The notes under the pieces: model-generated
Told to the model about the DNA's origin: nothing
The model's database searches: none
The model's input: the letters and a program-made list of their open reading frames with translations, nothing else
Assembly: GCA_963728475.1 (NCBI GenBank)
Contig: CAVSKL010000001.1
Location: 1,302,001 to 1,366,000, forward strand
From: CAVSKL01 sp963728475 [NCBI: Candidatus Eiseniibacteriota bacterium]
Lineage (GTDB): Bacteria > Eisenbacteria > RBG-16-71-46 > JABDJR01
DNA length: 64,000 bases
Direction: 5' to 3'
Part shown: positions 1-64,000 of the stretch, one piece after another
Numbering within the stretch: position 1 is the first letter of the stretch
Layout of the letters: every line of letters begins with the position of its first letter
Made by a program: the position numbers and the translations under genes

Positions 1-923
1 TCGTCCCGGGTGGTGAAGTGGACGGCGGGGTCCTCGCGGAGCCGGCGATGGATCTCCTCCAGGTCCGACGTTCCGAAGAGCTTCGCCCCCAGCGCGCGCG
101 TCTCCTCGTCGATCCGCGATACCTCGTCCCGGCCGATCATGTGGATCTCGCTCGGGGTGAAATCGAGCGAGGTGTGCGCCCGGATCAGCCGCGGGTAGGC
201 CTCGGCCCCCCCCTCGACGTGCAGGATCCCCGGCTCGTCGTCGCTGCGGGCGGCGGGGAGCACCTCGTCGCGCAGGAAGTCGCGGTAGCGGAGGAGCGCG
301 GGGCGGAACCCGCCGGCCACCGCCGCGGTGAGATCCTCCAGGAAGCGCGTCCGCTCCGCCGGCGGCCAGTCCGCCGGGATCCGTGAGGCCGGGTCCGCCA
401 CCAGGGTCCAGCTCTCCACCGGCCGCGCCTCCAGATCGTCGATTGACGCCACCACGCGCTCCAGCGCGGACACCGTGGCCGTCCTCCCCGCGTCCAGCCC
501 CCGAGCCAGGTTGTCGATCCGCTGCGCCACCGCCGGGCCCAGGGCGCGCCACCGTTCCAGCATGGCCCCGGCCTCGTCGCGCCCGGTCAAGGGCTGATAG
601 GCGGGGAGGTTGGGAAAGTCGATGTGCGGCCCGGTCATGGGATCCACGTTCCAGGTCTCCATGCCGCTCTCCAGCTCGGCCAGGTCGCTCCGGATCTGGT
701 GGAGGAGCGCGGTCCGGGTCACCCGGTCCCCGGCGTCCAGCGCCTCCAGCGCCGAGGCCTCGGCGCGCCGCAGCAGGTCCCGGAGGCGGGCGCGGGCGCG
801 CTCCAGCCCCTCCGGCGAAAGATCCCGCACCCGGCCGTGGTGGCGGGGGTCGCCGAGGACGGTGGCCTCCTCGGGATGGGTCTCGAGATACGCGTCCCAG
901 TACTCGCGGGAGAGGTCCTTCAT
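1..923 (-). CDS. DUF885-family protein, N-terminal part (runs off the left edge)
   Basis: The reverse strand is open from an ATG at 923-921 to the window edge (307 codons). The ATG has a good ribosome site (AAGGAG, 6 bases upstream). The protein begins MKDLSREYWDAYLETHPEEA and is rich in charged helices; segments such as LRYRDFLRDEVLPAAR and GGAEAYPRLIRAHTSLDF followed by TPSEIHMIG match the DUF885 family. Those proteins are usually about 550-600 residues and are thought to be metallopeptidase-like. The C-terminal part, where an HExxH-type motif would lie, is outside the window, so activity cannot be judged. No signal peptide is visible. It is divergent from the RND efflux operon. The forward-strand open frames here are high-GC antisense shadows. 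Confidence 0.75.
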   Translation of the reverse strand, partial: MKDLSREYWDAYLETHPEEATVLGDPRHHGRVRDLSPEGLERARARLRDLLRRAEASALEALDAGDRVTRTALLHQIRSDLAELESGMETWNVDPMTGPHIDFPNLPAYQPLTGRDEAGAMLERWRALGPAVAQRIDNLARGLDAGRTATVSALERVVASIDDLEARPVESWTLVADPASRIPADWPPAERTRFLEDLTAAVAGGFRPALLRYRDFLRDEVLPAARSDDEPGILHVEGGAEAYPRLIRAHTSLDFTPSEIHMIGRDEVSRIDEETRALGAKLFGTSDLEEIHRRLREDPAVHFTTRD

Positions 924-1243
924 GTCGCGCTCCTTCCCGGCGTCCGCCGCGAAAAAGGTCCGGCTACGAATCGATCCGGATGAACGGTAGGGCCGCTCCC
1001 GTAGTCTTAGCCAGAGCGAGGCGCCGGACAAGCGGTTTCGGGATATCGGAACCTTCCGACATCCAGCGTGCCACTCCCGGTGGGGGGGCCGGATGTGCTA
1101 GTCTCTTCCCCTCAGATTTCCTGCCCTCGATACCCCTCGACACGCCCTTGCAGCCTTCGCCGTCACCGACGGTGGAAACCGCCGGCGCCCGGCAACCGGA
1201 CATTCGTCCAGCCGTGTCGCTCGAGCCATGAGGTCGACTCCAC
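924..1243. other. Divergent intergenic region, no gene seen
   Basis: This 320-base gap separates the leftward DUF885 gene from the rightward efflux operon, so it should hold promoters for both. No RNA gene or convincing small gene was found. A TGTGCTAGTCT stretch near 1090-1100 could be an extended -10 element, but it lies about 145 bases upstream of the adaptor start and no clear -35 was seen. Confidence 0.4.
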
Positions 1244-2413
1244 ATGAAGCGTGAACTGAAGGGTCGGGGCGTGTCCGCCTCCCTTCGTCTCCTGTCCGGG
1301 CGCCTGTTCCTGGCCGGCCTTCTCGTCGCGGCGGTGGCCGCCGCCGGTTGCGGCAGGAAGGGCGATCCTCCCGCCGGCGCCCGCGGGGCCGGCAACGCCG
1401 AGGCCGCTCCCGGCATGATGCGTCCGCAGGTCCCTCCCATCCCCGTCGCGGTGGAGCCGGCTTCCCGAGGCCCCATCGCGAGCTATTACCGCGCCACCGC
1501 CACCCTGGAGCCCAACAAGCAGGCGGAGATCCTGGCCCGGGTGAACGGGGTGGTGCTCAAGACCCTGGCTGAGGAAGGGGACTATGTGAAGGAAGGGCAG
1601 GACCTTCTTCTCATCCAGGACGACGAATACCGGTTCCGGCTGGAGCAGGCCGAGGCCTCGGTGAACCAGGCCCAGGCCAAGTTCGACCGCACCCAGAAGA
1701 TGTTCTCGGGGAACCTGGTCTCGGCCGAGGAGTTCGACACCGCCAAGACCGACCTCGCCACCGCGAGGGCCAACCGGGACCTGGCCAAGCTGGAACTCTC
1801 CTATACCCACGTGGCCGCCCCCTTCTCGGGGCGGGTGACCCGGCGGGCGGTGGACCCCGGCCAGACCGTGTCGAACGGCACCTCCCTCTATACCCTGGCC
1901 GACCTGTCCAAGCTCCTGGCCCGGGTGCACGTCCCCAGCAAGGAGTTCGGCAAGATCCGCTCCGACCAGCCGGTGGAACTCAGCCTGGATTCGGACCGGG
2001 AGAAGCTCCAGGGGCAGATCTCGCTGGTGTCCCCGGTGATCGAACCCACCACCGGCACCATCAAGGTCACGGTGGAGATCACCTCGCATCCCGCCGACAC
2101 CCGCCCCGGCGACTTCGCGGAGGTGCGGATCGTGACCGAGCGTCACCCCGATGCGCTGCTCGTGCCCAAGGGCGCGGTGATCACCGACAAGGGCGACCAG
2201 GTGGTGTTCGTGGCCGCGGACTCGACCGCGGAGCGGCGCGTGGTCGGCGTCGGCTTCACCGACGATGAGCACGCAGAGATCCTGACCGGCCTCAAGGACG
2301 GGGAACGGGTGGTGGTCCAGGGCCAGCGCTCGCTCAAGCACGGCGCCCCCATAAGGATCATGGACAAGATGACGTTCCAGCCGGCCAAGGCCGACTCGAA
2401 CGTGGATTCCTGA
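1244..2413 (+). CDS. RND efflux periplasmic adaptor lipoprotein (MFP/HlyD family)
   Basis: A 389-residue membrane-fusion protein that would bridge an inner-membrane RND pump to an outer-membrane channel. The N terminus is basic, then hydrophobic, ending in a lipobox (VAAAGC, Cys near residue 36), so it is probably a lipoprotein. The order is typical: barrel-sandwich half (EILARVNGVVLKTLAEEGDYV), a coiled hairpin (EQAEASVNQAQAKFDRTQKM), the second lipoyl half (LSYTHVAAPFSGRVTRRAVDPG), then beta-barrel and membrane-proximal domains (LLVPKGAVITDKGDQVVFV). Its stop overlaps the next start by one base (TGATG), so translation is coupled to the first permease. Substrate cannot be inferred. Confidence 0.93.
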   Translation: MKRELKGRGVSASLRLLSGRLFLAGLLVAAVAAAGCGRKGDPPAGARGAGNAEAAPGMMRPQVPPIPVAVEPASRGPIASYYRATATLEPNKQAEILARVNGVVLKTLAEEGDYVKEGQDLLLIQDDEYRFRLEQAEASVNQAQAKFDRTQKMFSGNLVSAEEFDTAKTDLATARANRDLAKLELSYTHVAAPFSGRVTRRAVDPGQTVSNGTSLYTLADLSKLLARVHVPSKEFGKIRSDQPVELSLDSDREKLQGQISLVSPVIEPTTGTIKVTVEITSHPADTRPGDFAEVRIVTERHPDALLVPKGAVITDKGDQVVFVAADSTAERRVVGVGFTDDEHAEILTGLKDGERVVVQGQRSLKHGAPIRIMDKMTFQPAKADSNVDS

Positions 2414-5400
2414 TGCGCTCCTTCGTGGCCATGGCGGTCAAGCGCCGCGTGGCCGTGCTCATGACCGCGCTGGCGGTGGTGGCGTTCGGGATCGTGGGCT
2501 ACCAGCGGCTCGCGTTGGATCTGCTCCCCGACATCAGCTACCCCTCGCTCACCGTCCAGACCGATTTTCCCGACACCGCTCCCGCCGAGGTGGAGAACCT
2601 GGTCACCCGGCCGGTGGAAGAGGCGGTGGGCGTGCTGAAGGGGCTCAAGACGGTCCACTCCGTTTCCCGCTCCGGCGTCTCCGAGGTCACCCTGGAGTTC
2701 GACTGGGGAACCGACATGGACATGGCGTCCATGGACGTGCGGGACAAGATCGACCGGCTCAGCCTTCCCGAGGAGGCGGACTCCCCGATCGTGCTCCGGT
2801 TCGATCCCTCGCTGGACCCCATCATGCGGCTGGCCCTTTCCGGCCCCGGCGACCTCATCGAGCTTCGCCAGATCGCGGACAAGAAACTCAAGCAGGAGTT
2901 CGAGACCATCAAGGGGGTGGCGGCGGCCCAGGTGAAGGGCGGGCTGGAGGAGGAGATCCAGGTCAACGTCTCCCAGGACCGGCTGGCCGCGATGGGGATC
3001 CCGATCGACCGGGTGCGCGAGGTGGTGGGCGTCTCCAACGTGAACCTCCCCGGGGGATCGCTGGAGGACAAGGACAACCAGTACCTCATCCGCACCGTCA
3101 ACGAATACGGCTCGGTGGACGATATCGGGAACCTGATCCTCAGCCAGGACGCCCGTGGCACGGTGCGGGTGAAGGACGTGGCCCAGGTGCTCCGCGGCCA
3201 CAAGCAGCGGGACGAGATCACCCGGGTGAACGGGAAGGAGGCGGTGGAGGTCGCCATCTACAAGGAGGGCGACGCCAACACCGTGACCGCGGCCCGCGAA
3301 GTGCGGGCCCGGATGAAGGAGTTCGAGTCCAAGCTCCCCCCCGACCACCACCTCACCGTCCTCTTCGACCAGTCGCGGTTCATCGAGCGGGCCCTGAGCG
3401 AGGTCCGGAGCAGCGCGCTGATCGGGGGCCTCCTGGCCATCCTGGTCCTGTTCGCGTTCCTGCGTGACGTGCGGAGCACGCTCATCATCGCCGTATCCAT
3501 CCCGCTCTCGGTGGTGGCCGCGTTCCTGGCCATGTACCGCATGAACATCTCGCTCAACCTGATGTCCCTGGGCGGGCTCACCCTGGGGATCGGGATGCTG
3601 GTCGACAACTCGATCGTGGTTCTGGAATCCGTCTACCGGAAACGGCAGGAGGGGCTGGGGGTGGTCCCGGCGGCCATCGAGGGCACTTCCGAGGTCGGGG
3701 GCGCGGTCATCGCCTCCACCCTGACCACGGTGGCGGTGTTCCTGCCCATCGTCTTCGTGGAGGGGATCGCCGGGCAGCTCTTCGGCGACATGGCGCTGAC
3801 CGTGACCCTGAGCCTTCTCGCCTCGCTCCTGGTGGCGGTGACGGTGATTCCCATGTTCGCGGCCATGGGCCGGCGGGGGGACGGGCCCAAGGCGGTTCCC
3901 GCCGACCGGGCCCCCGCCACCCTGGGCCGGTTCTCCCGCGGCTACGACCGGTTCATCCGCGGCGCGCTTCGCCGGCGCTGGACGGTGGTGGGGGCGGCGC
4001 TGGGACTCTTCTTGGCGTCGCTGTGGGGGGTGCGGTTCCTGGGCACCGAACTCATCCCCTCCATCAACGAGGGTGAGTTCTACTTCGAGGTGAACATGCC
4101 CGAGGGCACGCCGCTCGCGGCCACCGACCGGGTCATGGCGCAGATGGAGTCCGCGGCCCGGGCGGAGCCGGGGGTGGAGCGGGTCTACAGCACGGTGGGG
4201 AGCCGGCTGGTGGCGGGGGGGATGTCTCTCAACACCAAGGCCGAGAACCTGGGGCAGGTGAACGTGGTGATGAAGAACCGCTCCGACGAGCGCGGAGCGG
4301 CCCGGGTGATGGAGGATCTCCGGACCCGGTTCGAGCAGGTGCCGGACCTGGAGGTGAAGGCGGGCAAACCGACCTACTTCAGCCTCAAGACCCCGGTGGA
4401 GGTGAACCTGTTCGGGGAGAACCTGGACGATCTCCGGGCCTACTCGCTCGGAGTCTTGGGCCGGATGGAGGAGATCCCGGGGCTGGTGGACGTGCGCTCC
4501 TCCCTCGAGGCCGGAAGCCCCGAACTCCAGGTCCACTTCAACCGGGCCAAGCTGGCCGCGCTGGGACTCGACATGCGCACCCTCTCCGAGACCCTGCGCG
4601 ACCGGGTGCAAGGGGTGGTTCCCACCCGGTTCAAGGAAGAGGACCGCCAGATCGACATCCGCATCCGGAACCGCGAGGCCGACCGGGCCGACGACCAGGA
4701 CGTGCGGAACCTGGTGGTGCCGGGCCCGGACGGGCAGCCGATCCGCCTGGTCACGGTGGCGGACATCAAGGTGGACCGCGGCCCGGCCGAGATCCACCGG
4801 GTCCAGCAGCAGCGGGCGGCGATCGTGAGCGCCGACCTCCAGGGGCGGAGCCTCGGATCCGTGGTAAACGACATCCACGCCATGCTCGCCGCCGACCCGC
4901 CCCCGGCGGGCATCACCGCCGAGCTGGGTGGGCAGAACGAGGAGATGCAGGTCTCCTACCGGAGCCTGCGCTTCGCTATCGCGCTGGCCATCTTCCTGGT
5001 GTATCTCGTCATGGCCGCCACCTTCGAGTCGCTGGTCCATCCCTTCATCGTTCTGTTCAGCGTGCCCCTGGCCCTGGTGGGGGCGGTGATGGGGCTCCTG
5101 GCCACCGGGACCGACATCAGCGTGATCGTGCTCATCGGAGCGGTGATGCTGGTGGGGATTGTGGTCAACAACGCCATCGTGCTCATCGACAAGGTGAACC
5201 AGCTCCGGCGGGAGGGAATGGGCAAGGAAGAGGCGGTGGTCCAGGCCGCCCACATCCGGCTCCGGCCGATCCTCATGACCACCCTCACCACCGTGCTGGG
5301 ACTCCTGCCCATGGCGATCGCGGTGGGGGAGGGCTCCGAGCTGCGGGCGCCGCTCGCGATCACGGTGTCGTTCGGGCTGGCCATGAGCACGCTTCTCACC

Positions 5401-5517
5401 CTGGCCGTGATTCCGGCGATCTACATGCTGGTCCCGTCCTCCGTGCGCCCGGAATCCGAGGCCTCGGACGAGGTCGCGGTGGGCCGCGGGACCGCCGCCG
5501 GAGGCGCGCTCCGATGA
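2413..5517 (+). CDS. RND efflux permease, first of a pair (AcrB/MdtB-like)
   Basis: A full-length 1034-residue RND inner-membrane pump: TM1, a large periplasmic loop, TM2-6, a cytoplasmic break near residue 490-520, TM7, a second large loop and TM8-12. The family signature is clear (NLVTRPVEEAVGVLKGLKTV; LPDISYPSLTVQTDFP). The TM4 proton-relay motif reads GIGMLVDNSIVVLE, one Asp followed by Asn rather than the DD pair of AcrB. It lies between the adaptor (1-base overlap) and a second, different permease (4-base ATGA overlap). Such pairs can form heteromeric pumps as MdtBC does, but that is inference. No outer-membrane TolC-type channel is encoded in the window. Confidence 0.94.
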   Translation: MRSFVAMAVKRRVAVLMTALAVVAFGIVGYQRLALDLLPDISYPSLTVQTDFPDTAPAEVENLVTRPVEEAVGVLKGLKTVHSVSRSGVSEVTLEFDWGTDMDMASMDVRDKIDRLSLPEEADSPIVLRFDPSLDPIMRLALSGPGDLIELRQIADKKLKQEFETIKGVAAAQVKGGLEEEIQVNVSQDRLAAMGIPIDRVREVVGVSNVNLPGGSLEDKDNQYLIRTVNEYGSVDDIGNLILSQDARGTVRVKDVAQVLRGHKQRDEITRVNGKEAVEVAIYKEGDANTVTAAREVRARMKEFESKLPPDHHLTVLFDQSRFIERALSEVRSSALIGGLLAILVLFAFLRDVRSTLIIAVSIPLSVVAAFLAMYRMNISLNLMSLGGLTLGIGMLVDNSIVVLESVYRKRQEGLGVVPAAIEGTSEVGGAVIASTLTTVAVFLPIVFVEGIAGQLFGDMALTVTLSLLASLLVAVTVIPMFAAMGRRGDGPKAVPADRAPATLGRFSRGYDRFIRGALRRRWTVVGAALGLFLASLWGVRFLGTELIPSINEGEFYFEVNMPEGTPLAATDRVMAQMESAARAEPGVERVYSTVGSRLVAGGMSLNTKAENLGQVNVVMKNRSDERGAARVMEDLRTRFEQVPDLEVKAGKPTYFSLKTPVEVNLFGENLDDLRAYSLGVLGRMEEIPGLVDVRSSLEAGSPELQVHFNRAKLAALGLDMRTLSETLRDRVQGVVPTRFKEEDRQIDIRIRNREADRADDQDVRNLVVPGPDGQPIRLVTVADIKVDRGPAEIHRVQQQRAAIVSADLQGRSLGSVVNDIHAMLAADPPPAGITAELGGQNEEMQVSYRSLRFAIALAIFLVYLVMAATFESLVHPFIVLFSVPLALVGAVMGLLATGTDISVIVLIGAVMLVGIVVNNAIVLIDKVNQLRREGMGKEEAVVQAAHIRLRPILMTTLTTVLGLLPMAIAVGEGSELRAPLAITVSFGLAMSTLLTLAVIPAIYMLVPSSVRPESEASDEVAVGRGTAAGGALR

Positions 5518-8500
5518 CTCTTCCCGATCTCGCGATCAAGCGGCCCATCACCACCCTCATGGTGATCGTGAGCCTGGTGGTGCTGGGCACGGTGGCCATG
5601 TTCCGGCTGCCCCTGGGATTCCTTCCCGACGTCAACCGGCCCTATCTCTTCGTCAACGCCCCCTATCCCAACTCCACTCCCGAGCAGACCGAGCGCATGG
5701 TGATCCGGCCGCTCGAGGAAGGGCTGGGCTCGGTCAAGGGGCTCCGCAACATGTGGTCGTCCTGCGACCGCGACGGCGGGGTGGTGCGGCTCGAGTACGA
5801 CTGGTCGAGGAACATGGGGGCGGCGCGGGTCGAGGTCCAGGAGAAGCTGGACCGGCTGAAGCAGGATCTGCCGGATGGGGTCGGCGACATCACCGTGGGC
5901 TCGAGCTGGGACTCGCGCGAGGCCGAGGAGCCGGTGCTGGAGGGGCGGCTCTCGTCCAAGCGCGACCTGAGCGCGAGCTACGACCTCCTGGACCGGAAGA
6001 TCGTGAAGCCCCTGGAGCGGATTCCGGGGGTGGCGCAGGTGCGGCTGGACGGCGTGAACCCCCGCGAGGTGCAGATCAACCTCCACGTGGCCGCGCTCGA
6101 GGCGCACGGGATGGACGTGCGCGAGGTGACCCGGATCCTGCGCGGCACCAACTTCGACCAGAGCCTGGGCAAGATCACCGAGCCCGACATGCAGTACGCC
6201 ATGCGCACGGTGGGCACCTACGCGACCCTGGACGAGATCAAGAACCTGCCGCTCCGGGCGGACGGGCTCCGGCTCAGCGACGTGGCCGACGTGGTCTACC
6301 AGGAGCCGAAGCTCGAGTACGGACGCCACCTGGACGGGAAGTTCGCGGTCGGGATCACCGTGAGCAAGGATGCCAGCGCCAACGCGGTGGCGGTCTCCGA
6401 CGAGGTCCGCCAGCGCGTGGCCGCCATGGACGCCGATCCCGAGCTGGAGGGAGTGAACTTCCTCATCTGGTTCGACCAGGGGAAGGAGATCCGCAAGACC
6501 CTGCGCGACCTCATGTTCACCGGGATCTTCGGGGCAATCCTGTCCGCGGTGGTGCTGTTCGGGTTCCTGCGCCGGATGTCCATGACCATCTACTCGGTGC
6601 TATGCATCCCGTTCTCGCTGATCGTCGCCTGCGGGGTGATCTGGGCGGAGGGAAAGACGCTCAACACCCTCACCCTGCTCGGTCTGATCGTGGGAATCGG
6701 GATGCTGGTGGACAACGCGGTGGTGGTGATGGAGAACATCTTCCGGTACGAGGAGATGGGGGTGGACCGGAAGCGCGCCGCGTTTCTGGGCTCCCGGGAG
6801 GTGGCGACCGCGGTCACCGCCGCCACCTTGACCTCGGTGATCGTGTTCCTCCCCCTGATTTTCAACAAGCCGAGCGAGATGAACATCTATCTCAAGGAAC
6901 TCGGCATCACGGTCTGCCTGACGCTGTTGGCCTCGTTGTTCATCAGCCAGACCCTGATCCCGCTCGCCACCAGCCGGTTCATCCACACCCAACCCAAGCC
7001 CAAGGGGCCGGTGATGCGGTGGGTGGAGGAGAGCTACGTCCGGCTCCTCTCCTACAACCTCCGCCACCGGTGGCTCACCCCGGTGGTGGGGCTTCTGGTC
7101 ACGGCGTCGGCGGCCTACCCGTTCATGAAGATCGACAAGAACTTCGATACCAACGAGAGCGAGGCCTTTGTCTCGCTCCGGTACAACTTCAGCGAGGACC
7201 TGAGCCTGGAACGGAAGGAACAGGTGGTGGACAGGGTGGAGGCGGCGCTGAACCCCCACCGCGGGGACCTTCACGTGAAGTCGGTGTACAGTTTCTGGAG
7301 CCAGCAGTATTCCATGACCCGCCTCTACATGGACGACGGCCACGCCAACGAGAAGGACATCGCCGGCGCGCGGGCCGAGCTCAAGCAGATCCTCCCCGAA
7401 TACCCGGGGGTGAAGCTCGAGGTCATGGATGCGGGGCCGATGTGGCGCCAGGACCGCGGCAAGCGGATCACGTTCCAGGTTGTGGGCGAGGACTCCGAGG
7501 TGCTGGCGCGGCTGGCCGACGAGGCCAAGTCGCGGCTGGAAGGGATTCCCGGGTTGACCGACGCGTTCTCGAGCAGCCAGTCGGGCGGCCAGGAACTCTA
7601 CGTGGACCTGAACCCGGAACTGGCCTCGCGCTACGGGGTGCCGCTGGTTCAGCCCGCCGACGTGGTCAGCATGACCTACCGGGGGCAGCGGCTCCAGCGG
7701 TTCCGCACTCCGGACGGGGAGCGGGAGATGCGGCTCACCCTGGACGAGAAGGACAACGAGACCCTTTCCCAGCTCCGCACCCTGCCGCTCGTCACCACGG
7801 GGGGGGACAAGGTGCCGCTGGCCTCGGTGGCGGACTTCAAGCTGGTCCCGGGGCCGGACCGCATCGAGCGGGACAACCGCATGACCAGCGTGTGGGTAGG
7901 GGCGCGTTACGAGGAGGGCACCCGCGACGACTACCTGCCGGCGGTGAAGGCGGCCATGGAGGGGATGAACTTCCCCTACGGTTACAACTGGACCTTCTTC
8001 AACGTGGATCAGCGCCGGAAGGAGCAGTCGCACGAGTTCATGGTGAACCTGGTGCTGGCGCTGCTCCTCATCTACGTGGTGATGGCGGGGCTCTTCGAGT
8101 CCGCCCGGCAGGCCCTGGGGCTCATGGTGGCCCTTCCCTTCGCGCTCTCGGGCGCGGCGTGGACGCTGTGGATCACCAAGACCGATTTCGACCAGCCGGC
8201 GGCGATCGGATTGCTGCTCCTGATCGGGGTGGTGGTGAACAACGGCATCGTGATGATCGAACACATCAACGGCTACCGGAGGCAAGGGATGCCCCGGGAA
8301 GAGGCGATGATACGCGGGGGCCGGGAGCGGCTGCGGCCGATCCTCATGACCGCCATCACCACCCTGGTGGGGTTGGTCCCGATCGTGATCCAGCGCCCGG
8401 CCCTGGCCGGGGTCTACTACTACTCCATGGCCCTGGTGATCATGGGCGGGCTCACGGTGTCGACCTTCCTCACCTCGGTGCTGCTCCCCACCACTGCGGC

Positions 8501-8591
8501 CCTCTCCGAGGACCTCTTCGCGGCCCTGGGGCGGGGGATCGGCCGGGTGGGCGGGCGAATCCGGAGGCGGCGCGGGAATTTTGCCGCTTGA
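5514..8591 (+). CDS. RND efflux permease, second of a pair
   Basis: A 1025-residue RND transporter with the same 12-helix layout as its upstream neighbour but clearly divergent. TM4 carries GIGMLVDNAVVVMENIF and the TM10-11 region has GVVVNNGIVMIEHINGYRRQ. It starts inside the stop of the first permease (ATGA), showing translational coupling. Porter-domain text such as LRNMWSSCDRDGGVVRLEYD is family-like. With the adaptor it makes a three-gene efflux operon. Again only one acidic residue is in the TM4 motif. The next gene begins 79 bases downstream with its own ribosome site and may be a separate unit. Confidence 0.94.
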   Translation: MTLPDLAIKRPITTLMVIVSLVVLGTVAMFRLPLGFLPDVNRPYLFVNAPYPNSTPEQTERMVIRPLEEGLGSVKGLRNMWSSCDRDGGVVRLEYDWSRNMGAARVEVQEKLDRLKQDLPDGVGDITVGSSWDSREAEEPVLEGRLSSKRDLSASYDLLDRKIVKPLERIPGVAQVRLDGVNPREVQINLHVAALEAHGMDVREVTRILRGTNFDQSLGKITEPDMQYAMRTVGTYATLDEIKNLPLRADGLRLSDVADVVYQEPKLEYGRHLDGKFAVGITVSKDASANAVAVSDEVRQRVAAMDADPELEGVNFLIWFDQGKEIRKTLRDLMFTGIFGAILSAVVLFGFLRRMSMTIYSVLCIPFSLIVACGVIWAEGKTLNTLTLLGLIVGIGMLVDNAVVVMENIFRYEEMGVDRKRAAFLGSREVATAVTAATLTSVIVFLPLIFNKPSEMNIYLKELGITVCLTLLASLFISQTLIPLATSRFIHTQPKPKGPVMRWVEESYVRLLSYNLRHRWLTPVVGLLVTASAAYPFMKIDKNFDTNESEAFVSLRYNFSEDLSLERKEQVVDRVEAALNPHRGDLHVKSVYSFWSQQYSMTRLYMDDGHANEKDIAGARAELKQILPEYPGVKLEVMDAGPMWRQDRGKRITFQVVGEDSEVLARLADEAKSRLEGIPGLTDAFSSSQSGGQELYVDLNPELASRYGVPLVQPADVVSMTYRGQRLQRFRTPDGEREMRLTLDEKDNETLSQLRTLPLVTTGGDKVPLASVADFKLVPGPDRIERDNRMTSVWVGARYEEGTRDDYLPAVKAAMEGMNFPYGYNWTFFNVDQRRKEQSHEFMVNLVLALLLIYVVMAGLFESARQALGLMVALPFALSGAAWTLWITKTDFDQPAAIGLLLLIGVVVNNGIVMIEHINGYRRQGMPREEAMIRGGRERLRPILMTAITTLVGLVPIVIQRPALAGVYYYSMALVIMGGLTVSTFLTSVLLPTTAALSEDLFAALGRGIGRVGGRIRRRRGNFAA

Positions 8592-8670
8592 GGCCGGGCG
8601 CCCTACCCCCTAGTCTCTGGAGCGCTTCCCCCGTGCGGCGCCCTCCGCCGCGCCCCGAAAGGAGACGCCC

Positions 8671-9567
8671 ATGAAACCCCGAGGACGGATCTGGGTCCTC
8701 TGCGCCGTCGCTCTGGCCATCGCCGCCACCCCCGCCGCCGCCCAGCTGGAGGACAACCTGTCCGCCTATACCGGGGCCAACGCGGAAGGGTATCTCCAGC
8801 CCCTGGAGGAAGCGTTCGGGCAAACCCTGAACAGCAACCTGTTCTCCACCGCCTACGTCCCCCGCGCGGGGCTCCGGCTCCGGGTCGAGCTGAAGGCGAT
8901 GTCGGTGTTCTTCAAGAACGGCGACGACACCTTCATGGCCACCACCGGCGAGGGATTCGCTCCGCAACAGACGGTCTCCGCGCCCACCGTGGTCGGCTCC
9001 GAGAGTTCGGTGGCGGTGAACGGCCAGGGGGGGAGCCAGTTCGTGTTCCCGGGAGGGTTCGACCTGGGGGCGCTGACCATCGCGGTGCCGCAGGTCACGG
9101 TGGGCACCTTCGCCGGAACCGAGGCGGTGGGGCGGTGGGTTTCCTTCGATACCGGCAATGCCGACATCGGCAAGATCACCCTGGCCGGGTTCGGCCTGCG
9201 TCACAGCCTCTCGCAGTACCTGCTGGCGCCGCCGGTGGATCTGGCGGTGGCCGGCTACTACCAGAAGCTCAAGCTGGGGGACGACCTGGTGAACGCCCAT
9301 GCGTTCTCGCTGGGGCTCCAGGCCAGCCGGGGGATAGGGATGCTCACCCCCTACGGCGGCGTTGCCTACGACACCTTCACCATGACCGCGGACTACACCG
9401 CCACCGCGGGGGGCACCGACCAGAACATCCACCTGGAGCTGAAGACGCGGCGGACGCTCCATCTCACCGCGGGACTGGGACTCGACCTCGGCGTGGTGCA
9501 CCTGAACGTGTCCGGAGACGTGGCCCAGCGCGTCGGCGTGAACGCCGGCGTGGCCGTGGGCCTGTAG
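8671..9567 (+). CDS. Exported beta-barrel-like protein (DUF6588-like)
   Basis: A 298-residue exported protein with a clear signal peptide (MKPRGRIWVLCAVALAIAAT, cleavage probably after PAAAQ). The start has a strong ribosome site (GAAAGGAG). The region YLQPLEEAFGQTLNSNLFSTA and the alternating strands in the second half (HAFSLGLQASRGIGMLTPYG; TLHLTAGLGLDLGVVHLNVS) suggest an outer-membrane barrel, resembling DUF6588 proteins of Bacteroidota-type bacteria. It is not a TolC-type channel. It lies between the efflux operon and a second exported protein (9-base gap), with which it is probably co-transcribed. Function unknown; the family call is from sequence impression only. Confidence 0.7.
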   Translation: MKPRGRIWVLCAVALAIAATPAAAQLEDNLSAYTGANAEGYLQPLEEAFGQTLNSNLFSTAYVPRAGLRLRVELKAMSVFFKNGDDTFMATTGEGFAPQQTVSAPTVVGSESSVAVNGQGGSQFVFPGGFDLGALTIAVPQVTVGTFAGTEAVGRWVSFDTGNADIGKITLAGFGLRHSLSQYLLAPPVDLAVAGYYQKLKLGDDLVNAHAFSLGLQASRGIGMLTPYGGVAYDTFTMTADYTATAGGTDQNIHLELKTRRTLHLTAGLGLDLGVVHLNVSGDVAQRVGVNAGVAVGL

Positions 9568-9576
9568 GAGGCGGCC

Positions 9577-10188
9577 ATGAAGAACAAGGCGTGGATCCTG
9601 CTCGGCCTGGCGGCGGCGCTCCTGCCGCTCACCGCGAGCGACTGCCTGACCAAGTCCAAGGCGGTCGACGTGGTGCTCCACGGCGACGCCACCTTCACCT
9701 TCCACCCATCCGGCGCCGCCGGCACCCACTCGGGAAGCCAGAGCGTCGACTTCGCCCCGCTCCTGCATCAGGCGTTCGAGGACCTGGGCACCGACTCGGT
9801 GGTGAGCGTTTCGGTCGAGACCGCGTTCTGGCACGTCACCCAGAACAACGGGAGCGCCTCCGCCCAGGTCACCGGCGGGGTCCAGGTGGACCGGCTGGCG
9901 GCGGCCGCGCCCAAGGCGGCGGTGGACCTGATTCCGGCCACGACGCTCACCCTGGGCGATTATACCGGGGACTTCACCCCCGCGCCGCTGGCGGCGGCGG
10001 GAGTCGGGCTCCTGAACGCGGGGTTCAACGACTACGTGGACTCCTGGAACGCGGGGAGTCCGATCGCCGGCCTGACCTACCGGTTCGACTGGACGGTGAC
10101 CTCGTCCGAAGCGGTGGATTTCCAGTTCCAGGTCAAGGTCAAGTTCACCGCGGTGGGGAAGAAGGGCGTGGAGGTGCCGGAGATTTAG
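9577..10188 (+). CDS. Exported protein of unknown function
   Basis: A 203-residue protein I do not recognise. It starts 9 bases after the previous gene with a strong AGGAGG site. The N terminus is a signal peptide (MKNKAWILLGLAAALLPLTA) followed by SDCLTKSK; the Asp before Cys makes a lipobox possible but not canonical. The mature part is beta-rich and low in charge, with Ala/Gly/Thr-rich stretches (VDLIPATTLTLGDYTGDF; YRFDWTVTSSEAVDFQFQVK), suggesting a periplasmic or surface beta-sandwich. It is probably paired with the preceding barrel-like protein. Confidence 0.7.
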   Translation: MKNKAWILLGLAAALLPLTASDCLTKSKAVDVVLHGDATFTFHPSGAAGTHSGSQSVDFAPLLHQAFEDLGTDSVVSVSVETAFWHVTQNNGSASAQVTGGVQVDRLAAAAPKAAVDLIPATTLTLGDYTGDFTPAPLAAAGVGLLNAGFNDYVDSWNAGSPIAGLTYRFDWTVTSSEAVDFQFQVKVKFTAVGKKGVEVPEI

Positions 10189-10278
10189 GCGGTTCATTCG
10201 CCGCCCCCGGCGTCCCGGGTCAAGAGCACCCGGCCGCCGGGCCGCCCGCTCACCGAGCCGGCTCGGGGGCCCCGAGCG

Positions 10279-11722
10279 TCAGCCCTTGATCACGGCCAGC
10301 GGCCGGAGGCGGGCGACCACGGTGCTGAGGCCGGCCTGGGCCACCGCTTCCACGACTTCAGCCACGTCCTTGTAGGCGGCGGCGACCTCCTCTTCCTGGG
10401 TGCGCCGGCTGGCCGACCGCACCAGGATGCCGCGCTTCTCCATCTCGCGCGCGATGGGGCGGCGGTGGGAGAACGCCCGCGCCTTGGTGCGGCTCATCCG
10501 CCGCCCGGCCCCGTGGCAGCTCGACCCGAAGGTGAGTTCCATGGCCCGGGGCCGGCCCGCCAGCACGAAGCTGTAGCGCTCCATGTCGCCGGGGATGAGC
10601 ACCGGCTGGCCCACCCCGCGGTAGTCCTCGGGTACGTCGCGATGGCCGGGGGGGGAAGGCGCGGGTGGCGCCCTTCCGGTGCACGCAGACCCGGCGCTCG
10701 CCGCCGTCCACCCCGTGCGTCTCAAGCTTGGCGATGTTGTGGGCGACCTCGTACACCGTGCGCGCGCCCAGGGACTCCGCGGGGGCGCCGAGCGTCGACG
10801 CCAGCGCCCGCACCGCCTGGGCGGCCAGGATCTGCCGGTTGGCGAAGGCGAAGTTGACCGCCGCGTTCATCGCGCCCCAATAGGCCTCGCCCTCGGGGGA
10901 GCGGACGGGGACGCAGCAGAGCTGGGGGTCGGGGACCTCGATCCCGTGGCGCCGCATGGCCGACCTCATAGTCTTGAGGGAGTCCGTGCACACCTGGTGG
11001 CCCAGGCCGCGGCTTCCGCTGTGGAGGATCAGGGTCGCCGTGCCCTCGGCGAGCCCGTACACCCGGGCCGAGGCCTCGTCGTAGACCGCGTCCACCACCC
11101 CCAGCTCCAGGAAGTGGTTCCCCGATCCCAAGGTCCCGAGCTGGTCCTTGCCCCGGGCCAGCGCGGTCGCGCTCACCCGCTCGGGATCGGCACCGGCGAT
11201 CCGGCTCTCCTCCTCTACGTGGCGGAGATCGTCCGCGGATCCGAACCCTTCCGCCACCGCCCACCGGCCGCCCTCGGACAGGACGCGGGCCATCTCACCG
11301 GGGCCCACCTGCACGTTCCCGCCCCGGCCCACCCCGCACGGCACCGCGTCGAACAGCGCGTCGGCGATGGCGGGGAGCCGGGGCCGGAGATCGCTCTCGG
11401 AAAGCGCAAAGGCCAGGAGTCGCACCCCGCAGTTGATGTCGTAGCCCACGCCGCCGGGGCTCACCACGCCCGTTTCGGGGTCGGTGGCGGCGACCCCGCC
11501 GATCGGGAACCCGTAGCCCATGTGCAGGTCGGGCATGGCCCACGCCGCGCCCACGATCCCCGGGAGCGAGGCCACGTTCTGCAACTGGCGGAGGGACTCC
11601 GCGTCCTCCCGGATGGATGGGAGAAGCTCCACCGAGGCCACGACGCGGGCAGGGACCCGCGCGTCGGGGCGCGGCTCCAGTTCCCAGAGCGCCTCGCCGA
11701 TTCTCTTGATCTTCACGGTCAT
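10279..11722 (-). CDS. rtcB: RNA-splicing ligase RtcB, interrupted by a frameshift in a C8 tract
   Basis: RtcB joins RNA 2',3'-cyclic-phosphate or 3'-phosphate ends to 5'-OH ends using GTP and Mn2+. Family motifs are in order: GGVGYDINCGVRL (metal Asp and Cys), GSGNHFLE, HSGSRGLGHQ, then KGATRAFPP, GDMERYSFVLAG, SSCHGAGRRMSRTKA (guanylated His) and a C-terminal VIKG. The part up to AFPP and the part from GHRDVPED onward lie in different frames, switching at a run of eight G (10648-10655, plus strand). Removing one base restores a 480-residue protein, a normal length. Because all catalytic residues survive on both sides, an assembly error or recent or phase-variable slip is likelier than an old pseudogene. 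Its cofactor archease is encoded about 7 kb away. ATG 11722 is chosen (MTVKIKRIGEALWEL). Confidence 0.9.
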
Positions 11723-11965
11723 GATCGTACCCCCGGGCGACCGCAAGGCGCGGGCGCACGTTCACTATCCTGCCGCCGCGGGGGAATTCAATCAATCCCT
11801 GGGCAGGGGGGGCGACTACCCTCCGGGCGGAGCATCCGGGGATGACGGGGGGCGGGCAGAGCCTTCGGGATTGCGGGACCGGGCGTGGCCGTTACCCTGC
11901 CCCTCCGCCCGGATTGAACTCAAACCTGGCTTAAGCCGGCGCCGTCACGTAGGCTGTGGAGCATC

Positions 11966-12196
11966 ATGATCCACCCCTACAACAATGCCACGCAGACTCG
12001 CTGGAACCGCGGGGAGTTCAAGGTTCAGCTCAACCTGCCTGACAACACACGTCCCCTGGGGTTCTGCGACGGCAGTCCCGAGGACGTCGCCGAGCTTCTC
12101 TCGATCGCCGAATCCGAGGGGGCCGACGACGTGAAGATCCACAAGAAGCGACTCAAGACCGGTCGGGAAGTCTGGACCCTTGGTGGACCGGGCTGA
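11966..12196 (+). CDS. Small protein of unknown function (76 aa)
   Basis: A short open frame from ATG with a weak GGAG four bases upstream. The product (MIHPYNNATQTRWNRGEFKV...) is hydrophilic, with the middle part SPEDVAELLSIAESEGADDV looking helical and a basic stretch KIHKKRLKTGREVW near the end. There is no signal peptide or metal motif. It ends 56 bases before the acyltransferase gene on the same strand. I do not recognise a family; codon use is compatible with a real gene but support is modest. Confidence 0.45.
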   Translation: MIHPYNNATQTRWNRGEFKVQLNLPDNTRPLGFCDGSPEDVAELLSIAESEGADDVKIHKKRLKTGREVWTLGGPG

Positions 12197-12252
12197 ATTC
12201 ACATGCCTGCCCCGCGAACTCATACCCCTTGGTTGAACTCCGCCAGGTGACG

Positions 12253-13638
12253 ATGAAAGCCTCGGATGCTTCGGCCCCGCCGCAATTCCGATACGCCGTC
12301 GCGGACTCCATCTCCTTCTTGAACTCCGATGACTGGGACCGCGTAACCTCGCAGGCCGGAGTGTTCCTATCACGTCCCTTTCTTCAGCTCCTGGAACAGC
12401 ATGTACCCGAGGACTTGTCGGTCCACTACGCGATCGTCTATTCCGGGAGCCGGCCGGTCGCATCAGTGGTTGCCCAGAGTCTGGAAGTCCGGGTTGCCGA
12501 CCTGTCCTCCGCCGACCTCCCGAGAATCACTCCCGGTCTCTGGCATTCTCTGGAGGCGGCCTCGCAGCGGTCCATCAAACGGGCCCGCAAGCGCTTTCTG
12601 CTCTACGACAGCCTCCTCCTGTGGCCCTACCGGGACGAAACCGTGCCCGAGGCGGCGCCGGGGGAGTCATGGCCCGATCTGGCAGCGGGCATTTGGCAAC
12701 GACTGCGGTATCTGTTGAAAGCGGCGGAGCGCGTTGCCGAGCTTCCTGTGGCCTCGGCTCACTTGCGCTTCCTGGTGTGTGGAAACCTGCTCTCCACGGG
12801 GCCGCACGGCGTTGCCTTCGCGGAGGGGGAAGAGCCGGAGACGCTTTGGCCGGCAGCGGTGGAAGCCCTCTATCGCATCAGGAGGAGCAGTACGCTCTTT
12901 GGTGAGTCGGATATGGTGCTGATCAAGGACCTTACCGACGACCAGTGCGGCGCGGGGGCCGCCTTGCGTCGCTTGGGGTTCCGGCGGTTCGAAACCGAGC
13001 CGAACATGCTGCTTCAGCTCAAGTCCTCGTGGGCCAGCTTTAACGACTGCCTCGACGACATGAAGTCGGCCTACCGGAGCCGGATCAAGAAGACCCTCAA
13101 GGAGCTGGACGATGCCGGCGTCGTCCTAAAACGTCTCAGCCCGAAGGAGGTGCAGGCTGAGGCCGGCGAGATCTACGGCCTGTATCATCAAGTACACGAT
13201 CGGCAAAAGCTCCGGCTCGTGACCATTCGGGAAGGTTGGATCCCGGCTCTCGCCGCTCGCTACCGGGAGGACTTTCGCACCGTGGTGGCGCGTCCACGCG
13301 GAGGCGGGAGGATTCTCGGCTTCATCACGCTCATCCGGGACAAAGACGGCGCGTTTGGATACTATGTCGGGTTCGACAAGGCGAGCGCAGCGAAGGGTCT
13401 CCCTCTCTACGTATCCCTGGTTTATGCGGGAGTGGGGCAAGCCATCGAGATGGGAGCATCACGCGTCACCCTGGGCCGAACGGCCCTGGGCCCGAAGGCG
13501 CAGATCGGCTCGAAGGCGCAGGGAATGTACGGCTACCTTCGGCACCGGAGCCGAAGCCTGAATCTGGCCGTCCCCAGCGTCCTGGCGCTGCTGCCGGAGC
13601 CGGCGCAGGCTCCGGAGCGCCATCCCTTCAAGGCGTGA
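12253..13638 (+). CDS. GNAT-type acyltransferase (FemAB/Acetyltransf_6-like)
   Basis: A protein of about 461 residues. The C-terminal half carries the hallmarks of GNAT/FemAB-like transferases: MKSAYRSRIKKTLKELDDAG, then EIYGLYHQVHDRQKLRLVTI, a substrate strand GGRILGFITLIRDKDGAFGY and an acyl-CoA-loop-like GASRVTLGRTALGPKAQIGS. Homologues act on peptidoglycan precursors, sugars or aminoacyl substrates; the substrate here is not determinable. The N-terminal half (about 230 residues) has no motif I recognise. The frame extends up to a TTG at 12229; ATG 12253 is preferred because AGGTGA lies just upstream, but the start is uncertain. The block 12-17 kb looks lower in GC than its surroundings, which could reflect transfer. 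Confidence 0.72.
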   Translation: MKASDASAPPQFRYAVADSISFLNSDDWDRVTSQAGVFLSRPFLQLLEQHVPEDLSVHYAIVYSGSRPVASVVAQSLEVRVADLSSADLPRITPGLWHSLEAASQRSIKRARKRFLLYDSLLLWPYRDETVPEAAPGESWPDLAAGIWQRLRYLLKAAERVAELPVASAHLRFLVCGNLLSTGPHGVAFAEGEEPETLWPAAVEALYRIRRSSTLFGESDMVLIKDLTDDQCGAGAALRRLGFRRFETEPNMLLQLKSSWASFNDCLDDMKSAYRSRIKKTLKELDDAGVVLKRLSPKEVQAEAGEIYGLYHQVHDRQKLRLVTIREGWIPALAARYREDFRTVVARPRGGGRILGFITLIRDKDGAFGYYVGFDKASAAKGLPLYVSLVYAGVGQAIEMGASRVTLGRTALGPKAQIGSKAQGMYGYLRHRSRSLNLAVPSVLALLPEPAQAPERHPFKA

Positions 13639-13883
13639 TCGTCACACCACCGGGCGCCGCACGATTGGGCCGCCACCCGGCTCACTACCGGACCGGCGGC
13701 CTCAGAGGTTTACGGGAAGGATCCCTTCAATGGCGAGGGGGGCGCGCAGCGTTCGACCGGCGTTGACGGCACGTAACGTGGCTGAGTTCGGGAGAGCTGA
13801 AAAGTCTAGACTGCTCTATGCAAGTGCACTAAATTTGCCCTTGTACCGCAACCTGCGGCTATGGAAGGGAAGGCGCGTCGGCC

Positions 13884-15998
13884 ATGACCACCTATTCAGT
13901 CAAGGGGAAGGGCTTTCGACAGCTGCTCAACGCCGCCGGCGACGCCATGCTCGTGGTCGACGCGCGGGGAGACGTGGTCGCGATGAATCCGGAGGCCGAG
14001 CAACTCCTCGGGTGGACGGAGGCGGAGCTCCTGGGCCAACCCTTGGACCGCGTCGTTCCCCAGCGCTTCTCCCAGAGCACCGAGTCGCACCGCGCACACG
14101 AGGGCGGGTCGCCGGAGACCCCGCGGAAGGGCGTTTCGGTCAACCTGTCCGCCCAGCGAAGGGACGGGACCGAATTTCCGATAGACTTCAACCGCAGCTC
14201 CCTCGGTCCCGGAAAGGATGCGCTCGCGGTGATAACGATTCGCGATATCACCAAGTTGCGGGATGCCCAGGAGATGCTCTTTCGGGAGAAGGAACAGGCC
14301 TCCGTCACCCTGGCTTCCATCGCGGATGCCATCATTACGACCGACCTGGCGGGGGCGGTCACGTACCTGAACCCCACGGCTGAGCGGCTTTCCGGCTGGC
14401 GCATGACGGAAGCACTGGGGCAGCCCCTGGGCACCGTCCTGGTCCTCGTCTCCGAATCGACACGGCAACCCATCGAAGACATCGCGGCCCGCTGTCTCCG
14501 CGAAGGGCGCGCGCTGGATCTGGTCAACGGCGTGCTGCTGCTGCGGCGCGATGGGACGGAGTTGGCGATCGGAGACTCCGCTGCGCCACTCCGAGACCGC
14601 AACGGGTCCACGACCGGAGTAGTGGTGGTCTTTCGTGACGTCACTGAAAGACGGCGCGCGGTCCACACCCTCTCGCACGAAGCGAAGCACGATGCTCTCA
14701 CCGGTCTGATCGGTAAGCGGGAGTTCGAGCGACGACTGGCGCGGGTGCTGGCGGAAACGGAACCCGGAACGTCGGAGCACGCTTTGTGCTTCCTGGACCT
14801 GGACCGCTTCAAGCTCGTGAACGATGTGTGCGGTCACGAGGCCGGAGACAGCCTCCTCAGGACGATCGGCAAGCTGCTGGCCGGTCGTCTGCGCAGCCGC
14901 GACACCGTCGCGCGCCTTGGCGGAGACGAGTTCGGCGTGCTCCTTGAACATTGTTCCCTGGCCAAAGCGGAGGAAATCTCCGGCAACCTCCTGCGGACCA
15001 TCGAGGACTTCCATTACGTGTGGAAGGACAAGAGTTTCTCGCTCGGGGCCAGCATCGGCGTCGTCCCGATCACGGGCCCGGGCGGACGGGTGGCTGACTT
15101 CTTGAATGCCGCCGACGAAGCCTGTTACGCAGCCAAGGATGCAGGAGGCAACCGGGTCCATCTGGGGCCGGAGCCGGCCCGGGGGGTCATGCAGCAGGTG
15201 GAGACCCGGCGGATCGTGCGCCTGACCCGCGCAGTGGAGGAAGGTCATTTTCAACTGTTCGCCCAGCAGATCGTGCCGCTGGTGTCGCCGCACGCGGATC
15301 GTCCCCGGTGCGAGATTCTGTTGCGGTTGCCGGATGATCATGGTGGCACGGAAACCTCCGAGTCACTCCTCCAGCACGCCGAGCGCTATCGCCTGAGGCC
15401 GGCGATCGACCGCTGGGTTGTGCGGCAGACGGTCGCGCTTTTGGGAGCCTGGCATCGGGACCACCCGGAGCACGATCTGCCCCTCTGCTCGATAAACCTC
15501 AGCCTCTCCTCGCTGGGCGATCTGGACCTCATCTCCACGCTGCGTGCGAGTTTGAGGGAGCACGAGCTTCCGCCGGAAGGCCTTTCCTTCGAGATCGCGG
15601 AGGCGGCGGCGCTTGGGAATTTCGCCCAACTGGCGCGGCTCGTCTCCGAAATCCGGGCGGTGGGCTGCGGAGTCGGGCTGGACGATTTCGGCGGTGGACT
15701 GGCTTCATTCACCCACCTCAAGGCGCTGCCGATCGATTACGTGAAGATCGGCGGCCTCTACGTGCGACGTGTCGTCGAAGACCCCGTGTACGGTACCCTG
15801 GTAAGCGCCATCAACGAGGTCGGTCGGATAATGGGTATCACCACGATCGCGGAGGATGTAGAGGATAGGGCCCTTCTGCCGAAGCTTCAGGAATTGGGAG
15901 TGGGATTCGCGCAGGGAGAAGCGGTGGCCCCGGCAACGCGGATGACGAACGCGGACGGAAAGGTGGTCTTCCCCGGCGTTCGACTGGCCGACCGCTGA
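13884..15998 (+). CDS. PAS-PAS-GGDEF-EAL cyclic-di-GMP signalling protein
   Basis: A soluble 704-residue protein. PAS domains cover about residues 8-125 (DAMLVVDARGDVVAMNPEAE) and 135-255 (ITTDLAGAVTYLNPTAERLS), GGDEF about 265-430 and EAL about 440-700. The cyclase half has intact RLGGDEFGV near residue 346 and CFLDLDRFKLVNDVCGHEAG. The EAL half is altered: EIL replaces EAL, FEIAEAA replaces FEITETA, KIGG replaces KIDG, AEDVE replaces AEGVE. The residues expected to bind metal (E of EIL, N of SINL, E of IAE, DD of LDDFGG, K, E, Q of FAQG) remain, so phosphodiesterase activity is possible but uncertain. No membrane segment, so it probably senses a cytoplasmic ligand or redox state. Start ATG 13884. 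Confidence 0.92.
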   Translation: MTTYSVKGKGFRQLLNAAGDAMLVVDARGDVVAMNPEAEQLLGWTEAELLGQPLDRVVPQRFSQSTESHRAHEGGSPETPRKGVSVNLSAQRRDGTEFPIDFNRSSLGPGKDALAVITIRDITKLRDAQEMLFREKEQASVTLASIADAIITTDLAGAVTYLNPTAERLSGWRMTEALGQPLGTVLVLVSESTRQPIEDIAARCLREGRALDLVNGVLLLRRDGTELAIGDSAAPLRDRNGSTTGVVVVFRDVTERRRAVHTLSHEAKHDALTGLIGKREFERRLARVLAETEPGTSEHALCFLDLDRFKLVNDVCGHEAGDSLLRTIGKLLAGRLRSRDTVARLGGDEFGVLLEHCSLAKAEEISGNLLRTIEDFHYVWKDKSFSLGASIGVVPITGPGGRVADFLNAADEACYAAKDAGGNRVHLGPEPARGVMQQVETRRIVRLTRAVEEGHFQLFAQQIVPLVSPHADRPRCEILLRLPDDHGGTETSESLLQHAERYRLRPAIDRWVVRQTVALLGAWHRDHPEHDLPLCSINLSLSSLGDLDLISTLRASLREHELPPEGLSFEIAEAAALGNFAQLARLVSEIRAVGCGVGLDDFGGGLASFTHLKALPIDYVKIGGLYVRRVVEDPVYGTLVSAINEVGRIMGITTIAEDVEDRALLPKLQELGVGFAQGEAVAPATRMTNADGKVVFPGVRLADR

Positions 15999-16106
15999 AG
16001 AGAACAGGGGTAACGATCGTTCGGGCCCGGGGTGCCTTGGTTGCTTGGCCTGTGAACACCGGTCCACCCTCGTTCACCATGAACCGTGCAGTGGAGGGAG
16101 ATGCTC

Positions 16107-16973
16107 ATGCTCGCCGTGAGAGGTCTCTCTGGGCAGATCGTGCGGGCGCTTCCGTTGGCCGTCTTGTGGTTCGGACTCACCGGACTCACCGGACTCGGCG
16201 CCGGCCCGGCGCCCATGGGCGAGGCTCCAGCCGCCACGGAGACGAGCGCGAGGGAAGCCCCGCCAGTCTACATCGTCGTATCGACGACCCCGCTGGGCGG
16301 CGATGAATTCGAGTACTCATACGAGGTAGTCAATGGCGGCGCCGTTCCGATTTCGGCGATTTCGATAGGGGACTCCCGCTACGGGAGCCAGCTGCTCACC
16401 TGGCCGATCGGAGCCACTGCGGACTCGATTCCACCAGACTGTTACACCTCTCCAATCGGATGGGAGTTCAACTTCTTTACGACGGAGGAGCAACCGACTA
16501 AGTACATCTACTGGCTACGGACCGATCCCGCACGCGACATTTTCGGCGGGCAGCAGCTTGGTGGATTTGCCGTGAAGCTGCCGCATGCCGACTCCCTCTA
16601 CCAAACCTGCTCGTGGATTGCACACCTGACGGATGGCCAGGAGTATGAGGGCGTCTTGCAGAGCCCGCCCGTGTCGGTGCCGCCATCGAGCACGGAGGTA
16701 CACGAAGGTGTGGAAGTAACTCCGAACCCCGCAGCGCAGGGGACCGGGATTCGATACTACTCCCCGAGCGCGGTCCGAGGGACGGTTGATATCTATGATG
16801 TCCGCGGACGACTGGTCAAGCGACTGTTTGAAGGAAACGTAAGGGTCGGCTGGAACAGCGTTGTGTGGAGCGGCGATGGCGAAAGCGGAAGGAATGCCCC
16901 GTCCGGGGCTTACTTTGTGAAGATCAAGGCCGGCACGAGGCTGAGATTTGCCCGATTCGTCCTCGTCCGGTGA
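16107..16973 (+). CDS. Secreted protein with FlgD-like C-terminal sorting-type domain
   Basis: A 288-residue exported protein. ATG 16107 is chosen because GGAGGGAG lies at the right distance; the frame is open from a GTG at 16086 and an ATG at 16101. The signal peptide is MLAVRGLSGQIVRALPLAVL followed by WFGLTGLTGLGAGPA. The middle part (EFEYSYEVVNGGAVPISAIS) looks like a beta-sandwich and has paired cysteines (DCYTSP; QTCSWI). The last about 80 residues (VEVTPNPAAQGTGIRYY, VDIYDVRGRLVKRLFEG, NAPSGAYFVKI) form the FlgD-like domain found at the C terminus of secreted proteins in Eisenbacteria- and Bacteroidota-type genomes, where it resembles type IX secretion tails. Biological role unknown. 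Confidence 0.8.
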   Translation: MLAVRGLSGQIVRALPLAVLWFGLTGLTGLGAGPAPMGEAPAATETSAREAPPVYIVVSTTPLGGDEFEYSYEVVNGGAVPISAISIGDSRYGSQLLTWPIGATADSIPPDCYTSPIGWEFNFFTTEEQPTKYIYWLRTDPARDIFGGQQLGGFAVKLPHADSLYQTCSWIAHLTDGQEYEGVLQSPPVSVPPSSTEVHEGVEVTPNPAAQGTGIRYYSPSAVRGTVDIYDVRGRLVKRLFEGNVRVGWNSVVWSGDGESGRNAPSGAYFVKIKAGTRLRFARFVLVR

Positions 16974-17557
16974 GATGAAGCCGGCCGGGCCAGCGTATTT
17001 GACTTACGCCACCGGAGTCCGAAACGTCCGGCTGGGGTGTGGTGGGAAAGGGTCTGCCGATCTCCCGGGTGTAGCCTATGAGCGGGCTCGCGGACGGAGG
17101 ATCGGGTCTTGCAATCAGCGATCGTCATCTTGCTCAGCGTGATCGAGTCTGCGCGGGCCAGCGGGTTTGACACTTTGTGCCGGCCACGCGTCCACGTCGT
17201 GGCGGCAGCCCATTACGCCGTTCGCTGACCGCTTACCCCCCTGCTTCGGCTCTCCACCCGCTCGGATGTGAAGAGCCTCACCCCGGCACGGGTGGAAGGA
17301 GCGGCTCGAAGCCGGGGTCACCGCCCGCAGCCACGAAGTCCTGCAGAAGATCCTCGGTACCTCCTGATCCCCCCCGTCAACACAAGCGGGACCGAACGGT
17401 TACAAGTAGAGTAAGGCTGCCGCTTCGGCGGCCCCTGCGGCCACGCCGAAGTCCCCGCCGCCAGGCCGGGTGAACCGGGAATCGGGAGGCGGAGCCCGGG
17501 CGACAGCGGGCCGCCCCAACCGGGGCGGCCTGCTGACGCCGGAGGATGGATGCGCGC
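16974..17557. other. Intergenic region of about 580 bases, no convincing gene
   Basis: It lies between the convergent ends of the FlgD-tail gene and the T-W-G tail gene. No RNA gene was found. A short frame near 17290-17365 reads ...WKERLEAGVTARSHEVLQK and ends in TGA; it could be the tail of a decayed gene but has no start or upstream support. A perfect 9-bp hairpin lies near the right end and is listed separately. Confidence 0.4.
17509..17530 (-). terminator. Hairpin downstream of the T-W-G tail gene
   Basis: A perfect 9-bp stem (GGCCGCCCC / GGGGCGGCC) with the four-base loop AACC, starting 28 bases past the stop of the reverse-strand gene ending at 17558. No T-run follows on that strand, so it may be an RNA 3'-end-stabilising hairpin or a Rho-assisted end rather than a classic intrinsic terminator. 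Confidence 0.5.
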
Positions 17558-18148
17558 CTAGTAAAGCGCCTTCAGATTTCCCCAGGTGGAGGGAGTGGTG
17601 GGCACCGACCCGGAGTGCAGGCCCTCGATGAAGACCATGTCCACCGAGGTGATGCCGACGAAGGAGGGGGAAAGGCCGGTCTGGAGGTCCTGGCCGCCGG
17701 AGTAGGGGTTGCTTCCGCTCTCGGCCCAGCGGAAGGAGAGACCACCGTTGTTCACCGGGACCACCTCGATCACGTAGGTGTTTCCAGGCGTGAGGGCGAC
17801 CTGGGAGGATAGGTCGAAGTGCACCATCGACAAGGTCGTGCTCGAGAGGGTGACGGTTCCCGAACTGCCCAGGACCGTTCCGCTCAGCCCGGAGGCGCCG
17901 CTGACGCCGTCGAGGATGTTCACTTCGACGTCAATCGGGCTCGAAACGGCGGCGAGCGCGATCTCCACCGCATCGACCGCCGTATCGGACGGTGTGAACG
18001 ACTGTCCGACCGGCTGGGAGAGCGTCCCGCTGTTCGGACCGCTGAGGTTCTCCTGGTCGACGGTAACGATCGGGGAAGCAGTACCGAGGGAGGCGACGAG
18101 GCTGAGACCGAGGCCGAGCGCGATTGTCAAGCTGGCTAGATTCTTCAT
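17558..18148 (-). CDS. Secreted protein with T-W-G-x-[IL]-K-x-x-Y C-terminal tail
   Basis: A 196-residue exported protein. ATG 18148 follows an AAAGGA site and begins the signal peptide MKNLASLTIALGLGLSLVAS, with cleavage probably near GTASP. The mature part (LSQPVGQSFTPSDTAVDAVE; FDLSSQVALTPGNTYVIEVV) resembles the beta-sandwich 'choice-of-anchor' domains that often precede short C-terminal anchors such as PEP-CTERM. It has no hydrophobic anchor. Instead it ends PTTPSTWGNLKALY, a tail shared with two other genes in this window. The gene stands alone between hairpins and is transcribed towards the FlgD-tail gene. Function unknown. Confidence 0.8.
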   Translation of the reverse strand: MKNLASLTIALGLGLSLVASLGTASPIVTVDQENLSGPNSGTLSQPVGQSFTPSDTAVDAVEIALAAVSSPIDVEVNILDGVSGASGLSGTVLGSSGTVTLSSTTLSMVHFDLSSQVALTPGNTYVIEVVPVNNGGLSFRWAESGSNPYSGGQDLQTGLSPSFVGITSVDMVFIEGLHSGSVPTTPSTWGNLKALY

Positions 18149-18333
18149 GGCGTGGGTCCTTTGAGGAAGGGTCGACTGAAAGCGGCATACAGTCAAAGCG
18201 GACAAGGCCGGTATGCTATCAGCGGGAGCCGGCGAGATCCACGGGAATAATGCCGGTGGAAATTGCGGACCTTCCCTGCCCCATCCGTTTGACCGGATCA
18301 GACCGACCCACGGATGCCGGGCAGCAGGTCGGC

Positions 18334-18759
18334 CTAGATGTCCAGCAACACGTACGCCCTGAACCCCTCGGGCCCCTCCTCGACCCGCAAGTCGTGCCAC
18401 GTCACCGCCTTGACTTCGGTGCGGAGGCGGTGGCGCGCGGGGTTCAGCGCCTCGCCGTGCGCCGCCCCCTCGACGCGATCCCCGAGGACGGTCACCGAGA
18501 ACCGGGAATAGAGCTCGCCCCGCACCTGGTGGAGCGTGTTGAGCGCCTCCAGCCACTCGTGGAGGAGATCCTCGGGGGAGTCGCCGACCACCCGCACCGT
18601 GCGCGCTCCGCGGTCCCGGACCGTGGCCGGATCGGCAATCACCGCGAAGAGGCCGGAAGCCATCACGGCAAAGAGCCGCGGCAGGTCCGGCGCCCACCCT
18701 CGCACCCCCACGTCGGCGGTGTGCTCCGCCAGTTCCCAGCCGGCCGCGGACTCGGGCAA
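18334..18759 (-). CDS. Archease, RtcB activator
   Basis: Archease stimulates RtcB, enabling multiple turnover and helping the guanylation step. The product of about 141 residues has the family core: GWELAEHTADVGVRGWAPDL near the start (metal-binding Asp in HTADVG), ASGLFAVIADPATV, a central LLHEWLEALNTLHQVRGELY and the C-terminal VKAVTWHDLRVEEGPEGFRA ending in VLLDI. The frame continues upstream without a stop into a shadow of the aminopeptidase, so the start is inferred: TTG 18759, with GGAG about 9 bases upstream, or TTG 18768 overlapping the aminopeptidase stop. Either way it is probably translationally coupled to that gene. rtcB itself lies about 7 kb away on the same strand. Confidence 0.85.
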   Translation of the reverse strand: MPESAAGWELAEHTADVGVRGWAPDLPRLFAVMASGLFAVIADPATVRDRGARTVRVVGDSPEDLLHEWLEALNTLHQVRGELYSRFSVTVLGDRVEGAAHGEALNPARHRLRTEVKAVTWHDLRVEEGPEGFRAYVLLDI

Positions 18760-18764
18760 CCCGG

Positions 18765-20750
18765 TCAACTCCCGGAGGGAAGCAACACCACCCGGACCGC
18801 CCGACCCGCGGACGGGGCCCGCAGGAAGTAGGCGCCGGGCGGAAGCCGGCGGCCGTCGTCCCCGGTACCGTCCCAGGCGGCGTCGGCGGCGCCGGCCGGG
18901 CGCAACGTGCGCACCAGCCGTCCCTGGACGTCGTAGATCTCCACCCGGCCCAGCGCGCCCGGGGCGGCGGAGAGGTGAAGGCGCGAGGCGAACGGATTGG
19001 GCCACGCCCGCACCGGGTTCGGCGGGGGCGCGACCTCGGCCACTCCGGTGGGGACGGTTTCGGTGTGCGAGTCCAGGAGCTTGTTGGACGGGTCCAGGAC
19101 CAGCGCGCCCGGCTGAAACCCCAACGCGAAGTGAAGCACCTCGTGGACGTCGCTCACCCAGCCGGTGACCGTGGTGTCGGCCCCGCCCCCTCCGGTAAAC
19201 CGGATCTCCAGGGGGAACCGGAACACGGTGCCGGTCTGGACCTGGCGCAGATCCACGAAGGCGTCGTAGCCGTTCGCGTTCGGGTAGTAGTTGGCATAGT
19301 AGTTGATCCGGGGATGGCCGGTGCCCAGGAGCCACTGGTCGAAGTACCACTGGAGCGACTGCCCGTAGCGCGCCTCCATGGCCGTGCGCAGGTCGTCGGT
19401 GTCGGCGTTGCCGTAGGCGTGGGCGGCCAGGTAGTCGCGGATGGCCTGGTTGTAGGTGTCGCGCCCCAGCAGGTCGCGCAGCATCCGCAGTACCCACGCT
19501 CCCTTGTAATAGACGATGTTGCTGAACTCGGAGTTGATGGGCGGATCCACGATGGGATGGTCGTGGCCGGTGTTCTCGGCGTTGAAGACCAGGTTCTGGG
19601 CGTTCAGCATGCGCGCGTCGAAGGTGGCCGCGCCGTAGAACGACTCCTGCCACACCGCCTCGTAAAAGGTGGCGAACCCCTCGTTCAGCCAGATGTGTCG
19701 CCAGTCGGCCAGGGTCACGTAGTCCCCGAACCACTGGTGGGCCAGCTCGTGGGCGGCCACCCACTCGTAGGTATGCCCGCTGGTGAAGACGAAGGACGCC
19801 ATCAACGTGCAGGTCTGATGCTCCATCCCGCCCCCCAGGTTCGACTCGCACATGGAGTACTTGTCGAAGGGATAGGGCGCGAGCAGGGTGTCGAAGAACG
19901 CCACCATGTTGGGGACGTACTTGAAGGTGTTGGCGGCCGCGGTGGCGTCGCCCGGGTAGCTGTACCAGGTGAGCGGGGTCACCGTGGACGCGGCGGCCAC
20001 CGGGGTGTAGTTCGAGATCGCCGCCGCCATGAGATAGGTGGCCAGGCGATGGCTCTCGTGCCAGTGATAGGTGGTCCAGGCGCCGTCCACGGTCGTGGAG
20101 TCCAGGACGCCGTTACTCACCAGCTTGTAGATCGAGGCGCACCGGCCGTGCATGGTGAGAGTGGCCTTGTCCCAGGGAACGTCCCGGCAGGGGAACCAGT
20201 AGCGTGAGTCCTCGGGCTCGGTGAAGGTATAGGAGGCGTTGAGGAAGACGTAGAAGCCCTGCTGGAAGGTGTGGCCGCCGTAGTCCACCGCCACCGCAAC
20301 GGTGTCTCCCCGGACCGGTGCCGGCACCACCGTGATGTCGATCCCGGAACCGTTCTGGGCGTACGCAAGCGGCGAGCCGCCGCCGTCCCGGACCGCGGAC
20401 GCGGCCAGCCCGATCAGATCCAGGTGAAGAACGTTGTTGGGCTGGCTTCCCCAGACCAGGGTCAAGGTGGCGGTTCCGTTCAGGGTGGTGTCGGCCACTC
20501 CGAAGGTGACGGCCAGGTCGTAGTGGAGCACGTCCACCGCGGGGTCGGTCTCGGCCGGGGGCCAGTTGGAGAGCGGGCTCAGGCGGTGCCCCTCCCAGGC
20601 CGCGATGTCGAGGCCGCCCGACGGCCCCGGGGACCGGACCGAGGCCTCCTGCTTGTCCGGCTCGGGATGCTGCGGCCCGATGGCGCCGCCGGCGAGGGAC
20701 GCCACCAGGATCAGGGGCAGAGCGAACAGCGTGTTTCGGGGGATGCGCAT
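18765..20750 (-). CDS. Secreted M1-family aminopeptidase with FlgD-like C-terminal domain
   Basis: A 661-residue exported zinc metallopeptidase of the aminopeptidase N/gluzincin clan. Signal peptide MRIPRNTLFALPLILVASLA; N-terminal beta-saddle domain (LHYDLAVTFGVADTTLNGTA); exopeptidase motif GGMEH; zinc site HELAHQWFGD near residue 332 and the third ligand in WLNEGFATFYEAV about 19 residues on, a complete HExxH-x18-E. The last about 85 residues (PNPFASRLHLS, VEIYDVQGRLVRTLRPAG, WDGTGDDGRRLPPGAYFLR) form a FlgD-like sorting-type domain, so it is probably carried to the surface or medium. Start ATG 20750 has a GAGG site. Archease follows immediately. Likely role: degradation of extracellular peptides. 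Confidence 0.93.
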   Translation of the reverse strand: MRIPRNTLFALPLILVASLAGGAIGPQHPEPDKQEASVRSPGPSGGLDIAAWEGHRLSPLSNWPPAETDPAVDVLHYDLAVTFGVADTTLNGTATLTLVWGSQPNNVLHLDLIGLAASAVRDGGGSPLAYAQNGSGIDITVVPAPVRGDTVAVAVDYGGHTFQQGFYVFLNASYTFTEPEDSRYWFPCRDVPWDKATLTMHGRCASIYKLVSNGVLDSTTVDGAWTTYHWHESHRLATYLMAAAISNYTPVAAASTVTPLTWYSYPGDATAAANTFKYVPNMVAFFDTLLAPYPFDKYSMCESNLGGGMEHQTCTLMASFVFTSGHTYEWVAAHELAHQWFGDYVTLADWRHIWLNEGFATFYEAVWQESFYGAATFDARMLNAQNLVFNAENTGHDHPIVDPPINSEFSNIVYYKGAWVLRMLRDLLGRDTYNQAIRDYLAAHAYGNADTDDLRTAMEARYGQSLQWYFDQWLLGTGHPRINYYANYYPNANGYDAFVDLRQVQTGTVFRFPLEIRFTGGGGADTTVTGWVSDVHEVLHFALGFQPGALVLDPSNKLLDSHTETVPTGVAEVAPPPNPVRAWPNPFASRLHLSAAPGALGRVEIYDVQGRLVRTLRPAGAADAAWDGTGDDGRRLPPGAYFLRAPSAGRAVRVVLLPSGS

Positions 20751-20887
20751 GAGGGTACCTCGGGTTGGACGGAGGGGAAGCCCGAGCCACCAGTATACCC
20801 GACCGCCGGACGCGGATCTGGCCGGGGGAAGGAGCCGGGCGTAGAGTGTCCGCGGTCCGCCGGCGAGCCGGCGGCAGGAGGTACCCC

Positions 20888-21604
20888 ATGACCCGACACG
20901 CCTCGCCGCCTCTGATTTGCCCCCTCTGCGGCCGGACCCTTCCCCGGCGCCAGCTCGTCCCCGCCGAGACGCTCCGTTCGGCCCTGGTGGACGAGATCCA
21001 CAAGGACCGGCCGGACTGGACCCCCGACGGGTTCGTCTGCCGGGACGACCTCAACCGCTACCGCGGCCGCTACGTGGAGTCGGTGTTGGCGGCGGAGAAG
21101 GGGGAACTGTCCAACCTGGAATCGGAGGTCATGCGCAGCCTGCAGCAGCACGAGCTCCTCTCCCGGAACGTGGACCTGGAGTTCGAGAAGGCCCTCACCG
21201 TCGGGGACCGTCTGGCCGACCGGATCGCCGACTTCGGCGGGAGCTGGCGCTTCATCATCATCTTCTTCGGGATCCTGGCCGGTTGGATGTTGCTGAATTC
21301 GGCGCTCCTGCTCCGGAGACCCTTCGATCCCTTTCCCTTCATCCTCCTCAACCTGGTGCTGTCGTGCCTGGCGGCCATTCAGGCCCCGATCATCATGATG
21401 AGCCAGAACCGGTCCGAGGACCGCGACCGGGCCCGCGCCCAGCACGACTATCAGATCAACATGAAGGCGGAACTCGAGATCCGCCACCTCCACGACAAGG
21501 TGGATCACCTGCTCTCCCGGCAATGGGAGCGGTTGGTGGAGATCCAGCAGGTGCAGATGGAGCTGATGAACGAGGTGACCGGGATCGGGGGCCGGAAGAA
21601 GTAG
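20888..21604 (+). CDS. DUF1003 membrane protein with N-terminal zinc-ribbon-like motif
   Basis: A 238-residue protein starting at ATG 20888 behind a strong AGGAGG site. The N terminus has a CPLCG motif (LICPLCGRTLPRRQLVP) that may bind metal with a later Cys. The C-terminal half matches DUF1003: FGGSWRFIIIFFGILAGWML, then FDPFPFILLNLVLSCLAAIQ with APIIMMSQNRSEDRDRARA, giving two membrane helices followed by an amphipathic or coiled-coil tail (IRHLHDKVDHLLSRQWERL). DUF1003 proteins are uncharacterised inner-membrane proteins. It is divergent from the aminopeptidase and convergent with the large secreted protein. Confidence 0.88.
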   Translation: MTRHASPPLICPLCGRTLPRRQLVPAETLRSALVDEIHKDRPDWTPDGFVCRDDLNRYRGRYVESVLAAEKGELSNLESEVMRSLQQHELLSRNVDLEFEKALTVGDRLADRIADFGGSWRFIIIFFGILAGWMLLNSALLLRRPFDPFPFILLNLVLSCLAAIQAPIIMMSQNRSEDRDRARAQHDYQINMKAELEIRHLHDKVDHLLSRQWERLVEIQQVQMELMNEVTGIGGRKK

Positions 21605-21628
21605 CTCCGACCCCCGATCCCGGAAGGC

Positions 21629-21644
21629 ACCGGCGGCCGCCGGT
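21629..21644. terminator. Palindrome between convergent genes
   Basis: ACCGGCGGCCGCCGGT is a perfect 16-base palindrome in the 40-base gap between the convergent stops of the DUF1003 gene and the large secreted protein. It could fold as a terminator-like hairpin on either transcript, although T-runs are weak (TTTA on one side). Confidence 0.4.
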
Positions 21645-24600
21645 TTACGGCAGAAGCACCATCTTCCGCGCCACCGACTCGCCGCGCGCGGTCACCCGGT
21701 AGAAGTACACCCCCGCGCTCACCCGCCGCCCTTCCTGATCGGTGCCCTTCCACGGCAGCTCGTGCAGCCCCGCGGCCTGCTCCACGCCGTCGAGGAGCGT
21801 GCGCACCAGCCGCCCGCGGTAGTCGAAGACCATGAGGGTCACCGGGCAGGGCTGCTCGAGCGAGAACCGGATCACCGTCTGAGGCCGGAACGGGTTGGGC
21901 GCGTTGGTGAGGGTGGTGATCATCCCCGGCATGGCGCGGCTGGAATCGCTCCCGCCGCCCCCGTTCACGGCCAGCGCCTTGAGCCGGATGTCGGCCAGGA
22001 CCGCGGGGGTGGTCCCGTTGAGCGCGATCTGCTGCGCCACCGCGCCCCCCGCCACCGTGAAGTAGGCCGGCTGGTAGCCGGGCCGGTCCGCGAAGGCGAG
22101 ATAGGTCCCGGCGGGAAGGCCGGTCACCACCACGCTCCCGTTGTCGCCGGTGACGTCGCCGGCCACCGGGATCTCCACCGGTGATTCCGAGAGCGCGTTC
22201 ACCAGGTAAAAGAATGCGCCGGGCAGGTTCTCGCGGTCCCAGGCCAAAGCCCGGCTCCGGGCGTCGGCGAACACGGTGTCGGTGACGCCGGTCGCCACCC
22301 GCACCCGTCCCGCCTGGAGATAGGGGCCGCCCTCCACCGCCCGGGCGAGGGTCATCTGGAGGGGAGCCACGTCGATGGCGGGGCCCCCGGTGGTCGCCCG
22401 CTCCGCCTGCTGCCACCGGTGCGCGGACGGGTAGTAGGCGGGCACGAATCCCTCGGCGTCCACCGCAACCAGCACCGAGGCCCCGGCGGGGAGCCGATTC
22501 ATGTGGAACCACCCGTCGTCGCCGGTCAGGGCCATGGACACCCTGCCCTCGGGCGCTTCCGGCTGCAGGAACGCCCGCACCCGGGCGTTACCCACGGGAT
22601 GCCCGGTGCCGTCCAGGATGCGGCCGGCCAGGAACCCGCTCTGGGGCGGCGTGGTGGGCCGTCCGAGCACGATGCGCCCCGCATTCGCCGCCTTCCCGGC
22701 GTAGACCATGAGCGGCGCCGCCTGTTCACGCGGCACCCCGCCCGGATAGAAGCCCGGCTCCAGGCCCGGGTACTCCGCGGAGACGTAGTAGGGAAGGCCT
22801 TCGGCGGACGCCACCAAACCCCGCACCACGAAGTGGCCTTCGCGGTCCGCTACCCCCCGCATCTCGTAGGGGGCGAAGGTGGGGTAGGCCGCGGTCACGC
22901 GCACGATCGCGCCCGCCGCCGGCTCGGTGCAGAGGGTCGCGTCGCAGGCGCTGTCGGGGGCGGCGCGGAGGATGGTCCCCTCCACGACCCCCCCGCCGTT
23001 GCCGGGCGGAGGCAGGGCGTGAAGGAGGAAGTCCACTCCGGCGGTGGTGTCGCCGGGCGCCACGTCCACCCAACTCGCGGCCGCGCCCTGGGACGCGTAC
23101 TTGTAGAACTGGGTCGTGGCTCCCGCGGCCGTGATGTAGAAGAGGTAGGGGGTGTCGGCGGGAAGCTCCACCACGTAGGCGCCGGTGGAGTCGGTGACCG
23201 CGCGGTGGGGGGCATGGTCGGCCAGGACCGACGGCAGGATCGGCGCCGCGTACACCGGCACCCCCGGCGCCGGAGCCACCTGGTTGTTGTCGGCGCCGGT
23301 GAGCACGCGGCCGCTCACCACCGCCATGCTCCCGCCCTGGAGCGAGGCCAGGTGGAAGTCGTAGCGCGGCGGGAGGGGCGACGCGGCGTCGGAGGGGACG
23401 TACACGGTCGCTGCCTGCCGGAAGCGCTCGGCCCCGGCGAAGTACTGGTAGCGGTCCTGGATCAGCCGCCCGGCCAGGAGCCGGTAGCTCCCGGCGGGAA
23501 GGTCGAACTTGTAGCCGCCGTCGGCGCCGGTGATCGCGGTGAACCGGGCGCCACCGGGGGGCACGACGCTGCCCGTGGACCCGCCGGCGGCCGGGACCGG
23601 CACCGAGTCCCCCGGCGCGGGCGCGGTCGCCACCGCCAGCACGGCGGCTCCGGCCAGGGGCACGCCCGGCGAATCCGCCCCGACCTCGTAGACCGTGCCC
23701 GCGAGGGGAAAGGTCGACGGCGGCGGCGGCACCGTCCCGTCGATCGGGAGTTTGACCTCGGTATAGCTCCCGGCGCCCAGCTGCAGGGGCTGGGCCCGGG
23801 CGGGATCGGACGTTCCCGGATACCAGGTGACGGTCCCGCCCAGGCTGACCGCGCGCAAGTACCAGGTGCCCGGCGGGACGCGGGCGAAGAGGAACCAGCC
23901 CTGCTCGCCGGCCCGGGTGCCGAGATCCGGAGTCAGGAGGCGAAGGCTGTCCGTCGCGCTCCGGCTGAGGATCATCGTGGCCCCGACCGCGAAGCCCGAG
24001 GCGTTGGGGAACACCACCCGGCCGGCCAGGGCGGCCGCGCCGCTGTCGGGGGGGGTCACCGCGAAGCCCACGGTGTCGGCGCCGGCGCCCGGCACCTCCA
24101 GGAGCGCCTGGTGCCGGCCGGGGCCCAGTGGAAACTCATGCGGGTCGAACTGAAGGTAGGGGGCATCGTCGGGTCCGAAGGAGACGCTCTGCCCCGGCGG
24201 CACCTGGATCAGCCGCGCGAACTCGGCGCAGGCCACCGGTGGCGAGTACGATCCATCGATGAGGAAGTGCACCGGGCAGCCGTCTACCGTGAAGGACTGC
24301 ACGGCGTCGGTGATGTTGATCACCGTCACCCGGAACTCGAACGGCGCCCCCACCGGGGCGGCAACCGGCGAGACCTCGCCCCGCACCTGGAAGGGTTGCG
24401 AGGACGGACCCGGGCCCACCCGGATCCCCGTTACCGCCCGCGCGTAGGTGGGCACGATCCCGGTGACGGTGTGCCCGCCGGGGGCCAGCTTGTAGTCGGC
24501 GGGCGTGTGGTTGAACTCGGCCAAAAGCCGGGTCTCGCCCGGGAACAGGGTCACGTTGGCGGGGGCGGCGAAGAACCGCTTGCCATCGCTCCAGCGGTAC

Positions 24601-24866
24601 ACGCCGTCGATAGCGTAGTCCGCCTGCGACACCGCCCCGCGGTCGGCGAACCGCAAGGTCACCGAGTCGGGGGAGGCGTTGACCGCGAAGACCCGGATCA
24701 CCACGGTCTCGCCGGGGGCGTAGACCGCCTTCCCCGTCTCCACCCGGGCGAACACGGCGCCGGTGGAATCGGCGGTCTGGGCGAGGGCGGGCCGGATCGC
24801 GCCGGCCGATGCCGCCGCGGCGAACAGGGACAGGAAGGCGATCGCGCGCGAGTGTGAAGTGCTCAT
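21645..24866 (-). CDS. Large modular secreted protein: carboxypeptidase-regulatory-like domains plus FlgD-like tail
   Basis: A 1073-residue exported protein. ATG 24866 follows GGGGGAG; the signal peptide is MSTSHSRAIAFLSLFAAAAS and cleavage is probably near PALAQ. After an N-terminal beta domain (VYAPGETVVIRVFAVNASPD, similar to intracellular-proteinase-inhibitor/BsuPI sandwiches) come about five repeated prealbumin-like carboxypeptidase-regulatory domains, recognisable by G.Vv.....pv.gA.V.....dG.y.f..LpaG.Y; examples are SGRVLTGADNNQVAPAPGVP, GYKFDLPAGSYRLLAGRL and AGRILDGTGHPVGNARVRAF. The end (NAPNPFRPQTVIRFSLEQP, FDYRGRLVRTLLDG, VSAGVYFYRVTA) is a FlgD-like domain. Probably a cell-surface structural or adhesive protein. 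It is the third FlgD-tail gene within 9 kb. Confidence 0.85.
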   Translation of the reverse strand: MSTSHSRAIAFLSLFAAAASAGAIRPALAQTADSTGAVFARVETGKAVYAPGETVVIRVFAVNASPDSVTLRFADRGAVSQADYAIDGVYRWSDGKRFFAAPANVTLFPGETRLLAEFNHTPADYKLAPGGHTVTGIVPTYARAVTGIRVGPGPSSQPFQVRGEVSPVAAPVGAPFEFRVTVINITDAVQSFTVDGCPVHFLIDGSYSPPVACAEFARLIQVPPGQSVSFGPDDAPYLQFDPHEFPLGPGRHQALLEVPGAGADTVGFAVTPPDSGAAALAGRVVFPNASGFAVGATMILSRSATDSLRLLTPDLGTRAGEQGWFLFARVPPGTWYLRAVSLGGTVTWYPGTSDPARAQPLQLGAGSYTEVKLPIDGTVPPPPSTFPLAGTVYEVGADSPGVPLAGAAVLAVATAPAPGDSVPVPAAGGSTGSVVPPGGARFTAITGADGGYKFDLPAGSYRLLAGRLIQDRYQYFAGAERFRQAATVYVPSDAASPLPPRYDFHLASLQGGSMAVVSGRVLTGADNNQVAPAPGVPVYAAPILPSVLADHAPHRAVTDSTGAYVVELPADTPYLFYITAAGATTQFYKYASQGAAASWVDVAPGDTTAGVDFLLHALPPPGNGGGVVEGTILRAAPDSACDATLCTEPAAGAIVRVTAAYPTFAPYEMRGVADREGHFVVRGLVASAEGLPYYVSAEYPGLEPGFYPGGVPREQAAPLMVYAGKAANAGRIVLGRPTTPPQSGFLAGRILDGTGHPVGNARVRAFLQPEAPEGRVSMALTGDDGWFHMNRLPAGASVLVAVDAEGFVPAYYPSAHRWQQAERATTGGPAIDVAPLQMTLARAVEGGPYLQAGRVRVATGVTDTVFADARSRALAWDRENLPGAFFYLVNALSESPVEIPVAGDVTGDNGSVVVTGLPAGTYLAFADRPGYQPAYFTVAGGAVAQQIALNGTTPAVLADIRLKALAVNGGGGSDSSRAMPGMITTLTNAPNPFRPQTVIRFSLEQPCPVTLMVFDYRGRLVRTLLDGVEQAAGLHELPWKGTDQEGRRVSAGVYFYRVTARGESVARKMVLLP

Positions 24867-25115
24867 CACCGCTCCCCCGGCACCGGCGTGAAAGAAGGTG
24901 GTGGGCCAGCAGCGTTTGACCGCGACGCGGCCGGAGGGGGGCCCGGAAATCCGCCGATGCTCCGGTTCATACTACCGCCGCCAGGGGGGCGGGTTCCAAC
25001 CCTTCCCGGAGCGCCGTGCGCACCCCTCCGAGGCCTCGGAGCGGAGATTTCAAGGCATTGCCGGGTAAGCGGTTGCGGTGCCGTCCGCGGCCGGATCGAG
25101 TGTTTCGACCGGCGG

Positions 25116-26015
25116 CTAGACCTTTTCCCCGGTGGCGGGGTCGATCCCGTGGAAATCGCAGATGATGTCCCAGGCGCCGGCGGCGGTCTCGGCGAAGCGG
25201 AAGAGATCCAGGTTCTCGGGGTCCACCGTCCCTTCGTTCACGAAGTGCTCCCAGTTGACCGCTCCGCGCCAGTAGGCCTCGTTGACCAGCACCACCGGCA
25301 CCGGGTCGATCTTCTTGGTTTCCAGCAAGGTGAGGGTCTCGAACAGCTCGTCCATGGTCCCGAACCCGCCGGGGAACGCCACCAGCCCCTTGGCCCGCAT
25401 GAGGAAGTGCATCTTGCGAAGCGCGAAGTAGTGGAACCGGAAGCAGAGTTCGGGCGTGATGTAGGGGTTCGGTTTCTGCTCGCGGGGGATGGTGATGTTG
25501 AGTCCGATGCTCTTTCCGTCCACGTCGAAGGCGCCCCGGTTGGCCGCTTCCATGATGCCGGGGCCGCCCCCGGTCACCACCACGAACTCGCGGTAGCCGT
25601 CCCGCTGGCAGACCCGGGTCACCATACGGGCGAATTCCCGTGCTTCGTCGTAATAATGGCTCTTGGCCAGGACCCGCCGCGCCACCGCCAGCCGGCGTTG
25701 CCGCTCCGCGTCCTCGGGCTTCTCGTCGAGGGCGCGCTCCAGCTCCTGCACCCGGGCCAGGGCCTGCGCCTTCTCCAGGATCCGCGTCCCCCCGAACACC
25801 ACGATGGTGGAGACGATGTTGTGCTCCCGGAAGCTCAGCTCCGGCTTGAAAAGCTCGAGCTGGAGCCGGACCGGCCGAAGCTCGTCGCGCTTGAGGAGCG
25901 CGATGTCCTCCTCGGCCAGAACGTAGCTGGGCGAGGCCAGGATGGCTTCCGCGTTCTCTTCCGGGGTGCGGGCGGCCTGCGCCTCGCGGGTCCGGGTGTC
26001 GGTGGACCTGGTCAT
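25116..26015 (-). CDS. LOG-family (TIGR00730-type) nucleotide-hydrolase-like protein
   Basis: A 299-residue protein with ATG 26015 behind GGGAG. The Rossmann-fold LOG motifs are intact: VVVTGGGPGIMEAANRGAF and the catalytic LVAFPGGFGTMDELFETLTL (PGGxGTxxE). LOG enzymes cleave nucleoside 5'-monophosphates to base and phosphoribose and are often misnamed lysine decarboxylases. This is the long form, with about 100 extra residues at the N terminus including a charged helical stretch (ELERALDEKPEDAERQRRLA). It diverges from the glycosyltransferase gene with about 55 bases between them. The true substrate is not predictable. Confidence 0.88.
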   Translation of the reverse strand: MTRSTDTRTREAQAARTPEENAEAILASPSYVLAEEDIALLKRDELRPVRLQLELFKPELSFREHNIVSTIVVFGGTRILEKAQALARVQELERALDEKPEDAERQRRLAVARRVLAKSHYYDEAREFARMVTRVCQRDGYREFVVVTGGGPGIMEAANRGAFDVDGKSIGLNITIPREQKPNPYITPELCFRFHYFALRKMHFLMRAKGLVAFPGGFGTMDELFETLTLLETKKIDPVPVVLVNEAYWRGAVNWEHFVNEGTVDPENLDLFRFAETAAGAWDIICDFHGIDPATGEKV

Positions 26016-26069
26016 GGCCGGCTCCCGGGCGGACGGCGAGGGAGCGCGGAAGCGGGGCCGCTTGGTAGG

Positions 26070-26882
26070 ATGATGGTCGACATGAGTACCTCTCTTGAGC
26101 GCGTCCCGGGCACGATGATCGGCGGAGTGGACTCCGACGGAGTCTACCGGGCCTCGGGGACCGAAGCCAGCCCGGTTCCCGCGTCGATCTCGGTGGTGAT
26201 TCCGGCCCTGAACGAGGGAGAACGGATCGCCGCCGCGGTCCGCTCCGCCCTTCGCCAGGTCCCGAGACCCCTGGAGGTGCTGGTGGTGGACGGCGGCTCC
26301 GGGGACGGCACCGTCCACGAGGCTCGGGCCGCCGGCGCGCGGGTCCTGGCCGCCCCCCGCGGCCGGGGGCGCCAGCTCGGGGCCGGCGCCGCCGCCGCCC
26401 GGGGGGATGTGTTCGTGTTCCTCCACGCCGACACCGTGCTGCCCCCCGGCGCGCTGGCTGCGGTGGCGCGGGCGCTGTTCGAGCGCGACGCCGCCGGGGG
26501 CCGCTTCCGCCTCGCCTTCGACCGGCGCCACCCGGTGCTGGATCTCATCGCCTGGGGTTCGCGGTTCCGTGCCCGCGGCGCCGCCTACGGCGACGCCGCC
26601 TTCTTCGCCCGCCGCGACCGCTACGAGGCCTCGGGGGGATACGAGGCGGTGCCGCTCTTCGAGGACGTGCGCTTCTACCGGCGGCTGGCCCGCACCGGGC
26701 GGCTGGCGGTGCTGCCGCTGGCGGTGCGCACCTCCTCGCGGCGGTTCCTGAGGCGCGGGCCCCTCCGGCAGCTCCTGGCCAACGCCTTGCTGGTGGCGGC
26801 GCACGCCCTGGGGGCGTCGCCGGAGCGGCTCGCCCGCCGGTACGCGGCGGGGGACGGGCCTCGCGGCCGGCCCATTGCTTGA
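26070..26882 (+). CDS. Family 2 glycosyltransferase (TIGR04283-like)
   Basis: A protein of about 270 residues with a GT-A fold: SISVVIPALNEGERIAAAVR, EVLVVDGGSGDGTVHEARAA, the metal-binding region FVFLHADTVLPPGALAAVAR, then YGDAAFFARRDRYEASGGYE and VPLFEDVRFYRRLARTGRLA. This pattern matches the 'rSAM/selenodomain-associated transferase 2' group (TIGR04283) rather than O-antigen enzymes. ATGs at 26070, 26073 and 26082 are all in frame and none has an ideal ribosome site, so the exact start is uncertain. It is followed 13 bases later by the zinc-finger gene. Acceptor and donor sugars are unknown. Confidence 0.8.
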   Translation: MMVDMSTSLERVPGTMIGGVDSDGVYRASGTEASPVPASISVVIPALNEGERIAAAVRSALRQVPRPLEVLVVDGGSGDGTVHEARAAGARVLAAPRGRGRQLGAGAAAARGDVFVFLHADTVLPPGALAAVARALFERDAAGGRFRLAFDRRHPVLDLIAWGSRFRARGAAYGDAAFFARRDRYEASGGYEAVPLFEDVRFYRRLARTGRLAVLPLAVRTSSRRFLRRGPLRQLLANALLVAAHALGASPERLARRYAAGDGPRGRPIA

Positions 26883-26895
26883 AAGGAAGCCGTTG

Positions 26896-27165
26896 ATGTC
26901 CGAGGGAATCTGCGACCACATCGAGGCGATCGCCGAGGTCAAGGGACCGGCGAAGCGCGAGTGCGAGGACTGCGTCAAGACCGGCGCAACCTGGGTGCAT
27001 CTCCGCACCTGCCAGGAGTGCGGAGGCACCCGGTGCTGCGACAGCTCACCCAACCGGCACGCCTCCAAGCACGCGCACACGACCGGGCATCCCGTGATCA
27101 CCTCGGCCGAGCCCGGCGAGCGGTGGTTCTATTGCTATCCGGACGACGCGTTCGCCGAGTACTGA
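26896..27165 (+). CDS. UBP-type zinc-finger protein
   Basis: An 89-residue protein starting at ATG 26896 (AAGGA site) and probably co-transcribed with the glycosyltransferase. The cysteine/histidine pattern (CDHIEAI, CEDCVKTGATWVHLRTCQEC, GGTRCCDSSPNRHASKHAHT, TGHPVI) is that of the UBP/ZnF-UBP fold (PF02148), which in eukaryotes binds the free C terminus of ubiquitin. Bacterial stand-alone copies are common in Actinobacteria and soil phyla and have no established role. It ends GERWFYCYPDDAFAEY. Confidence 0.88.
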   Translation: MSEGICDHIEAIAEVKGPAKRECEDCVKTGATWVHLRTCQECGGTRCCDSSPNRHASKHAHTTGHPVITSAEPGERWFYCYPDDAFAEY

Positions 27166-27674
27166 CCGCACTCCGGGAACGCAATGCGGGACCAGGCTCG
27201 CCCTCCATGCCGAAGCGCACACCTCGAAGGCGAGCTCGATCTGCACCACCTGGACGCCGACCGCCAAAGGGATCCCCTGCGCCGACCAGGGAACCTGGAC
27301 GGTGGACTGGCCGCTCGATGAACCCGCGGACCTGTACCTGGTGGCGGCGATGGCGCCGGACGTGAACCTGGGGATCGTGGGGCTCTCCTGCGGGTCCAGT
27401 ATCCACGACACCGGGGGATTCCAGCACGCTTCAGGTCGACGCCGGCGCGTTCTACGTGTACGCCTACAGTGACGACCTCTTCCGGATCACCGCCAACCGG
27501 AACCTGCTGTCGGGTCCCGGTGAGTTCCAGGTCGCCGACTGCAACGTCTCCGACCTCGTCTACCCCACCGCCGCCGGCGAGGTCGCATTCGGCTCCACCT
27601 ACACCGGCTACAACCCGTGCCTGGCGGTGCCGGTCCGCCGGACCACCTGGGGCGCGATCAAGGCGAAGTACTGA
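27166..27674 (+). pseudogene. Decayed secreted-protein gene with T-W-G tail
   Basis: Two frames together read as one protein. Up to about 27440 one frame gives SICTTWTPTAKGIPCADQGT, VDWPLDEPADLYLVAAMAPD and LGIVGLSCG. A second frame then takes over (LQVDAGAFYVYAYSDDLF, ANRNLLSGPGEFQVADCNVS) and ends RRTTWGAIKAKY before a TGA at 27672-27674. The frame change falls around 27420-27440. Upstream there is no start codon or signal peptide before the zinc-finger gene ends, so the 5' end is lost. This looks like a 3' gene fragment with at least one frameshift, not a simple sequencing slip. Its tail matches the two intact T-W-G tail proteins here. Confidence 0.65.
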
Positions 27675-27910
27675 GCCTCGGGGGCCGGCGCGCCGCGAAG
27701 AGGCCCCCGCCGGTGCCCGCATCCCCGATGTGTTAGGCTCGACCAGCGGAATCATTCGTTTCTTCGTCATTGATCCCAACCCGTTTCCTTTGGGCGTTCC
27801 TGTGAGGGGCCGGCTTATGGCCCTGCCGCCGGATGTCCGGGGACTTGCGGCGGATCCGACCCCCGAGCCCGACCGACTGGCGCCGACCCCGGCCCGTGGA
27901 GGAATCCAAG

Positions 27911-28333
27911 ATGGCAGAGCAGACCCGCAAGTTCTCGATCGAATACTCCGTCTTCCTGGAGGACGGATCCCAGGTGGACACGAACGTCGGCGAGAAGCCC
28001 CTGGTCTACGAGGAGGGCGAGGGCCAGATCCTCCCCAAGCTGGAGGAGGAAATCCAGGACATGACCATCGGCGACTCCAAGCGCGTGACCCTCTCCGCCG
28101 AGGAGGCGTACGGCCCGGTGGATCCCGAGGCCTACCAGCACGTGGACTTGGAGCTCATCCCCGAGGAGGCCCGCGAGGTGGACGCCATGCTGGTCGCCCA
28201 GGACCAGGACGGAAACCGCCGCCAGGTGCGGGTCCACGAGGTCCACGACGACGGGGTGGTGCTCGACCTCAACCATCCCCTGGCCGGCAAGTCGCTCACC
28301 TTCGACGTGAAGCTCCTGGGGGTGGAGGGGTAG
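27911..28333 (+). CDS. SlyD-like FKBP-type peptidyl-prolyl isomerase
   Basis: A 140-residue cytoplasmic protein with ATG 27911 behind GGAGG. It has the SlyD arrangement: an FKBP fold split by an inserted chaperone (IF) domain. Visible are FSIEYSVFLEDGSQVDTN, the FKBP core GEGQILPKLEEEIQDMTIGD, AEEAYGPVDPEAYQHVDLEL and the C-terminal LDLNHPLAGKSLTFDVKLLG. The His/Cys-rich metal-binding tail of E. coli SlyD is absent. It would speed proline isomerisation and assist folding. Its last 38 bases overlap the 3' end of the convergent ClC gene. Confidence 0.92.
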   Translation: MAEQTRKFSIEYSVFLEDGSQVDTNVGEKPLVYEEGEGQILPKLEEEIQDMTIGDSKRVTLSAEEAYGPVDPEAYQHVDLELIPEEAREVDAMLVAQDQDGNRRQVRVHEVHDDGVVLDLNHPLAGKSLTFDVKLLGVEG

Positions 28334-30224
28334 CCGGCACCTCCGCCGGCGCGGTTCCTCCGGTGGACCCGGTCCGGGCGCCGGCGTCTCGCTTCGGGCG
28401 GCGGCTCAACCACCCCTGCTCCAGGCGGGATTCCTCGTCCAGCCTTCGCCGCTGCGCCGAGAGCACCTCGGCCCGCCCCAGATAGCCCACCAGCCGTCCT
28501 GGGTCCCGGCGGCTTACCACCGGAAGCCGTCCCACGTCGCACCGGATCATGCGGTCCACCGCGCGGCGGAGCGGCTCGTCCGGAAACGCGGTCACCGGCG
28601 GTCGCGAGCCGGCCTCGAGGACCGTCCGGGTTCCCGAGGGATCGGCTGCCAGGGCACGGACGAGGTCCCCGCGTGTGATCACTGCCACCAGGACTCCGCC
28701 CTCGCCCAGGATCGGCAGGGCCCGCGGCCGCGCCAGCCGGGGCTCTCCCGCGGCGATTCTCCCGGCCAGATCGGCCACGGTCATGGTCCCGGGAACCGTG
28801 GCCGGGTCGGGGTTCATGACCTCCGCCACCGTCACCCGGTCGAGAGGGTCGGTCTCGTAGTCGGTGGGAACGCTGAGCCCGCGCCGGGCCAGCTTTTCGG
28901 TCATGATGGAGTTTCGCTCCAGGAGGAGCGCCACCCCGTCCGCCAGCACGCAGACCAGCATCAGAGGGAGGATCGCATCGTAGTCCCGGGTGATCTCGAA
29001 CGCGAAGATGATGAAGGCGAAGGTGGCCCGGGACGAGGCCCCGAAGAACGCGGCCATCGCCACCAGCGCGAACGCCCCCGGCGCGAGGTGGACGGCGGGA
29101 AGGAGGCGGTTCACCGCCATCGCGAACGCGCCGCCCAGGGCCGCTCCCGCCATGAACATGGGCGCGAGCAGTCCGCCCGAAGTCCCGGAGCCCAGGGAGA
29201 CCATGAGCGCCAGGCTCTTGAACACCGCGATGAGGACCAGGAGGGTGATGGGGAGGCGGGCGTTCAGGATGTCGGTGATGGTGTCGTATCCCACTCCGAG
29301 GACCCGGGGCACGAAGTACCCGATCACCCCCAGCCCGAGACCGCCGATGGCGGGCCACCACATGCGGTCCAGGGGGAGCGACTCGAACCGGTCCTCCACC
29401 CAGTAGAATGCCCGGTTGAAGCCGGCCGCCGCCAGGCCGCACAGGAGTCCCAGCAGGACGTAGAAGGGAAGCCCCGCCGGCACCCCGAAATCGACCGGTG
29501 CCACCGAGAGCATCGGGCCCCGGCCGAGGAGCGCGAAGTGAACGGTGGTGGCGAGGGTGCTGGCGATGACGAGGGGGATGAAGGAGCGGGACTTGAACTC
29601 GAACAGTAGAAGCTCGATGGCCAGCACCACCGCAGCGATGGGGGTGCTGAAGGTGGCGGCCATCCCCGCGGCGGCGCCGGAGGCCAGGAGCACCTTCCTC
29701 TCGGCGGCGGTGGTGTGGATGAGCTGCCCCACCAGGGAGCCGAACGCGCCCCCGGTCTGGATGATGGGCCCTTCGGCCCCGAACGGCCCCCCGGTCCCGA
29801 TGGCCAGCGCGGCCGAGGTGGGCTTGAGAAACGCGACCCGTGGCTGGATCCGGCTCCGGTTCACCAGCACCGCTTCCATGGCCTCGGGGATCCCGTGGCC
29901 CCGGATCTTGGGCGAACCGTAGCGGGCCATGACGCCGACCACCAGTCCACCCAGGGCCGGTACCACGATCACCGCGAGCCCCAGGGGGTTGGTGCGGATG
30001 CTCGGGAGCCCGGCGGCGAATCGCTGGAAGAAGACCAGGTTGGTGATGAGCCCGATCAGGGTGTAGAGCCCGTAGGCGATGGCGCCGGCGGCGAGGCCGA
30101 TGAGGGCGGCCAGGACCGAGATGAGATTCGTGCGGAAACCGCCCCGGAGCGCCGCGCGCTCCGGGGCGGGGGGATCGGCGTTGCTCGCCGGGGTCGCGGG
30201 GGAAAGTCCGGAGGTGTCCGCCAC
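28296..30224 (-). CDS. ClC-type chloride channel/antiporter with C-terminal CBS pair
   Basis: A 642-residue membrane protein. The ClC signatures are present: HGIPEAMEAV, the GREGP-equivalent GTGGPFGAEGPIIQTGGAFG (gating Glu retained), GSGTSGGLLAPMFMAGAALG and the late FIIFAFEITRDYDAILPLM. After about 10-12 helices comes a cytoplasmic CBS pair (VTVAEVMNPDPATVPGTMTV; RMIRCDVGRLPVVSRRDPGR) that usually senses adenine nucleotides. GTG 30224 is the only start close to the homology; its ribosome site is weak. The gene is divergent from a MarR regulator across a 72-base gap holding a perfect palindrome, so it is probably that regulator's target. Its 3' end overlaps slyD by 38 bases. Confidence 0.9.
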   Translation of the reverse strand: MADTSGLSPATPASNADPPAPERAALRGGFRTNLISVLAALIGLAAGAIAYGLYTLIGLITNLVFFQRFAAGLPSIRTNPLGLAVIVVPALGGLVVGVMARYGSPKIRGHGIPEAMEAVLVNRSRIQPRVAFLKPTSAALAIGTGGPFGAEGPIIQTGGAFGSLVGQLIHTTAAERKVLLASGAAAGMAATFSTPIAAVVLAIELLLFEFKSRSFIPLVIASTLATTVHFALLGRGPMLSVAPVDFGVPAGLPFYVLLGLLCGLAAAGFNRAFYWVEDRFESLPLDRMWWPAIGGLGLGVIGYFVPRVLGVGYDTITDILNARLPITLLVLIAVFKSLALMVSLGSGTSGGLLAPMFMAGAALGGAFAMAVNRLLPAVHLAPGAFALVAMAAFFGASSRATFAFIIFAFEITRDYDAILPLMLVCVLADGVALLLERNSIMTEKLARRGLSVPTDYETDPLDRVTVAEVMNPDPATVPGTMTVADLAGRIAAGEPRLARPRALPILGEGGVLVAVITRGDLVRALAADPSGTRTVLEAGSRPPVTAFPDEPLRRAVDRMIRCDVGRLPVVSRRDPGRLVGYLGRAEVLSAQRRRLDEESRLEQGWLSRRPKRDAGARTGSTGGTAPAEVPATPPPPGASRRR

Positions 30225-30235
30225 GCCCGCGATGA

Positions 30236-30254
30236 TATATCGTAGTACGATATA
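30236..30254. promoter_or_regulatory. Perfect palindromic operator between ClC and MarR genes
   Basis: TATATCGTAGTACGATATA has two 9-base arms that are exact reverse complements around a central G. It lies in the 72-base divergent gap, 12 bases from the ClC start and about 42 from the marR-type start. It is an AT-rich island in very GC-rich DNA and overlaps TATAAAT, a likely -10 element for the rightward gene. This is the expected form and place of a MarR dimer site that would repress both genes. Confidence 0.75.
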
Positions 30255-30296
30255 AATGCAACGCCGGCGCCGAGCGTCGCCGGGGGAGGGGGTGCC

Positions 30297-30767
30297 ATGA
30301 TCGCCGAACGTCCACGCCCGGTCTCCCAGGCGGAATACGAACTCCTGGCCGGATTCCGCTACGGTCTGCGCCGGTTCCTGCGTTTCAGCGAAGAGGCCGC
30401 CCACGCCGCCGGCATCACCCCGCAGCAGCAGCAGGCGCTGCTGGCGGTGAAGGGCTTCCCGGGGCCCGATCCGATCACGATGGGGGAGTTGGCGGAGCGG
30501 CTCCAGGTCCGTCCCCACAGCGCAGTGGGGCTGGTGGACCGGCTCCTCGGTCAGGGACTCCTGGTCCGGGAACCCGACGCCGCCGACCGGCGCCAGGTCC
30601 GGCTTCGGCTGACCCGGCGGGGCGGCCGGGTCCTGGAGAAGCTCACCGCGGCCCACCGGGAGGAACTCCGACGGCTGGGTCCGCAGTGGATTCCGATCCT
30701 TACCCGGCTCCTGGCCGCCGGGTCCGCGGACGAGGCCTCGGGCCCGGGGGCAAGGACGCGGGGATGA
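30297..30767 (+). CDS. MarR-family transcriptional regulator
   Basis: A 156-residue winged-helix repressor with ATG 30297 behind GGGGAGGGGG. The MarR fold is visible: FLRFSEEAAHAAGITPQQQQ, ALLAVKGFPGPDPITMGELA, the recognition helix ERLQVRPHSAVGLVDRLLGQ, and the wing LLVREPDAADRRQVRLRLTR. The Asp-Arg pair in DAADRRQV is the conserved wing tip. It very likely binds the palindrome in its own promoter and controls itself and the divergent ClC gene. The ligand is unknown. Confidence 0.92.
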   Translation: MIAERPRPVSQAEYELLAGFRYGLRRFLRFSEEAAHAAGITPQQQQALLAVKGFPGPDPITMGELAERLQVRPHSAVGLVDRLLGQGLLVREPDAADRRQVRLRLTRRGGRVLEKLTAAHREELRRLGPQWIPILTRLLAAGSADEASGPGARTRG

Positions 30768-30889
30768 CCGCTCCCGCCGCCTCCCCGAATCCCTTGCCCG
30801 CGGCCGGGTTGGAGCCTCCCCCCCGTCCGCGGAAAATCGGACCCCGCGGATCTATTTACCAATTCCAAATTCCGTAACCCCCGATCCGT

Positions 30890-30917
30890 TTGTTCCTTAC
30901 AGGGTTGGGCGTACACT
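30890..30917 (+). promoter_or_regulatory. Candidate promoter for nifJ
   Basis: TTGTTC (30890-30895) and TACACT (30912-30917) with a 16-base spacer, in an AT-richer stretch about 55 bases upstream of the nifJ start. The match to sigma-70 elements is moderate. Confidence 0.4.
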
Positions 30918-30971
30918 CGCCGCTCACGACGCATACCGGCGGGTGGTCCGTCCGGACAGGAGGCGGAAGAC

Positions 30972-34589
<3,618 letters not shown>

Positions 34590-34613
34590 GGGGCGCGCGG
34601 GAGGAGTGAACCC

Positions 34614-35630
34614 ATGAACCTGCAAACGCGTTACCTGGGCCTCGACCTGGCGAATCCCATCGTTCCCTCGGCGTCGCCGCTCTGCGAGAGCGTGGACAAC
34701 ATCCGCCGGATGGAGGACATGGGAGCGTCGGCGGTGGTGCTCTACTCGCTCTTCGAGGAGGAGATCCTGAGCGAGAGCCGCCGCCTGGACCAGTACCTGA
34801 GCTACGGGAGCGAGAGCTACGCCGAGGCGCTGAGCTACTTTCCCGATCTCAAGAGCTTCCACGTGGGTCCGGAGGAGTACCTGAACCACGTGCGCCGGGT
34901 GAAGGAGACGGTGAAGATCCCGGTGATCGGCAGCCTGAACGGGGTGTCCTCGGGCGGGTGGATCCAGCATGCCCGGAAGATCGAGCAGGCCGGCGCCGAC
35001 GCCCTGGAACTCAACATCTACTACATTCCCACCGACCCCGACCGCACCGGGGTCGAGGTGGAGAGCATGTATGTGAACGTGGTCCGGGACGTGAAGGAGA
35101 GCGTGAACATCCCGGTCGCGGTCAAGCTCAGCCCCTACTTCAGCTCCATGGCCAACATGGCCCGGAACCTGGTATCGGCGGGGGCGGACGGGCTGGTGCT
35201 GTTCAACCGCTTCTACCAGCCCGATTTCGACCTGGAAGCGCTGGAGGTGGTGCCGCACCTGGTGCTCAGCAACTCGCACGAGATGCGATTGCCGCTCCGG
35301 TGGGTGGCCATCCTGCACGGCCGGGTGGAGACGGACTTCGCCATCACCGGCGGCGTCCATACCTTCGAGGACGCGTTGAAGGGGCTCATGGCTGGGGCCA
35401 AGGTGACCATGATGACCTCCGAGCTGCTCCAGCACGGAATCGGCCGTATCCGCACCATCCTGGGCGAGATGACCGAGTGGATGGAGGATCACGAGTACGA
35501 GTCGGTGGCCCAGATGCAGGGGAGCATGAGTCAGCAGCACGTGGCCGAACCCGCCGCCTTCGAGCGCGCCAATTACATGAAGGTGCTCCACTCCTGGCGG
35601 CCCGACCCCACCGGGCAGCTCATGTACTGA
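34614..35630 (+). CDS. Dihydroorotate-dehydrogenase-like flavoprotein
   Basis: A 338-residue TIM-barrel protein with ATG 34614 (GGGAGGAG site). It matches DHOD-like proteins: [67 protein letters not shown] and [20 protein letters not shown] (phosphate-binding strand for FMN). A catalytic role in pyrimidine synthesis is doubtful. Genes of this subgroup commonly sit directly after nifJ, as here, suggesting a redox role connected to the oxidoreductase. That linkage is established by recurring context, not by biochemistry known to me. The operon ends at a strong terminator right after this gene. Confidence 0.88.
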
Positions 35631-35655
35631 TCGGGGCGACTGGGGGCTTCCCCAG

Positions 35656-35700
35656 GGGGCTCGGAGATGGCAATGTTACGCCATGTCCGAGCCCCTTTTT
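35656..35700 (+). terminator. Strong intrinsic terminator after the nifJ operon
   Basis: GGGGCTCGGA (35656-35665) pairs perfectly with TCCGAGCCCC (35686-35695). Inside it ATGGC pairs with GCCAT after one G-G mismatch, leaving an 8-base loop. TTTTT follows at 35696-35700. It begins 26 bases past the DHOD-like stop. The right arm contains the first possible ATG of the next gene. Confidence 0.85.
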
Positions 35701-36483
35701 CCTTCCTGGTCCGGGGTGAAGCCCGTGATCGGCATGGTGCATCTGCTCCCGCTCCCCGGTTCGCCGCGCTACCACGGCGACCTCGGGGCGATCCGCGACG
35801 CCGCCCTCCGGGACGCCGGCGCCCTCGTCGAGGGGGGCGTGCACGGCCTCATCCTGGAGAACTTCGGCGACGCCCCGTTCTTCCCGGGTCCGGTGCCGCC
35901 GGAGACCCTGGCCCACGTGACCGCCCTGGCCGCGGAGATCGTTCGCGCGGTGCCGGTTCCGGTGGGGGTGAACGTTCTCCGGAACGACGGCCTGGCCGCG
36001 CTCGCCGCCGCCCACGCCGCCGGGGCCTCGTTCATCCGCGTGAACGTGCTGGTGGGGGCACGGCTCACCGACCAGGGAATCGTGACCGGGATCGCCCACG
36101 ACCTGCTTCGCCGCCGCCGCGCTCTCGGCGCCGACTCCATCCGCATCCTCGCCGACGTCCGGGTCAAGCACTCCGCGCCGCTCGCCCCCTACGACCCGGT
36201 GGAGGAGGTCGAAGACACGCTTCTCCGGGGCGGGGCCGACGCGGCCATCGTGACCGGCGAGGGGACCGGGAAGGGCGCCGATCCGGCCGAGGTCCGCGCG
36301 GTGAGGGCGGCGTCCGGGGGCGCCCCGGTCCTGGTGGGGAGCGGGATCACCGCCGCCACCGTGGCCGCGTTCGCCTCCCACGCCGACGGGTTCATCGTGG
36401 GCACCGCGCTCAAACGCGACGGCCGGCTGGAGAACCCGGTGGATCCGGCCCGGGTCCGGGAGCTGCTGCGGAGCCTCGGGTAG
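35683..36483 (+). CDS. BtpA-family TIM-barrel protein
   Basis: A protein of up to 266 residues matching BtpA/SgcQ: KPVIGMVHLLPLPGSPRYHG, LVEGGVHGLILENFGDAPFF, VPVGVNVLRNDGLAALAAAH, GASFIRVNVLVGARLTDQGI and LVGSGITAATVAAFASHADG. BtpA affects photosystem I stability in cyanobacteria; in other bacteria the role is open. The first ATG (35683) is inside a terminator hairpin and has no ribosome site. The homology begins at KPVIGM, so a GTG at 35716 (MKPVIGMVH...) or 35725 is more likely the real start, with GGGGTGA before the latter. If so, the gene needs its own promoter or read-through. Confidence 0.82.
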   Translation: MSEPLFPSWSGVKPVIGMVHLLPLPGSPRYHGDLGAIRDAALRDAGALVEGGVHGLILENFGDAPFFPGPVPPETLAHVTALAAEIVRAVPVPVGVNVLRNDGLAALAAAHAAGASFIRVNVLVGARLTDQGIVTGIAHDLLRRRRALGADSIRILADVRVKHSAPLAPYDPVEEVEDTLLRGGADAAIVTGEGTGKGADPAEVRAVRAASGGAPVLVGSGITAATVAAFASHADGFIVGTALKRDGRLENPVDPARVRELLRSLG

Positions 36484-36488
36484 GGAGG

Positions 36489-36524
36489 CCGGCGGTGGGG
36501 TGACCGCGAATCCGCGACCGCCGG
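36489..36524 (+). terminator. Hairpin downstream of the BtpA-family gene
   Basis: CCGGCGGT pairs with ACCGCCGG across a 20-base loop, beginning 6 bases past the stop. No T-run follows. It may mark the 3' end of this transcript, just upstream of the promoter of the cytochrome operon. Confidence 0.35.
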
Positions 36525-36538
36525 TGGACGGCGCCGCG

Positions 36539-36567
36539 TTGCAATCCTCTGGTTCGGAACTTATGCT
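36539..36567 (+). promoter_or_regulatory. Candidate sigma-70 promoter of the octahaem cytochrome operon
   Basis: TTGCAA (36539-36544), a 17-base spacer and TATGCT (36562-36567). The spacing is ideal, and it would give a leader of about 70 bases before the GTG start at 36644. Confidence 0.55.
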
Positions 36568-36643
36568 AGGCGGCGTTCCGGTCCCGGTTTGAAATCGTCG
36601 TCCGGTCTCCGGCGCGTCCAGGCCGCGTCTCCGGGGGGATCCC

Positions 36644-37879
36644 GTGTCGTTCCGCTCCATCTTCGTCGCCGTCGTCATCGCCACCGCGCTGATCGTGGCC
36701 GCTCTCGTCCTCAACTCCCGGCGCCCCGCGGTCGAGACCGCGCAGCCCACCCCCGAGCTGGTGAAGGCCAGCGGGAAGTGCGCCGAGTGCCACCGCAAGG
36801 AGACCGGGGCGATGGTGGTGGAGTACGAGCAGAGCCGCCACGCCGCCAGCGGGGTGAACTGCCTGGATTGCCACCGGCCGCAGGAAGGGCAGGAGAAGGA
36901 GGATCACAAGGGCTTCGAGATCGCCAAGCACCTCACCGCCAAGAACTGCGCCCAGTGCCACCGCATGCAGTACGAGCAGTTCCTGCGGAGCCGCCACGCC
37001 GCTCCCGCCTACGCCGCCATCCTGGGCCGGAAGCCGTTCACCGACGAGGAGATCGCGGCCTCGGAGCAGTTCCACCAGGGCGCGGTCAACCGTCCCCCCA
37101 ACGCGCTGGTGGGACTGGAGGGCGAGGCGGCGGCGCTCAAGGGCTGCCTGTCCTGTCACTCGGTGGGCAAGCCCAACCCCGACGGCTCCATCGGCACCTG
37201 CACCCAGTGCCACTCGCGGCACTTGGCCTCGGTGGCCCTGGCCCGCATGCCCGACACCTGCGGGCAGTGCCACATGGGCCCCGACCACTCCCAGCTCGAG
37301 ATCTACAAGGAATCCAAGCACGGGGTGATCTTCAACGCCCAGCGGGAGCACATGAACCTCTCCGCGCCGCCCAAGACCCTCACCGTGAACGACATGCCGG
37401 TCCCCACCTGCGCCACCTGCCATATGAGCGGGATCGAGGGCCTGGGCTTCACCCACGACGTGAGCGAGCGGCTCTCCTACTGGCTCTTTGCCGACATCAG
37501 CGAGAGGCGCCCCAACTACGCCCAGGCCCAGGCCAACATGAAGCAGGTGTGCAACGTCTGCCACGTCCCCGCCAACACCGACCGGTTTTACGCGGAGGCG
37601 GAGTCGGTGGTGGTGGACACCAACCGGAAGGTGAAACAGGCCGAGGACATCGTGGCCGGCCTTCGCAAGGACGGGCTCCTCACCCCGCAACCCTTCGACG
37701 AGCCGATCGAGATCACCGAGTTCAATTTCTGGCACTACTACGGCCGCACCGCCAAGCACGGCGCGTTCATGGGGGGCGCGGACTTCGTGCAGTGGCACGG
37801 GAACTTCGAGCTGCTGACCAGGATGGTGGAGATCAAGAGCGAAGCCGCCGAGATCCGTCGGGAGCATGGCCGCAGGTAG
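36644..37879 (+). CDS. Membrane-anchored octahaem cytochrome c (hydroxylamine-oxidoreductase-like)
   Basis: A 411-residue protein with an N-terminal membrane anchor (FVAVVIATALIVAALVL) and eight CxxCH haem motifs: CAECH, CLDCH, CAQCH, CLSCH, CTQCH, CGQCH, CATCH, CNVCH. With the C-terminal YYGRTAKHGAFMGGADFVQW followed by HGNFELL, this fits the octahaem HAO-like family (PF13447). Family members oxidise hydroxylamine or, when the cross-linking tyrosine is absent, reduce nitrite or hydroxylamine. I cannot place that tyrosine with certainty, so direction is open. The start is GTG 36644 (GGGGGAT upstream). The next gene overlaps by 14 bases and encodes a membrane protein, probably its quinol-side partner. 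Electrons would be handled outside the cytoplasmic membrane. Confidence 0.88.
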   Translation: MSFRSIFVAVVIATALIVAALVLNSRRPAVETAQPTPELVKASGKCAECHRKETGAMVVEYEQSRHAASGVNCLDCHRPQEGQEKEDHKGFEIAKHLTAKNCAQCHRMQYEQFLRSRHAAPAYAAILGRKPFTDEEIAASEQFHQGAVNRPPNALVGLEGEAAALKGCLSCHSVGKPNPDGSIGTCTQCHSRHLASVALARMPDTCGQCHMGPDHSQLEIYKESKHGVIFNAQREHMNLSAPPKTLTVNDMPVPTCATCHMSGIEGLGFTHDVSERLSYWLFADISERRPNYAQAQANMKQVCNVCHVPANTDRFYAEAESVVVDTNRKVKQAEDIVAGLRKDGLLTPQPFDEPIEITEFNFWHYYGRTAKHGAFMGGADFVQWHGNFELLTRMVEIKSEAAEIRREHGRR

Positions 37880-39230
37880 CCGCCCGAAGATCCCGCGCCC
37901 GCTCCTGGTCGAGATCTTCGCCGTCGCCAACCTCGCGTTCCTCACCCTGGACGTGCTCATCGCCCACTCGGTGAACGCGTTCGAGTCGCCGGTGGAATGG
38001 GTTCCGGTGGCGTTCTCGGCGGGGGCCGCCCTCCTCCTGGCCGCGGCGCTGGCGGCCTCCCGGTTCGATACCCGCCGGCTGCCCGTCCGCTGGACCGGAT
38101 ACCTGGTGGGAGGGCTGGGGGTGCTGGTGGGGGTGACCGGCCTCATCCTCCATCTCCGGAGCGCCTTCTTCGAGGAACTCACGCTCAAGAGCCTGGTCTA
38201 CACCGCCCCCTTCGCGGCGCCGCTGTCCTTCGCGGGGCTCGGGATGCTGCTCCTCATGAACCGCCGGGTGGCCCGGGGCTCGGTGGAGTGGGGACAGTGG
38301 GTGCTGTTCCTGGCCTGGGCGGGGTACGTGGGGAACTTCGTGCTCTCCCTGGCCGACCACGCCCAGAACGGCTTTTTCAATTCCTGGGAGTGGCTGCCGG
38401 TGATCGCGAGCGCGGTCGCGATCGGGTTCCTGTTGCTCGCGGTGTTCCACCCGGGGGATCGGCGGCTTCTGCGGTGGTGCTGGTGGGTGCTGGGGGCCGA
38501 GGTTGCGGTGGGGCTCCTGGGCTTCTATTTCCATGCCCATGCCGACCTCAACGGGCCCACCCCCAGCCTGCGTTCCGACCTCCTCTTCGGCGCCCCGGTG
38601 TTCGCGCCGCTCCTCTTCGCCGATCTGGCCGGGCTGGCCGCGATCGGCCTCTGGGATCTCCGGGCCCGGGCCGCGGTCCTGGCCGCCACCGAGCGCCCCC
38701 GGATCGTGGCCGGCCCCGGCCGGTCGTCCATCCGGCAGGAGGCGCCCCACGACCGGTTCGCGGTCCGCCGGGTCAACGAGGAGGCGTTCGGCCGCCCCGA
38801 CGAGGCCGAACTGGTGGATTCGCTCCGCCGGAGGGGCGCGGTGGTCCTGTCCCTGGTCGCGGTGGAAGGGACCGAGGTGGTGGGATACATCCTGTTCAGC
38901 CCGGTCACGGTGTCGGCGAAGTCCGGCGAGATCGAGGCCCTGGGTCTGGGGCCGATGGCGGTGCTGCCGGCGTATCAGAGCCGGGGGATCGGGGGCCGGC
39001 TGGTGGCGGCGGGGCTCGACGCCTGCCGCCGGCGCGGCGCCCGGGCGGTGGTGGTGCTGGGGAATCCGGACTTCTACGGGCGGTTCGGGTTCGAGCCGGC
39101 CAGCCGCCACGGCATGCGGAGCGAATTCGCGGTTCCCGACGAGGTGTTCATGGCGCAGGAACTGGAGCCGGGAGCGCTCGGCGGGGCCTCGGGGGTGGTG
39201 CGCTACCAGCCGGAGTTCAATCAGGTCTAG
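37866..39230 (+). CDS. Fusion: multi-span membrane protein plus GNAT acetyltransferase
   Basis: A 454-residue protein with two unrelated halves in one frame. Residues 1 to about 270 contain about eight hydrophobic spans (IFAVANLAFLTLDVLIAH, GYLVGGLGVLVGVTGLILHL, FLAWAGYVGNFVLSLADHAQ, VAVGLLGFYFHAHADLNG), with membrane-border His residues that could bind haem. From about residue 285 comes a complete YhbS-like GNAT domain (AVRRVNEEAFGRPDEAELVD, GLGPMAVLPAYQSRGIGGRL with the acetyl-CoA loop, VVLGNPDFYGRFGFEP). Translation is coupled to the octahaem cytochrome by a 14-base overlap, so the membrane half is probably its redox partner. An internal GTG near 38705 could start GNAT separately but lacks a ribosome site. 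The fusion is unusual. Confidence 0.82.
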   Translation: MAAGSRPKIPRPLLVEIFAVANLAFLTLDVLIAHSVNAFESPVEWVPVAFSAGAALLLAAALAASRFDTRRLPVRWTGYLVGGLGVLVGVTGLILHLRSAFFEELTLKSLVYTAPFAAPLSFAGLGMLLLMNRRVARGSVEWGQWVLFLAWAGYVGNFVLSLADHAQNGFFNSWEWLPVIASAVAIGFLLLAVFHPGDRRLLRWCWWVLGAEVAVGLLGFYFHAHADLNGPTPSLRSDLLFGAPVFAPLLFADLAGLAAIGLWDLRARAAVLAATERPRIVAGPGRSSIRQEAPHDRFAVRRVNEEAFGRPDEAELVDSLRRRGAVVLSLVAVEGTEVVGYILFSPVTVSAKSGEIEALGLGPMAVLPAYQSRGIGGRLVAAGLDACRRRGARAVVVLGNPDFYGRFGFEPASRHGMRSEFAVPDEVFMAQELEPGALGGASGVVRYQPEFNQV

Positions 39231-39379
39231 CCGCCCTTTGAAACCGGACCCGGCCGCGCCGGGGGCGGCTCGCCCGAGGCCCGGTCTCGCCACCGGCCTC
39301 CGGCTTTGCTATCGTCCGACTCTTCGCGGCCCCGCCGCGGTCGCGCCTCACCTCAGGTCCCCTTTCGGGAGGATCCCTC

Positions 39380-41362
39380 ATGCCTCGAGGAAACGGACGC
39401 CGCACGTTGACGGTGGAGGATCTCTGGGCGATTCCCAGGGTCGGCGCCCCCGCCGCCTCGGCCGACGGCACGGTGGTGGTGGTGCCGGTGACCACCTACG
39501 ACATGGAGACCAACGAGTCCCGGACCCGCCTCTGGCGCGTGGAACCCGGCCGCGACCCCCGGCCGCTCACCGGGGAGGACGGTTCCGCCGGCGATCCGGC
39601 GGTGAGCCCCGACGGAACCCGTCTCGCCTTCGTCCGCAAGGACGGCAAGGGGAAGATGCAGCTCGCGGTGCTCCGGCTGGACGGCGGCGAGGCCGAGACC
39701 CTGACCGACTTCCCGCTGGGGGTTGCCGATCCCCGGTGGTTCCCCGACGGGCGGCGGATCGCCTTCCTGGGTTTCGTGCTTGCCGGCGCCCCCACTCCCG
39801 ACGGCACCCGCAAGCTCCTCGAGGAGCGCGAGAAGGAGCCGGTGAAGGCCCACGTGACCGAGGACCGGATCTACCGCTTCTGGGACGGCTGGCTCACCGA
39901 CGGCGAGGTGCCGCACATCTTCACCCTGGAGCCCGCCACCGGGAAGCTCACCGACCTCATCCCGGACTCGCGCATGTGGTTCGAGCCCATGGACCCCAAG
40001 GGGAGCTACGACATCTCGCCGGACGGGACCGAGGTCGCGTTCAGCGCCGACCGGAGCGATCCGCCGCACTCGCCCACCGACTGGGACGTCTTCACGGTGA
40101 GCGCGGAGGGGGGCGAGGTCCGGAACCTTACCCGCCAGAATCCGGCCGACGACATCCGCCCCCGCTACAGCCCCGACGGGAAGGCCATTCTCTACGGCAT
40201 GCAACGGCGGCAGGACTTCTACGCCGACCGGCACCGGCTGGCGGTGTACGATCGCTCCACCGGGACCCACCGCGTCCTCACCGAGGCCTGGGATTACTCC
40301 GCCTCCGGCTGGGAGTTCTTCCCCGACGGACGGGTGGTGCTGGACGCGGAGGAGGACGGGCGGACCGCGATCTTCACCACCGTGCTCGAGGAGAAGACGC
40401 CGGTGCGCCTGCGGGTGGGGGGGAGCTACTCCGGCCTCAGCCCCCTGGCCGACGGGAGCGTGCTCGCGGCGCGGCACGACGTGTCGAGACCGCCGGAGCT
40501 CTACCGGATCGCCGCCGACGGCAAATCCGAGGCCGCCATCACCCGGTTCACCCACGACGCGATGGAGGGGATCGACCTGGGCGAGGTGAGCGACTTCCAC
40601 TACCCCGGCTCCGAGGATCGCGAGATCCAGTCCTTGCTGGTGCTCCCCCCCGGCTTCGACCCGGCGCGGAAGTACCCGCTGGTGCTGGTGCTCCACGGCG
40701 GCCCCCACGGCACCAGCGCCGACGGTTTCCATTTCCGGTGGAACCTGCACCTGTTCGCCGCCCCCGGATACGTGGTGCTGGCTCCCAACTTTCACGGCTC
40801 CACCGGGCGGGGCCAGGACTTCGCGGCCTCCATCCACGGCGGGTGGGGGGACAAGCCCTACTTCGATTCCATGGCCGCGGTGGACGCGATCCTCACCGGG
40901 GGTTACGTGGACGAAAAGCGGATGGCCGCGGTGGGGGGCTCCTACGGCGGCTACCTGGTGAGCTGGATCGCGGGGCAGACCGGCCGCTTCGCCTGCATCG
41001 TGAACCACGCCGGAGTTTCCGACACCCTGGCCCAGTTCGCCTCCGACGTCACCTTCGGGCGCGAGACCTCCCTCGGCGGCAATCCCTGGGAGGGGCTGGA
41101 GGCCATCGACCGCATGAACCCGATCCGCTTCGCGGGGGGATTCAAGACCCCCATGCTGGTGGTGCATGGGGAGCGGGATTTCCGGGTCCCGGTGACCCAG
41201 GGGCTGGCCCTCTACAACATCCTCAAGGCCAAGGGGGTGCCGGCCCGGCTGGTCTACTTCCCCGACGAGAACCACTGGGTGCTCAAGCCCCGCAACGCCC
41301 GCCTCTGGTACGGGGAGTTCCACGGCTGGCTCCGCCGCTGGTTCGAGGCCGCGGGGGCCTGA
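39380..41362 (+). CDS. S9-family prolyl oligopeptidase/acylaminoacyl-peptidase-like
   Basis: A 660-residue cytoplasmic peptidase with no signal peptide. ATG 39380 follows GGGAGGAT. The N-terminal two thirds form a beta-propeller of repeated strands (DPAVSPDGTRLAFVRKDGKG; DIRPRYSPDGKAILYGMQRR). The C-terminal alpha/beta-hydrolase domain has YPLVLVLHGGPHGTSADGFH, the nucleophile in AAVGGSYGGYLVSWIAGQTG near residue 520, Asp in LVVHGERDFRVPVTQG and His in YFPDENHWVLKP. It should cleave short peptides, perhaps acyl-amino-acid peptides. It is monocistronic as far as can be seen and convergent with the T-W-G tail gene. A 6-bp hairpin (41364-41379) follows the stop. Confidence 0.93.
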   Translation: MPRGNGRRTLTVEDLWAIPRVGAPAASADGTVVVVPVTTYDMETNESRTRLWRVEPGRDPRPLTGEDGSAGDPAVSPDGTRLAFVRKDGKGKMQLAVLRLDGGEAETLTDFPLGVADPRWFPDGRRIAFLGFVLAGAPTPDGTRKLLEEREKEPVKAHVTEDRIYRFWDGWLTDGEVPHIFTLEPATGKLTDLIPDSRMWFEPMDPKGSYDISPDGTEVAFSADRSDPPHSPTDWDVFTVSAEGGEVRNLTRQNPADDIRPRYSPDGKAILYGMQRRQDFYADRHRLAVYDRSTGTHRVLTEAWDYSASGWEFFPDGRVVLDAEEDGRTAIFTTVLEEKTPVRLRVGGSYSGLSPLADGSVLAARHDVSRPPELYRIAADGKSEAAITRFTHDAMEGIDLGEVSDFHYPGSEDREIQSLLVLPPGFDPARKYPLVLVLHGGPHGTSADGFHFRWNLHLFAAPGYVVLAPNFHGSTGRGQDFAASIHGGWGDKPYFDSMAAVDAILTGGYVDEKRMAAVGGSYGGYLVSWIAGQTGRFACIVNHAGVSDTLAQFASDVTFGRETSLGGNPWEGLEAIDRMNPIRFAGGFKTPMLVVHGERDFRVPVTQGLALYNILKAKGVPARLVYFPDENHWVLKPRNARLWYGEFHGWLRRWFEAAGA

Positions 41363-41432
41363 GCCCGGGACGGCCCGGGGCCTCGGGCGGATGCGGGACG
41401 CCGCCGGGCCGCCGCGGCCCCGCGAACGCCGG

Positions 41433-42137
41433 CTACTCGTACCCGCGCTTGATCCGCCCCCAGGTGGTGGGCTTCACCGGGTCGCCGGGGTAGCAAGCGT
41501 TGTAGCCGCTCTCGCAGAACCCGGCCGAGCCCAGATGCGACGGGAAGGAGTCGGTGATGTCGTCTTCGGCGATGTCGCACCCCGCCACCTTGGCGCGTCC
41601 CGAGACCGCCCGCGGCGTGATGTCCAGCCGGTCGGGGGAGTAAAAGGTCACGTCCAGCATCCCCCCGATCGCCATCACCGTGTTGGGCACGTAGGGGAGG
41701 GCGTCGGTGATCTGGCAGTTGGTGTCGTAGACCCAGACGATGACGTTGCCGGAGCCGTCGGCGGGCCAGGTGGGCTGGCCGTCGCTCCCGCCGCTGGCGA
41801 AGTCGAGGTCCGCGCACAGGGTCCAGCCGTCGACGTCGATCCCGCTCCCGGCGGCCCCGTCGTAGCCGATCCCCAGCTCCATTCCCGCGATCCCGGTGGA
41901 GTCGGAGCCGTTGCACACGAGGATCCACACCCCGAAACGTTCCCCGGCGGCGGGGCACAGGTCGGTGACCATGTAAGCGGAGTGCAGGTCGGGGGTGTTG
42001 CCGCAGACATTCTGGGTCACAATGGGAGTGACGTGGACGGAGATGTCGGCCTGGGCGTTGTCACCGGCGGCCCCGGCGGGCCGGGCCGCCGCTCCGGAAA
42101 CGACGAGGACGGCGCCGAGGGCGCAGACGATCCGCAT
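41433..42137 (-). CDS. Secreted protein with T-W-G-R-I-K-x-x-Y tail
   Basis: A 234-residue exported protein. ATG 42137 follows GGAGG and starts the signal peptide MRIVCALGAVLVVSGAAARP, cleaved near AGAAG. The mature domain has six or more cysteines probably in disulphides (VCGNTPDLHSAYMVTDLCPA; WILVCNGSDS; DTNCQITDALPYV) and reads as a beta-sandwich with text such as GMELGIGYDGAAGSGIDVDG, cohesin-like in appearance. It ends GDPVKPTTWGRIKRGYE, the intact tail shared with the proteins at 17558-18148 and 27166-27674. No neighbour is co-directional. Function unknown; surface location inferred. Confidence 0.82.
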   Translation of the reverse strand: MRIVCALGAVLVVSGAAARPAGAAGDNAQADISVHVTPIVTQNVCGNTPDLHSAYMVTDLCPAAGERFGVWILVCNGSDSTGIAGMELGIGYDGAAGSGIDVDGWTLCADLDFASGGSDGQPTWPADGSGNVIVWVYDTNCQITDALPYVPNTVMAIGGMLDVTFYSPDRLDITPRAVSGRAKVAGCDIAEDDITDSFPSHLGSAGFCESGYNACYPGDPVKPTTWGRIKRGYE

Positions 42138-42373
42138 GGCAACCTCCGGGGTGGGGGATGCGCCTGGGGGACGCCCGCTCATTGTACCGGACCGGGGCCC
42201 TTTGGCGCGGGTCCCGGGGACCCTCCCCGCCGCCGGCGCCCGGAACGGAATCGGCTTCCGGGGCCGGGACCCCAGAAGAGGACTCTCCGCTTCGACGGGG
42301 CCCCGGGTGCCCCCGGCCGCCCGGGGCCAGGCCGGATCCGCGGCCCCGGACCTGCCCGCGAAAGGATGCTTGC

Positions 42374-43251
42374 GTGAACCTCGGGGCGGCGGCGGTGGCG
42401 GCGGCGGGGATCCTGGTGGGGGGCCCCGTCCTCGCCGCGGCGGTGATCGCGTGGCGGAGCTTCGACCCGCCGCGCCGGCGCGGCGAGCGCCCCGCCGGTC
42501 TCGACCCCGGGTCCATCGAGGACGCCGAGTTCACCGCCCGCGACGGCCTCACCCTCCGCGGCTGGATCGTCCGCCCCGCCGGCGCCCCCCGCGGAGTGGT
42601 GATCCTGGTTCACGGTTGGGGGAGCAACGCCGAGCACATGCTCCGCTGGTCGGCGTTCCTGTCCGAGGCCGGCTGGGCATCGGTCGCCTTCGATGGGCGC
42701 GGGCACGGGCGGAGCGACGGCGGCGGCTTCGTGACCCTGCCCCGGCTCGCCGCCGACCTCGCCGCGGTGCGAGACCGGACCGGAGCGCGCCCGGAGTTCG
42801 CCGGGCTCCCGGTGTGCGTGCTCGGCCACTCCATGGGGGGCGCGGCGGCGCTCCTGGCTTTGGTCCGGGGCATGGAGGCCCGGGCCGCGATCGTCTCCAG
42901 CGCGTTCGCGCGGGTGGAGACCCTCACCGACTACGTGCTCCGCCGCCGGTTCCTCCCCCCCGCCTCTTCGGACCGGTGGTGCGGGCGGTCTGGGGCCTGC
43001 GCCTGGGCCGGGAGCTGGAGACGAGCGAACCCGAGAACACCGTCGGCGCGGTGCGGACGCCGCTCCTCCTTACCCACGGCTCCGGGGACGCGGTCATCCC
43101 GGGTTCCGAGATGGAGCGCCTGGTCCGCGCCGCCGGCCCCGGGGTCCGGGTGGTGGAGGTGGCGGGAGCCGGGCATTCGGACCTCGCCGGCTTTGCGGCG
43201 TACCGGGAGGCGGTGGTGCGGTTTTTGGAGGATCGCGCCGGCCGGCCTTGA
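42374..43251 (+). CDS. Alpha/beta hydrolase, frameshifted in a C7 tract
   Basis: The gene starts at GTG 42374 (AAAGGA site) with an N-terminal hydrophobic anchor (AAAVAAAGILVGGPVLAAAV). The hydrolase fold follows: LRGWIVRPAGAPRGVVILVH, GWGSNAEHMLRWS, FDGRGHGRSDGGGF and the nucleophile elbow VCVLGHSMGGAAALLALVRG. After RRRFLPP the homology moves to another frame (RLFGPVVRAVWGLRLGRELE), which holds the acid GSGDAVIPGSEM and the catalytic His AGHSDLAGFAAYREAVVRF. The switch lies in a run of seven C (42955-42961); one added base restores about 292 residues. All three catalytic residues survive across the break, so a sequencing or slippage event is likely. Substrate unknown. Confidence 0.82.
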
Positions 43252-43307
43252 GCCTGATCCCCGAATTGATTACAATGAGCGTCGTTGCGGGCGTATCCAG
43301 GAGGTCC

Positions 43308-44381
43308 ATGACCCGACTTCGGGAAGCCTCGAACGTCTCCCCGCGGCGGCGCGCTCCCGATCGCCGCTCCCCCCCCGGCCGCCGGTTCCTCCCGGGAGCC
43401 GTCCTTGCGGTGGCGCTCGCCCTGTGCGCTCCGCCCGCCTCCTTCGCCGCCCCTTCCGCCTCCTCTTCCGCCCGGCCCGACACCGTTCGCCTGGCCACCG
43501 GCTCGGTGGGCGGCACCTTCCTTCCGGTGGGCCTGGAGCTGGCCGCGTGGTGGGAAAGGACCGTCCCCAACGTCGCGGTGGTGGTCGAGACCACCGCCGG
43601 CTCGGTGGAGAACCTGGACCGTCTCACCCGCGGCGAGGCCGACTTGGCCATCGTGGGGGGGAGCCCGTTCCGCGAGGTCCTGAAGGGCTGGGGGAACTTC
43701 GCCGACGAGGCGCAGGCCATCTGTACCGTCGGCACCCTCTACGAGGACGCCGAGCAGTTCGTGGTCCGCAAGTCGCTGGTGCGGGCGGGAAACCTCCTCG
43801 ACCTCAGCGGCCTCGTGATGTATCCCGGACCCCACCAGAGCGGCGGTGAGGTCGACACCCGCCGCATTCTCACCGCGCTCGGGATCGAGCCCCAGTTCGT
43901 CTACGTGGAGGACCGCGACAAGGGCTACACCGCGGCCGCCCAGGCCCTGGCGCGAGGCGACTTCGACGCCGCCACCTTCTCCGGCGGGGTGCCCATCGCC
44001 GCGGTGACCCAGCTCTTCCGCGAACACCCCGGCGAGTACTGCATCCTCCCGTTCTCCCGGCACATGCTGAGCCGGCTTCAGTTCTACGAGAAGGGATTCG
44101 ACGGGGTGGTCATCCGCGCGGGAAGCTACCCCGGGCTCGACCGCGACCTGCGGAGCGTGGGCGGACCGAACCTCCTGGTGGCCCGGCCCCGGCTCGACCC
44201 CGCGGTGCTGGCCGCGCTCGACCGGGCGCTACGGAAGGGGATCGCGACTCCGGGCGCCGGCCTCCGCGGGCCGGAGGCCCACCCGGTGCTTCAGGTCCTG
44301 GACCCCGCCCGCTGGAACGCGCTTTCGATGGGGAAGCGCTGTCCCTGCCTCGAGGGCGCGGATCTCACCGGCTCGCCGTGA
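43308..44381 (+). CDS. TAXI-family TRAP-type solute-binding protein
   Basis: A periplasmic binding protein of about 357 residues. After a basic leader and signal segment (FLPGAVLAVALALCAPPASFA) comes the TAXI core: VRLATGSVGGTFLPVGLELA, VVVETTAGSVENLDRLTRGE, ADLAIVGGSPFREVLKG, and the later DFDAATFSGGVPIAAVTQLF. TAXI proteins deliver substrates such as glutamate or other carboxylates to fused DctQM permeases. No permease gene is visible here, so it is an orphan in this window. ATG 43308 follows AGGAGG at a short 3-base spacing; ATG 43275 is the alternative. Its stop overlaps the Nudix start by 4 bases (GTGA). Confidence 0.85.
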   Translation: MTRLREASNVSPRRRAPDRRSPPGRRFLPGAVLAVALALCAPPASFAAPSASSSARPDTVRLATGSVGGTFLPVGLELAAWWERTVPNVAVVVETTAGSVENLDRLTRGEADLAIVGGSPFREVLKGWGNFADEAQAICTVGTLYEDAEQFVVRKSLVRAGNLLDLSGLVMYPGPHQSGGEVDTRRILTALGIEPQFVYVEDRDKGYTAAAQALARGDFDAATFSGGVPIAAVTQLFREHPGEYCILPFSRHMLSRLQFYEKGFDGVVIRAGSYPGLDRDLRSVGGPNLLVARPRLDPAVLAALDRALRKGIATPGAGLRGPEAHPVLQVLDPARWNALSMGKRCPCLEGADLTGSP

Positions 44382-44791
44382 GCGGTCCCAAGGGCGACCG
44401 CGCCTGCGTGCTGGTGGTCCGGGACGGCCGGCTCCTCCTCATGCGCCGCCGCCGGCAAGGCCGGTCCTACGACGCGATCCCGGGAGGAACGGTGGAGCCG
44501 GGGGAGCGATTCGAGGACACCGCGATGCGCGAGATCCGTGAGGAGACCGGGCTCGAGGTCCGGCTGTCGCCTCCGGTCCTGGAGCTGGGGAACCAGGGCC
44601 GGCGCGAGGTCTACTTCGACGCGGTCGAGGCGCGGGGCGAGCCGGTGCTGGGCGGGCCCGAGGCGCTCCGGAACTCGCCCGAAGACTTCTACGCCCTGGA
44701 ATGGGTGCCGGTGGACGCGCTCGGCCGGCGCCCGATCCTTCCCGAACCGCTCCGGCGCTGGCTGGCCGAACGGGACTGGCCGGGGGTCTGA
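44378..44791 (+). CDS. Nudix hydrolase
   Basis: A 137-residue enzyme with an intact Nudix box, GGTVEPGERFEDTAMREIRE followed by ETGLEV (Gx5Ex7REUxEExGU). Before it comes ACVLVVRDGRLLLMRRRRQG, so it resembles small MutT/ADP-ribose-type pyrophosphohydrolases. The GTG start overlaps the TAXI stop by 4 bases, giving translational coupling. The last codons and stop (PGV, TGA) lie in the first unit of a degenerate tandem repeat that continues downstream. Confidence 0.9.
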   Translation: MSGPKGDRACVLVVRDGRLLLMRRRRQGRSYDAIPGGTVEPGERFEDTAMREIREETGLEVRLSPPVLELGNQGRREVYFDAVEARGEPVLGGPEALRNSPEDFYALEWVPVDALGRRPILPEPLRRWLAERDWPGV

Positions 44792-44920
44792 AGGGTCCTA
44801 CCCCCGGACGAGCGGGACCGGCCGGCGGTCTGAAGGGCCAGAAGGGTCCGAAGTCCGGACGAGCGGGACCGGCCGGCGGTCTGAAGGGTCCGAATGGTCC
44901 GAAGGGTCCGAGGCCCGGCC
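44769..44920. repeat. Tandem repeat array beginning at the Nudix stop codon
   Basis: A 34-base segment occurs identically at 44804-44837 and 44855-44888 (period 51), containing GGACCGGCCGGCGGTCTGAA. A degenerate copy at 44769-44797 is the 3' end of the Nudix gene itself, including its stop (GGTCTGAAGGGTCC). Shorter GAAGGGTCCGAATGGTCC-type repeats follow to about 44920, just before the Rho-like gene. Confidence 0.8.
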
Positions 44921-44927
44921 GGTAGGC

Positions 44928-46304
44928 TCAGTCCAGCCCGGCCAGGCTGGCCAGAAGCTCCTCGTTGGTCTTGTGCCGCTGCATGAGCTTCAGGATGCCG
45001 AGCATGGCCTGGTCCGCGGGGTAGGAAGCGGCCAGGCGGCGGAGCTTGTGGAGCCGGCTCACCTGGTCGTCCGGATAGAGCTTCTCCTCTTTCCGGGTCC
45101 CGCTTTTCCCGACGTCCACCGAGGGGAAGATCCGCTTCTCGAAGAGATCCCGGGAGAGCACGAGCTCGGTGTTCCCGGTCCCCTTGAACTCCTGGAAAAT
45201 AACCTCGTCCATCCGGGATCCGGTCTCGACCAGGGCGGTGCCGAGGATGGTGAGGCTCCCCCCGTCCTCGATCTTCCGCGCCGCGCCGAAGATCTGGCGC
45301 GGCGCCAGCATGGTGGCCGCGTCCAGGCCGCCGGACAGCGTCCGCCCCGAGTTGCCCTGGACCGTGTTGTAGGCGCGGGCGAGCCGGGTGATGGAGTCGA
45401 GGAGCAGCACCACGTCGCCCCCCTCGAGCACCGGCGGCACGATGGTGTTGACGCACTCCTCGGTGATCTGGATGTGGTCCCGTGCGGACATGTCGCTGGA
45501 GGCGGCGTAGACGGTGGCGTGGGTGCTTCGCCGGAAGTGGGTGACCTCCTCCGGCCGCTCGTCCACGAGCAGCGCGAACACCTGCACCTCGGGGTGGTTG
45601 ATGTGAAGCGCCTCGGCGGTCTGGATGAGAAGCGTGGTCTTGCCCGCCTTGGGGGGCGACACGATCAGCGCGCGCTGGCCGCGCCCGATGGGGGCGATGA
45701 GATCCATGACCCGCATCGACACCTGGTCGGGAGTGGTCTCGAGCTGGTAACGCTGGTGGGGATCGATGGAGATCTGCTGCTGGAGGAGCTTGAGGACCTC
45801 AAGCCCCTTGGGGCGCTCCGGACCGGGGCGGTTGCCCTGGTTCATGGGACGCCGGCGGCGCTCCTGGGGAAGGCGCCGGTTGCCCTGGTTCTCGGCGGCC
45901 TGCATACGGGAGGCGGTGGCGTCGCGGATGCCTTCCCGTGCCGGCCCCCCCGGCCGGCGGCGGCGCCTTGGCGCGTCGCCTCCGCGGCCGTTCTGACCTC
46001 CTTCGCGGCGCGTCCCGTCCGAGGCCTCGGGGCCGGAGCGCCGGCGCCGTCGGACGCGCTGCTGCTGCTGTCCTTCGCCGGACCCCTCGGCGTGCGGTGC
46101 GCGCTCTCCTTCTCCCCCTCCGGGACGCCGGTCGCGGGGCCGGTGCACGGGGCGGCCGGTGCGTGCGGACTCCGAGGATTCCGGCGCGCCCTCTTCGTTC
46201 GCCGTCCGCGGGGGATCGTTGGTCTCAGCGTCCGGGCGGACGCGGCGGCGGCGCAGGCGGCGGGGCCGCCGCGACTCTCTGTCTTCGAACATCGTCTCAC
46301 TCAT
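44928..46304 (-). CDS. Rho-like ATPase lacking the usual RNA-binding (OB/cold-shock) domain
   Basis: A 458-residue protein whose C-terminal about 270 residues are clearly Rho: [20 protein letters not shown], Walker [10 protein letters not shown] near residue 216, [40 protein letters not shown], the Q-loop region [20 protein letters not shown] and the R-loop region [20 protein letters not shown]. Normal Rho has before this an OB/cold-shock domain with a GFGFLR-type strand. Here residues 1 to about 155 are disordered and Arg-rich ([27 protein letters not shown]), then [20 protein letters not shown]. The start MSETMFED at 46304 has AAAGGA very close; ATG 46292 is an alternative. It may terminate transcription using the basic tail, or be a specialised paralogue. 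Confidence 0.85.
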
Positions 46305-46913
46305 CCTTTGTGGTTTTGAACGGGCCGCTCCGGAATCCCGGAAGCCCCCTCGGGGGGAGGACCCGGGCGCGACGGCCGGACCCTCGAAAGGGCCGCCGTG
46401 GCCGGAGGCGGGCTCGGCGCCCGACTCCGCCGGATGAACCGTGCCTTTGCGCAATGAATCGGTCGTACCGCAATCGGTCGTTCGCAGCGGGCTCGATAGC
46501 CCCATCCGAGGCCTCTCCATCGAGAGGCGCCCTCTCCAATACCCGCCCCGCACCACGTCTCGGAAACAGCTTCGGTGCGAGCGCCGGTCCGGGGGCGCGC
46601 CTGGCGGGCCCGGACCGTCTACCGGCTAAGATTGGTGCTGAAATCGGTGATCTTGTCGTTCCCTGACGCCGGCGACCCTCATGTCGAGCGCCGGCTCAAA
46701 GCGATTCACAAATGCCGGGAATCGAGATTAGGAGCCGGTTCGCGGGCTCCTGGGGGCCGGGTGTCGCCGAGCCTCTTCCGAGGGCCTGCCTCTTCCGGGA
46801 ACCTTGCCGGGGGGCCTCGAGGGGCCTCACGCCGGGAGTCGGTGACCGGGGGCGTCCGGTATCCGGGGCGACCGCTTCCAAGCCCTCCTTATCGGCGGCC
46901 GCCGGCGACCCCC
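46305..46913. other. About 610 bases without a convincing gene
   Basis: Lies upstream of the Rho-like gene and downstream of the CMD-like gene, both on the reverse strand. Open frames exist on both strands but have compositionally biased Arg/Gly/Pro translations and no ribosome sites. It may contain a long leader of the Rho-like gene. No tRNA or clear hairpin terminator was found. Confidence 0.4.
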
Positions 46914-47264
46914 TTAGGATGCACTTTCCGGGGCGGTTTCGTCCAGTAATTCGTGAGCTCTCCGGAGATGAGGGATCACGATCGACCCCCCCACCACCAG
47001 GCCCACGTCGAAGACCTCCATCATCTCGCTCCGGGTCACCCCCTCTTCCAGGGAGCGAAGGACATGGTAGGAGATGCAGTCGTCGCACCTCAGGACCAGC
47101 GACGCCACCAGCCCCAGCATTTCCTTGGTCTTGGCGTCGAGCGCCCCGGGACGATAGCACTGGCTGTCGAGGTTGAAAAATCGCTTGGTAACCAGGGTCC
47201 CCTCTTCGAGGATCCTGTCGTTCATACGCTCGCGGTAGGCCCGAAATTCCTCGGCTTTGCTCAC
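46914..47264 (-). CDS. Carboxymuconolactone-decarboxylase/AhpD-like protein
   Basis: A 116-residue helical protein with a GTG start (47264) behind GGAG. It contains DAKTKEMLGLVASLVLRCDD followed by CISYHVLRSLEEGVTRSEMM, the CxxC-xxxH signature of the CMD/AhpD family, where the cysteine pair acts as a thiol redox centre. The C terminus (DVGLVVGGSIVIPHLRRAHE) is typical. It starts 52 bases after the typA stop and is probably in that transcript. The family can work with peroxiredoxins, and a Sec-type peroxiredoxin lies 2 kb upstream on the same strand; any functional link is inference. Confidence 0.88.
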   Translation of the reverse strand: MSKAEEFRAYRERMNDRILEEGTLVTKRFFNLDSQCYRPGALDAKTKEMLGLVASLVLRCDDCISYHVLRSLEEGVTRSEMMEVFDVGLVVGGSIVIPHLRRAHELLDETAPESAS

Positions 47265-47316
47265 GACGTCTCCTTGCCCGGAGGGATCGGCCGGGACCGT
47301 GCCCGCGCGGCGCCGC

Positions 47317-49143
47317 TCAGGCCGTTTCCCGGCGGCGCACCGGGCGCTCCGAGGCCCGGAGCACGCGCTTGCGCAGACGGAGATTCTTGGGCGTCACCTC
47401 CAGCACCTCGTCCTCGGCGATGAACTCCAGGCATTGCTCGAGCGACATGACCCGCGGCGGCACCAGCTTGGTGGTGATCTCCGAGTTCGAGGCCCGCATG
47501 TTGGTCAACTTCTTTTCCTTGACGATGTTGACGTTGATGTCGTCCTCGCGGGAGTTCTCGCCCACGATCATCCCCTCGTAGACCGGGGTGGTGGGGGCGA
47601 GGAAGATCTCGCCCCGGGACTGCAGGTGCTCCACCGCGTACGCGGTCACCGTGCCCGGCCGGTCCGCGACCAGGGCCCCGGTGGTGCGGTGCGGGATCTC
47701 GCCCGCCCACGGCGCGAAGCCCACGAAGAGATGGTTCATGATCCCGGTGCCGCGGGTGTCGGTCAAGAACTCGCTGCGATAGCCGATGAGCCCCCGGGAG
47801 GGGATTTCGAACTCCATGCGCACCCGGCCGGTGCCGTGGTTCACCATCTTGGTCATCCGGCCCCGGCGCATGTTGAGCTTCTGGGTGACCGCCCCCACGT
47901 ACTCCTCGGGGGCGTCCACCACCACGTTCTCCATGGGTTCGTGGACCTTGCCATCCACCTCGTGGGTGATGACCTGGGGCTTGCCGACCCCCATCTCGTA
48001 GCCTTCGCGGCGCATGGTCTCGATGGTGATGGCGAGCTGGAGCTCGCCCCGTCCCGAAACCTTGAACGAGTCGGGGGTCTCGCCCGGCTCCATCCGGAGC
48101 GCCACGTTCCGCTCGACCTCGCGCTCCAGGCGGTCCCGGAGATGCCGGGAGGTGAGGTAATTCCCGTCCCGCCCGCTGAACGGCGAGTCGTTGACCAGGA
48201 ACATCATGGAAATGGTGGGCTCGTCCACGGTGATGGGGGGGAGCGGCATCGGGCGCTCGGGGTCGGAGATGGTCTCGCCGATGTCGATGTCGTCGAGCCC
48301 GGCCAGCGCGATCAGGTCCCCCACCGAGGCCTGGGGGATCTCGGAGCGCTTGAGCCCCTCGAACCCGAAGAGCTTGGTGATCTGGCCGCGGATCACGGTG
48401 CCGTCCCGGCGGCACACCGAGACCGTCTGGCGGGCGGCGATCCGCCCCTGCACCACCCGCCCGAACGCCACCCGTCCCAGGTAGTCGTCGTAGTCGTAGC
48501 TGGCGATCAGCACCTGGAGCGGTTCCTCGTCGTCGCCCGCCGGCGGGGGGATCACGTCGATGATGGTCTTGAACAGCGGCTCCAGGTTCTCCTGGGGCTC
48601 CTCCAGGCTCATCGCGCAGGTGCCGTCCCGGGCCACCGCGTAGACCACCGGGAAGTCGATCTGGTGCTCGTCGGCGTCGAGATCGATGAACAGGTCGTAG
48701 ATCTCGTCCAGCACCTCGGCCGGGCGGGCGTCCTTGCGGTCGATCTTGTTCACGACCACGATGGCGGGGAGCTTCAGCTCCAGCGCCTTGTGGAGCACGA
48801 ACCGGGTCTGGGGAAGCGGCCCCTCCGAGGCGTCGACCAGGAGCAGGACGCCGTCCACCAGCTTCAGGATCCGTTCCACCTCGCCCCCGAAGTCGGCGTG
48901 GCCGGGGGTATCGAGGATGTTGACCCGAACCCCTCCGTGGATGACGGAGGTGTTCTTGGCCATGATGGTGATCCCCTTCTCCCGCTCGAGGTCGATGGAG
49001 TCCATCACCCGCTCCGCGACCTCCTGGTTCTCGCGAAAGACGCCGCTCTGCCAGAGCATGGCGTCGACCAGGGTGGTCTTGCCGTGGTCGACGTGGGCCA
49101 CGATGGCGATGTTGCGAAGGTCGCTGCGCACGAGCGATGTCAT
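47317..49143 (-). CDS. typA: Translational GTPase TypA/BipA
   Basis: A 608-residue ribosome-associated GTPase of normal length. G motifs: [19 protein letters not shown] (G1), [20 protein letters not shown] (G3), [20 protein letters not shown] (G4). The EF-G-like domains II, III and V follow, and the family-specific C-terminal domain is visible (TYPA-type [40 protein letters not shown]). TypA aids 50S assembly and stress or cold growth. Start ATG 49143 with CCAGGT upstream. The CMD-like gene follows on the same strand. Confidence 0.97.
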
Positions 49144-49258
49144 GGCGTACCTGGTTTCGAGAGAGGGGGGCTTCGGCGGGCGGGCTCGGGGCCGGCGCCC
49201 GGGCCGGGGCGGAATTCGCGTCCCGGCGGCGAACCGAAGCGAACGATCGGGAAGGCCG

Positions 49259-49275
49259 GACAGGCGGGGCCTGTC
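49259..49275 (-). promoter_or_regulatory. Short perfect hairpin in the typA leader region
   Basis: GACAGGC and GCCTGTC are exact complements around a 3-base loop, about 115 bases upstream of the typA start. It may be a leader structure, or a 3' hairpin of the peroxiredoxin transcript that ends at 49366 on the same strand. No T-run. Confidence 0.3.
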
Positions 49276-49365
49276 GATCCGAACGCAATAGGCTAGCAGG
49301 GCGGGGGCTGGGCTGCAAGCGAAACCGGAGCGGGCCGGGGGGCGGCGCCCACCCCCCGGCGGCGG

Positions 49366-49803
49366 TCACAGCAGGGCCAGCACCTCGGCGGGGTGGGTCC
49401 TGACGTCCACCTTGGCGAAGGCGTGGGCGATGCGGCCGTCGGGGCCGATCACGTAGGTGATACGATCGGCGTATCTTTGATCCGGGGCTGCGGCGGCCTG
49501 GTAGGCGATGCCGATCTCACGATCGGGATCGGACAAGAGGAGGAAGGGAAAATCGAACTTCTCGGCGAACGCGCGGTTCTTCTCCACGGTGTCGAAGCTC
49601 ACCCCGAGGACCACCGCGTTCTTCTTCTCGAAATCCTGGATTCCGGCCCGGAACCCTTGACCTTCGATGGTTCACCCGGGGGTGTCGGCCTTGGGGTAGA
49701 ACCACAGGATCACGTTCTTCCCGGCGAGGTCCGCGAGCCGGACGGTCTTGCCGTCGTGGGCCCGGGCGGTGAAGCCCGGCGCCGGCGTTCCGACCTGGAG
49801 CAT
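49366..49803 (-). CDS. Peroxiredoxin (BCP/PrxQ type) with in-frame TGA at the peroxidatic residue: probable selenoprotein
   Basis: ATG 49803 has a strong AAGGAG site. The frame runs through MLQVGTPAPGFTARAHDGKT and VILWFYPKADTPG to a TGA at 49674-49672, then continues in the same frame as TIEGQGFRAGIQDFEKKNAV, VLGVSFDTVEKNRAFAEKFD, FPFLLLSDPDREIGIAYQA and RITYVIGPDGRIAHAFAKVD to a true stop at 49366. The whole is 145 residues, normal for BCP. Codon 44 is exactly where relatives have the catalytic Cys (DTPGCT), so TGA is best read as selenocysteine. The second cysteine five residues on is absent (Gln). A hairpin fitting bacterial SECIS rules follows. Role: reduction of H2O2 and organic peroxides. 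Read conventionally it would be split into two false fragments. Confidence 0.85.
49638..49656 (-). promoter_or_regulatory. Candidate bSECIS element after the TGA codon
   Basis: In the transcript, GGGUUCC pairs with GGAAUCC (7 bp, one G-U) around a GGGCC loop. The loop's first G is 23 nucleotides after the UGA, inside the 16-37 window expected for bacterial SECIS elements, which also need a G at the start of the loop. The stem lies within the coding sequence, as usual in bacteria. Confidence 0.65.
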
Positions 49804-49885
49804 GATGGTCTCCTTTCCATAGGCGCCCGGTTCTCCCGGCTTCGGACGATTCCGGACCTCGGGACGGCGCTCGTCGCAGCATAGC

Positions 49886-50815
49886 ATGAGACGCTTTCGG
49901 GGACCGGCCCGAGGCTCCACCCACCGCGCGCTGGCCGCGGCCTTCGCCGCCGCCCTCGTCGGCTCCGGGTCCGCCGCGGGGGCCTCGGGCGAGCCGCCGC
50001 GGGCCGGCGGGATGACCGGCGAGCCCGCTCCCCCCAGCATCACCGCCCCCGTGTGGACCGAGGCCGCTCCCGGGCTGGAGTTCGCCCGGGTCCAGGCCCT
50101 GCGCTACTGCCGGGAGGGAAGTCCCGGGGTGGCGCTGGTCCGGATCGATCCCGCCCGTTGCCGGATCGAGCCGCACCACGAGAGCGAGTTCCCGGGCGAG
50201 CCTCCCGCCGCCATCGAGGGGTGGATGGAGCGGCTCCGGGCGCCGGTGGTGTTCAACGCCGGGCTCTACGACGAGAGCCGCCGCCACCTGGGGACGCTGG
50301 TTCGCGACGGGCGCGATCTGGGCGGCATCGAACACCGCACCTGGAAGGGGATGCTGGTGGCGGCGCCGGTGGACTCGCTTCCGGACGCGGCGGTGCTGGA
50401 CCTGGCGGTGCCGGCCGACCTCGCCCTTGCCGGGCGCTACCGGACCGCGGTGCAGTCCATGATGCTCTTCGATCGCGGGCACGCCAAGCGGGTGGCCCGT
50501 TCCGACCGGATCGCTCCCCGGACCGCGGTGGCCGCGGACAGCGCGGGTCGCATCGTGGTCGCGGTCACCGAGGGGGGGTACACCCTGTGGGAGGCGGCGG
50601 ACCTGCTCCTGGAGTCGGGCCTGCGGCTCACCGCCGCCATCGCGCTCGACGGCGGAAACGAATCGGAGCTGGCGGTGGAGAGCGGCGCCGTGAGCTACCG
50701 GAGCTACCGCGCGGCCGGCGCCACCGGGCAGATTCTCCGGGCCGGCACCACCCTCCCCGCGGTGGTGGCGGTCACCCCCGCGCGCACTTCGAGGTCCCCG
50801 GCCGGCGAACCGTGA
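49886..50815 (+). CDS. Exported NAGPA-domain (phosphodiester glycosidase-type) protein
   Basis: A 309-residue protein with an N-terminal signal-like segment (RALAAAFAAALVGSGSAAGA). The NAGPA domain (PF09992) is recognisable by VVFNAGLYDESRRHLGTLVR, RTAVAADSAGRIVVAVTEGG followed by YTLWEAADLLLESGL, and the conserved IALDGGNESELAVESGAVSY. Family members cleave phosphodiester-linked sugars, such as exposed GlcNAc-1-phosphodiesters, and in bacteria may trim wall polymers. It starts 82 bases from the divergent peroxiredoxin gene, so a shared promoter region is likely. ATG 49886 lacks a clear ribosome site. Confidence 0.85.
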   Translation: MRRFRGPARGSTHRALAAAFAAALVGSGSAAGASGEPPRAGGMTGEPAPPSITAPVWTEAAPGLEFARVQALRYCREGSPGVALVRIDPARCRIEPHHESEFPGEPPAAIEGWMERLRAPVVFNAGLYDESRRHLGTLVRDGRDLGGIEHRTWKGMLVAAPVDSLPDAAVLDLAVPADLALAGRYRTAVQSMMLFDRGHAKRVARSDRIAPRTAVAADSAGRIVVAVTEGGYTLWEAADLLLESGLRLTAAIALDGGNESELAVESGAVSYRSYRAAGATGQILRAGTTLPAVVAVTPARTSRSPAGEP

Positions 50816-50984
50816 TCGCGCGCCCGCTTCATTCCGCACCACGGTAGGAGCCCGTACGCCGGGTAGTGGTACGCCGGAAAACCGGTCCCGGACGCGATCC
50901 CGTTTGACCCGCGGCCGCTCCCTTTGTTACCTCTAGAAGAAGGAGCGGGACCGCACCCGGCGGTCCGATCAAGCAAGAACTCAC

Positions 50985-51002
50985 AAGGCGCCCGGGCGCC
51001 TT
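50985..51002. promoter_or_regulatory. 18-base perfect palindrome upstream of a small helical protein
   Basis: AAGGCGCCCGGGCGCCTT is self-complementary and lies about 20 bases before the start at 51022, just ahead of the ribosome site. It could be a leader hairpin or an operator. A direct repeat GTACGCCGG occurs twice a little further upstream. Confidence 0.4.
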
Positions 51003-51021
51003 TGCCCCCGGAAAGGAGATC

Positions 51022-51243
51022 ATGATGGCCACCATGCCTTCCATTCACACCCGCAACGATCACTACGACCTCGTGAGCATCCTCTATCACTCCTTGCAGA
51101 GCGCCAATACCTGCGAACGGTACTCCGAGGACGCCCGTAAGGAGGACGACGAGGACCTCGCCAGGTTCTTCGACGAGATCTGCGAGAACGACCGGAAGCG
51201 CGCCGACCTCGCCATGGAACTCTTGTCCAAGCGCCGGAAGTGA
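51022..51243 (+). CDS. Small helical protein (73 aa), ferritin-like in appearance
   Basis: ATG 51022 follows AAGGAG. The sequence YDLVSILYHSLQSANTCERY, then SEDARKEDDEDLARFFDEIC and ENDRKRADLAMELLSKRRK, forms two strongly amphipathic helices with Glu/Asp/His/Tyr spacing like one half of a four-helix bundle. Small proteins of this pattern (YDLVSVLYHALQGAETYE...) accompany oxidative-stress genes in Deltaproteobacteria-like genomes, as I recall. Function is not established. Its neighbours include a peroxiredoxin and a DJ-1-type protein. Confidence 0.75.
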   Translation: MMATMPSIHTRNDHYDLVSILYHSLQSANTCERYSEDARKEDDEDLARFFDEICENDRKRADLAMELLSKRRK

Positions 51244-51351
51244 AGCGGGTCCGGACGGGGGGCGCCGCCCCCGGCGGCGGCCGCCGTCCCCGGGGCCGCC
51301 GGATCCCCGCGCGGCCCGTCGCCGGCCATTCACATCAGGGAGGGTACGCAA

Positions 51352-51921
51352 TTGCCCAAGAAACTCGAAAACAAACGAATCGCCATCCTGGTCGAGAACG
51401 GCTTCGAGCAGGAGGAACTCACCTCTCCCCGGGACGCGCTCCAGGAGAACGGGGCCCGGGTGGAGGTGGTCTCACCGGCCACCGGCCACGTCCGGGCCTG
51501 GAAGCACACCGATTGGGGGGAGGACTTCCCGGTCGACCGGCCGCTCGACGAGGCCAGGGCCTCGGACTACGACGCGCTGGTCCTTCCCGGCGGAGTGATG
51601 AACCCCGACCACCTGCGCATGAACGAGACCGCGGTCGCCTTCGTCCGCGAGTTCTTCACCGAACACAAGCCGGTGGCGGCGATCTGCCACGGACCTTGGA
51701 CCCTGATCGAGGCGGGGGTGGTGAAAGGCCGCACTCTGACCTCCTACCCCAGCCTGCAGCGCGACCTCGCCAACGCGGGGGCGAAGTGGGTGGACAAGGA
51801 AGTGGTCACCGACCACGGCCTGGTCACCAGCCGGCGCCCCGACGATCTTCCCGCCTTCAACCGGAAGATGGTCGAAGAGATCGCGGAAGGCGAGCACGCG
51901 CGCCGGACTGCGACGCGTTGA
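51352..51921 (+). CDS. DJ-1/PfpI-family protein
   Basis: A 189-residue protein starting at TTG 51352 with a strong AGGGAGG site. It has KRIAILVENGFEQEELTSPR (with the conserved Glu), YDALVLPGGVMNPDHLRMNE, the nucleophile elbow VAAICHGPWTLIEAGVVKGR and LVTSRRPDDLPAFNRKMVEE. Intact Cys-His geometry places it in the PfpI/YhbO branch: stress proteins reported as deglycases or peptidases, activities still debated. A hairpin terminator separates it from the convergent hydrolase. Confidence 0.93.
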   Translation: MPKKLENKRIAILVENGFEQEELTSPRDALQENGARVEVVSPATGHVRAWKHTDWGEDFPVDRPLDEARASDYDALVLPGGVMNPDHLRMNETAVAFVREFFTEHKPVAAICHGPWTLIEAGVVKGRTLTSYPSLQRDLANAGAKWVDKEVVTDHGLVTSRRPDDLPAFNRKMVEEIAEGEHARRTATR

Positions 51922-51932
51922 TCCGGCCTGCG

Positions 51933-51964
51933 GCCGGCTCCCGTCCCCGAAGGCGGGAGCCGGC
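51933..51964. terminator. Hairpin between convergent PfpI and hydrolase genes
   Basis: GCCGGCTCCCG pairs perfectly with CGGGAGCCGGC (11 bp) around a 10-base loop, in the 63-base gap between two convergent stops. It could end both transcripts; T-runs are absent. Confidence 0.55.
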
Positions 51965-51984
51965 GGCGGCCTTCCCGGTAACGG

Positions 51985-53403
51985 CTACCGGCCGCCGAAC
52001 CGTTTCAGGATCCACGCGGTCATGGTCTTGAGGGGGACGTCGTTGAAGCTGTCTTCGTTGGCGTAGTACTCGCTCACCGCGCCGGTCTTGCAGGTCTGGA
52101 ACATGTGGTTGAGGCCGGGGTACTCGCGCACGGTCACGTCCTTGTCGCCGGAGAGCGCCTTCTTGAGTTCCGGCACGTTCTGATCCGGGGGCACCTGGAG
52201 GTCCTTCTTGCCGTACATGGCGAGCACCGGCACCTTGACCTTGGCCAGGGTGGGGCGGGGATCGTAGGTTAGGAAGAACCGCATCCAGGGGCTCACCAGA
52301 GCCTGGGTCTGGGTGTTGACCAGGTTGTCCAGGTTCTTCTCCACCGCCTCGCGGTTCGCGGGGGGCAGCGACTGCATCTGCCGCTCGGCGACCTCCCGCA
52401 CCGCGGCTGCGACCCGGGCCGAGTCGGCTCCGCCCACTACCAGGCCGGTAAGCCGCCGGTTCTGAGCCGCCGTCGAATCGGCCTCGGCCGGGGTGGCCCC
52501 CGCCGCCAGGGTCATGAGCCGGTTCTGCTCGGCCAGGACATCCGCGCCCGGCACTCCCGGCCCGGCGAGGAGGATGATGAAGGCCACGCCGGGGTCTTCG
52601 ACCGCGACCATCGGCGCGATGAGCCCACCCTCGCTGTGCCCGGCCAGCCCGATGGCGTCGCCCCGGACCTCGGCTCGGGACTTGAGGAACGCCACCCCCG
52701 CCTCCACGTCCTTGGCAAAATCCGCGCTGGTGGCGCCGGCCACGTCGCCCTGGGAGCCGCCCACCCCGCGATCGTCCACCCGCAGCACCGCGATCCCGCG
52801 GCGCGAGAGTTCGTCGGCGATCACCCAGAACGGCTTGTGGTCGAAGATGGTCTCATCCCGGTCCTGGGAACCGCTGCCGGAGATGAGGAGCACCGCCGGG
52901 AAGGGGCCGGGGCCCGGAGGCACGGTGAGGGTGCCGGCGAGAACCACGTCGCCGTTCCGGTAGGTGACGTCCTCGGACCGGTAGGGGAAGGGGGGCATCG
53001 GCCGCTGGGGGCGCTTGGGCGGGGCCGCCGCCTGGCGCCCCAGGTGGAAGGGGAGCTGGGCGCCGTTCTGGCTGAACGTCCCCTGGATCCCCCCCGCCTC
53101 CAGCGTGCCTTCGAAAGTCGGGGTTCCGGGAATGCCCTTGATGGAGAATCGCACCGCCGTCCCTTCCACCGACACGTTCTCCAGGGCCAGGCCCTTGGCG
53201 CCCTGCTGGGGGATGTCCACGGTGCCCGACCACACCCCGCCGTCGTTCGCGAGGTCCACCCTCACGTTCAAGTCCCCGGAGGGAAGCTGGATTGCCCCTT
53301 CCCAGTGACCGCTGGGGTCCCCGGGCGCGGCCCCCGCGGCGGCCGGAACGCTCACGGACAGCAAAGACGCCAGGACCGCCCCGAACCACGCTCGCATCCT
53401 CAT
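51985..53403 (-). CDS. Exported serine hydrolase (alpha/beta fold) with N-terminal beta domain
   Basis: A 472-residue exported enzyme. ATG 53403 has AAAGGAGG upstream; the signal peptide is MRMRAWFGAVLASLLSVSVP followed by AAAGAAP. Residues about 30-130 form a beta domain (GHWEGAIQLPSGDLNVRVDL; FEGTLEAGGIQGTFSQNGAQ) common in front of this hydrolase type. The catalytic domain has FPAVLLISGSGSQDRDETIF, VLRVDDRGVGGSQG, the nucleophile AIGLAGHSEGGLIAPMVAVE, the acid in VLAMYGKKDLQVPPDQNVPE and His in YPGLNHMFQTCKTGAVSEYY. The substrate is probably an ester or peptide outside the cytoplasm. Confidence 0.9.
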   Translation of the reverse strand: MRMRAWFGAVLASLLSVSVPAAAGAAPGDPSGHWEGAIQLPSGDLNVRVDLANDGGVWSGTVDIPQQGAKGLALENVSVEGTAVRFSIKGIPGTPTFEGTLEAGGIQGTFSQNGAQLPFHLGRQAAAPPKRPQRPMPPFPYRSEDVTYRNGDVVLAGTLTVPPGPGPFPAVLLISGSGSQDRDETIFDHKPFWVIADELSRRGIAVLRVDDRGVGGSQGDVAGATSADFAKDVEAGVAFLKSRAEVRGDAIGLAGHSEGGLIAPMVAVEDPGVAFIILLAGPGVPGADVLAEQNRLMTLAAGATPAEADSTAAQNRRLTGLVVGGADSARVAAAVREVAERQMQSLPPANREAVEKNLDNLVNTQTQALVSPWMRFFLTYDPRPTLAKVKVPVLAMYGKKDLQVPPDQNVPELKKALSGDKDVTVREYPGLNHMFQTCKTGAVSEYYANEDSFNDVPLKTMTAWILKRFGGR

Positions 53404-53473
53404 CCCGATCTTCCTCCTTTGCCGCCCCGATCTCTCTCCCGCCCGGGGCGGACCCCCGGACGCCGGGTTCTTC

Positions 53474-53583
53474 CCGGAGCCCACGGCCCCGGCTATCCCC
53501 GGAGCCCACGGCCCCGGCTATCCCCGGAGCCCACGGCCCCCGGCTATCCCCAGAGCCCACGGCCCCCGGCTATCCCCAGAGCC
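53474..53583. repeat. Tandem array of 25-26-base units covering the Memo stop codon
   Basis: Four full units begin at 53474, 53499, 53524 and 53550 (25, 25, 26, 26 bases; core GAGCCCACGGCCCCGGCTAT), plus a partial one into the Memo gene. The Memo stop (53570-53572) sits in the last unit, so each copy repeats the gene's final codons and TAG in the Memo direction. The core GGGGGCCGTGGG recurs in the array downstream of sppA. Confidence 0.9.
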
Positions 53584-54784
53584 CCACGCTGGCGTAAGTC
53601 ACGGTTCCGGTGGGGTCGTTGGCCTGTTCGTAGCGCAGAACCTTTCCCTTCGCTCCGGGGACCGCGGCCAGAAGCCCGTAGATGGGGCTCAACCCGCAGA
53701 TCCGGCGCGGATCGCCCTCCGCGGTCACCGCCCGGTAGAAGCCGCCGCGATCGACCTGAACCACCGTTTCCAGGGTGCGCCGGTCGTCCCCTTCCAGGAA
53801 CGCCAGCCCCTCGGTGTTGAGCGCCCCGCCGTCCCCGAATCGCGGACCCACGTGGGCGAGGTCGGCGGCGGCCAGCACCACGGTACGCCCGTCGCCGGCC
53901 TCCAGGAGTTCCCGGAGGGCGTCCAGGAACGGGTCCGAGGCCTCGGCGAAGGGGTCCGCCCCTCCGGGATCGTGCGGGAGCGCGCCGCACAGAACCGGCA
54001 CCATGCGGAGGTCGCGCCCCTCCCCGCGGAGGCCGGCCAGGAAGAGCGCCTGGAACTCGACCGAGTGTTCCTTGCGGTGGAAAAACTGGTCTTCGTCCGA
54101 AGTTCCCGCGGCGCGGGCGAGCCCGGCCGCAGCGTCCTCGTCCACCGGCACCGGCCCGAGCGGGGTCTCGTAGGGTTTGCGGCTCACGATCCAGGCCGGC
54201 CGGGGGCAGGCGTGGGACGTGCCGAGCACCACCACGGTGCGGACGTCCGAGGCCTCGGCGAGAAGGCGATGGGCGAGAGCGGTGCACGGCCCCCCCACCC
54301 GCAGATCGATGTGGGGCGCCACCAGCCCGCGGAGCCGCCCTTCCGGCCGCGGGCCCTCCTCCTCCAACTCCGCCGCCGACTCGTAGAACCCCCTCACCGA
54401 GCGGCGGGCCTCGTCGGGGTCGTCGGGGTAAGAGACCCCGGCGTGGGCGGCGGGCCGGGTGGGGGCGGCCAGAAAAGTTCGATAGAGCTCCCGGCGGCGG
54501 GCCTGGAAGGCCTCGGTCTCGAGCATGCCCGCCTCGTCCAGGCGCTGGATCAGCCGGGCGACGTCCTCGGGCTTGGGCGCCTTGCCGTAGCGGCGGTCGA
54601 AGGCGTCGCGGAGCTGGACCTGGTCATGTTCCCCGTCGCAGTGGGCGGCCACGAAGAGCGCGGCTTCGCTCAGGATGAGTTCCTCGTCGGTGAACCCCTC
54701 GGGGTCGCGCAACAGGTAGGAGGCGCCGTCCTCCTCGGGCAGGTGCAGAACCTCCAGGGAGCGGAGACGGGGGAGGCGGGTCAT
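53570..54784 (-). CDS. Memo-family protein (AmmeMemoRadiSam system protein B type) with N-terminal PqqD-like domain
   Basis: A 404-residue protein. Residues about 1-110 look like a PqqD-type winged helix (YLLRDPEGFTDEELILSEAA; RYGKAPKPEDVARLIQRLDE). The rest is Memo: GLVAPHIDLRVGGPCTALAH, VVVLGTSHACPRPAWIVSRK, QFFHRKEHSVEFQALFLAGL and ICGLSPIYGLL, with the His/Cys residues related to LigB-type dioxygenases. In the AmmeMemoRadiSam set it accompanies AMMECR1 and a radical-SAM protein; neither is in this window. The start ATG 54784 has no strong ribosome site. Its stop lies inside a tandem repeat array. Confidence 0.88.
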   Translation of the reverse strand: MTRLPRLRSLEVLHLPEEDGASYLLRDPEGFTDEELILSEAALFVAAHCDGEHDQVQLRDAFDRRYGKAPKPEDVARLIQRLDEAGMLETEAFQARRRELYRTFLAAPTRPAAHAGVSYPDDPDEARRSVRGFYESAAELEEEGPRPEGRLRGLVAPHIDLRVGGPCTALAHRLLAEASDVRTVVVLGTSHACPRPAWIVSRKPYETPLGPVPVDEDAAAGLARAAGTSDEDQFFHRKEHSVEFQALFLAGLRGEGRDLRMVPVLCGALPHDPGGADPFAEASDPFLDALRELLEAGDGRTVVLAAADLAHVGPRFGDGGALNTEGLAFLEGDDRRTLETVVQVDRGGFYRAVTAEGDPRRICGLSPIYGLLAAVPGAKGKVLRYEQANDPTGTVTYASVGLWG

Positions 54785-55082
54785 GACGTGGGACCCGGCT
54801 TGGCAAACGGGCGGCGAACGTCTTGAATAGGGGAGGCCGGCGCCCGATGAGGCGCCGGGCCGGCTCCGGCGGGAGGAATCCCCGCGGCGGATCGGCCGTG
54901 GGCGGGATGTTCGACGCGGCCGGCGTCCATATCACGCTCCTTTTCGTTGGGCCGGGACCGCGGACGGCGGCGGTTCCGGCTCGGCGCGGTGCGCCGGGAG
55001 GACGGCAAGTACGGGAGTATAGAGTAGTCGAGGCGGCTCCGCATCCGCTCCGGGGACGCGCCGCCCGAGCGGGGAGGTTGCG

Positions 55083-56802
55083 ATGGGTACGTTCCTGAAG
55101 ACGGTGGCGGGGGTGTTGGTGGCGTTCGCGCTCATGGCGCTGGTGGTGCTCGGGGCGGTCTACGCCCGGTTCGGGAAGAGCACCGAGGTCCGGAAGGAAT
55201 CGGTGCTGGTGATGCCGGTCTCGGGGGAGATCCTGGAGTACCCGGTGACCGGCTATCCCGGCGGCTTCCTGGTCCCGGGCGGGCTGAGCCTGCAGGGGAT
55301 GCTGGACGATCTTTCCAAGGCGGCGGTGGACGACCGGGTGAAGGGGGTGGTCCTCACGGTGAGCGCACCCGGCGCCGGCTACGCCAAGCTGGACGAGATC
55401 CGGGCCGGGATCGCCAAGGTCCGCAAGAGCGGGAAACCCGTGTGGGCGTGGTCGGAGGGGATGGATCTCAAGTCGCTCTACGTGGCCTCGGCGTGCGACT
55501 CGTTGTTCCTCCTGCCCACCGCGTCCGTCAACCTGACCGGCATGTACGTCCAGCCCTTCTACGTGACCGGGATGCTGGAGAAGCTGGGGATCGAGCCCCA
55601 GATCGACCGCATCGAGAGCTACAAGTCGGCGGCGGAGATGGTGCTGAGGAAGGACATGTCGCCGGCGGCGAAGGCCGAGGAGAGCTGGCTCATCCACGAC
55701 ATCTATCCGCACGTGATCGCGGGGATCGCGGAGGGGTTCTCGGTGGATACGACCGAGGTGGCGAGGGCGATGTCGAAGGTCCTCCTCACCCCCGACGACC
55801 TGGTGGCGGCGAAGCTGGCGAACGGCGCGCGCTACTGGGACGAGATGAAGGACGCGCTCCCGCGGCCGGGCGGGAAGGACGAGCCGGTGCTCCTTTCGGC
55901 CTCGGAGTACGCCAAGGTCTCGCCGGCGTCGGTGGGGCTCAAGGGGAAGAAGAAGATCGCGGTGGTGCACGCGCAGGGGTACATCGGGGGGGCCAGGAGC
56001 GGGGTGAATCCGCTTCTCGGGCCCACCATGGGGAACGAGACGGTGAACCGGGACCTCCTGCGGGCCATGAAGGCCAAGGACGTGGCCGCGGTGATCCTGC
56101 GGGTGGATTCCGGGGGGGGGATCCAGCCTCACCAGCGACCGGATCAGCCGCATGGTGCAGGTGGTGAACGGGAAGAAGCCGGTGGTGGTGTCGATGGTGG
56201 ACATCGCGGCGTCGGGCGGCTATTCGATTTCCTATCGTGCGCGCACCCTCGTCGCGAACGGGAACTCGATCACCGGCTCGATCGGGAGCATCACCGGGAA
56301 GTTCGACATGAAGGGCTTCTACAACAAGATCGGGATGACCAAGGACGGCGTGGGGGTGGGGCCGGACCCCGACTTCTACTCCGATTACCGGGAGTGGACG
56401 CCCGACGAGTTCGCCAAGGTTCGCGCCGACCACCGGCATTCCTACGACACGTGGGTGGCCGACATCGCGCGCCATCGCGGATTGACCGCGGCCGAGGTGG
56501 ATTCGGTGGGGCGCGGGCGGGTGTGGACGGGGCGCCAGGCCCTGGACCGGAAGCTCATCGACGAGCTGGGCACCCTCGACGACGCGATCGCCGCGGCCAA
56601 GGAAGCGGCGGGGCTGGCCGCCGACACCAAGGTCACGATCGTGAACTACCCCAAGCCCGAGGGATTCCTGGCCCAGATCCTGAGCGGCGGGTTCTCGGAG
56701 ACGGTGGGGCGGCTGGGGGCGTCGTGGGTGCGCGCGCAGGTGCAGGAGCTGGATCGGGCCGCCCGCACCGAACAGCGGCTGACCGAGGTGCGGGTGCCGT
56801 AG
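55083..56802 (+). CDS. sppA: Signal peptide peptidase SppA (S49), frameshifted in a G9 tract
   Basis: ATG 55083 follows GGGAGG. The N-terminal membrane anchor is FLKTVAGVLVAFALMALVVL. The long, two-domain (67K-type) form is present: the general-base Lys in DRIESYKSAAEMVLRKDMSP and, in the second domain, the nucleophile Ser in VVSMVDIAASGGYSISYRAR, then NSITGSIGSITGKFDMKGFY. The frame changes after AAVILRVDSGGG at a run of nine G (56112-56120); removing one G joins it to SSLTSDRISRMVQVVNGKKP, giving 572 residues. Both catalytic residues are intact but on different sides of the break, so only a corrected or slipped product would be active. SppA degrades leftover signal peptides in the membrane. 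Tandem repeats begin at its stop. Confidence 0.9.
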
Positions 56803-57137
56803 GGGGCCGTGGGGGCTCTAGAGAGGGCCGTGGACGACGCGGGGGTGGGCGGCGACGCGGGGGCCGTGGGGGCTAGAGAGAGGTCGTCGGCGCCGCGCCG
56901 CTTTGCCAGCAGTTCAGCCCACAGCGCCGGTAGATCGCGTCGCGGGGGGCCGTGGGCGACGCGGGGGCCGTGGGCGACGCGGGGGCCGTGGGCGACGCGG
57001 GGGACGCGGGGGCCGTGGGGGCTGCAGAGGGCCGTGCGTGACGGCGGGGCCTTGGGGGACGCGGGGGCCGTGGGGGCTGCAGAGGGCCGTGCGTGACGGC
57101 GGGGCCTTGGGGGACGCGGGGGCCGTGGGGGCTAGAG
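56803..57137. repeat. G-rich tandem repeats directly downstream of sppA
   Basis: Three layers are visible. At 56803-56880, copies of GGGGGCCGTGGGGGCT with CTAGAGAG begin at the sppA stop. At 56944-57000, an 18-base unit GGGGGCCGTGGGCGACGC repeats about three times. At 57003, 57058 and 57113, a 55-base unit (starting GACGCGGGGGCCGTGGGGGC) repeats twice plus a partial copy. A unique segment (about 56886-56940) interrupts the array. Confidence 0.9.
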
Positions 57138-57794
57138 AGGGCCGAGCGCGTCGCAGGGGGCGCCCACCGAGCCTCCCGGCGCTTGCGTTCGGTCGCGCGG
57201 GTCGGGGTTGCGCGGGCCTCGCTCTGAACATCCAGGGCCGGTCGGAGCCCCCGCGGATTCCGGCCGGGGCCCGATCGGGTCCCCCGGCGGATTCCGGCCG
57301 GCCACGGCTAAAGCGCGCCCGCCGTGGGCGGCGGAACAGGCCTGGCCAAGTCCCGGCGCGCCCGTAACAGGCACCCTCACAAGGTAATTTGCTTGTATTC
57401 GGCGTACCCGGGTATCATATTGCTACACAATGTGTTAGAAGGCTAGCACGCGGCTGGTTGCGCCGCGCTGGCGGTTGGTTTCGCTGCGTCGCCGGCTGGT
57501 TGCGCCGCGTTGCTGGTTGATCGCTCCGCGCTTTGACTGCGCCACGCTACTGGTTGATCGTGCCGCGGGGGCGCCCACCGAGCCTCCCGGCGCTTGGGTT
57601 CGGTCGCGCGGGTCGAGAACCGAGCCGCCGGTCTCCGATCGACCGAACAGGCTCCCACCGCCCGGTCCAAGGTGCGTCGAATATCACGCAACCAGCTTAT
57701 TTCGCAATGATTTGGGGTTGACGCCGCCGGCCCTTGTGCTACTATCCATGTGATGAGTCTAGCCGTTCGCCCCGCCCGTGGGAGGTGTATCGTC
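57138..57794. other. Repeat-bearing intergenic region upstream of the HNH gene
   Basis: No convincing gene. A 49-base direct repeat with one mismatch lies at 57156-57204 and 57567-57615 (contains CGCCCACCGAGCCTCCCGGC). From about 57448 to 57566 a degenerate 21-base unit (GGCTGGTTGCGCCGCGCTGG type) is repeated about five times. An AT-rich pocket at 57389-57418 has TTGCTT, an 18-base spacer and TATCAT, a possible promoter with no obvious gene behind it. Confidence 0.55.
57718..57745 (+). promoter_or_regulatory. Good sigma-70-like promoter for the HNH gene
   Basis: TTGACG (57718-57723), a 16-base spacer and TACTAT (57740-57745), about 50 bases upstream of the start at 57795. It is among the best consensus matches I see in the window. 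Confidence 0.65.
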
Positions 57795-59249
57795 ATGTCC
57801 GAGTTTCGCCCCGGTCTCCCCGCTCAGCAGGTCGATCTCGAACTCCGCGCCGCCGTCCGCGACTACCGCGGATCGGAGCGGCGCGTGGTGCTCTGGTTCT
57901 CCGATCTGCACCGGCGCCGCTTGTTCCGTAAGCTGGGATTTTCGTCCATCCAGCTCTATGCCGCCGGCCGGCTCGGGTTCTCCGAGGCGACCACCGCGCA
58001 GTTCCTGCGGCTCTGCCGGGCCCTGGAAGGGTTGCCGGAGCTGCAGCGGTCGGTGGCTTGCGGGGCGGTGCCCTGGACCAAGGCGCGGGCGGTGGCGACG
58101 GTGGCCACGCCGGAGACCGAGCGCCGGTGGGTGGAGAAGGCGCGCACGGTCTCGCGGCGCGAGCTGGAGCGGGAGGTCCGGGAGACGCGCGGCCGGGCCC
58201 GGGCGCGGCGGCGGCGCAATCCCGCGCAGGGGTCACTGTTGGCGGCGGCCGGCGGATCCCCCCGGGCCGGCGGCGGCGCGGGAGGCCGGACCGGCGAGGC
58301 GGCCAGGGGCGCGATCGGGAACGGTGCGTCCGGGAACCCGGCGTTCGACTCGGCGGTCTCGCCGCACGAGACGCTCGACGTCCCGGTTTCGATCTCGCTT
58401 CGGTTCCCACCGGAGCTCTACGCCCGATACGAGGCGCTCGTGGAGAAGCTTCGCAAGCGCGGCCGCCGCGCGAGCCGCGAGGAGATGATCGTGGCTGCCC
58501 TGGAAGTTCTGGCCGCCGAGGAGAGCCCCCGGCCGGCGCGCGCTTCTCGCGCTGAAGGCCCGAAGGCGGCCGCCGGCCGGCCCGGCGCCGGTCCGAGTGC
58601 GGAGTTGGATGCCGCTTCCGCCGCGGCATCCGAAGGGCCACGCGGGACGACCGGTCAGGCTGCCGGCGCCGGCGTGGGGCCGGAGCCGGACACCCGGGGA
58701 GCGTCCACCGCGGCAACGAGATACCCGGGTTCGGAGCCGGGGGAACGGATCCCCACGGACCGGACCTCCGGGCCGGAGCCGGAGACCCGGGTAGCGTCCA
58801 CCGCGGCAGCGCGAGACCCGGGTTCGCGATCGGCCGGGCGGCACCCCGTCTACCAGGTCGTGGTGCGGCAGTGTCCCGAGTGCGGGCGCGGCCGCGTGGT
58901 GGCCGGGCGCGAGGACCGGCCCTTGAGCCCGGCCCGGATGGAGGCGGTGCTTTGCGATGCGCGGGTGCACCGCTCCGGCCAGCGGAACCGCGCGGTGATC
59001 CCGCCCGCGCTGCGTCGCCGGGTGCTGGGACGGGACGGCCATCGTTGCCGGGTGCCCGGTTGCGGGAGCGCGCGCTTCCTGGAAGTGCATCACCTGGTCC
59101 CGCGCGAGTCGGGCGGGAAGAACGTTGCGGAAAACCTGGTCACCCTCTGCTCCGGTTGCCACGCCACCCTCCACGAGAAGGGCACCCGACGGACGCGGGC
59201 GCTGCTGGGGGCGCCGCACGAGCCTCGCGAGCTCACCCCGGCGTCGTAG
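57795..59249 (+). CDS. HNH endonuclease with long low-complexity linker
   Basis: A 484-residue protein, ATG 57795 behind GGGAGG. The N-terminal about 140 residues are helical (VLWFSDLHRRRLFRKLGFSS; AAGRLGFSEATTAQFLRLCR; VPWTKARAVATVATPETERR), a pattern found in DUF222-like HNH proteins. A Pro/Ala/Gly-rich linker follows, with an internal duplication (GPEPDTRGASTAATRYPGSE and GPEPETRVASTAAARDPGSR; about 58678-58745 and 58771-58837). The C terminus has CPECGRGR and the HNH core RRVLGRDGHRCRVPGCGSAR, FLEVHHLVPRESGGKNVAEN, LVTLCSGCHATLHEKGT, with zinc cysteines and the HH pair. No RuvC or IscB features. A lone mobile-type or host-defence nuclease is likely; it sits in a repeat-rich island. Confidence 0.87.
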   Translation: MSEFRPGLPAQQVDLELRAAVRDYRGSERRVVLWFSDLHRRRLFRKLGFSSIQLYAAGRLGFSEATTAQFLRLCRALEGLPELQRSVACGAVPWTKARAVATVATPETERRWVEKARTVSRRELEREVRETRGRARARRRRNPAQGSLLAAAGGSPRAGGGAGGRTGEAARGAIGNGASGNPAFDSAVSPHETLDVPVSISLRFPPELYARYEALVEKLRKRGRRASREEMIVAALEVLAAEESPRPARASRAEGPKAAAGRPGAGPSAELDAASAAASEGPRGTTGQAAGAGVGPEPDTRGASTAATRYPGSEPGERIPTDRTSGPEPETRVASTAAARDPGSRSAGRHPVYQVVVRQCPECGRGRVVAGREDRPLSPARMEAVLCDARVHRSGQRNRAVIPPALRRRVLGRDGHRCRVPGCGSARFLEVHHLVPRESGGKNVAENLVTLCSGCHATLHEKGTRRTRALLGAPHEPRELTPAS

Positions 59250-61545
59250 AGGGACCGGGGCCGCCGATCCCCGGGCCGGAATGCGCCGGCGCCCGCGGAC
59301 GGGCTGCCGCGGCGGCGGCGGGACCGTGACGCCGCAAATGGGCTGCTGCGTTGGCAACGGCAGGGCCAACCGCGCCTGAACCCAGCCGGCACCGGCCATG
59401 GGGGTACCGAGCCGCTCCCGAATTGAGCCGGCATCGGCCGTGGACGCCGATCCGCAACTGGGACGGCGCGCCCGTTCATTCGAGTGGGATGGTCGGGGGC
59501 GCGCGCCGTATCGAGCCCTGCGGCGGTTGTGCGCCCGCGGGCGCGGTCGGCAGGAATCATGCAAGTGGGGCACGCTCCAGGGATGCGCGCCGGGTGAAGG
59601 CGTGAAACGCCTGCGACTGATCCGTGCCGCGGATGCGGGCGATGGATCGCGCGCGACAGATGCGGGTGGCACGCGAGCAGGTTGAACCTCGGTTTCGGGT
59701 GAGGACGAGCGGCCGAACGCGAACCGCGGCTCCTGGCGGAGGCGAACCGCCGGGCGAGGACAACGTGGCTCCAGGCGAGACCGAGCCGCCGGCCGCGGGC
59801 AAGAACAGGCTTCAAAATGAGTGCAAGAACGCGCTTCAAAATGAGGACAAGAGCGCGGTTCCGGGCGGCGGGGAATTGCCGACGGCAGACACAAAGCACA
59901 ATGCCCGGCGAAGCCGGAAGAAAAAACACAAAAAGAGAGTCGTGAGGCTGTCCGTGCCCCTCCAGAGGCCTACGACGAACCGGCTGCGGCACCGGATCGC
60001 TCCGGCGACGCCTCCTCCCGTGAGGTTGCGTGCCCTTCAGGGGTTGCCTCGGACGACCGTAGCGCGTTTATCGGTTGCGCGCTCCCTTTCGACCTGCGAT
60101 CGCTTGCAGCACTGCGTCGAAAGGTCTTCCGGCATCCGCCGCCGCAATAACGCTCGAATGAACTGTTGCGGGCCCCTCCTGGGCTTCAGCTCCTCTTCGG
60201 AGTATGACCGATTCGCGTTGCGCATCGCCTCTCGACGTTGCGCGCCTCTCCAGGGTTCCTTTCCCTACAGCGCTTGAGGAAGCGGGAAGCGACTACCCCG
60301 GGTTTACCTCGCCCGGGTACGCTACGTCTTCAGGGTTTCGCGCCCTCTTGACGTCTTCTTCCTCCCGCAACCCTTCGACCGTATTTCAGATCGATAACGC
60401 TCCTGGGATTCAGCCCTTCGAAGGTTTCCCCTTCCGCGGCATGGCCCGCGCCTCTCGGCCGGTCCTGCCCGCCTGGCGTTGGCTCAAACGGACCCGCCGC
60501 GCTTTCGCGACGGCGGCCTCCTCGCTCGCCTTCCGGGCTTCTGGCTCCGCGGAAGTCCGTGGCCCGCCCGACGCCGAGGCGGCGGACTGGGGCTCGATCC
60601 TCCCTTGGGTTTTCGCCCCCTCCAGGGGTGTATCTCCCGCCGCGGCGACCCCGCTCTTCACGGGACCTCCTCCCATCGGCTTGGTTGCGTGGGGCGGGCA
60701 AGCCGCCTGCCGCGTCGCGCCGTTCGGAGTCTTTACCGCGGAAGGCCTTGGCGTTCTCCTCGGAGACCGCCGCCCCTCCTGAGGTTCTTGCACCTCGTCC
60801 CGGCGATGCCGGGTGTCGGTGCCGGACAGGTCCATCACGACCCTCGAGAACAAATTACTCCCGGCTCCTAACCCGGTCAAAGGGATTCGCCCATTCACGC
60901 ATCCCGGGGCCTCCTTTCGCTCCAACCCAAGGCGGCTGCGACCGCCTCGTGCCCTCGTCTCCGGCCGCGTCGAAGATGAAGAGCGCAACCTCAACCCGTA
61001 TTCGGGGTTGGGCGCGGGAACGACATGTGGAGAACGATGTAGAAACCATGGAGTCGGCGTGGATAAGCCGAAACGTGCTCTCGCCCGGCCGGCGGAACCC
61101 ATGCATCCCAAGTGCCGTTCCTTGCGCGGCTTCCAAATGGCGTTCGCGGAATCGGGAAGCGTCTGGGCCGCTGTGCAGAACTTCTCCGAGGCCCCGGTAC
61201 GGTGCGGCACCGGAACGGGGGTGATGAGTCGCACGCGACAACAACGGACGAAATCCTGGGTGGGAATGGACTTCCAGGACCGGCGCGCCCTGGGCGGACG
61301 GGCGCCCCCACCGGTGAACAAGGCGCCCGCGCAGGTCAACGCGCGCCCCCACCGGTGAACAAGGCGCCCGCGCAGGTGAACAGGTTCCCCCACAGGTGAG
61401 CAGGCGCCCGCGCAGGCGGCCGGGCCGGAACCGCGGGCGACGAGAACCCCGCGCGCGCCGGGCCCTTCACTGGACCGGCTCCACGGCCGGAGCGAATCGA
61501 CCGGGGGACCCGAAGCGCACCGGGGCCCGAACGCTCGTCCGGAGT
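59250..61545. other. 2.3 kb gene-free, repeat- and hairpin-rich region
   Basis: No open frame here has a ribosome site, family motif or normal codon bias; long frames exist on both strands at once. Visible structure includes: two copies of GAGCCGGCATCGGCCGTGG-like text near 59380-59445; a 24-base repeat around CTTCAAAATGAG near 59799-59850; several short self-complementary motifs of the form CCCTTCAGGGG or CCCCTCCAGGGG between 59960 and 60630; and hairpins such as CCCGGCGATGCCGGG near 60800. Parts (60000-61250) look lower in GC. It may be a decayed element or a structured non-coding RNA; the evidence does not decide. Confidence 0.5.
61302..61417. repeat. Tandem array of about 40-base units
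   Basis: Units start near 61302, 61341 and 61382. The first two are almost identical (CCCCCACCGGTGAACAAGGC followed by GCCCGCGCAGGT), the third degenerate. The array lies just beyond the 3' end of the PhoH gene (stop 61546, reverse strand). Confidence 0.85.
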
Positions 61546-62853
61546 CTAGAGTAGATCCGACGCGCGCTCGGCGAGCTCGCTCCGCTCTCCCTTGATCAGC
61601 TCCACGTGCGCGGCGATCGGCTCGGGACGGAACTTCTGCACCAGGTAGTTGAATCCGTTGGACGATGCGTCCACGTACGGGTTGTCGATCTGGTACGGAT
61701 CGCCGGTGAGCACGATCTTGGTGCCGTCGCCCACGCGGGTGATGATCGTCTTCACCTCGAGCGGGGTGAGGTTCTGGGCCTCGTCCACCAGCAGGAACTG
61801 CCCGGGAATGCTGCGCCCGCGGATGTAGGTGATGGGCTCGATCCCCAGGGTTCCGCTGGCCAGGAGCTTGGATATGGAGAAGCCCTTGCGCGCGCGCTGG
61901 CGGTCGAAGATGAACTCCAGGTTGTCGTAGATGGGCTGCATCCAGGGATTGAGCTTTTCCTCGATCTCGCCGGGAAGGTAGCCGATGTCGCGCCCCATGG
62001 GGAAGATCGGCCGCGAGACCAGGAGCCGGCCGTAGAGCCCCAGATCCTGCACCTGGTGGAGCCCGGCGGCGATGGCAAGGATGGTCTTGCCGGTGCCCGC
62101 CTTGCCCATGAGCGTGACCAGCTTCAGCTCGGGGTCGAGAAGCGCGTCCAGCGCGAAGTGCTGCTCCTTGTTCTTGGGTTTGAGCCCGAGGAGCCCACGC
62201 TCGGGCACCCGAATGGGTTGGAGGGTGGCGCGGTCGGCGGAGACCCGCGCGAGCGCCGAGATCACCGGCGTCTTTTCGGTGCGGACCAGCGCGTACTCGT
62301 TGGGAAAGAACTCGCCGGGCGGGGCGGGGAGGGTGTTCCCCTCGCGGAGCGCATCCACGTCGTCGTAGGAGAGGGTCAGGTCCACCGCCCCGCGGTAGAG
62401 TTCCTCCAGGTCCACGCGGCCGGTCTCGTAGTCCTGGGCCATGATCCCCAGCGCGTCGGCCTTGATCCGGAGGTTGGTGTCCTTGGTGACCAGGACCACC
62501 GGGGTGTCGAGGTGCTCCTTGCTCTCGGCCAAAGCCAGAGCGAGGAGCGCGTGGTCGACCTTCGAGGGGTTCCCGTTCATCGCCTCCAGCGGATAACCGT
62601 CGTGGAGCGCGACCTGGAGCCGCCCCCCCGACGGCAGCTCGATCCCCTGGGCCAGGCTTCCCCGGGTACGATAGTCGTCGAGGAGCCGCGAGATCTCGCG
62701 CGCGTTCCGCCCCAGCTCCGAGGCTTCCTTCTTGAAGTGATCCACCTCCTCGATCACGTAGATCGGGATGATCACGGTGTTGTCCTGGAACGAATGAATG
62801 GAGCCGGGATCATGGAGCAGGACGTTGGTATCGAGGATGTAATGCTTGCGCAT
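61546..62853 (-). CDS. PhoH-family ATPase with N-terminal PIN domain (PhoH2/YlaK type)
   Basis: A 435-residue protein. The N-terminal PIN nuclease domain (HYILDTNVLLHDPGSIHSFQ, VIEEVDHFKKEASELGRNAR, TPVVLVTKDTNLRIKADALG) carries the conserved acidic residues. The PhoH ATPase domain follows: LVTLMGKAGTGKTILAIAAG (Walker A), LLVSRPIFPMGRDIGYLPGE and the Walker B QFLLVDEAQNLTPLEVKTII, then TKIVLTGDPYQIDNPYVDAS. PhoH2 proteins are reported as RNA helicase/RNase enzymes, sometimes linked to toxin-antitoxin loci; here it stands alone. Start ATG 62853, with GGAGGAG somewhat far upstream. Confidence 0.95.
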   Translation of the reverse strand: MRKHYILDTNVLLHDPGSIHSFQDNTVIIPIYVIEEVDHFKKEASELGRNAREISRLLDDYRTRGSLAQGIELPSGGRLQVALHDGYPLEAMNGNPSKVDHALLALALAESKEHLDTPVVLVTKDTNLRIKADALGIMAQDYETGRVDLEELYRGAVDLTLSYDDVDALREGNTLPAPPGEFFPNEYALVRTEKTPVISALARVSADRATLQPIRVPERGLLGLKPKNKEQHFALDALLDPELKLVTLMGKAGTGKTILAIAAGLHQVQDLGLYGRLLVSRPIFPMGRDIGYLPGEIEEKLNPWMQPIYDNLEFIFDRQRARKGFSISKLLASGTLGIEPITYIRGRSIPGQFLLVDEAQNLTPLEVKTIITRVGDGTKIVLTGDPYQIDNPYVDASSNGFNYLVQKFRPEPIAAHVELIKGERSELAERASDLL

Positions 62854-62958
62854 GAAGCGATGCTCTCCTCCCGCGATGATACGCCCGCCCCGCGGCGGGT
62901 GGGAACCGGGGAAGTCCGTTCCGGAGGGGCGGCCGGGTGAACGCGCCGCCCCCGCGCC

Positions 62959-63822
62959 CTACTCCGAGGCCCAGTCGTAGAACCCGCGGCCGCTCTTCTT
63001 CCCCAGCTTCCCCTCCGACACCATGCGCCGCAGGATCCCGGGCGGGCGGAATGATTCCGAACCGAGCGCGGTGAACAGGTGCTCGGAGATGGCCAGACGG
63101 ACGTCGAGTCCGACCAGGTCGGTGAGCCGGAGCGGGCCCACCGGGTGGCGGTAGCCCAGGGTCATGGCCTTGTCGATGTCCTCGGCCGAGGCCACCCCGC
63201 TCTCCAGCATCCGCATGGCCTCGAGCCCCAGCACCACCCCCAGCCGGCTGGTGGCGAAGCCGGGGACGTCCCGGACCACGATGCACTCCTTCCCCAGGCG
63301 CGCGCCGGCCTCCAGCGCGCGCTCCACGGTATCCGGGGCGGTCCGCTCCGCGCGGACGATCTCGAGGAGCGGCATCAGGGGAACGGGGTTGAAGAAGTGC
63401 ATCCCGACCACCTGCTCCGGGCGCGCGGTCGCCCCCGCGATCTCTCCGACCGGCAAGGAGGAGGTATTGGAAGCGAGGATCGCGTCGCGTGGGGCGAGCG
63501 CGTCCAGTTCCCCGAAGATGCGCTTCTTGAGTTCGAGGCTCTCGGGGGCGGCCTCGATCGCCATCGCGCAGCCGTCCAGCGCCCGCCCGAGGTCGCTTTC
63601 CCCCTCGATCCGGCCGAGCGCGGAGGCGCGGGACTCCGGCGATACCTTCCCCCTGGCCACCCCCTTGTCCAGGCCGGCCTCGACCGCGGCCAGGCCCCGG
63701 GCGATCGCGCCGGGGTCCACGTCGAAAAGGCGCACCGCGTAGCCGGCCGCCGCCGCGGTCTGGGCGATGCCGTGGCCCATGGTGCCGGCGCCGATCACCG
63801 CGATGCGTTCGATCTCTTGCAT
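62959..63822 (-). CDS. 3-hydroxyacyl-CoA (3-hydroxybutyryl-CoA) dehydrogenase
   Basis: A 287-residue NAD-dependent enzyme, ATG 63822 with GAGGAGG. The Rossmann motif is RIAVIGAGTMGHGIAQTAAA; the catalytic His lies in VVGMHFFNPVPLMPLLEIVR, with Asn-Ser in ILASNTSSLPVGEIAGATAR; the C-terminal dimer domain has TLGYRHPVGPLRLTDLVGLD and ends KKSGRGFYDW. This is the short form (PaaH/Hbd type) acting in butyrate or beta-oxidation-type pathways. The preceding gene in the same direction is an alcohol-dehydrogenase-like protein. Confidence 0.95.
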   Translation of the reverse strand: MQEIERIAVIGAGTMGHGIAQTAAAAGYAVRLFDVDPGAIARGLAAVEAGLDKGVARGKVSPESRASALGRIEGESDLGRALDGCAMAIEAAPESLELKKRIFGELDALAPRDAILASNTSSLPVGEIAGATARPEQVVGMHFFNPVPLMPLLEIVRAERTAPDTVERALEAGARLGKECIVVRDVPGFATSRLGVVLGLEAMRMLESGVASAEDIDKAMTLGYRHPVGPLRLTDLVGLDVRLAISEHLFTALGSESFRPPGILRRMVSEGKLGKKSGRGFYDWASE

Positions 63823-63869
63823 GGGGCCTCCTCGCGGACTCGCGGCAGCGGAATGGGACGCCGCCGCCG

Positions 63870-64000
63870 CTAGGCTCCGGTGGTGAGCACCACCTTTCCG
63901 ATGTTCTTGCGGTCGTGGAGATAGGCATGGGCCTCGCCCGCGCGCTCCAGCGGGAACGCGCGGTCCACCACGGGCCGGAGCGCCCCGCTCACCGCGCCGG
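63870..64000 (-). CDS. Zinc-type alcohol dehydrogenase/quinone oxidoreductase, C-terminal end only
   Basis: The reverse strand is open from the window edge to a TAG at 63872-63870. The 43 visible residues (GALRPVVDRAFPLERAGEAH, then AYLHDRKNIGKVVLTTGA) are the characteristic end of medium-chain dehydrogenases of the quinone-oxidoreductase branch. The rest is outside the window. It lies 47 bases upstream of the dehydrogenase gene and is probably in the same operon. Confidence 0.8.
   Translation of the reverse strand, partial: GAVSGALRPVVDRAFPLERAGEAHAYLHDRKNIGKVVLTTGA

Follow-up and report, generated by a model that had tools for sequence, protein, structure and literature searches.

Peroxiredoxin gene with an in-frame TGA codon

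The window, i.e., the whole stretch of 64,000 nucleotides that was analysed, almost certainly contains a selenoprotein gene belonging to the already described Bcp-type peroxiredoxin (Prx) family (COG1225, TxxU), in which UGA at codon 44 is read as selenocysteine (Sec). The evidence comprised the codon itself, the conservation of TGA among relatives, a downstream hairpin with covariation across the family, and the Sec machinery in the genomes of relatives. The first-pass annotation had proposed a probable selenoprotein, and this was supported by the conserved TGA, by the hairpin found only with TGA, and by the association with selB and tRNA-Sec in relatives. In the window's organism, codon 44 would be decoded as Sec by SelB and Sec-tRNA, the hairpin 23 nt downstream would direct the insertion at this UGA, and UGA at codon 146 would terminate the protein. 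The features of the locus are collected in Table 1.

Table 1 Features of the peroxiredoxin locus in the window
Feature	Position	Strand	Basis
Rho-type factor; L002 likewise has one downstream of its TGA Prx	44928..46556	-	Sequence comparison
CMD-family protein (PF02627) with CxxCxxxH, two genes downstream of Prx	46914..47264	-	Pfam; no NCBIfam match
TypA/BipA GTPase gene, downstream of Prx	47317..49143	-	NCBIfam TIGR01394 over cut-off
Bcp/PrxQ-like peroxiredoxin gene with Sec (145 aa and terminal TGA)	49366..49803	-	ORF reading, PF00578, relatives
Extended outer stem around the hairpin	49628..49667	-	Minimum-energy fold
SECIS-like apical hairpin, 8-bp stem GGGUUCCG/CGGAAUCC (one G-U), loop GGC	49638..49656	-	Fold, family covariation
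In-frame TGA, codon 44, peroxidatic position, most likely Sec	49672..49674	-	Frame, relatives, structure alignments
Shine-Dalgarno-like AAAGGAG, 6 nt before ATG	49810..49816	-	Read by eye

The gene starts with ATG at 49803-49801 and ends with TGA at 49368-49366, and the only stop between them is the TGA at 49674-49672. The claim that the frame is open on either side of a single TGA was thus borne out by the ORF reading (49803-49366). The ORF listing splits the gene into two pieces at this codon, and it is the kind of gene that ordinary gene calling would cut there.

When read through the TGA, the protein matched the Pfam family AhpC-TSA (PF00578) over residues 4-127 (E 1.4e-32, 112.7 bits, cut-off 26) as well as 16 different sequences of solved structure (E 1e-10 or better), some of them Bcp proteins, and is thereby of the AhpC-TSA/Bcp type. 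The alignments with three solved Bcp-type chains (3drn, 5enu, and 5iph) were ungapped around codon 44, in agreement with the earlier claim that homology continues without a gap across the TGA. The window protein shares the family and the DTPG active-site region with these chains; where it has UGA, they have Cys in two cases and Ser in the 3drn chain. We take this alignment column to be the peroxidatic residue of Bcp-type chains. The Sec position lies within PxxxTxxU, with UGA in place of the C of TxxC and with Cys homologues, and the proposed location of the TGA at the peroxidatic position of BCP/PrxQ was confirmed in this sense. Three NCBIfam models gave scores below their cut-offs, namely PRK09437 thioredoxin-dependent thiol peroxidase (NF006960; 99.7 bits, cut-off 140), PrxQ (NF053650, PerredPrxQDein; 96.3 bits, cut-off 260), and PrxU (NF040737; 42.4 bits, cut-off 270). 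The last presumably represents PrxU, the Sec peroxiredoxin of Eubacterium acidaminophilum, which is likewise a Prx with Sec.

TGA and Cys forms among relatives

Of the 226 relatives recovered in the genome scan, the analyses used the best 80, with codon 44 counted ungapped from the start of each match. Among these best 80 of 226, codon 44 was TGA in 35, TGC in 35, and TGT in 10, so that the alignment with Sec and Cys homologues, suggested as a check in the first-pass annotation, comprised 35 TGA and 45 Cys forms. In the tree output, the TGA relatives fell under seven phylum labels (Acidobacteriota 14, Myxococcota 7, Binatota 5, Pseudomonadota 4, Eisenbacteria 2, Planctomycetota 2, and Krumholzibacteriota 1), the relatives being mostly metagenome bins whose labels may be wrong. 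A single clade labelled Nitrospinota or Nitrospirota accounted for 38 of the 45 Cys forms. P37 and T41 were kept in all 36 TGA genes (window included), and only one of these genes had a further in-frame stop (L078, at codon 144 of the 145 compared ungapped).

These data bear on the alternative that the gene encodes an ordinary Cys peroxiredoxin interrupted by a nonsense mutation or a sequencing error, i.e., a pseudogene or an artefact. A single wrong base would be compatible with the window alone, and the window hairpin alone was not significant, but the same TGA was present in 35 of the best 80 of the 226 relatives, from many assemblies, protein similarity ran on both sides of it, and hairpins meeting the bacterial rule were confined to the TGA forms. 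Recurrence of the same error across the family is not credible because the identity of the window Prx to the other rows of the tree did not exceed 63%. For the family as a whole, this alternative is refuted by the recurrence of TGA, and for the window gene it is very unlikely.

The Prx tree was built from 145 columns, with 28 of 84 forks open and the base of the ingroup unresolved. The nearest Prx was that of L002 (genome G002, titled Candidatus Eisenbacteria; support 99/93); the other Eisenbacteria-titled TGA locus, L066, was separate from the window. The Sec label required six changes on the tree compared with 27.9 for shuffled labels, the starred branches forcing only two. Two Cys forms in Acidobacteria (L043, 8001-8435, and L063, 4382-4816) were nested in a clade with 10 Sec forms (99/93), and because of this nesting they are likely Sec-to-Cys reversions, which suggests a loss of Sec in that clade. 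The 36 Sec and 45 Cys genes form a natural comparison set for studying when gains and losses of Sec occur.

The UGA was followed by A in 36 of 36 TGA genes because the next codon is ACN; this context was rejected as a signal, as the codon was A-led also in 44 of the 45 Cys genes. One locus with TGA elsewhere in a Cys-type gene (L110) was left aside. Among viral contigs, 11 stretches fitted a pattern, and none encoded a Prx relative. The Prx of L075, from a record titled Klebsiella pneumoniae, grouped with Binatia and Proteobacteria-titled bins, and the title is probably wrong.

SECIS-like hairpin

The rule for bacterial SECIS elements given in PMC13188914 comprises a loop of 3-9 nt and a stem of 4-16 bp (Fig. 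2 legend), G in the first two loop positions, a distance of 16-37 nt from UGA, and a minimum free energy of -7.5 kcal/mol or lower. The window hairpin had a loop of 3 nt (GGC), a stem of 8 bp, a UGA-to-loop distance of 23 nt, and an energy of -9.8 kcal/mol, all within this rule, as had been proposed. Of the earlier description, a 7-bp stem with a G-led loop 23 nt after UGA, the loop and the distance held, while the stem length was corrected to 8 bp. The UGA with the following 57 nt folded at -18.6 kcal/mol, a value that 9 of 200 shuffles equalled or bettered (z -1.79), and 61 of 1000 synonymous reshuffles were as stable as the hairpin alone, which was therefore not significant at 5%. By itself, the window hairpin is only suggestive, and the family data carry the case for a SECIS element.

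Across the family, the rule was scored for hairpins with contiguous stems. Because the TGA and Cys sets differ in base composition, codons for synonymous reshuffling were drawn from the 12 genes most similar in third-position G+C. The rule held in 26 of the 36 TGA genes (2.5 expected after reshuffling) and in none of the 45 Cys genes (0.3 expected); of the 10 TGA genes missing the strict rule, L002 did so narrowly (-7.4). In a loosened search (loops up to 14 nt, any energy), 25 of 36 TGA genes and 1 of 45 Cys genes fell below 5% of 200 reshuffles.

In the window, L002, L024, and eight further genes (n = 11), the 25th nt after UGA marked the centre of the helix, and in 24 TGA genes it was the 19th; L052 fitted neither position. 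Standard pairs made up 89.8% of the cells in the window's group and 89.4% in the group of 24, and none of 500 shuffles was as high in either, although assigning the genes to groups by the better-fitting helix tends to raise this percentage. Cells changed on both sides numbered 7 (n = 11) and 10 (n = 24), again with 0 of 500 shuffles as high in each group, and the covariation score exceeded those of all 500 shuffles in both. Two weaker measures were less distinctive: the number of pairs with a change on both sides was matched by 7 (n = 11) and 19 (n = 24) of 500 shuffles, and in the window's group 499 of 500 shuffles matched the number of further pair types, compared with 2 of 500 in the other. 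One pair per group was broken in over half of the rows (columns 25/31 in 8 of 11 and columns 12/32 in 12 of 23). Sliding the partner by 1-3 columns reduced pairing to 54% or less in the TGA groups. The 45 Cys genes paired at 50.8% and 47.9% at the two helix positions, which is no higher than in shuffled data; with the partner slid, one version reached 67.2%.

The SECIS-like helix thus occupies one of two positions, separated by two codons (6 nt), depending on the lineage (e.g., L001:8130-8174 compared with window 49674-49630). Remnants of the element were sought in two Cys forms and rejected: in L049, 8 of 9 positions paired, but 148 of 1000 reshuffles did as well, which is not significant, and in L043, 7 of 9 positions paired, but no hairpin met the rule.

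Selenocysteine machinery

Matches to selB over the cut-off were present in 32 of 35 TGA genomes and in 5 of the 15 Cys genomes tested (Fisher p 6e-5), a contrast that is partly one of phyla, with selB in 0 of 8 Cys genomes labelled Nitrospinota or Nitrospirota and in 5 of 7 others. The TGA genomes without it were G002, G016, and G025. A tRNA-Sec of at least 60 bits was detected in 28 of 35 TGA and 4 of 15 Cys genomes (p 8e-4); this line was drawn because second matches in genomes already having one, inferred to be tRNA-Ser, reach approximately 53 bits. At the Rfam cut-off of 47 bits, the counts were 31 of 35 and 5 of 15. A search for selD covered 15 genomes, picked mainly because other markers were lacking there, and the gene exceeded the cut-off in 7 of 8 TGA and 1 of 7 Cys genomes. 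In the phylum of G002 (47 genomes), selA was over the cut-off in 40, selB in 37, and tRNA-Sec in 39; all three were found in 30 genomes, two in 11, one in 4, and none in 2. From these relatives, we infer that the window's organism inserts Sec.

A selD gene with one in-frame TGA occurred in G002, G001, G016, G020, G023, and G042, and SelD is probably a selenoprotein there. G042, the genome of L080, combines this selD with a tRNA-Sec (62.3 bits) and Cys in its Prx; its selB gave only a partial match below the cut-off (model positions 196-578).

Recent decay of the Sec gene, with the machinery lost from an organism whose lineage once decoded Sec, would be consistent with the state of two holders of the TGA gene. 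In G002, neither selA nor selB was found in the search, though a tRNA-Sec (66.8 bits) and the TGA-containing selD (368.8 bits; G002:C224:874-1803) were present, and in G025 the search for selA, selB, selD, and tRNA-Sec found none. However, the G025 assembly looks incomplete because the selB model found only three matches in it, the lowest number among 50 genomes, and its top match had the poorest E-value of the set (2.0e-18), while 47 of the 50 gave 5 to 12. Moreover, the window helix is intact, with 8 pairs and a G-led loop, and the frame has no other stop, which makes decay extremely unlikely. Reassignment of TGA genome-wide, or its reading as a different amino acid (e.g., Trp or Cys), would also leave the Prx frame open, but it is hardly conceivable, as TGA ends the Prx gene itself and 16 of 35 long ORFs (at least 200 aa, picked by codon periodicity, some perhaps in the wrong frame), in which 188 Trp are encoded by TGG; TGA is therefore not reassigned wholesale.

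Within the 64-kb window, no tRNA and no Rfam match were found. None of the 38 ORFs scanned with NCBIfam (E 1e-20; eight ORFs at 1e-10) encoded a sel protein; they are part of 44 ORFs picked by periodicity, and the remaining six, viewed otherwise, included no sel protein. Codon periodicity flagged 13 in-frame TGA sites in the window, that of Prx included, and the remaining 12 were assessed by visual inspection alone.

Cysteine-free chain and recycling

The window Prx has no cysteine in its whole chain. The same was observed in only 3 of the 35 TGA relatives (L002, L052, and L056), and each of the 45 Cys forms carries one or more further Cys. Across the 36 Sec forms, Cys occurred at position 49 in 9, at 91 in 25, and at 104 in 19 (ungapped numbering). 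As the chain lacks Cys, no selenenylsulfide is possible within it, and the protein would be a one-selenol enzyme that needs an outside reductant. In the predicted cycle, the selenolate in the PxxxTxxU site would reduce peroxide and be converted to selenenic acid, which would be reduced in turn by an outside thiol or a thioredoxin-like donor. Judging from the sequence, the window Prx should be recycled in this way. The CMD-family protein (46914-47264), presumably AhpD-like given its CxxCxxxH, is a possible but unproven electron donor, and its link with Prx is not conserved in L002.

More tentatively, and with less confidence than doubt, the enzyme may be a thiol-free, strictly one-selenol Prx, in which Sec has been kept while all Cys, any resolving one included, are absent, and whose turnover would rely entirely on an external donor, perhaps the CMD-family protein with CxxC; the SECIS element would have shifted by two codons (6 nt) from one lineage to another with the Sec codon fixed. 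A natural Prx with Sec and no Cys would allow selenol chemistry to be studied without a resolving thiol.

Comparison with known Sec peroxiredoxins

Prx assigned to COG1225 with a TXXU motif was already included in a 2005 list, with 43 Sargasso Sea sequences (PMC1088965, Tables 1 and 3), and COG1225 (Bcp) with TxxU appears in a 2022 family table (PMC9312934). The earlier statement that Sec-containing peroxiredoxins exist in some bacteria agrees with both entries, and because of them the window gene is a further case of a known family. Other entries are 12 Sec-Prx and five Cys-to-Sec events (PMC1794560), 253 TxxU Prx in ocean samples (PMC2398784), and the Sec peroxiredoxin of E. acidaminophilum (Biol Chem 2001, cited in PMC13188914 and PMC9312934). 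The window member is like the Sec-Prx tabulated in PMC1088965 and PMC9312934 in class, in Sec at TxxU, and in a SECIS element directly downstream; it is itself Eisenbacteria-like and Cys-free. Our literature search retrieved no paper pairing Eisenbacteria with selenocysteine or selenoprotein, and the gene extends the range of a catalogued selenoprotein to an Eisenbacteria-like organism.

Genomic context

The order and strand of a memo-like gene, Prx, and rho are common to L002 and the window; no CMD-type ORF was found between Prx and rho in L002. In the phylum of G002, the only one searched, the best match of the window TypA was 68% identical, with 48% for the partial copy in G002 and 52% for that in G025, and the Rho-type protein was 68% identical to that of G002 (next best, 61%). 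Together with the Prx tree, this makes it likely, though short of proof, that the window's organism belongs to this phylum or close to it. A conserved operon partner was sought within 4 kb of Prx, where the widest recurring family was present in 7 loci (5 TGA), some loci being short. A search for the CMD gene in the best 80 loci gave no match at the limits used, and scanning the intergenic stretches for promoters and terminators yielded no useful result. Elsewhere in the window, a pyruvate:ferredoxin oxidoreductase is encoded at 30768-34586 (NCBIfam TIGR02176, 1819.8 bits), which hints at anaerobic or facultative metabolism.
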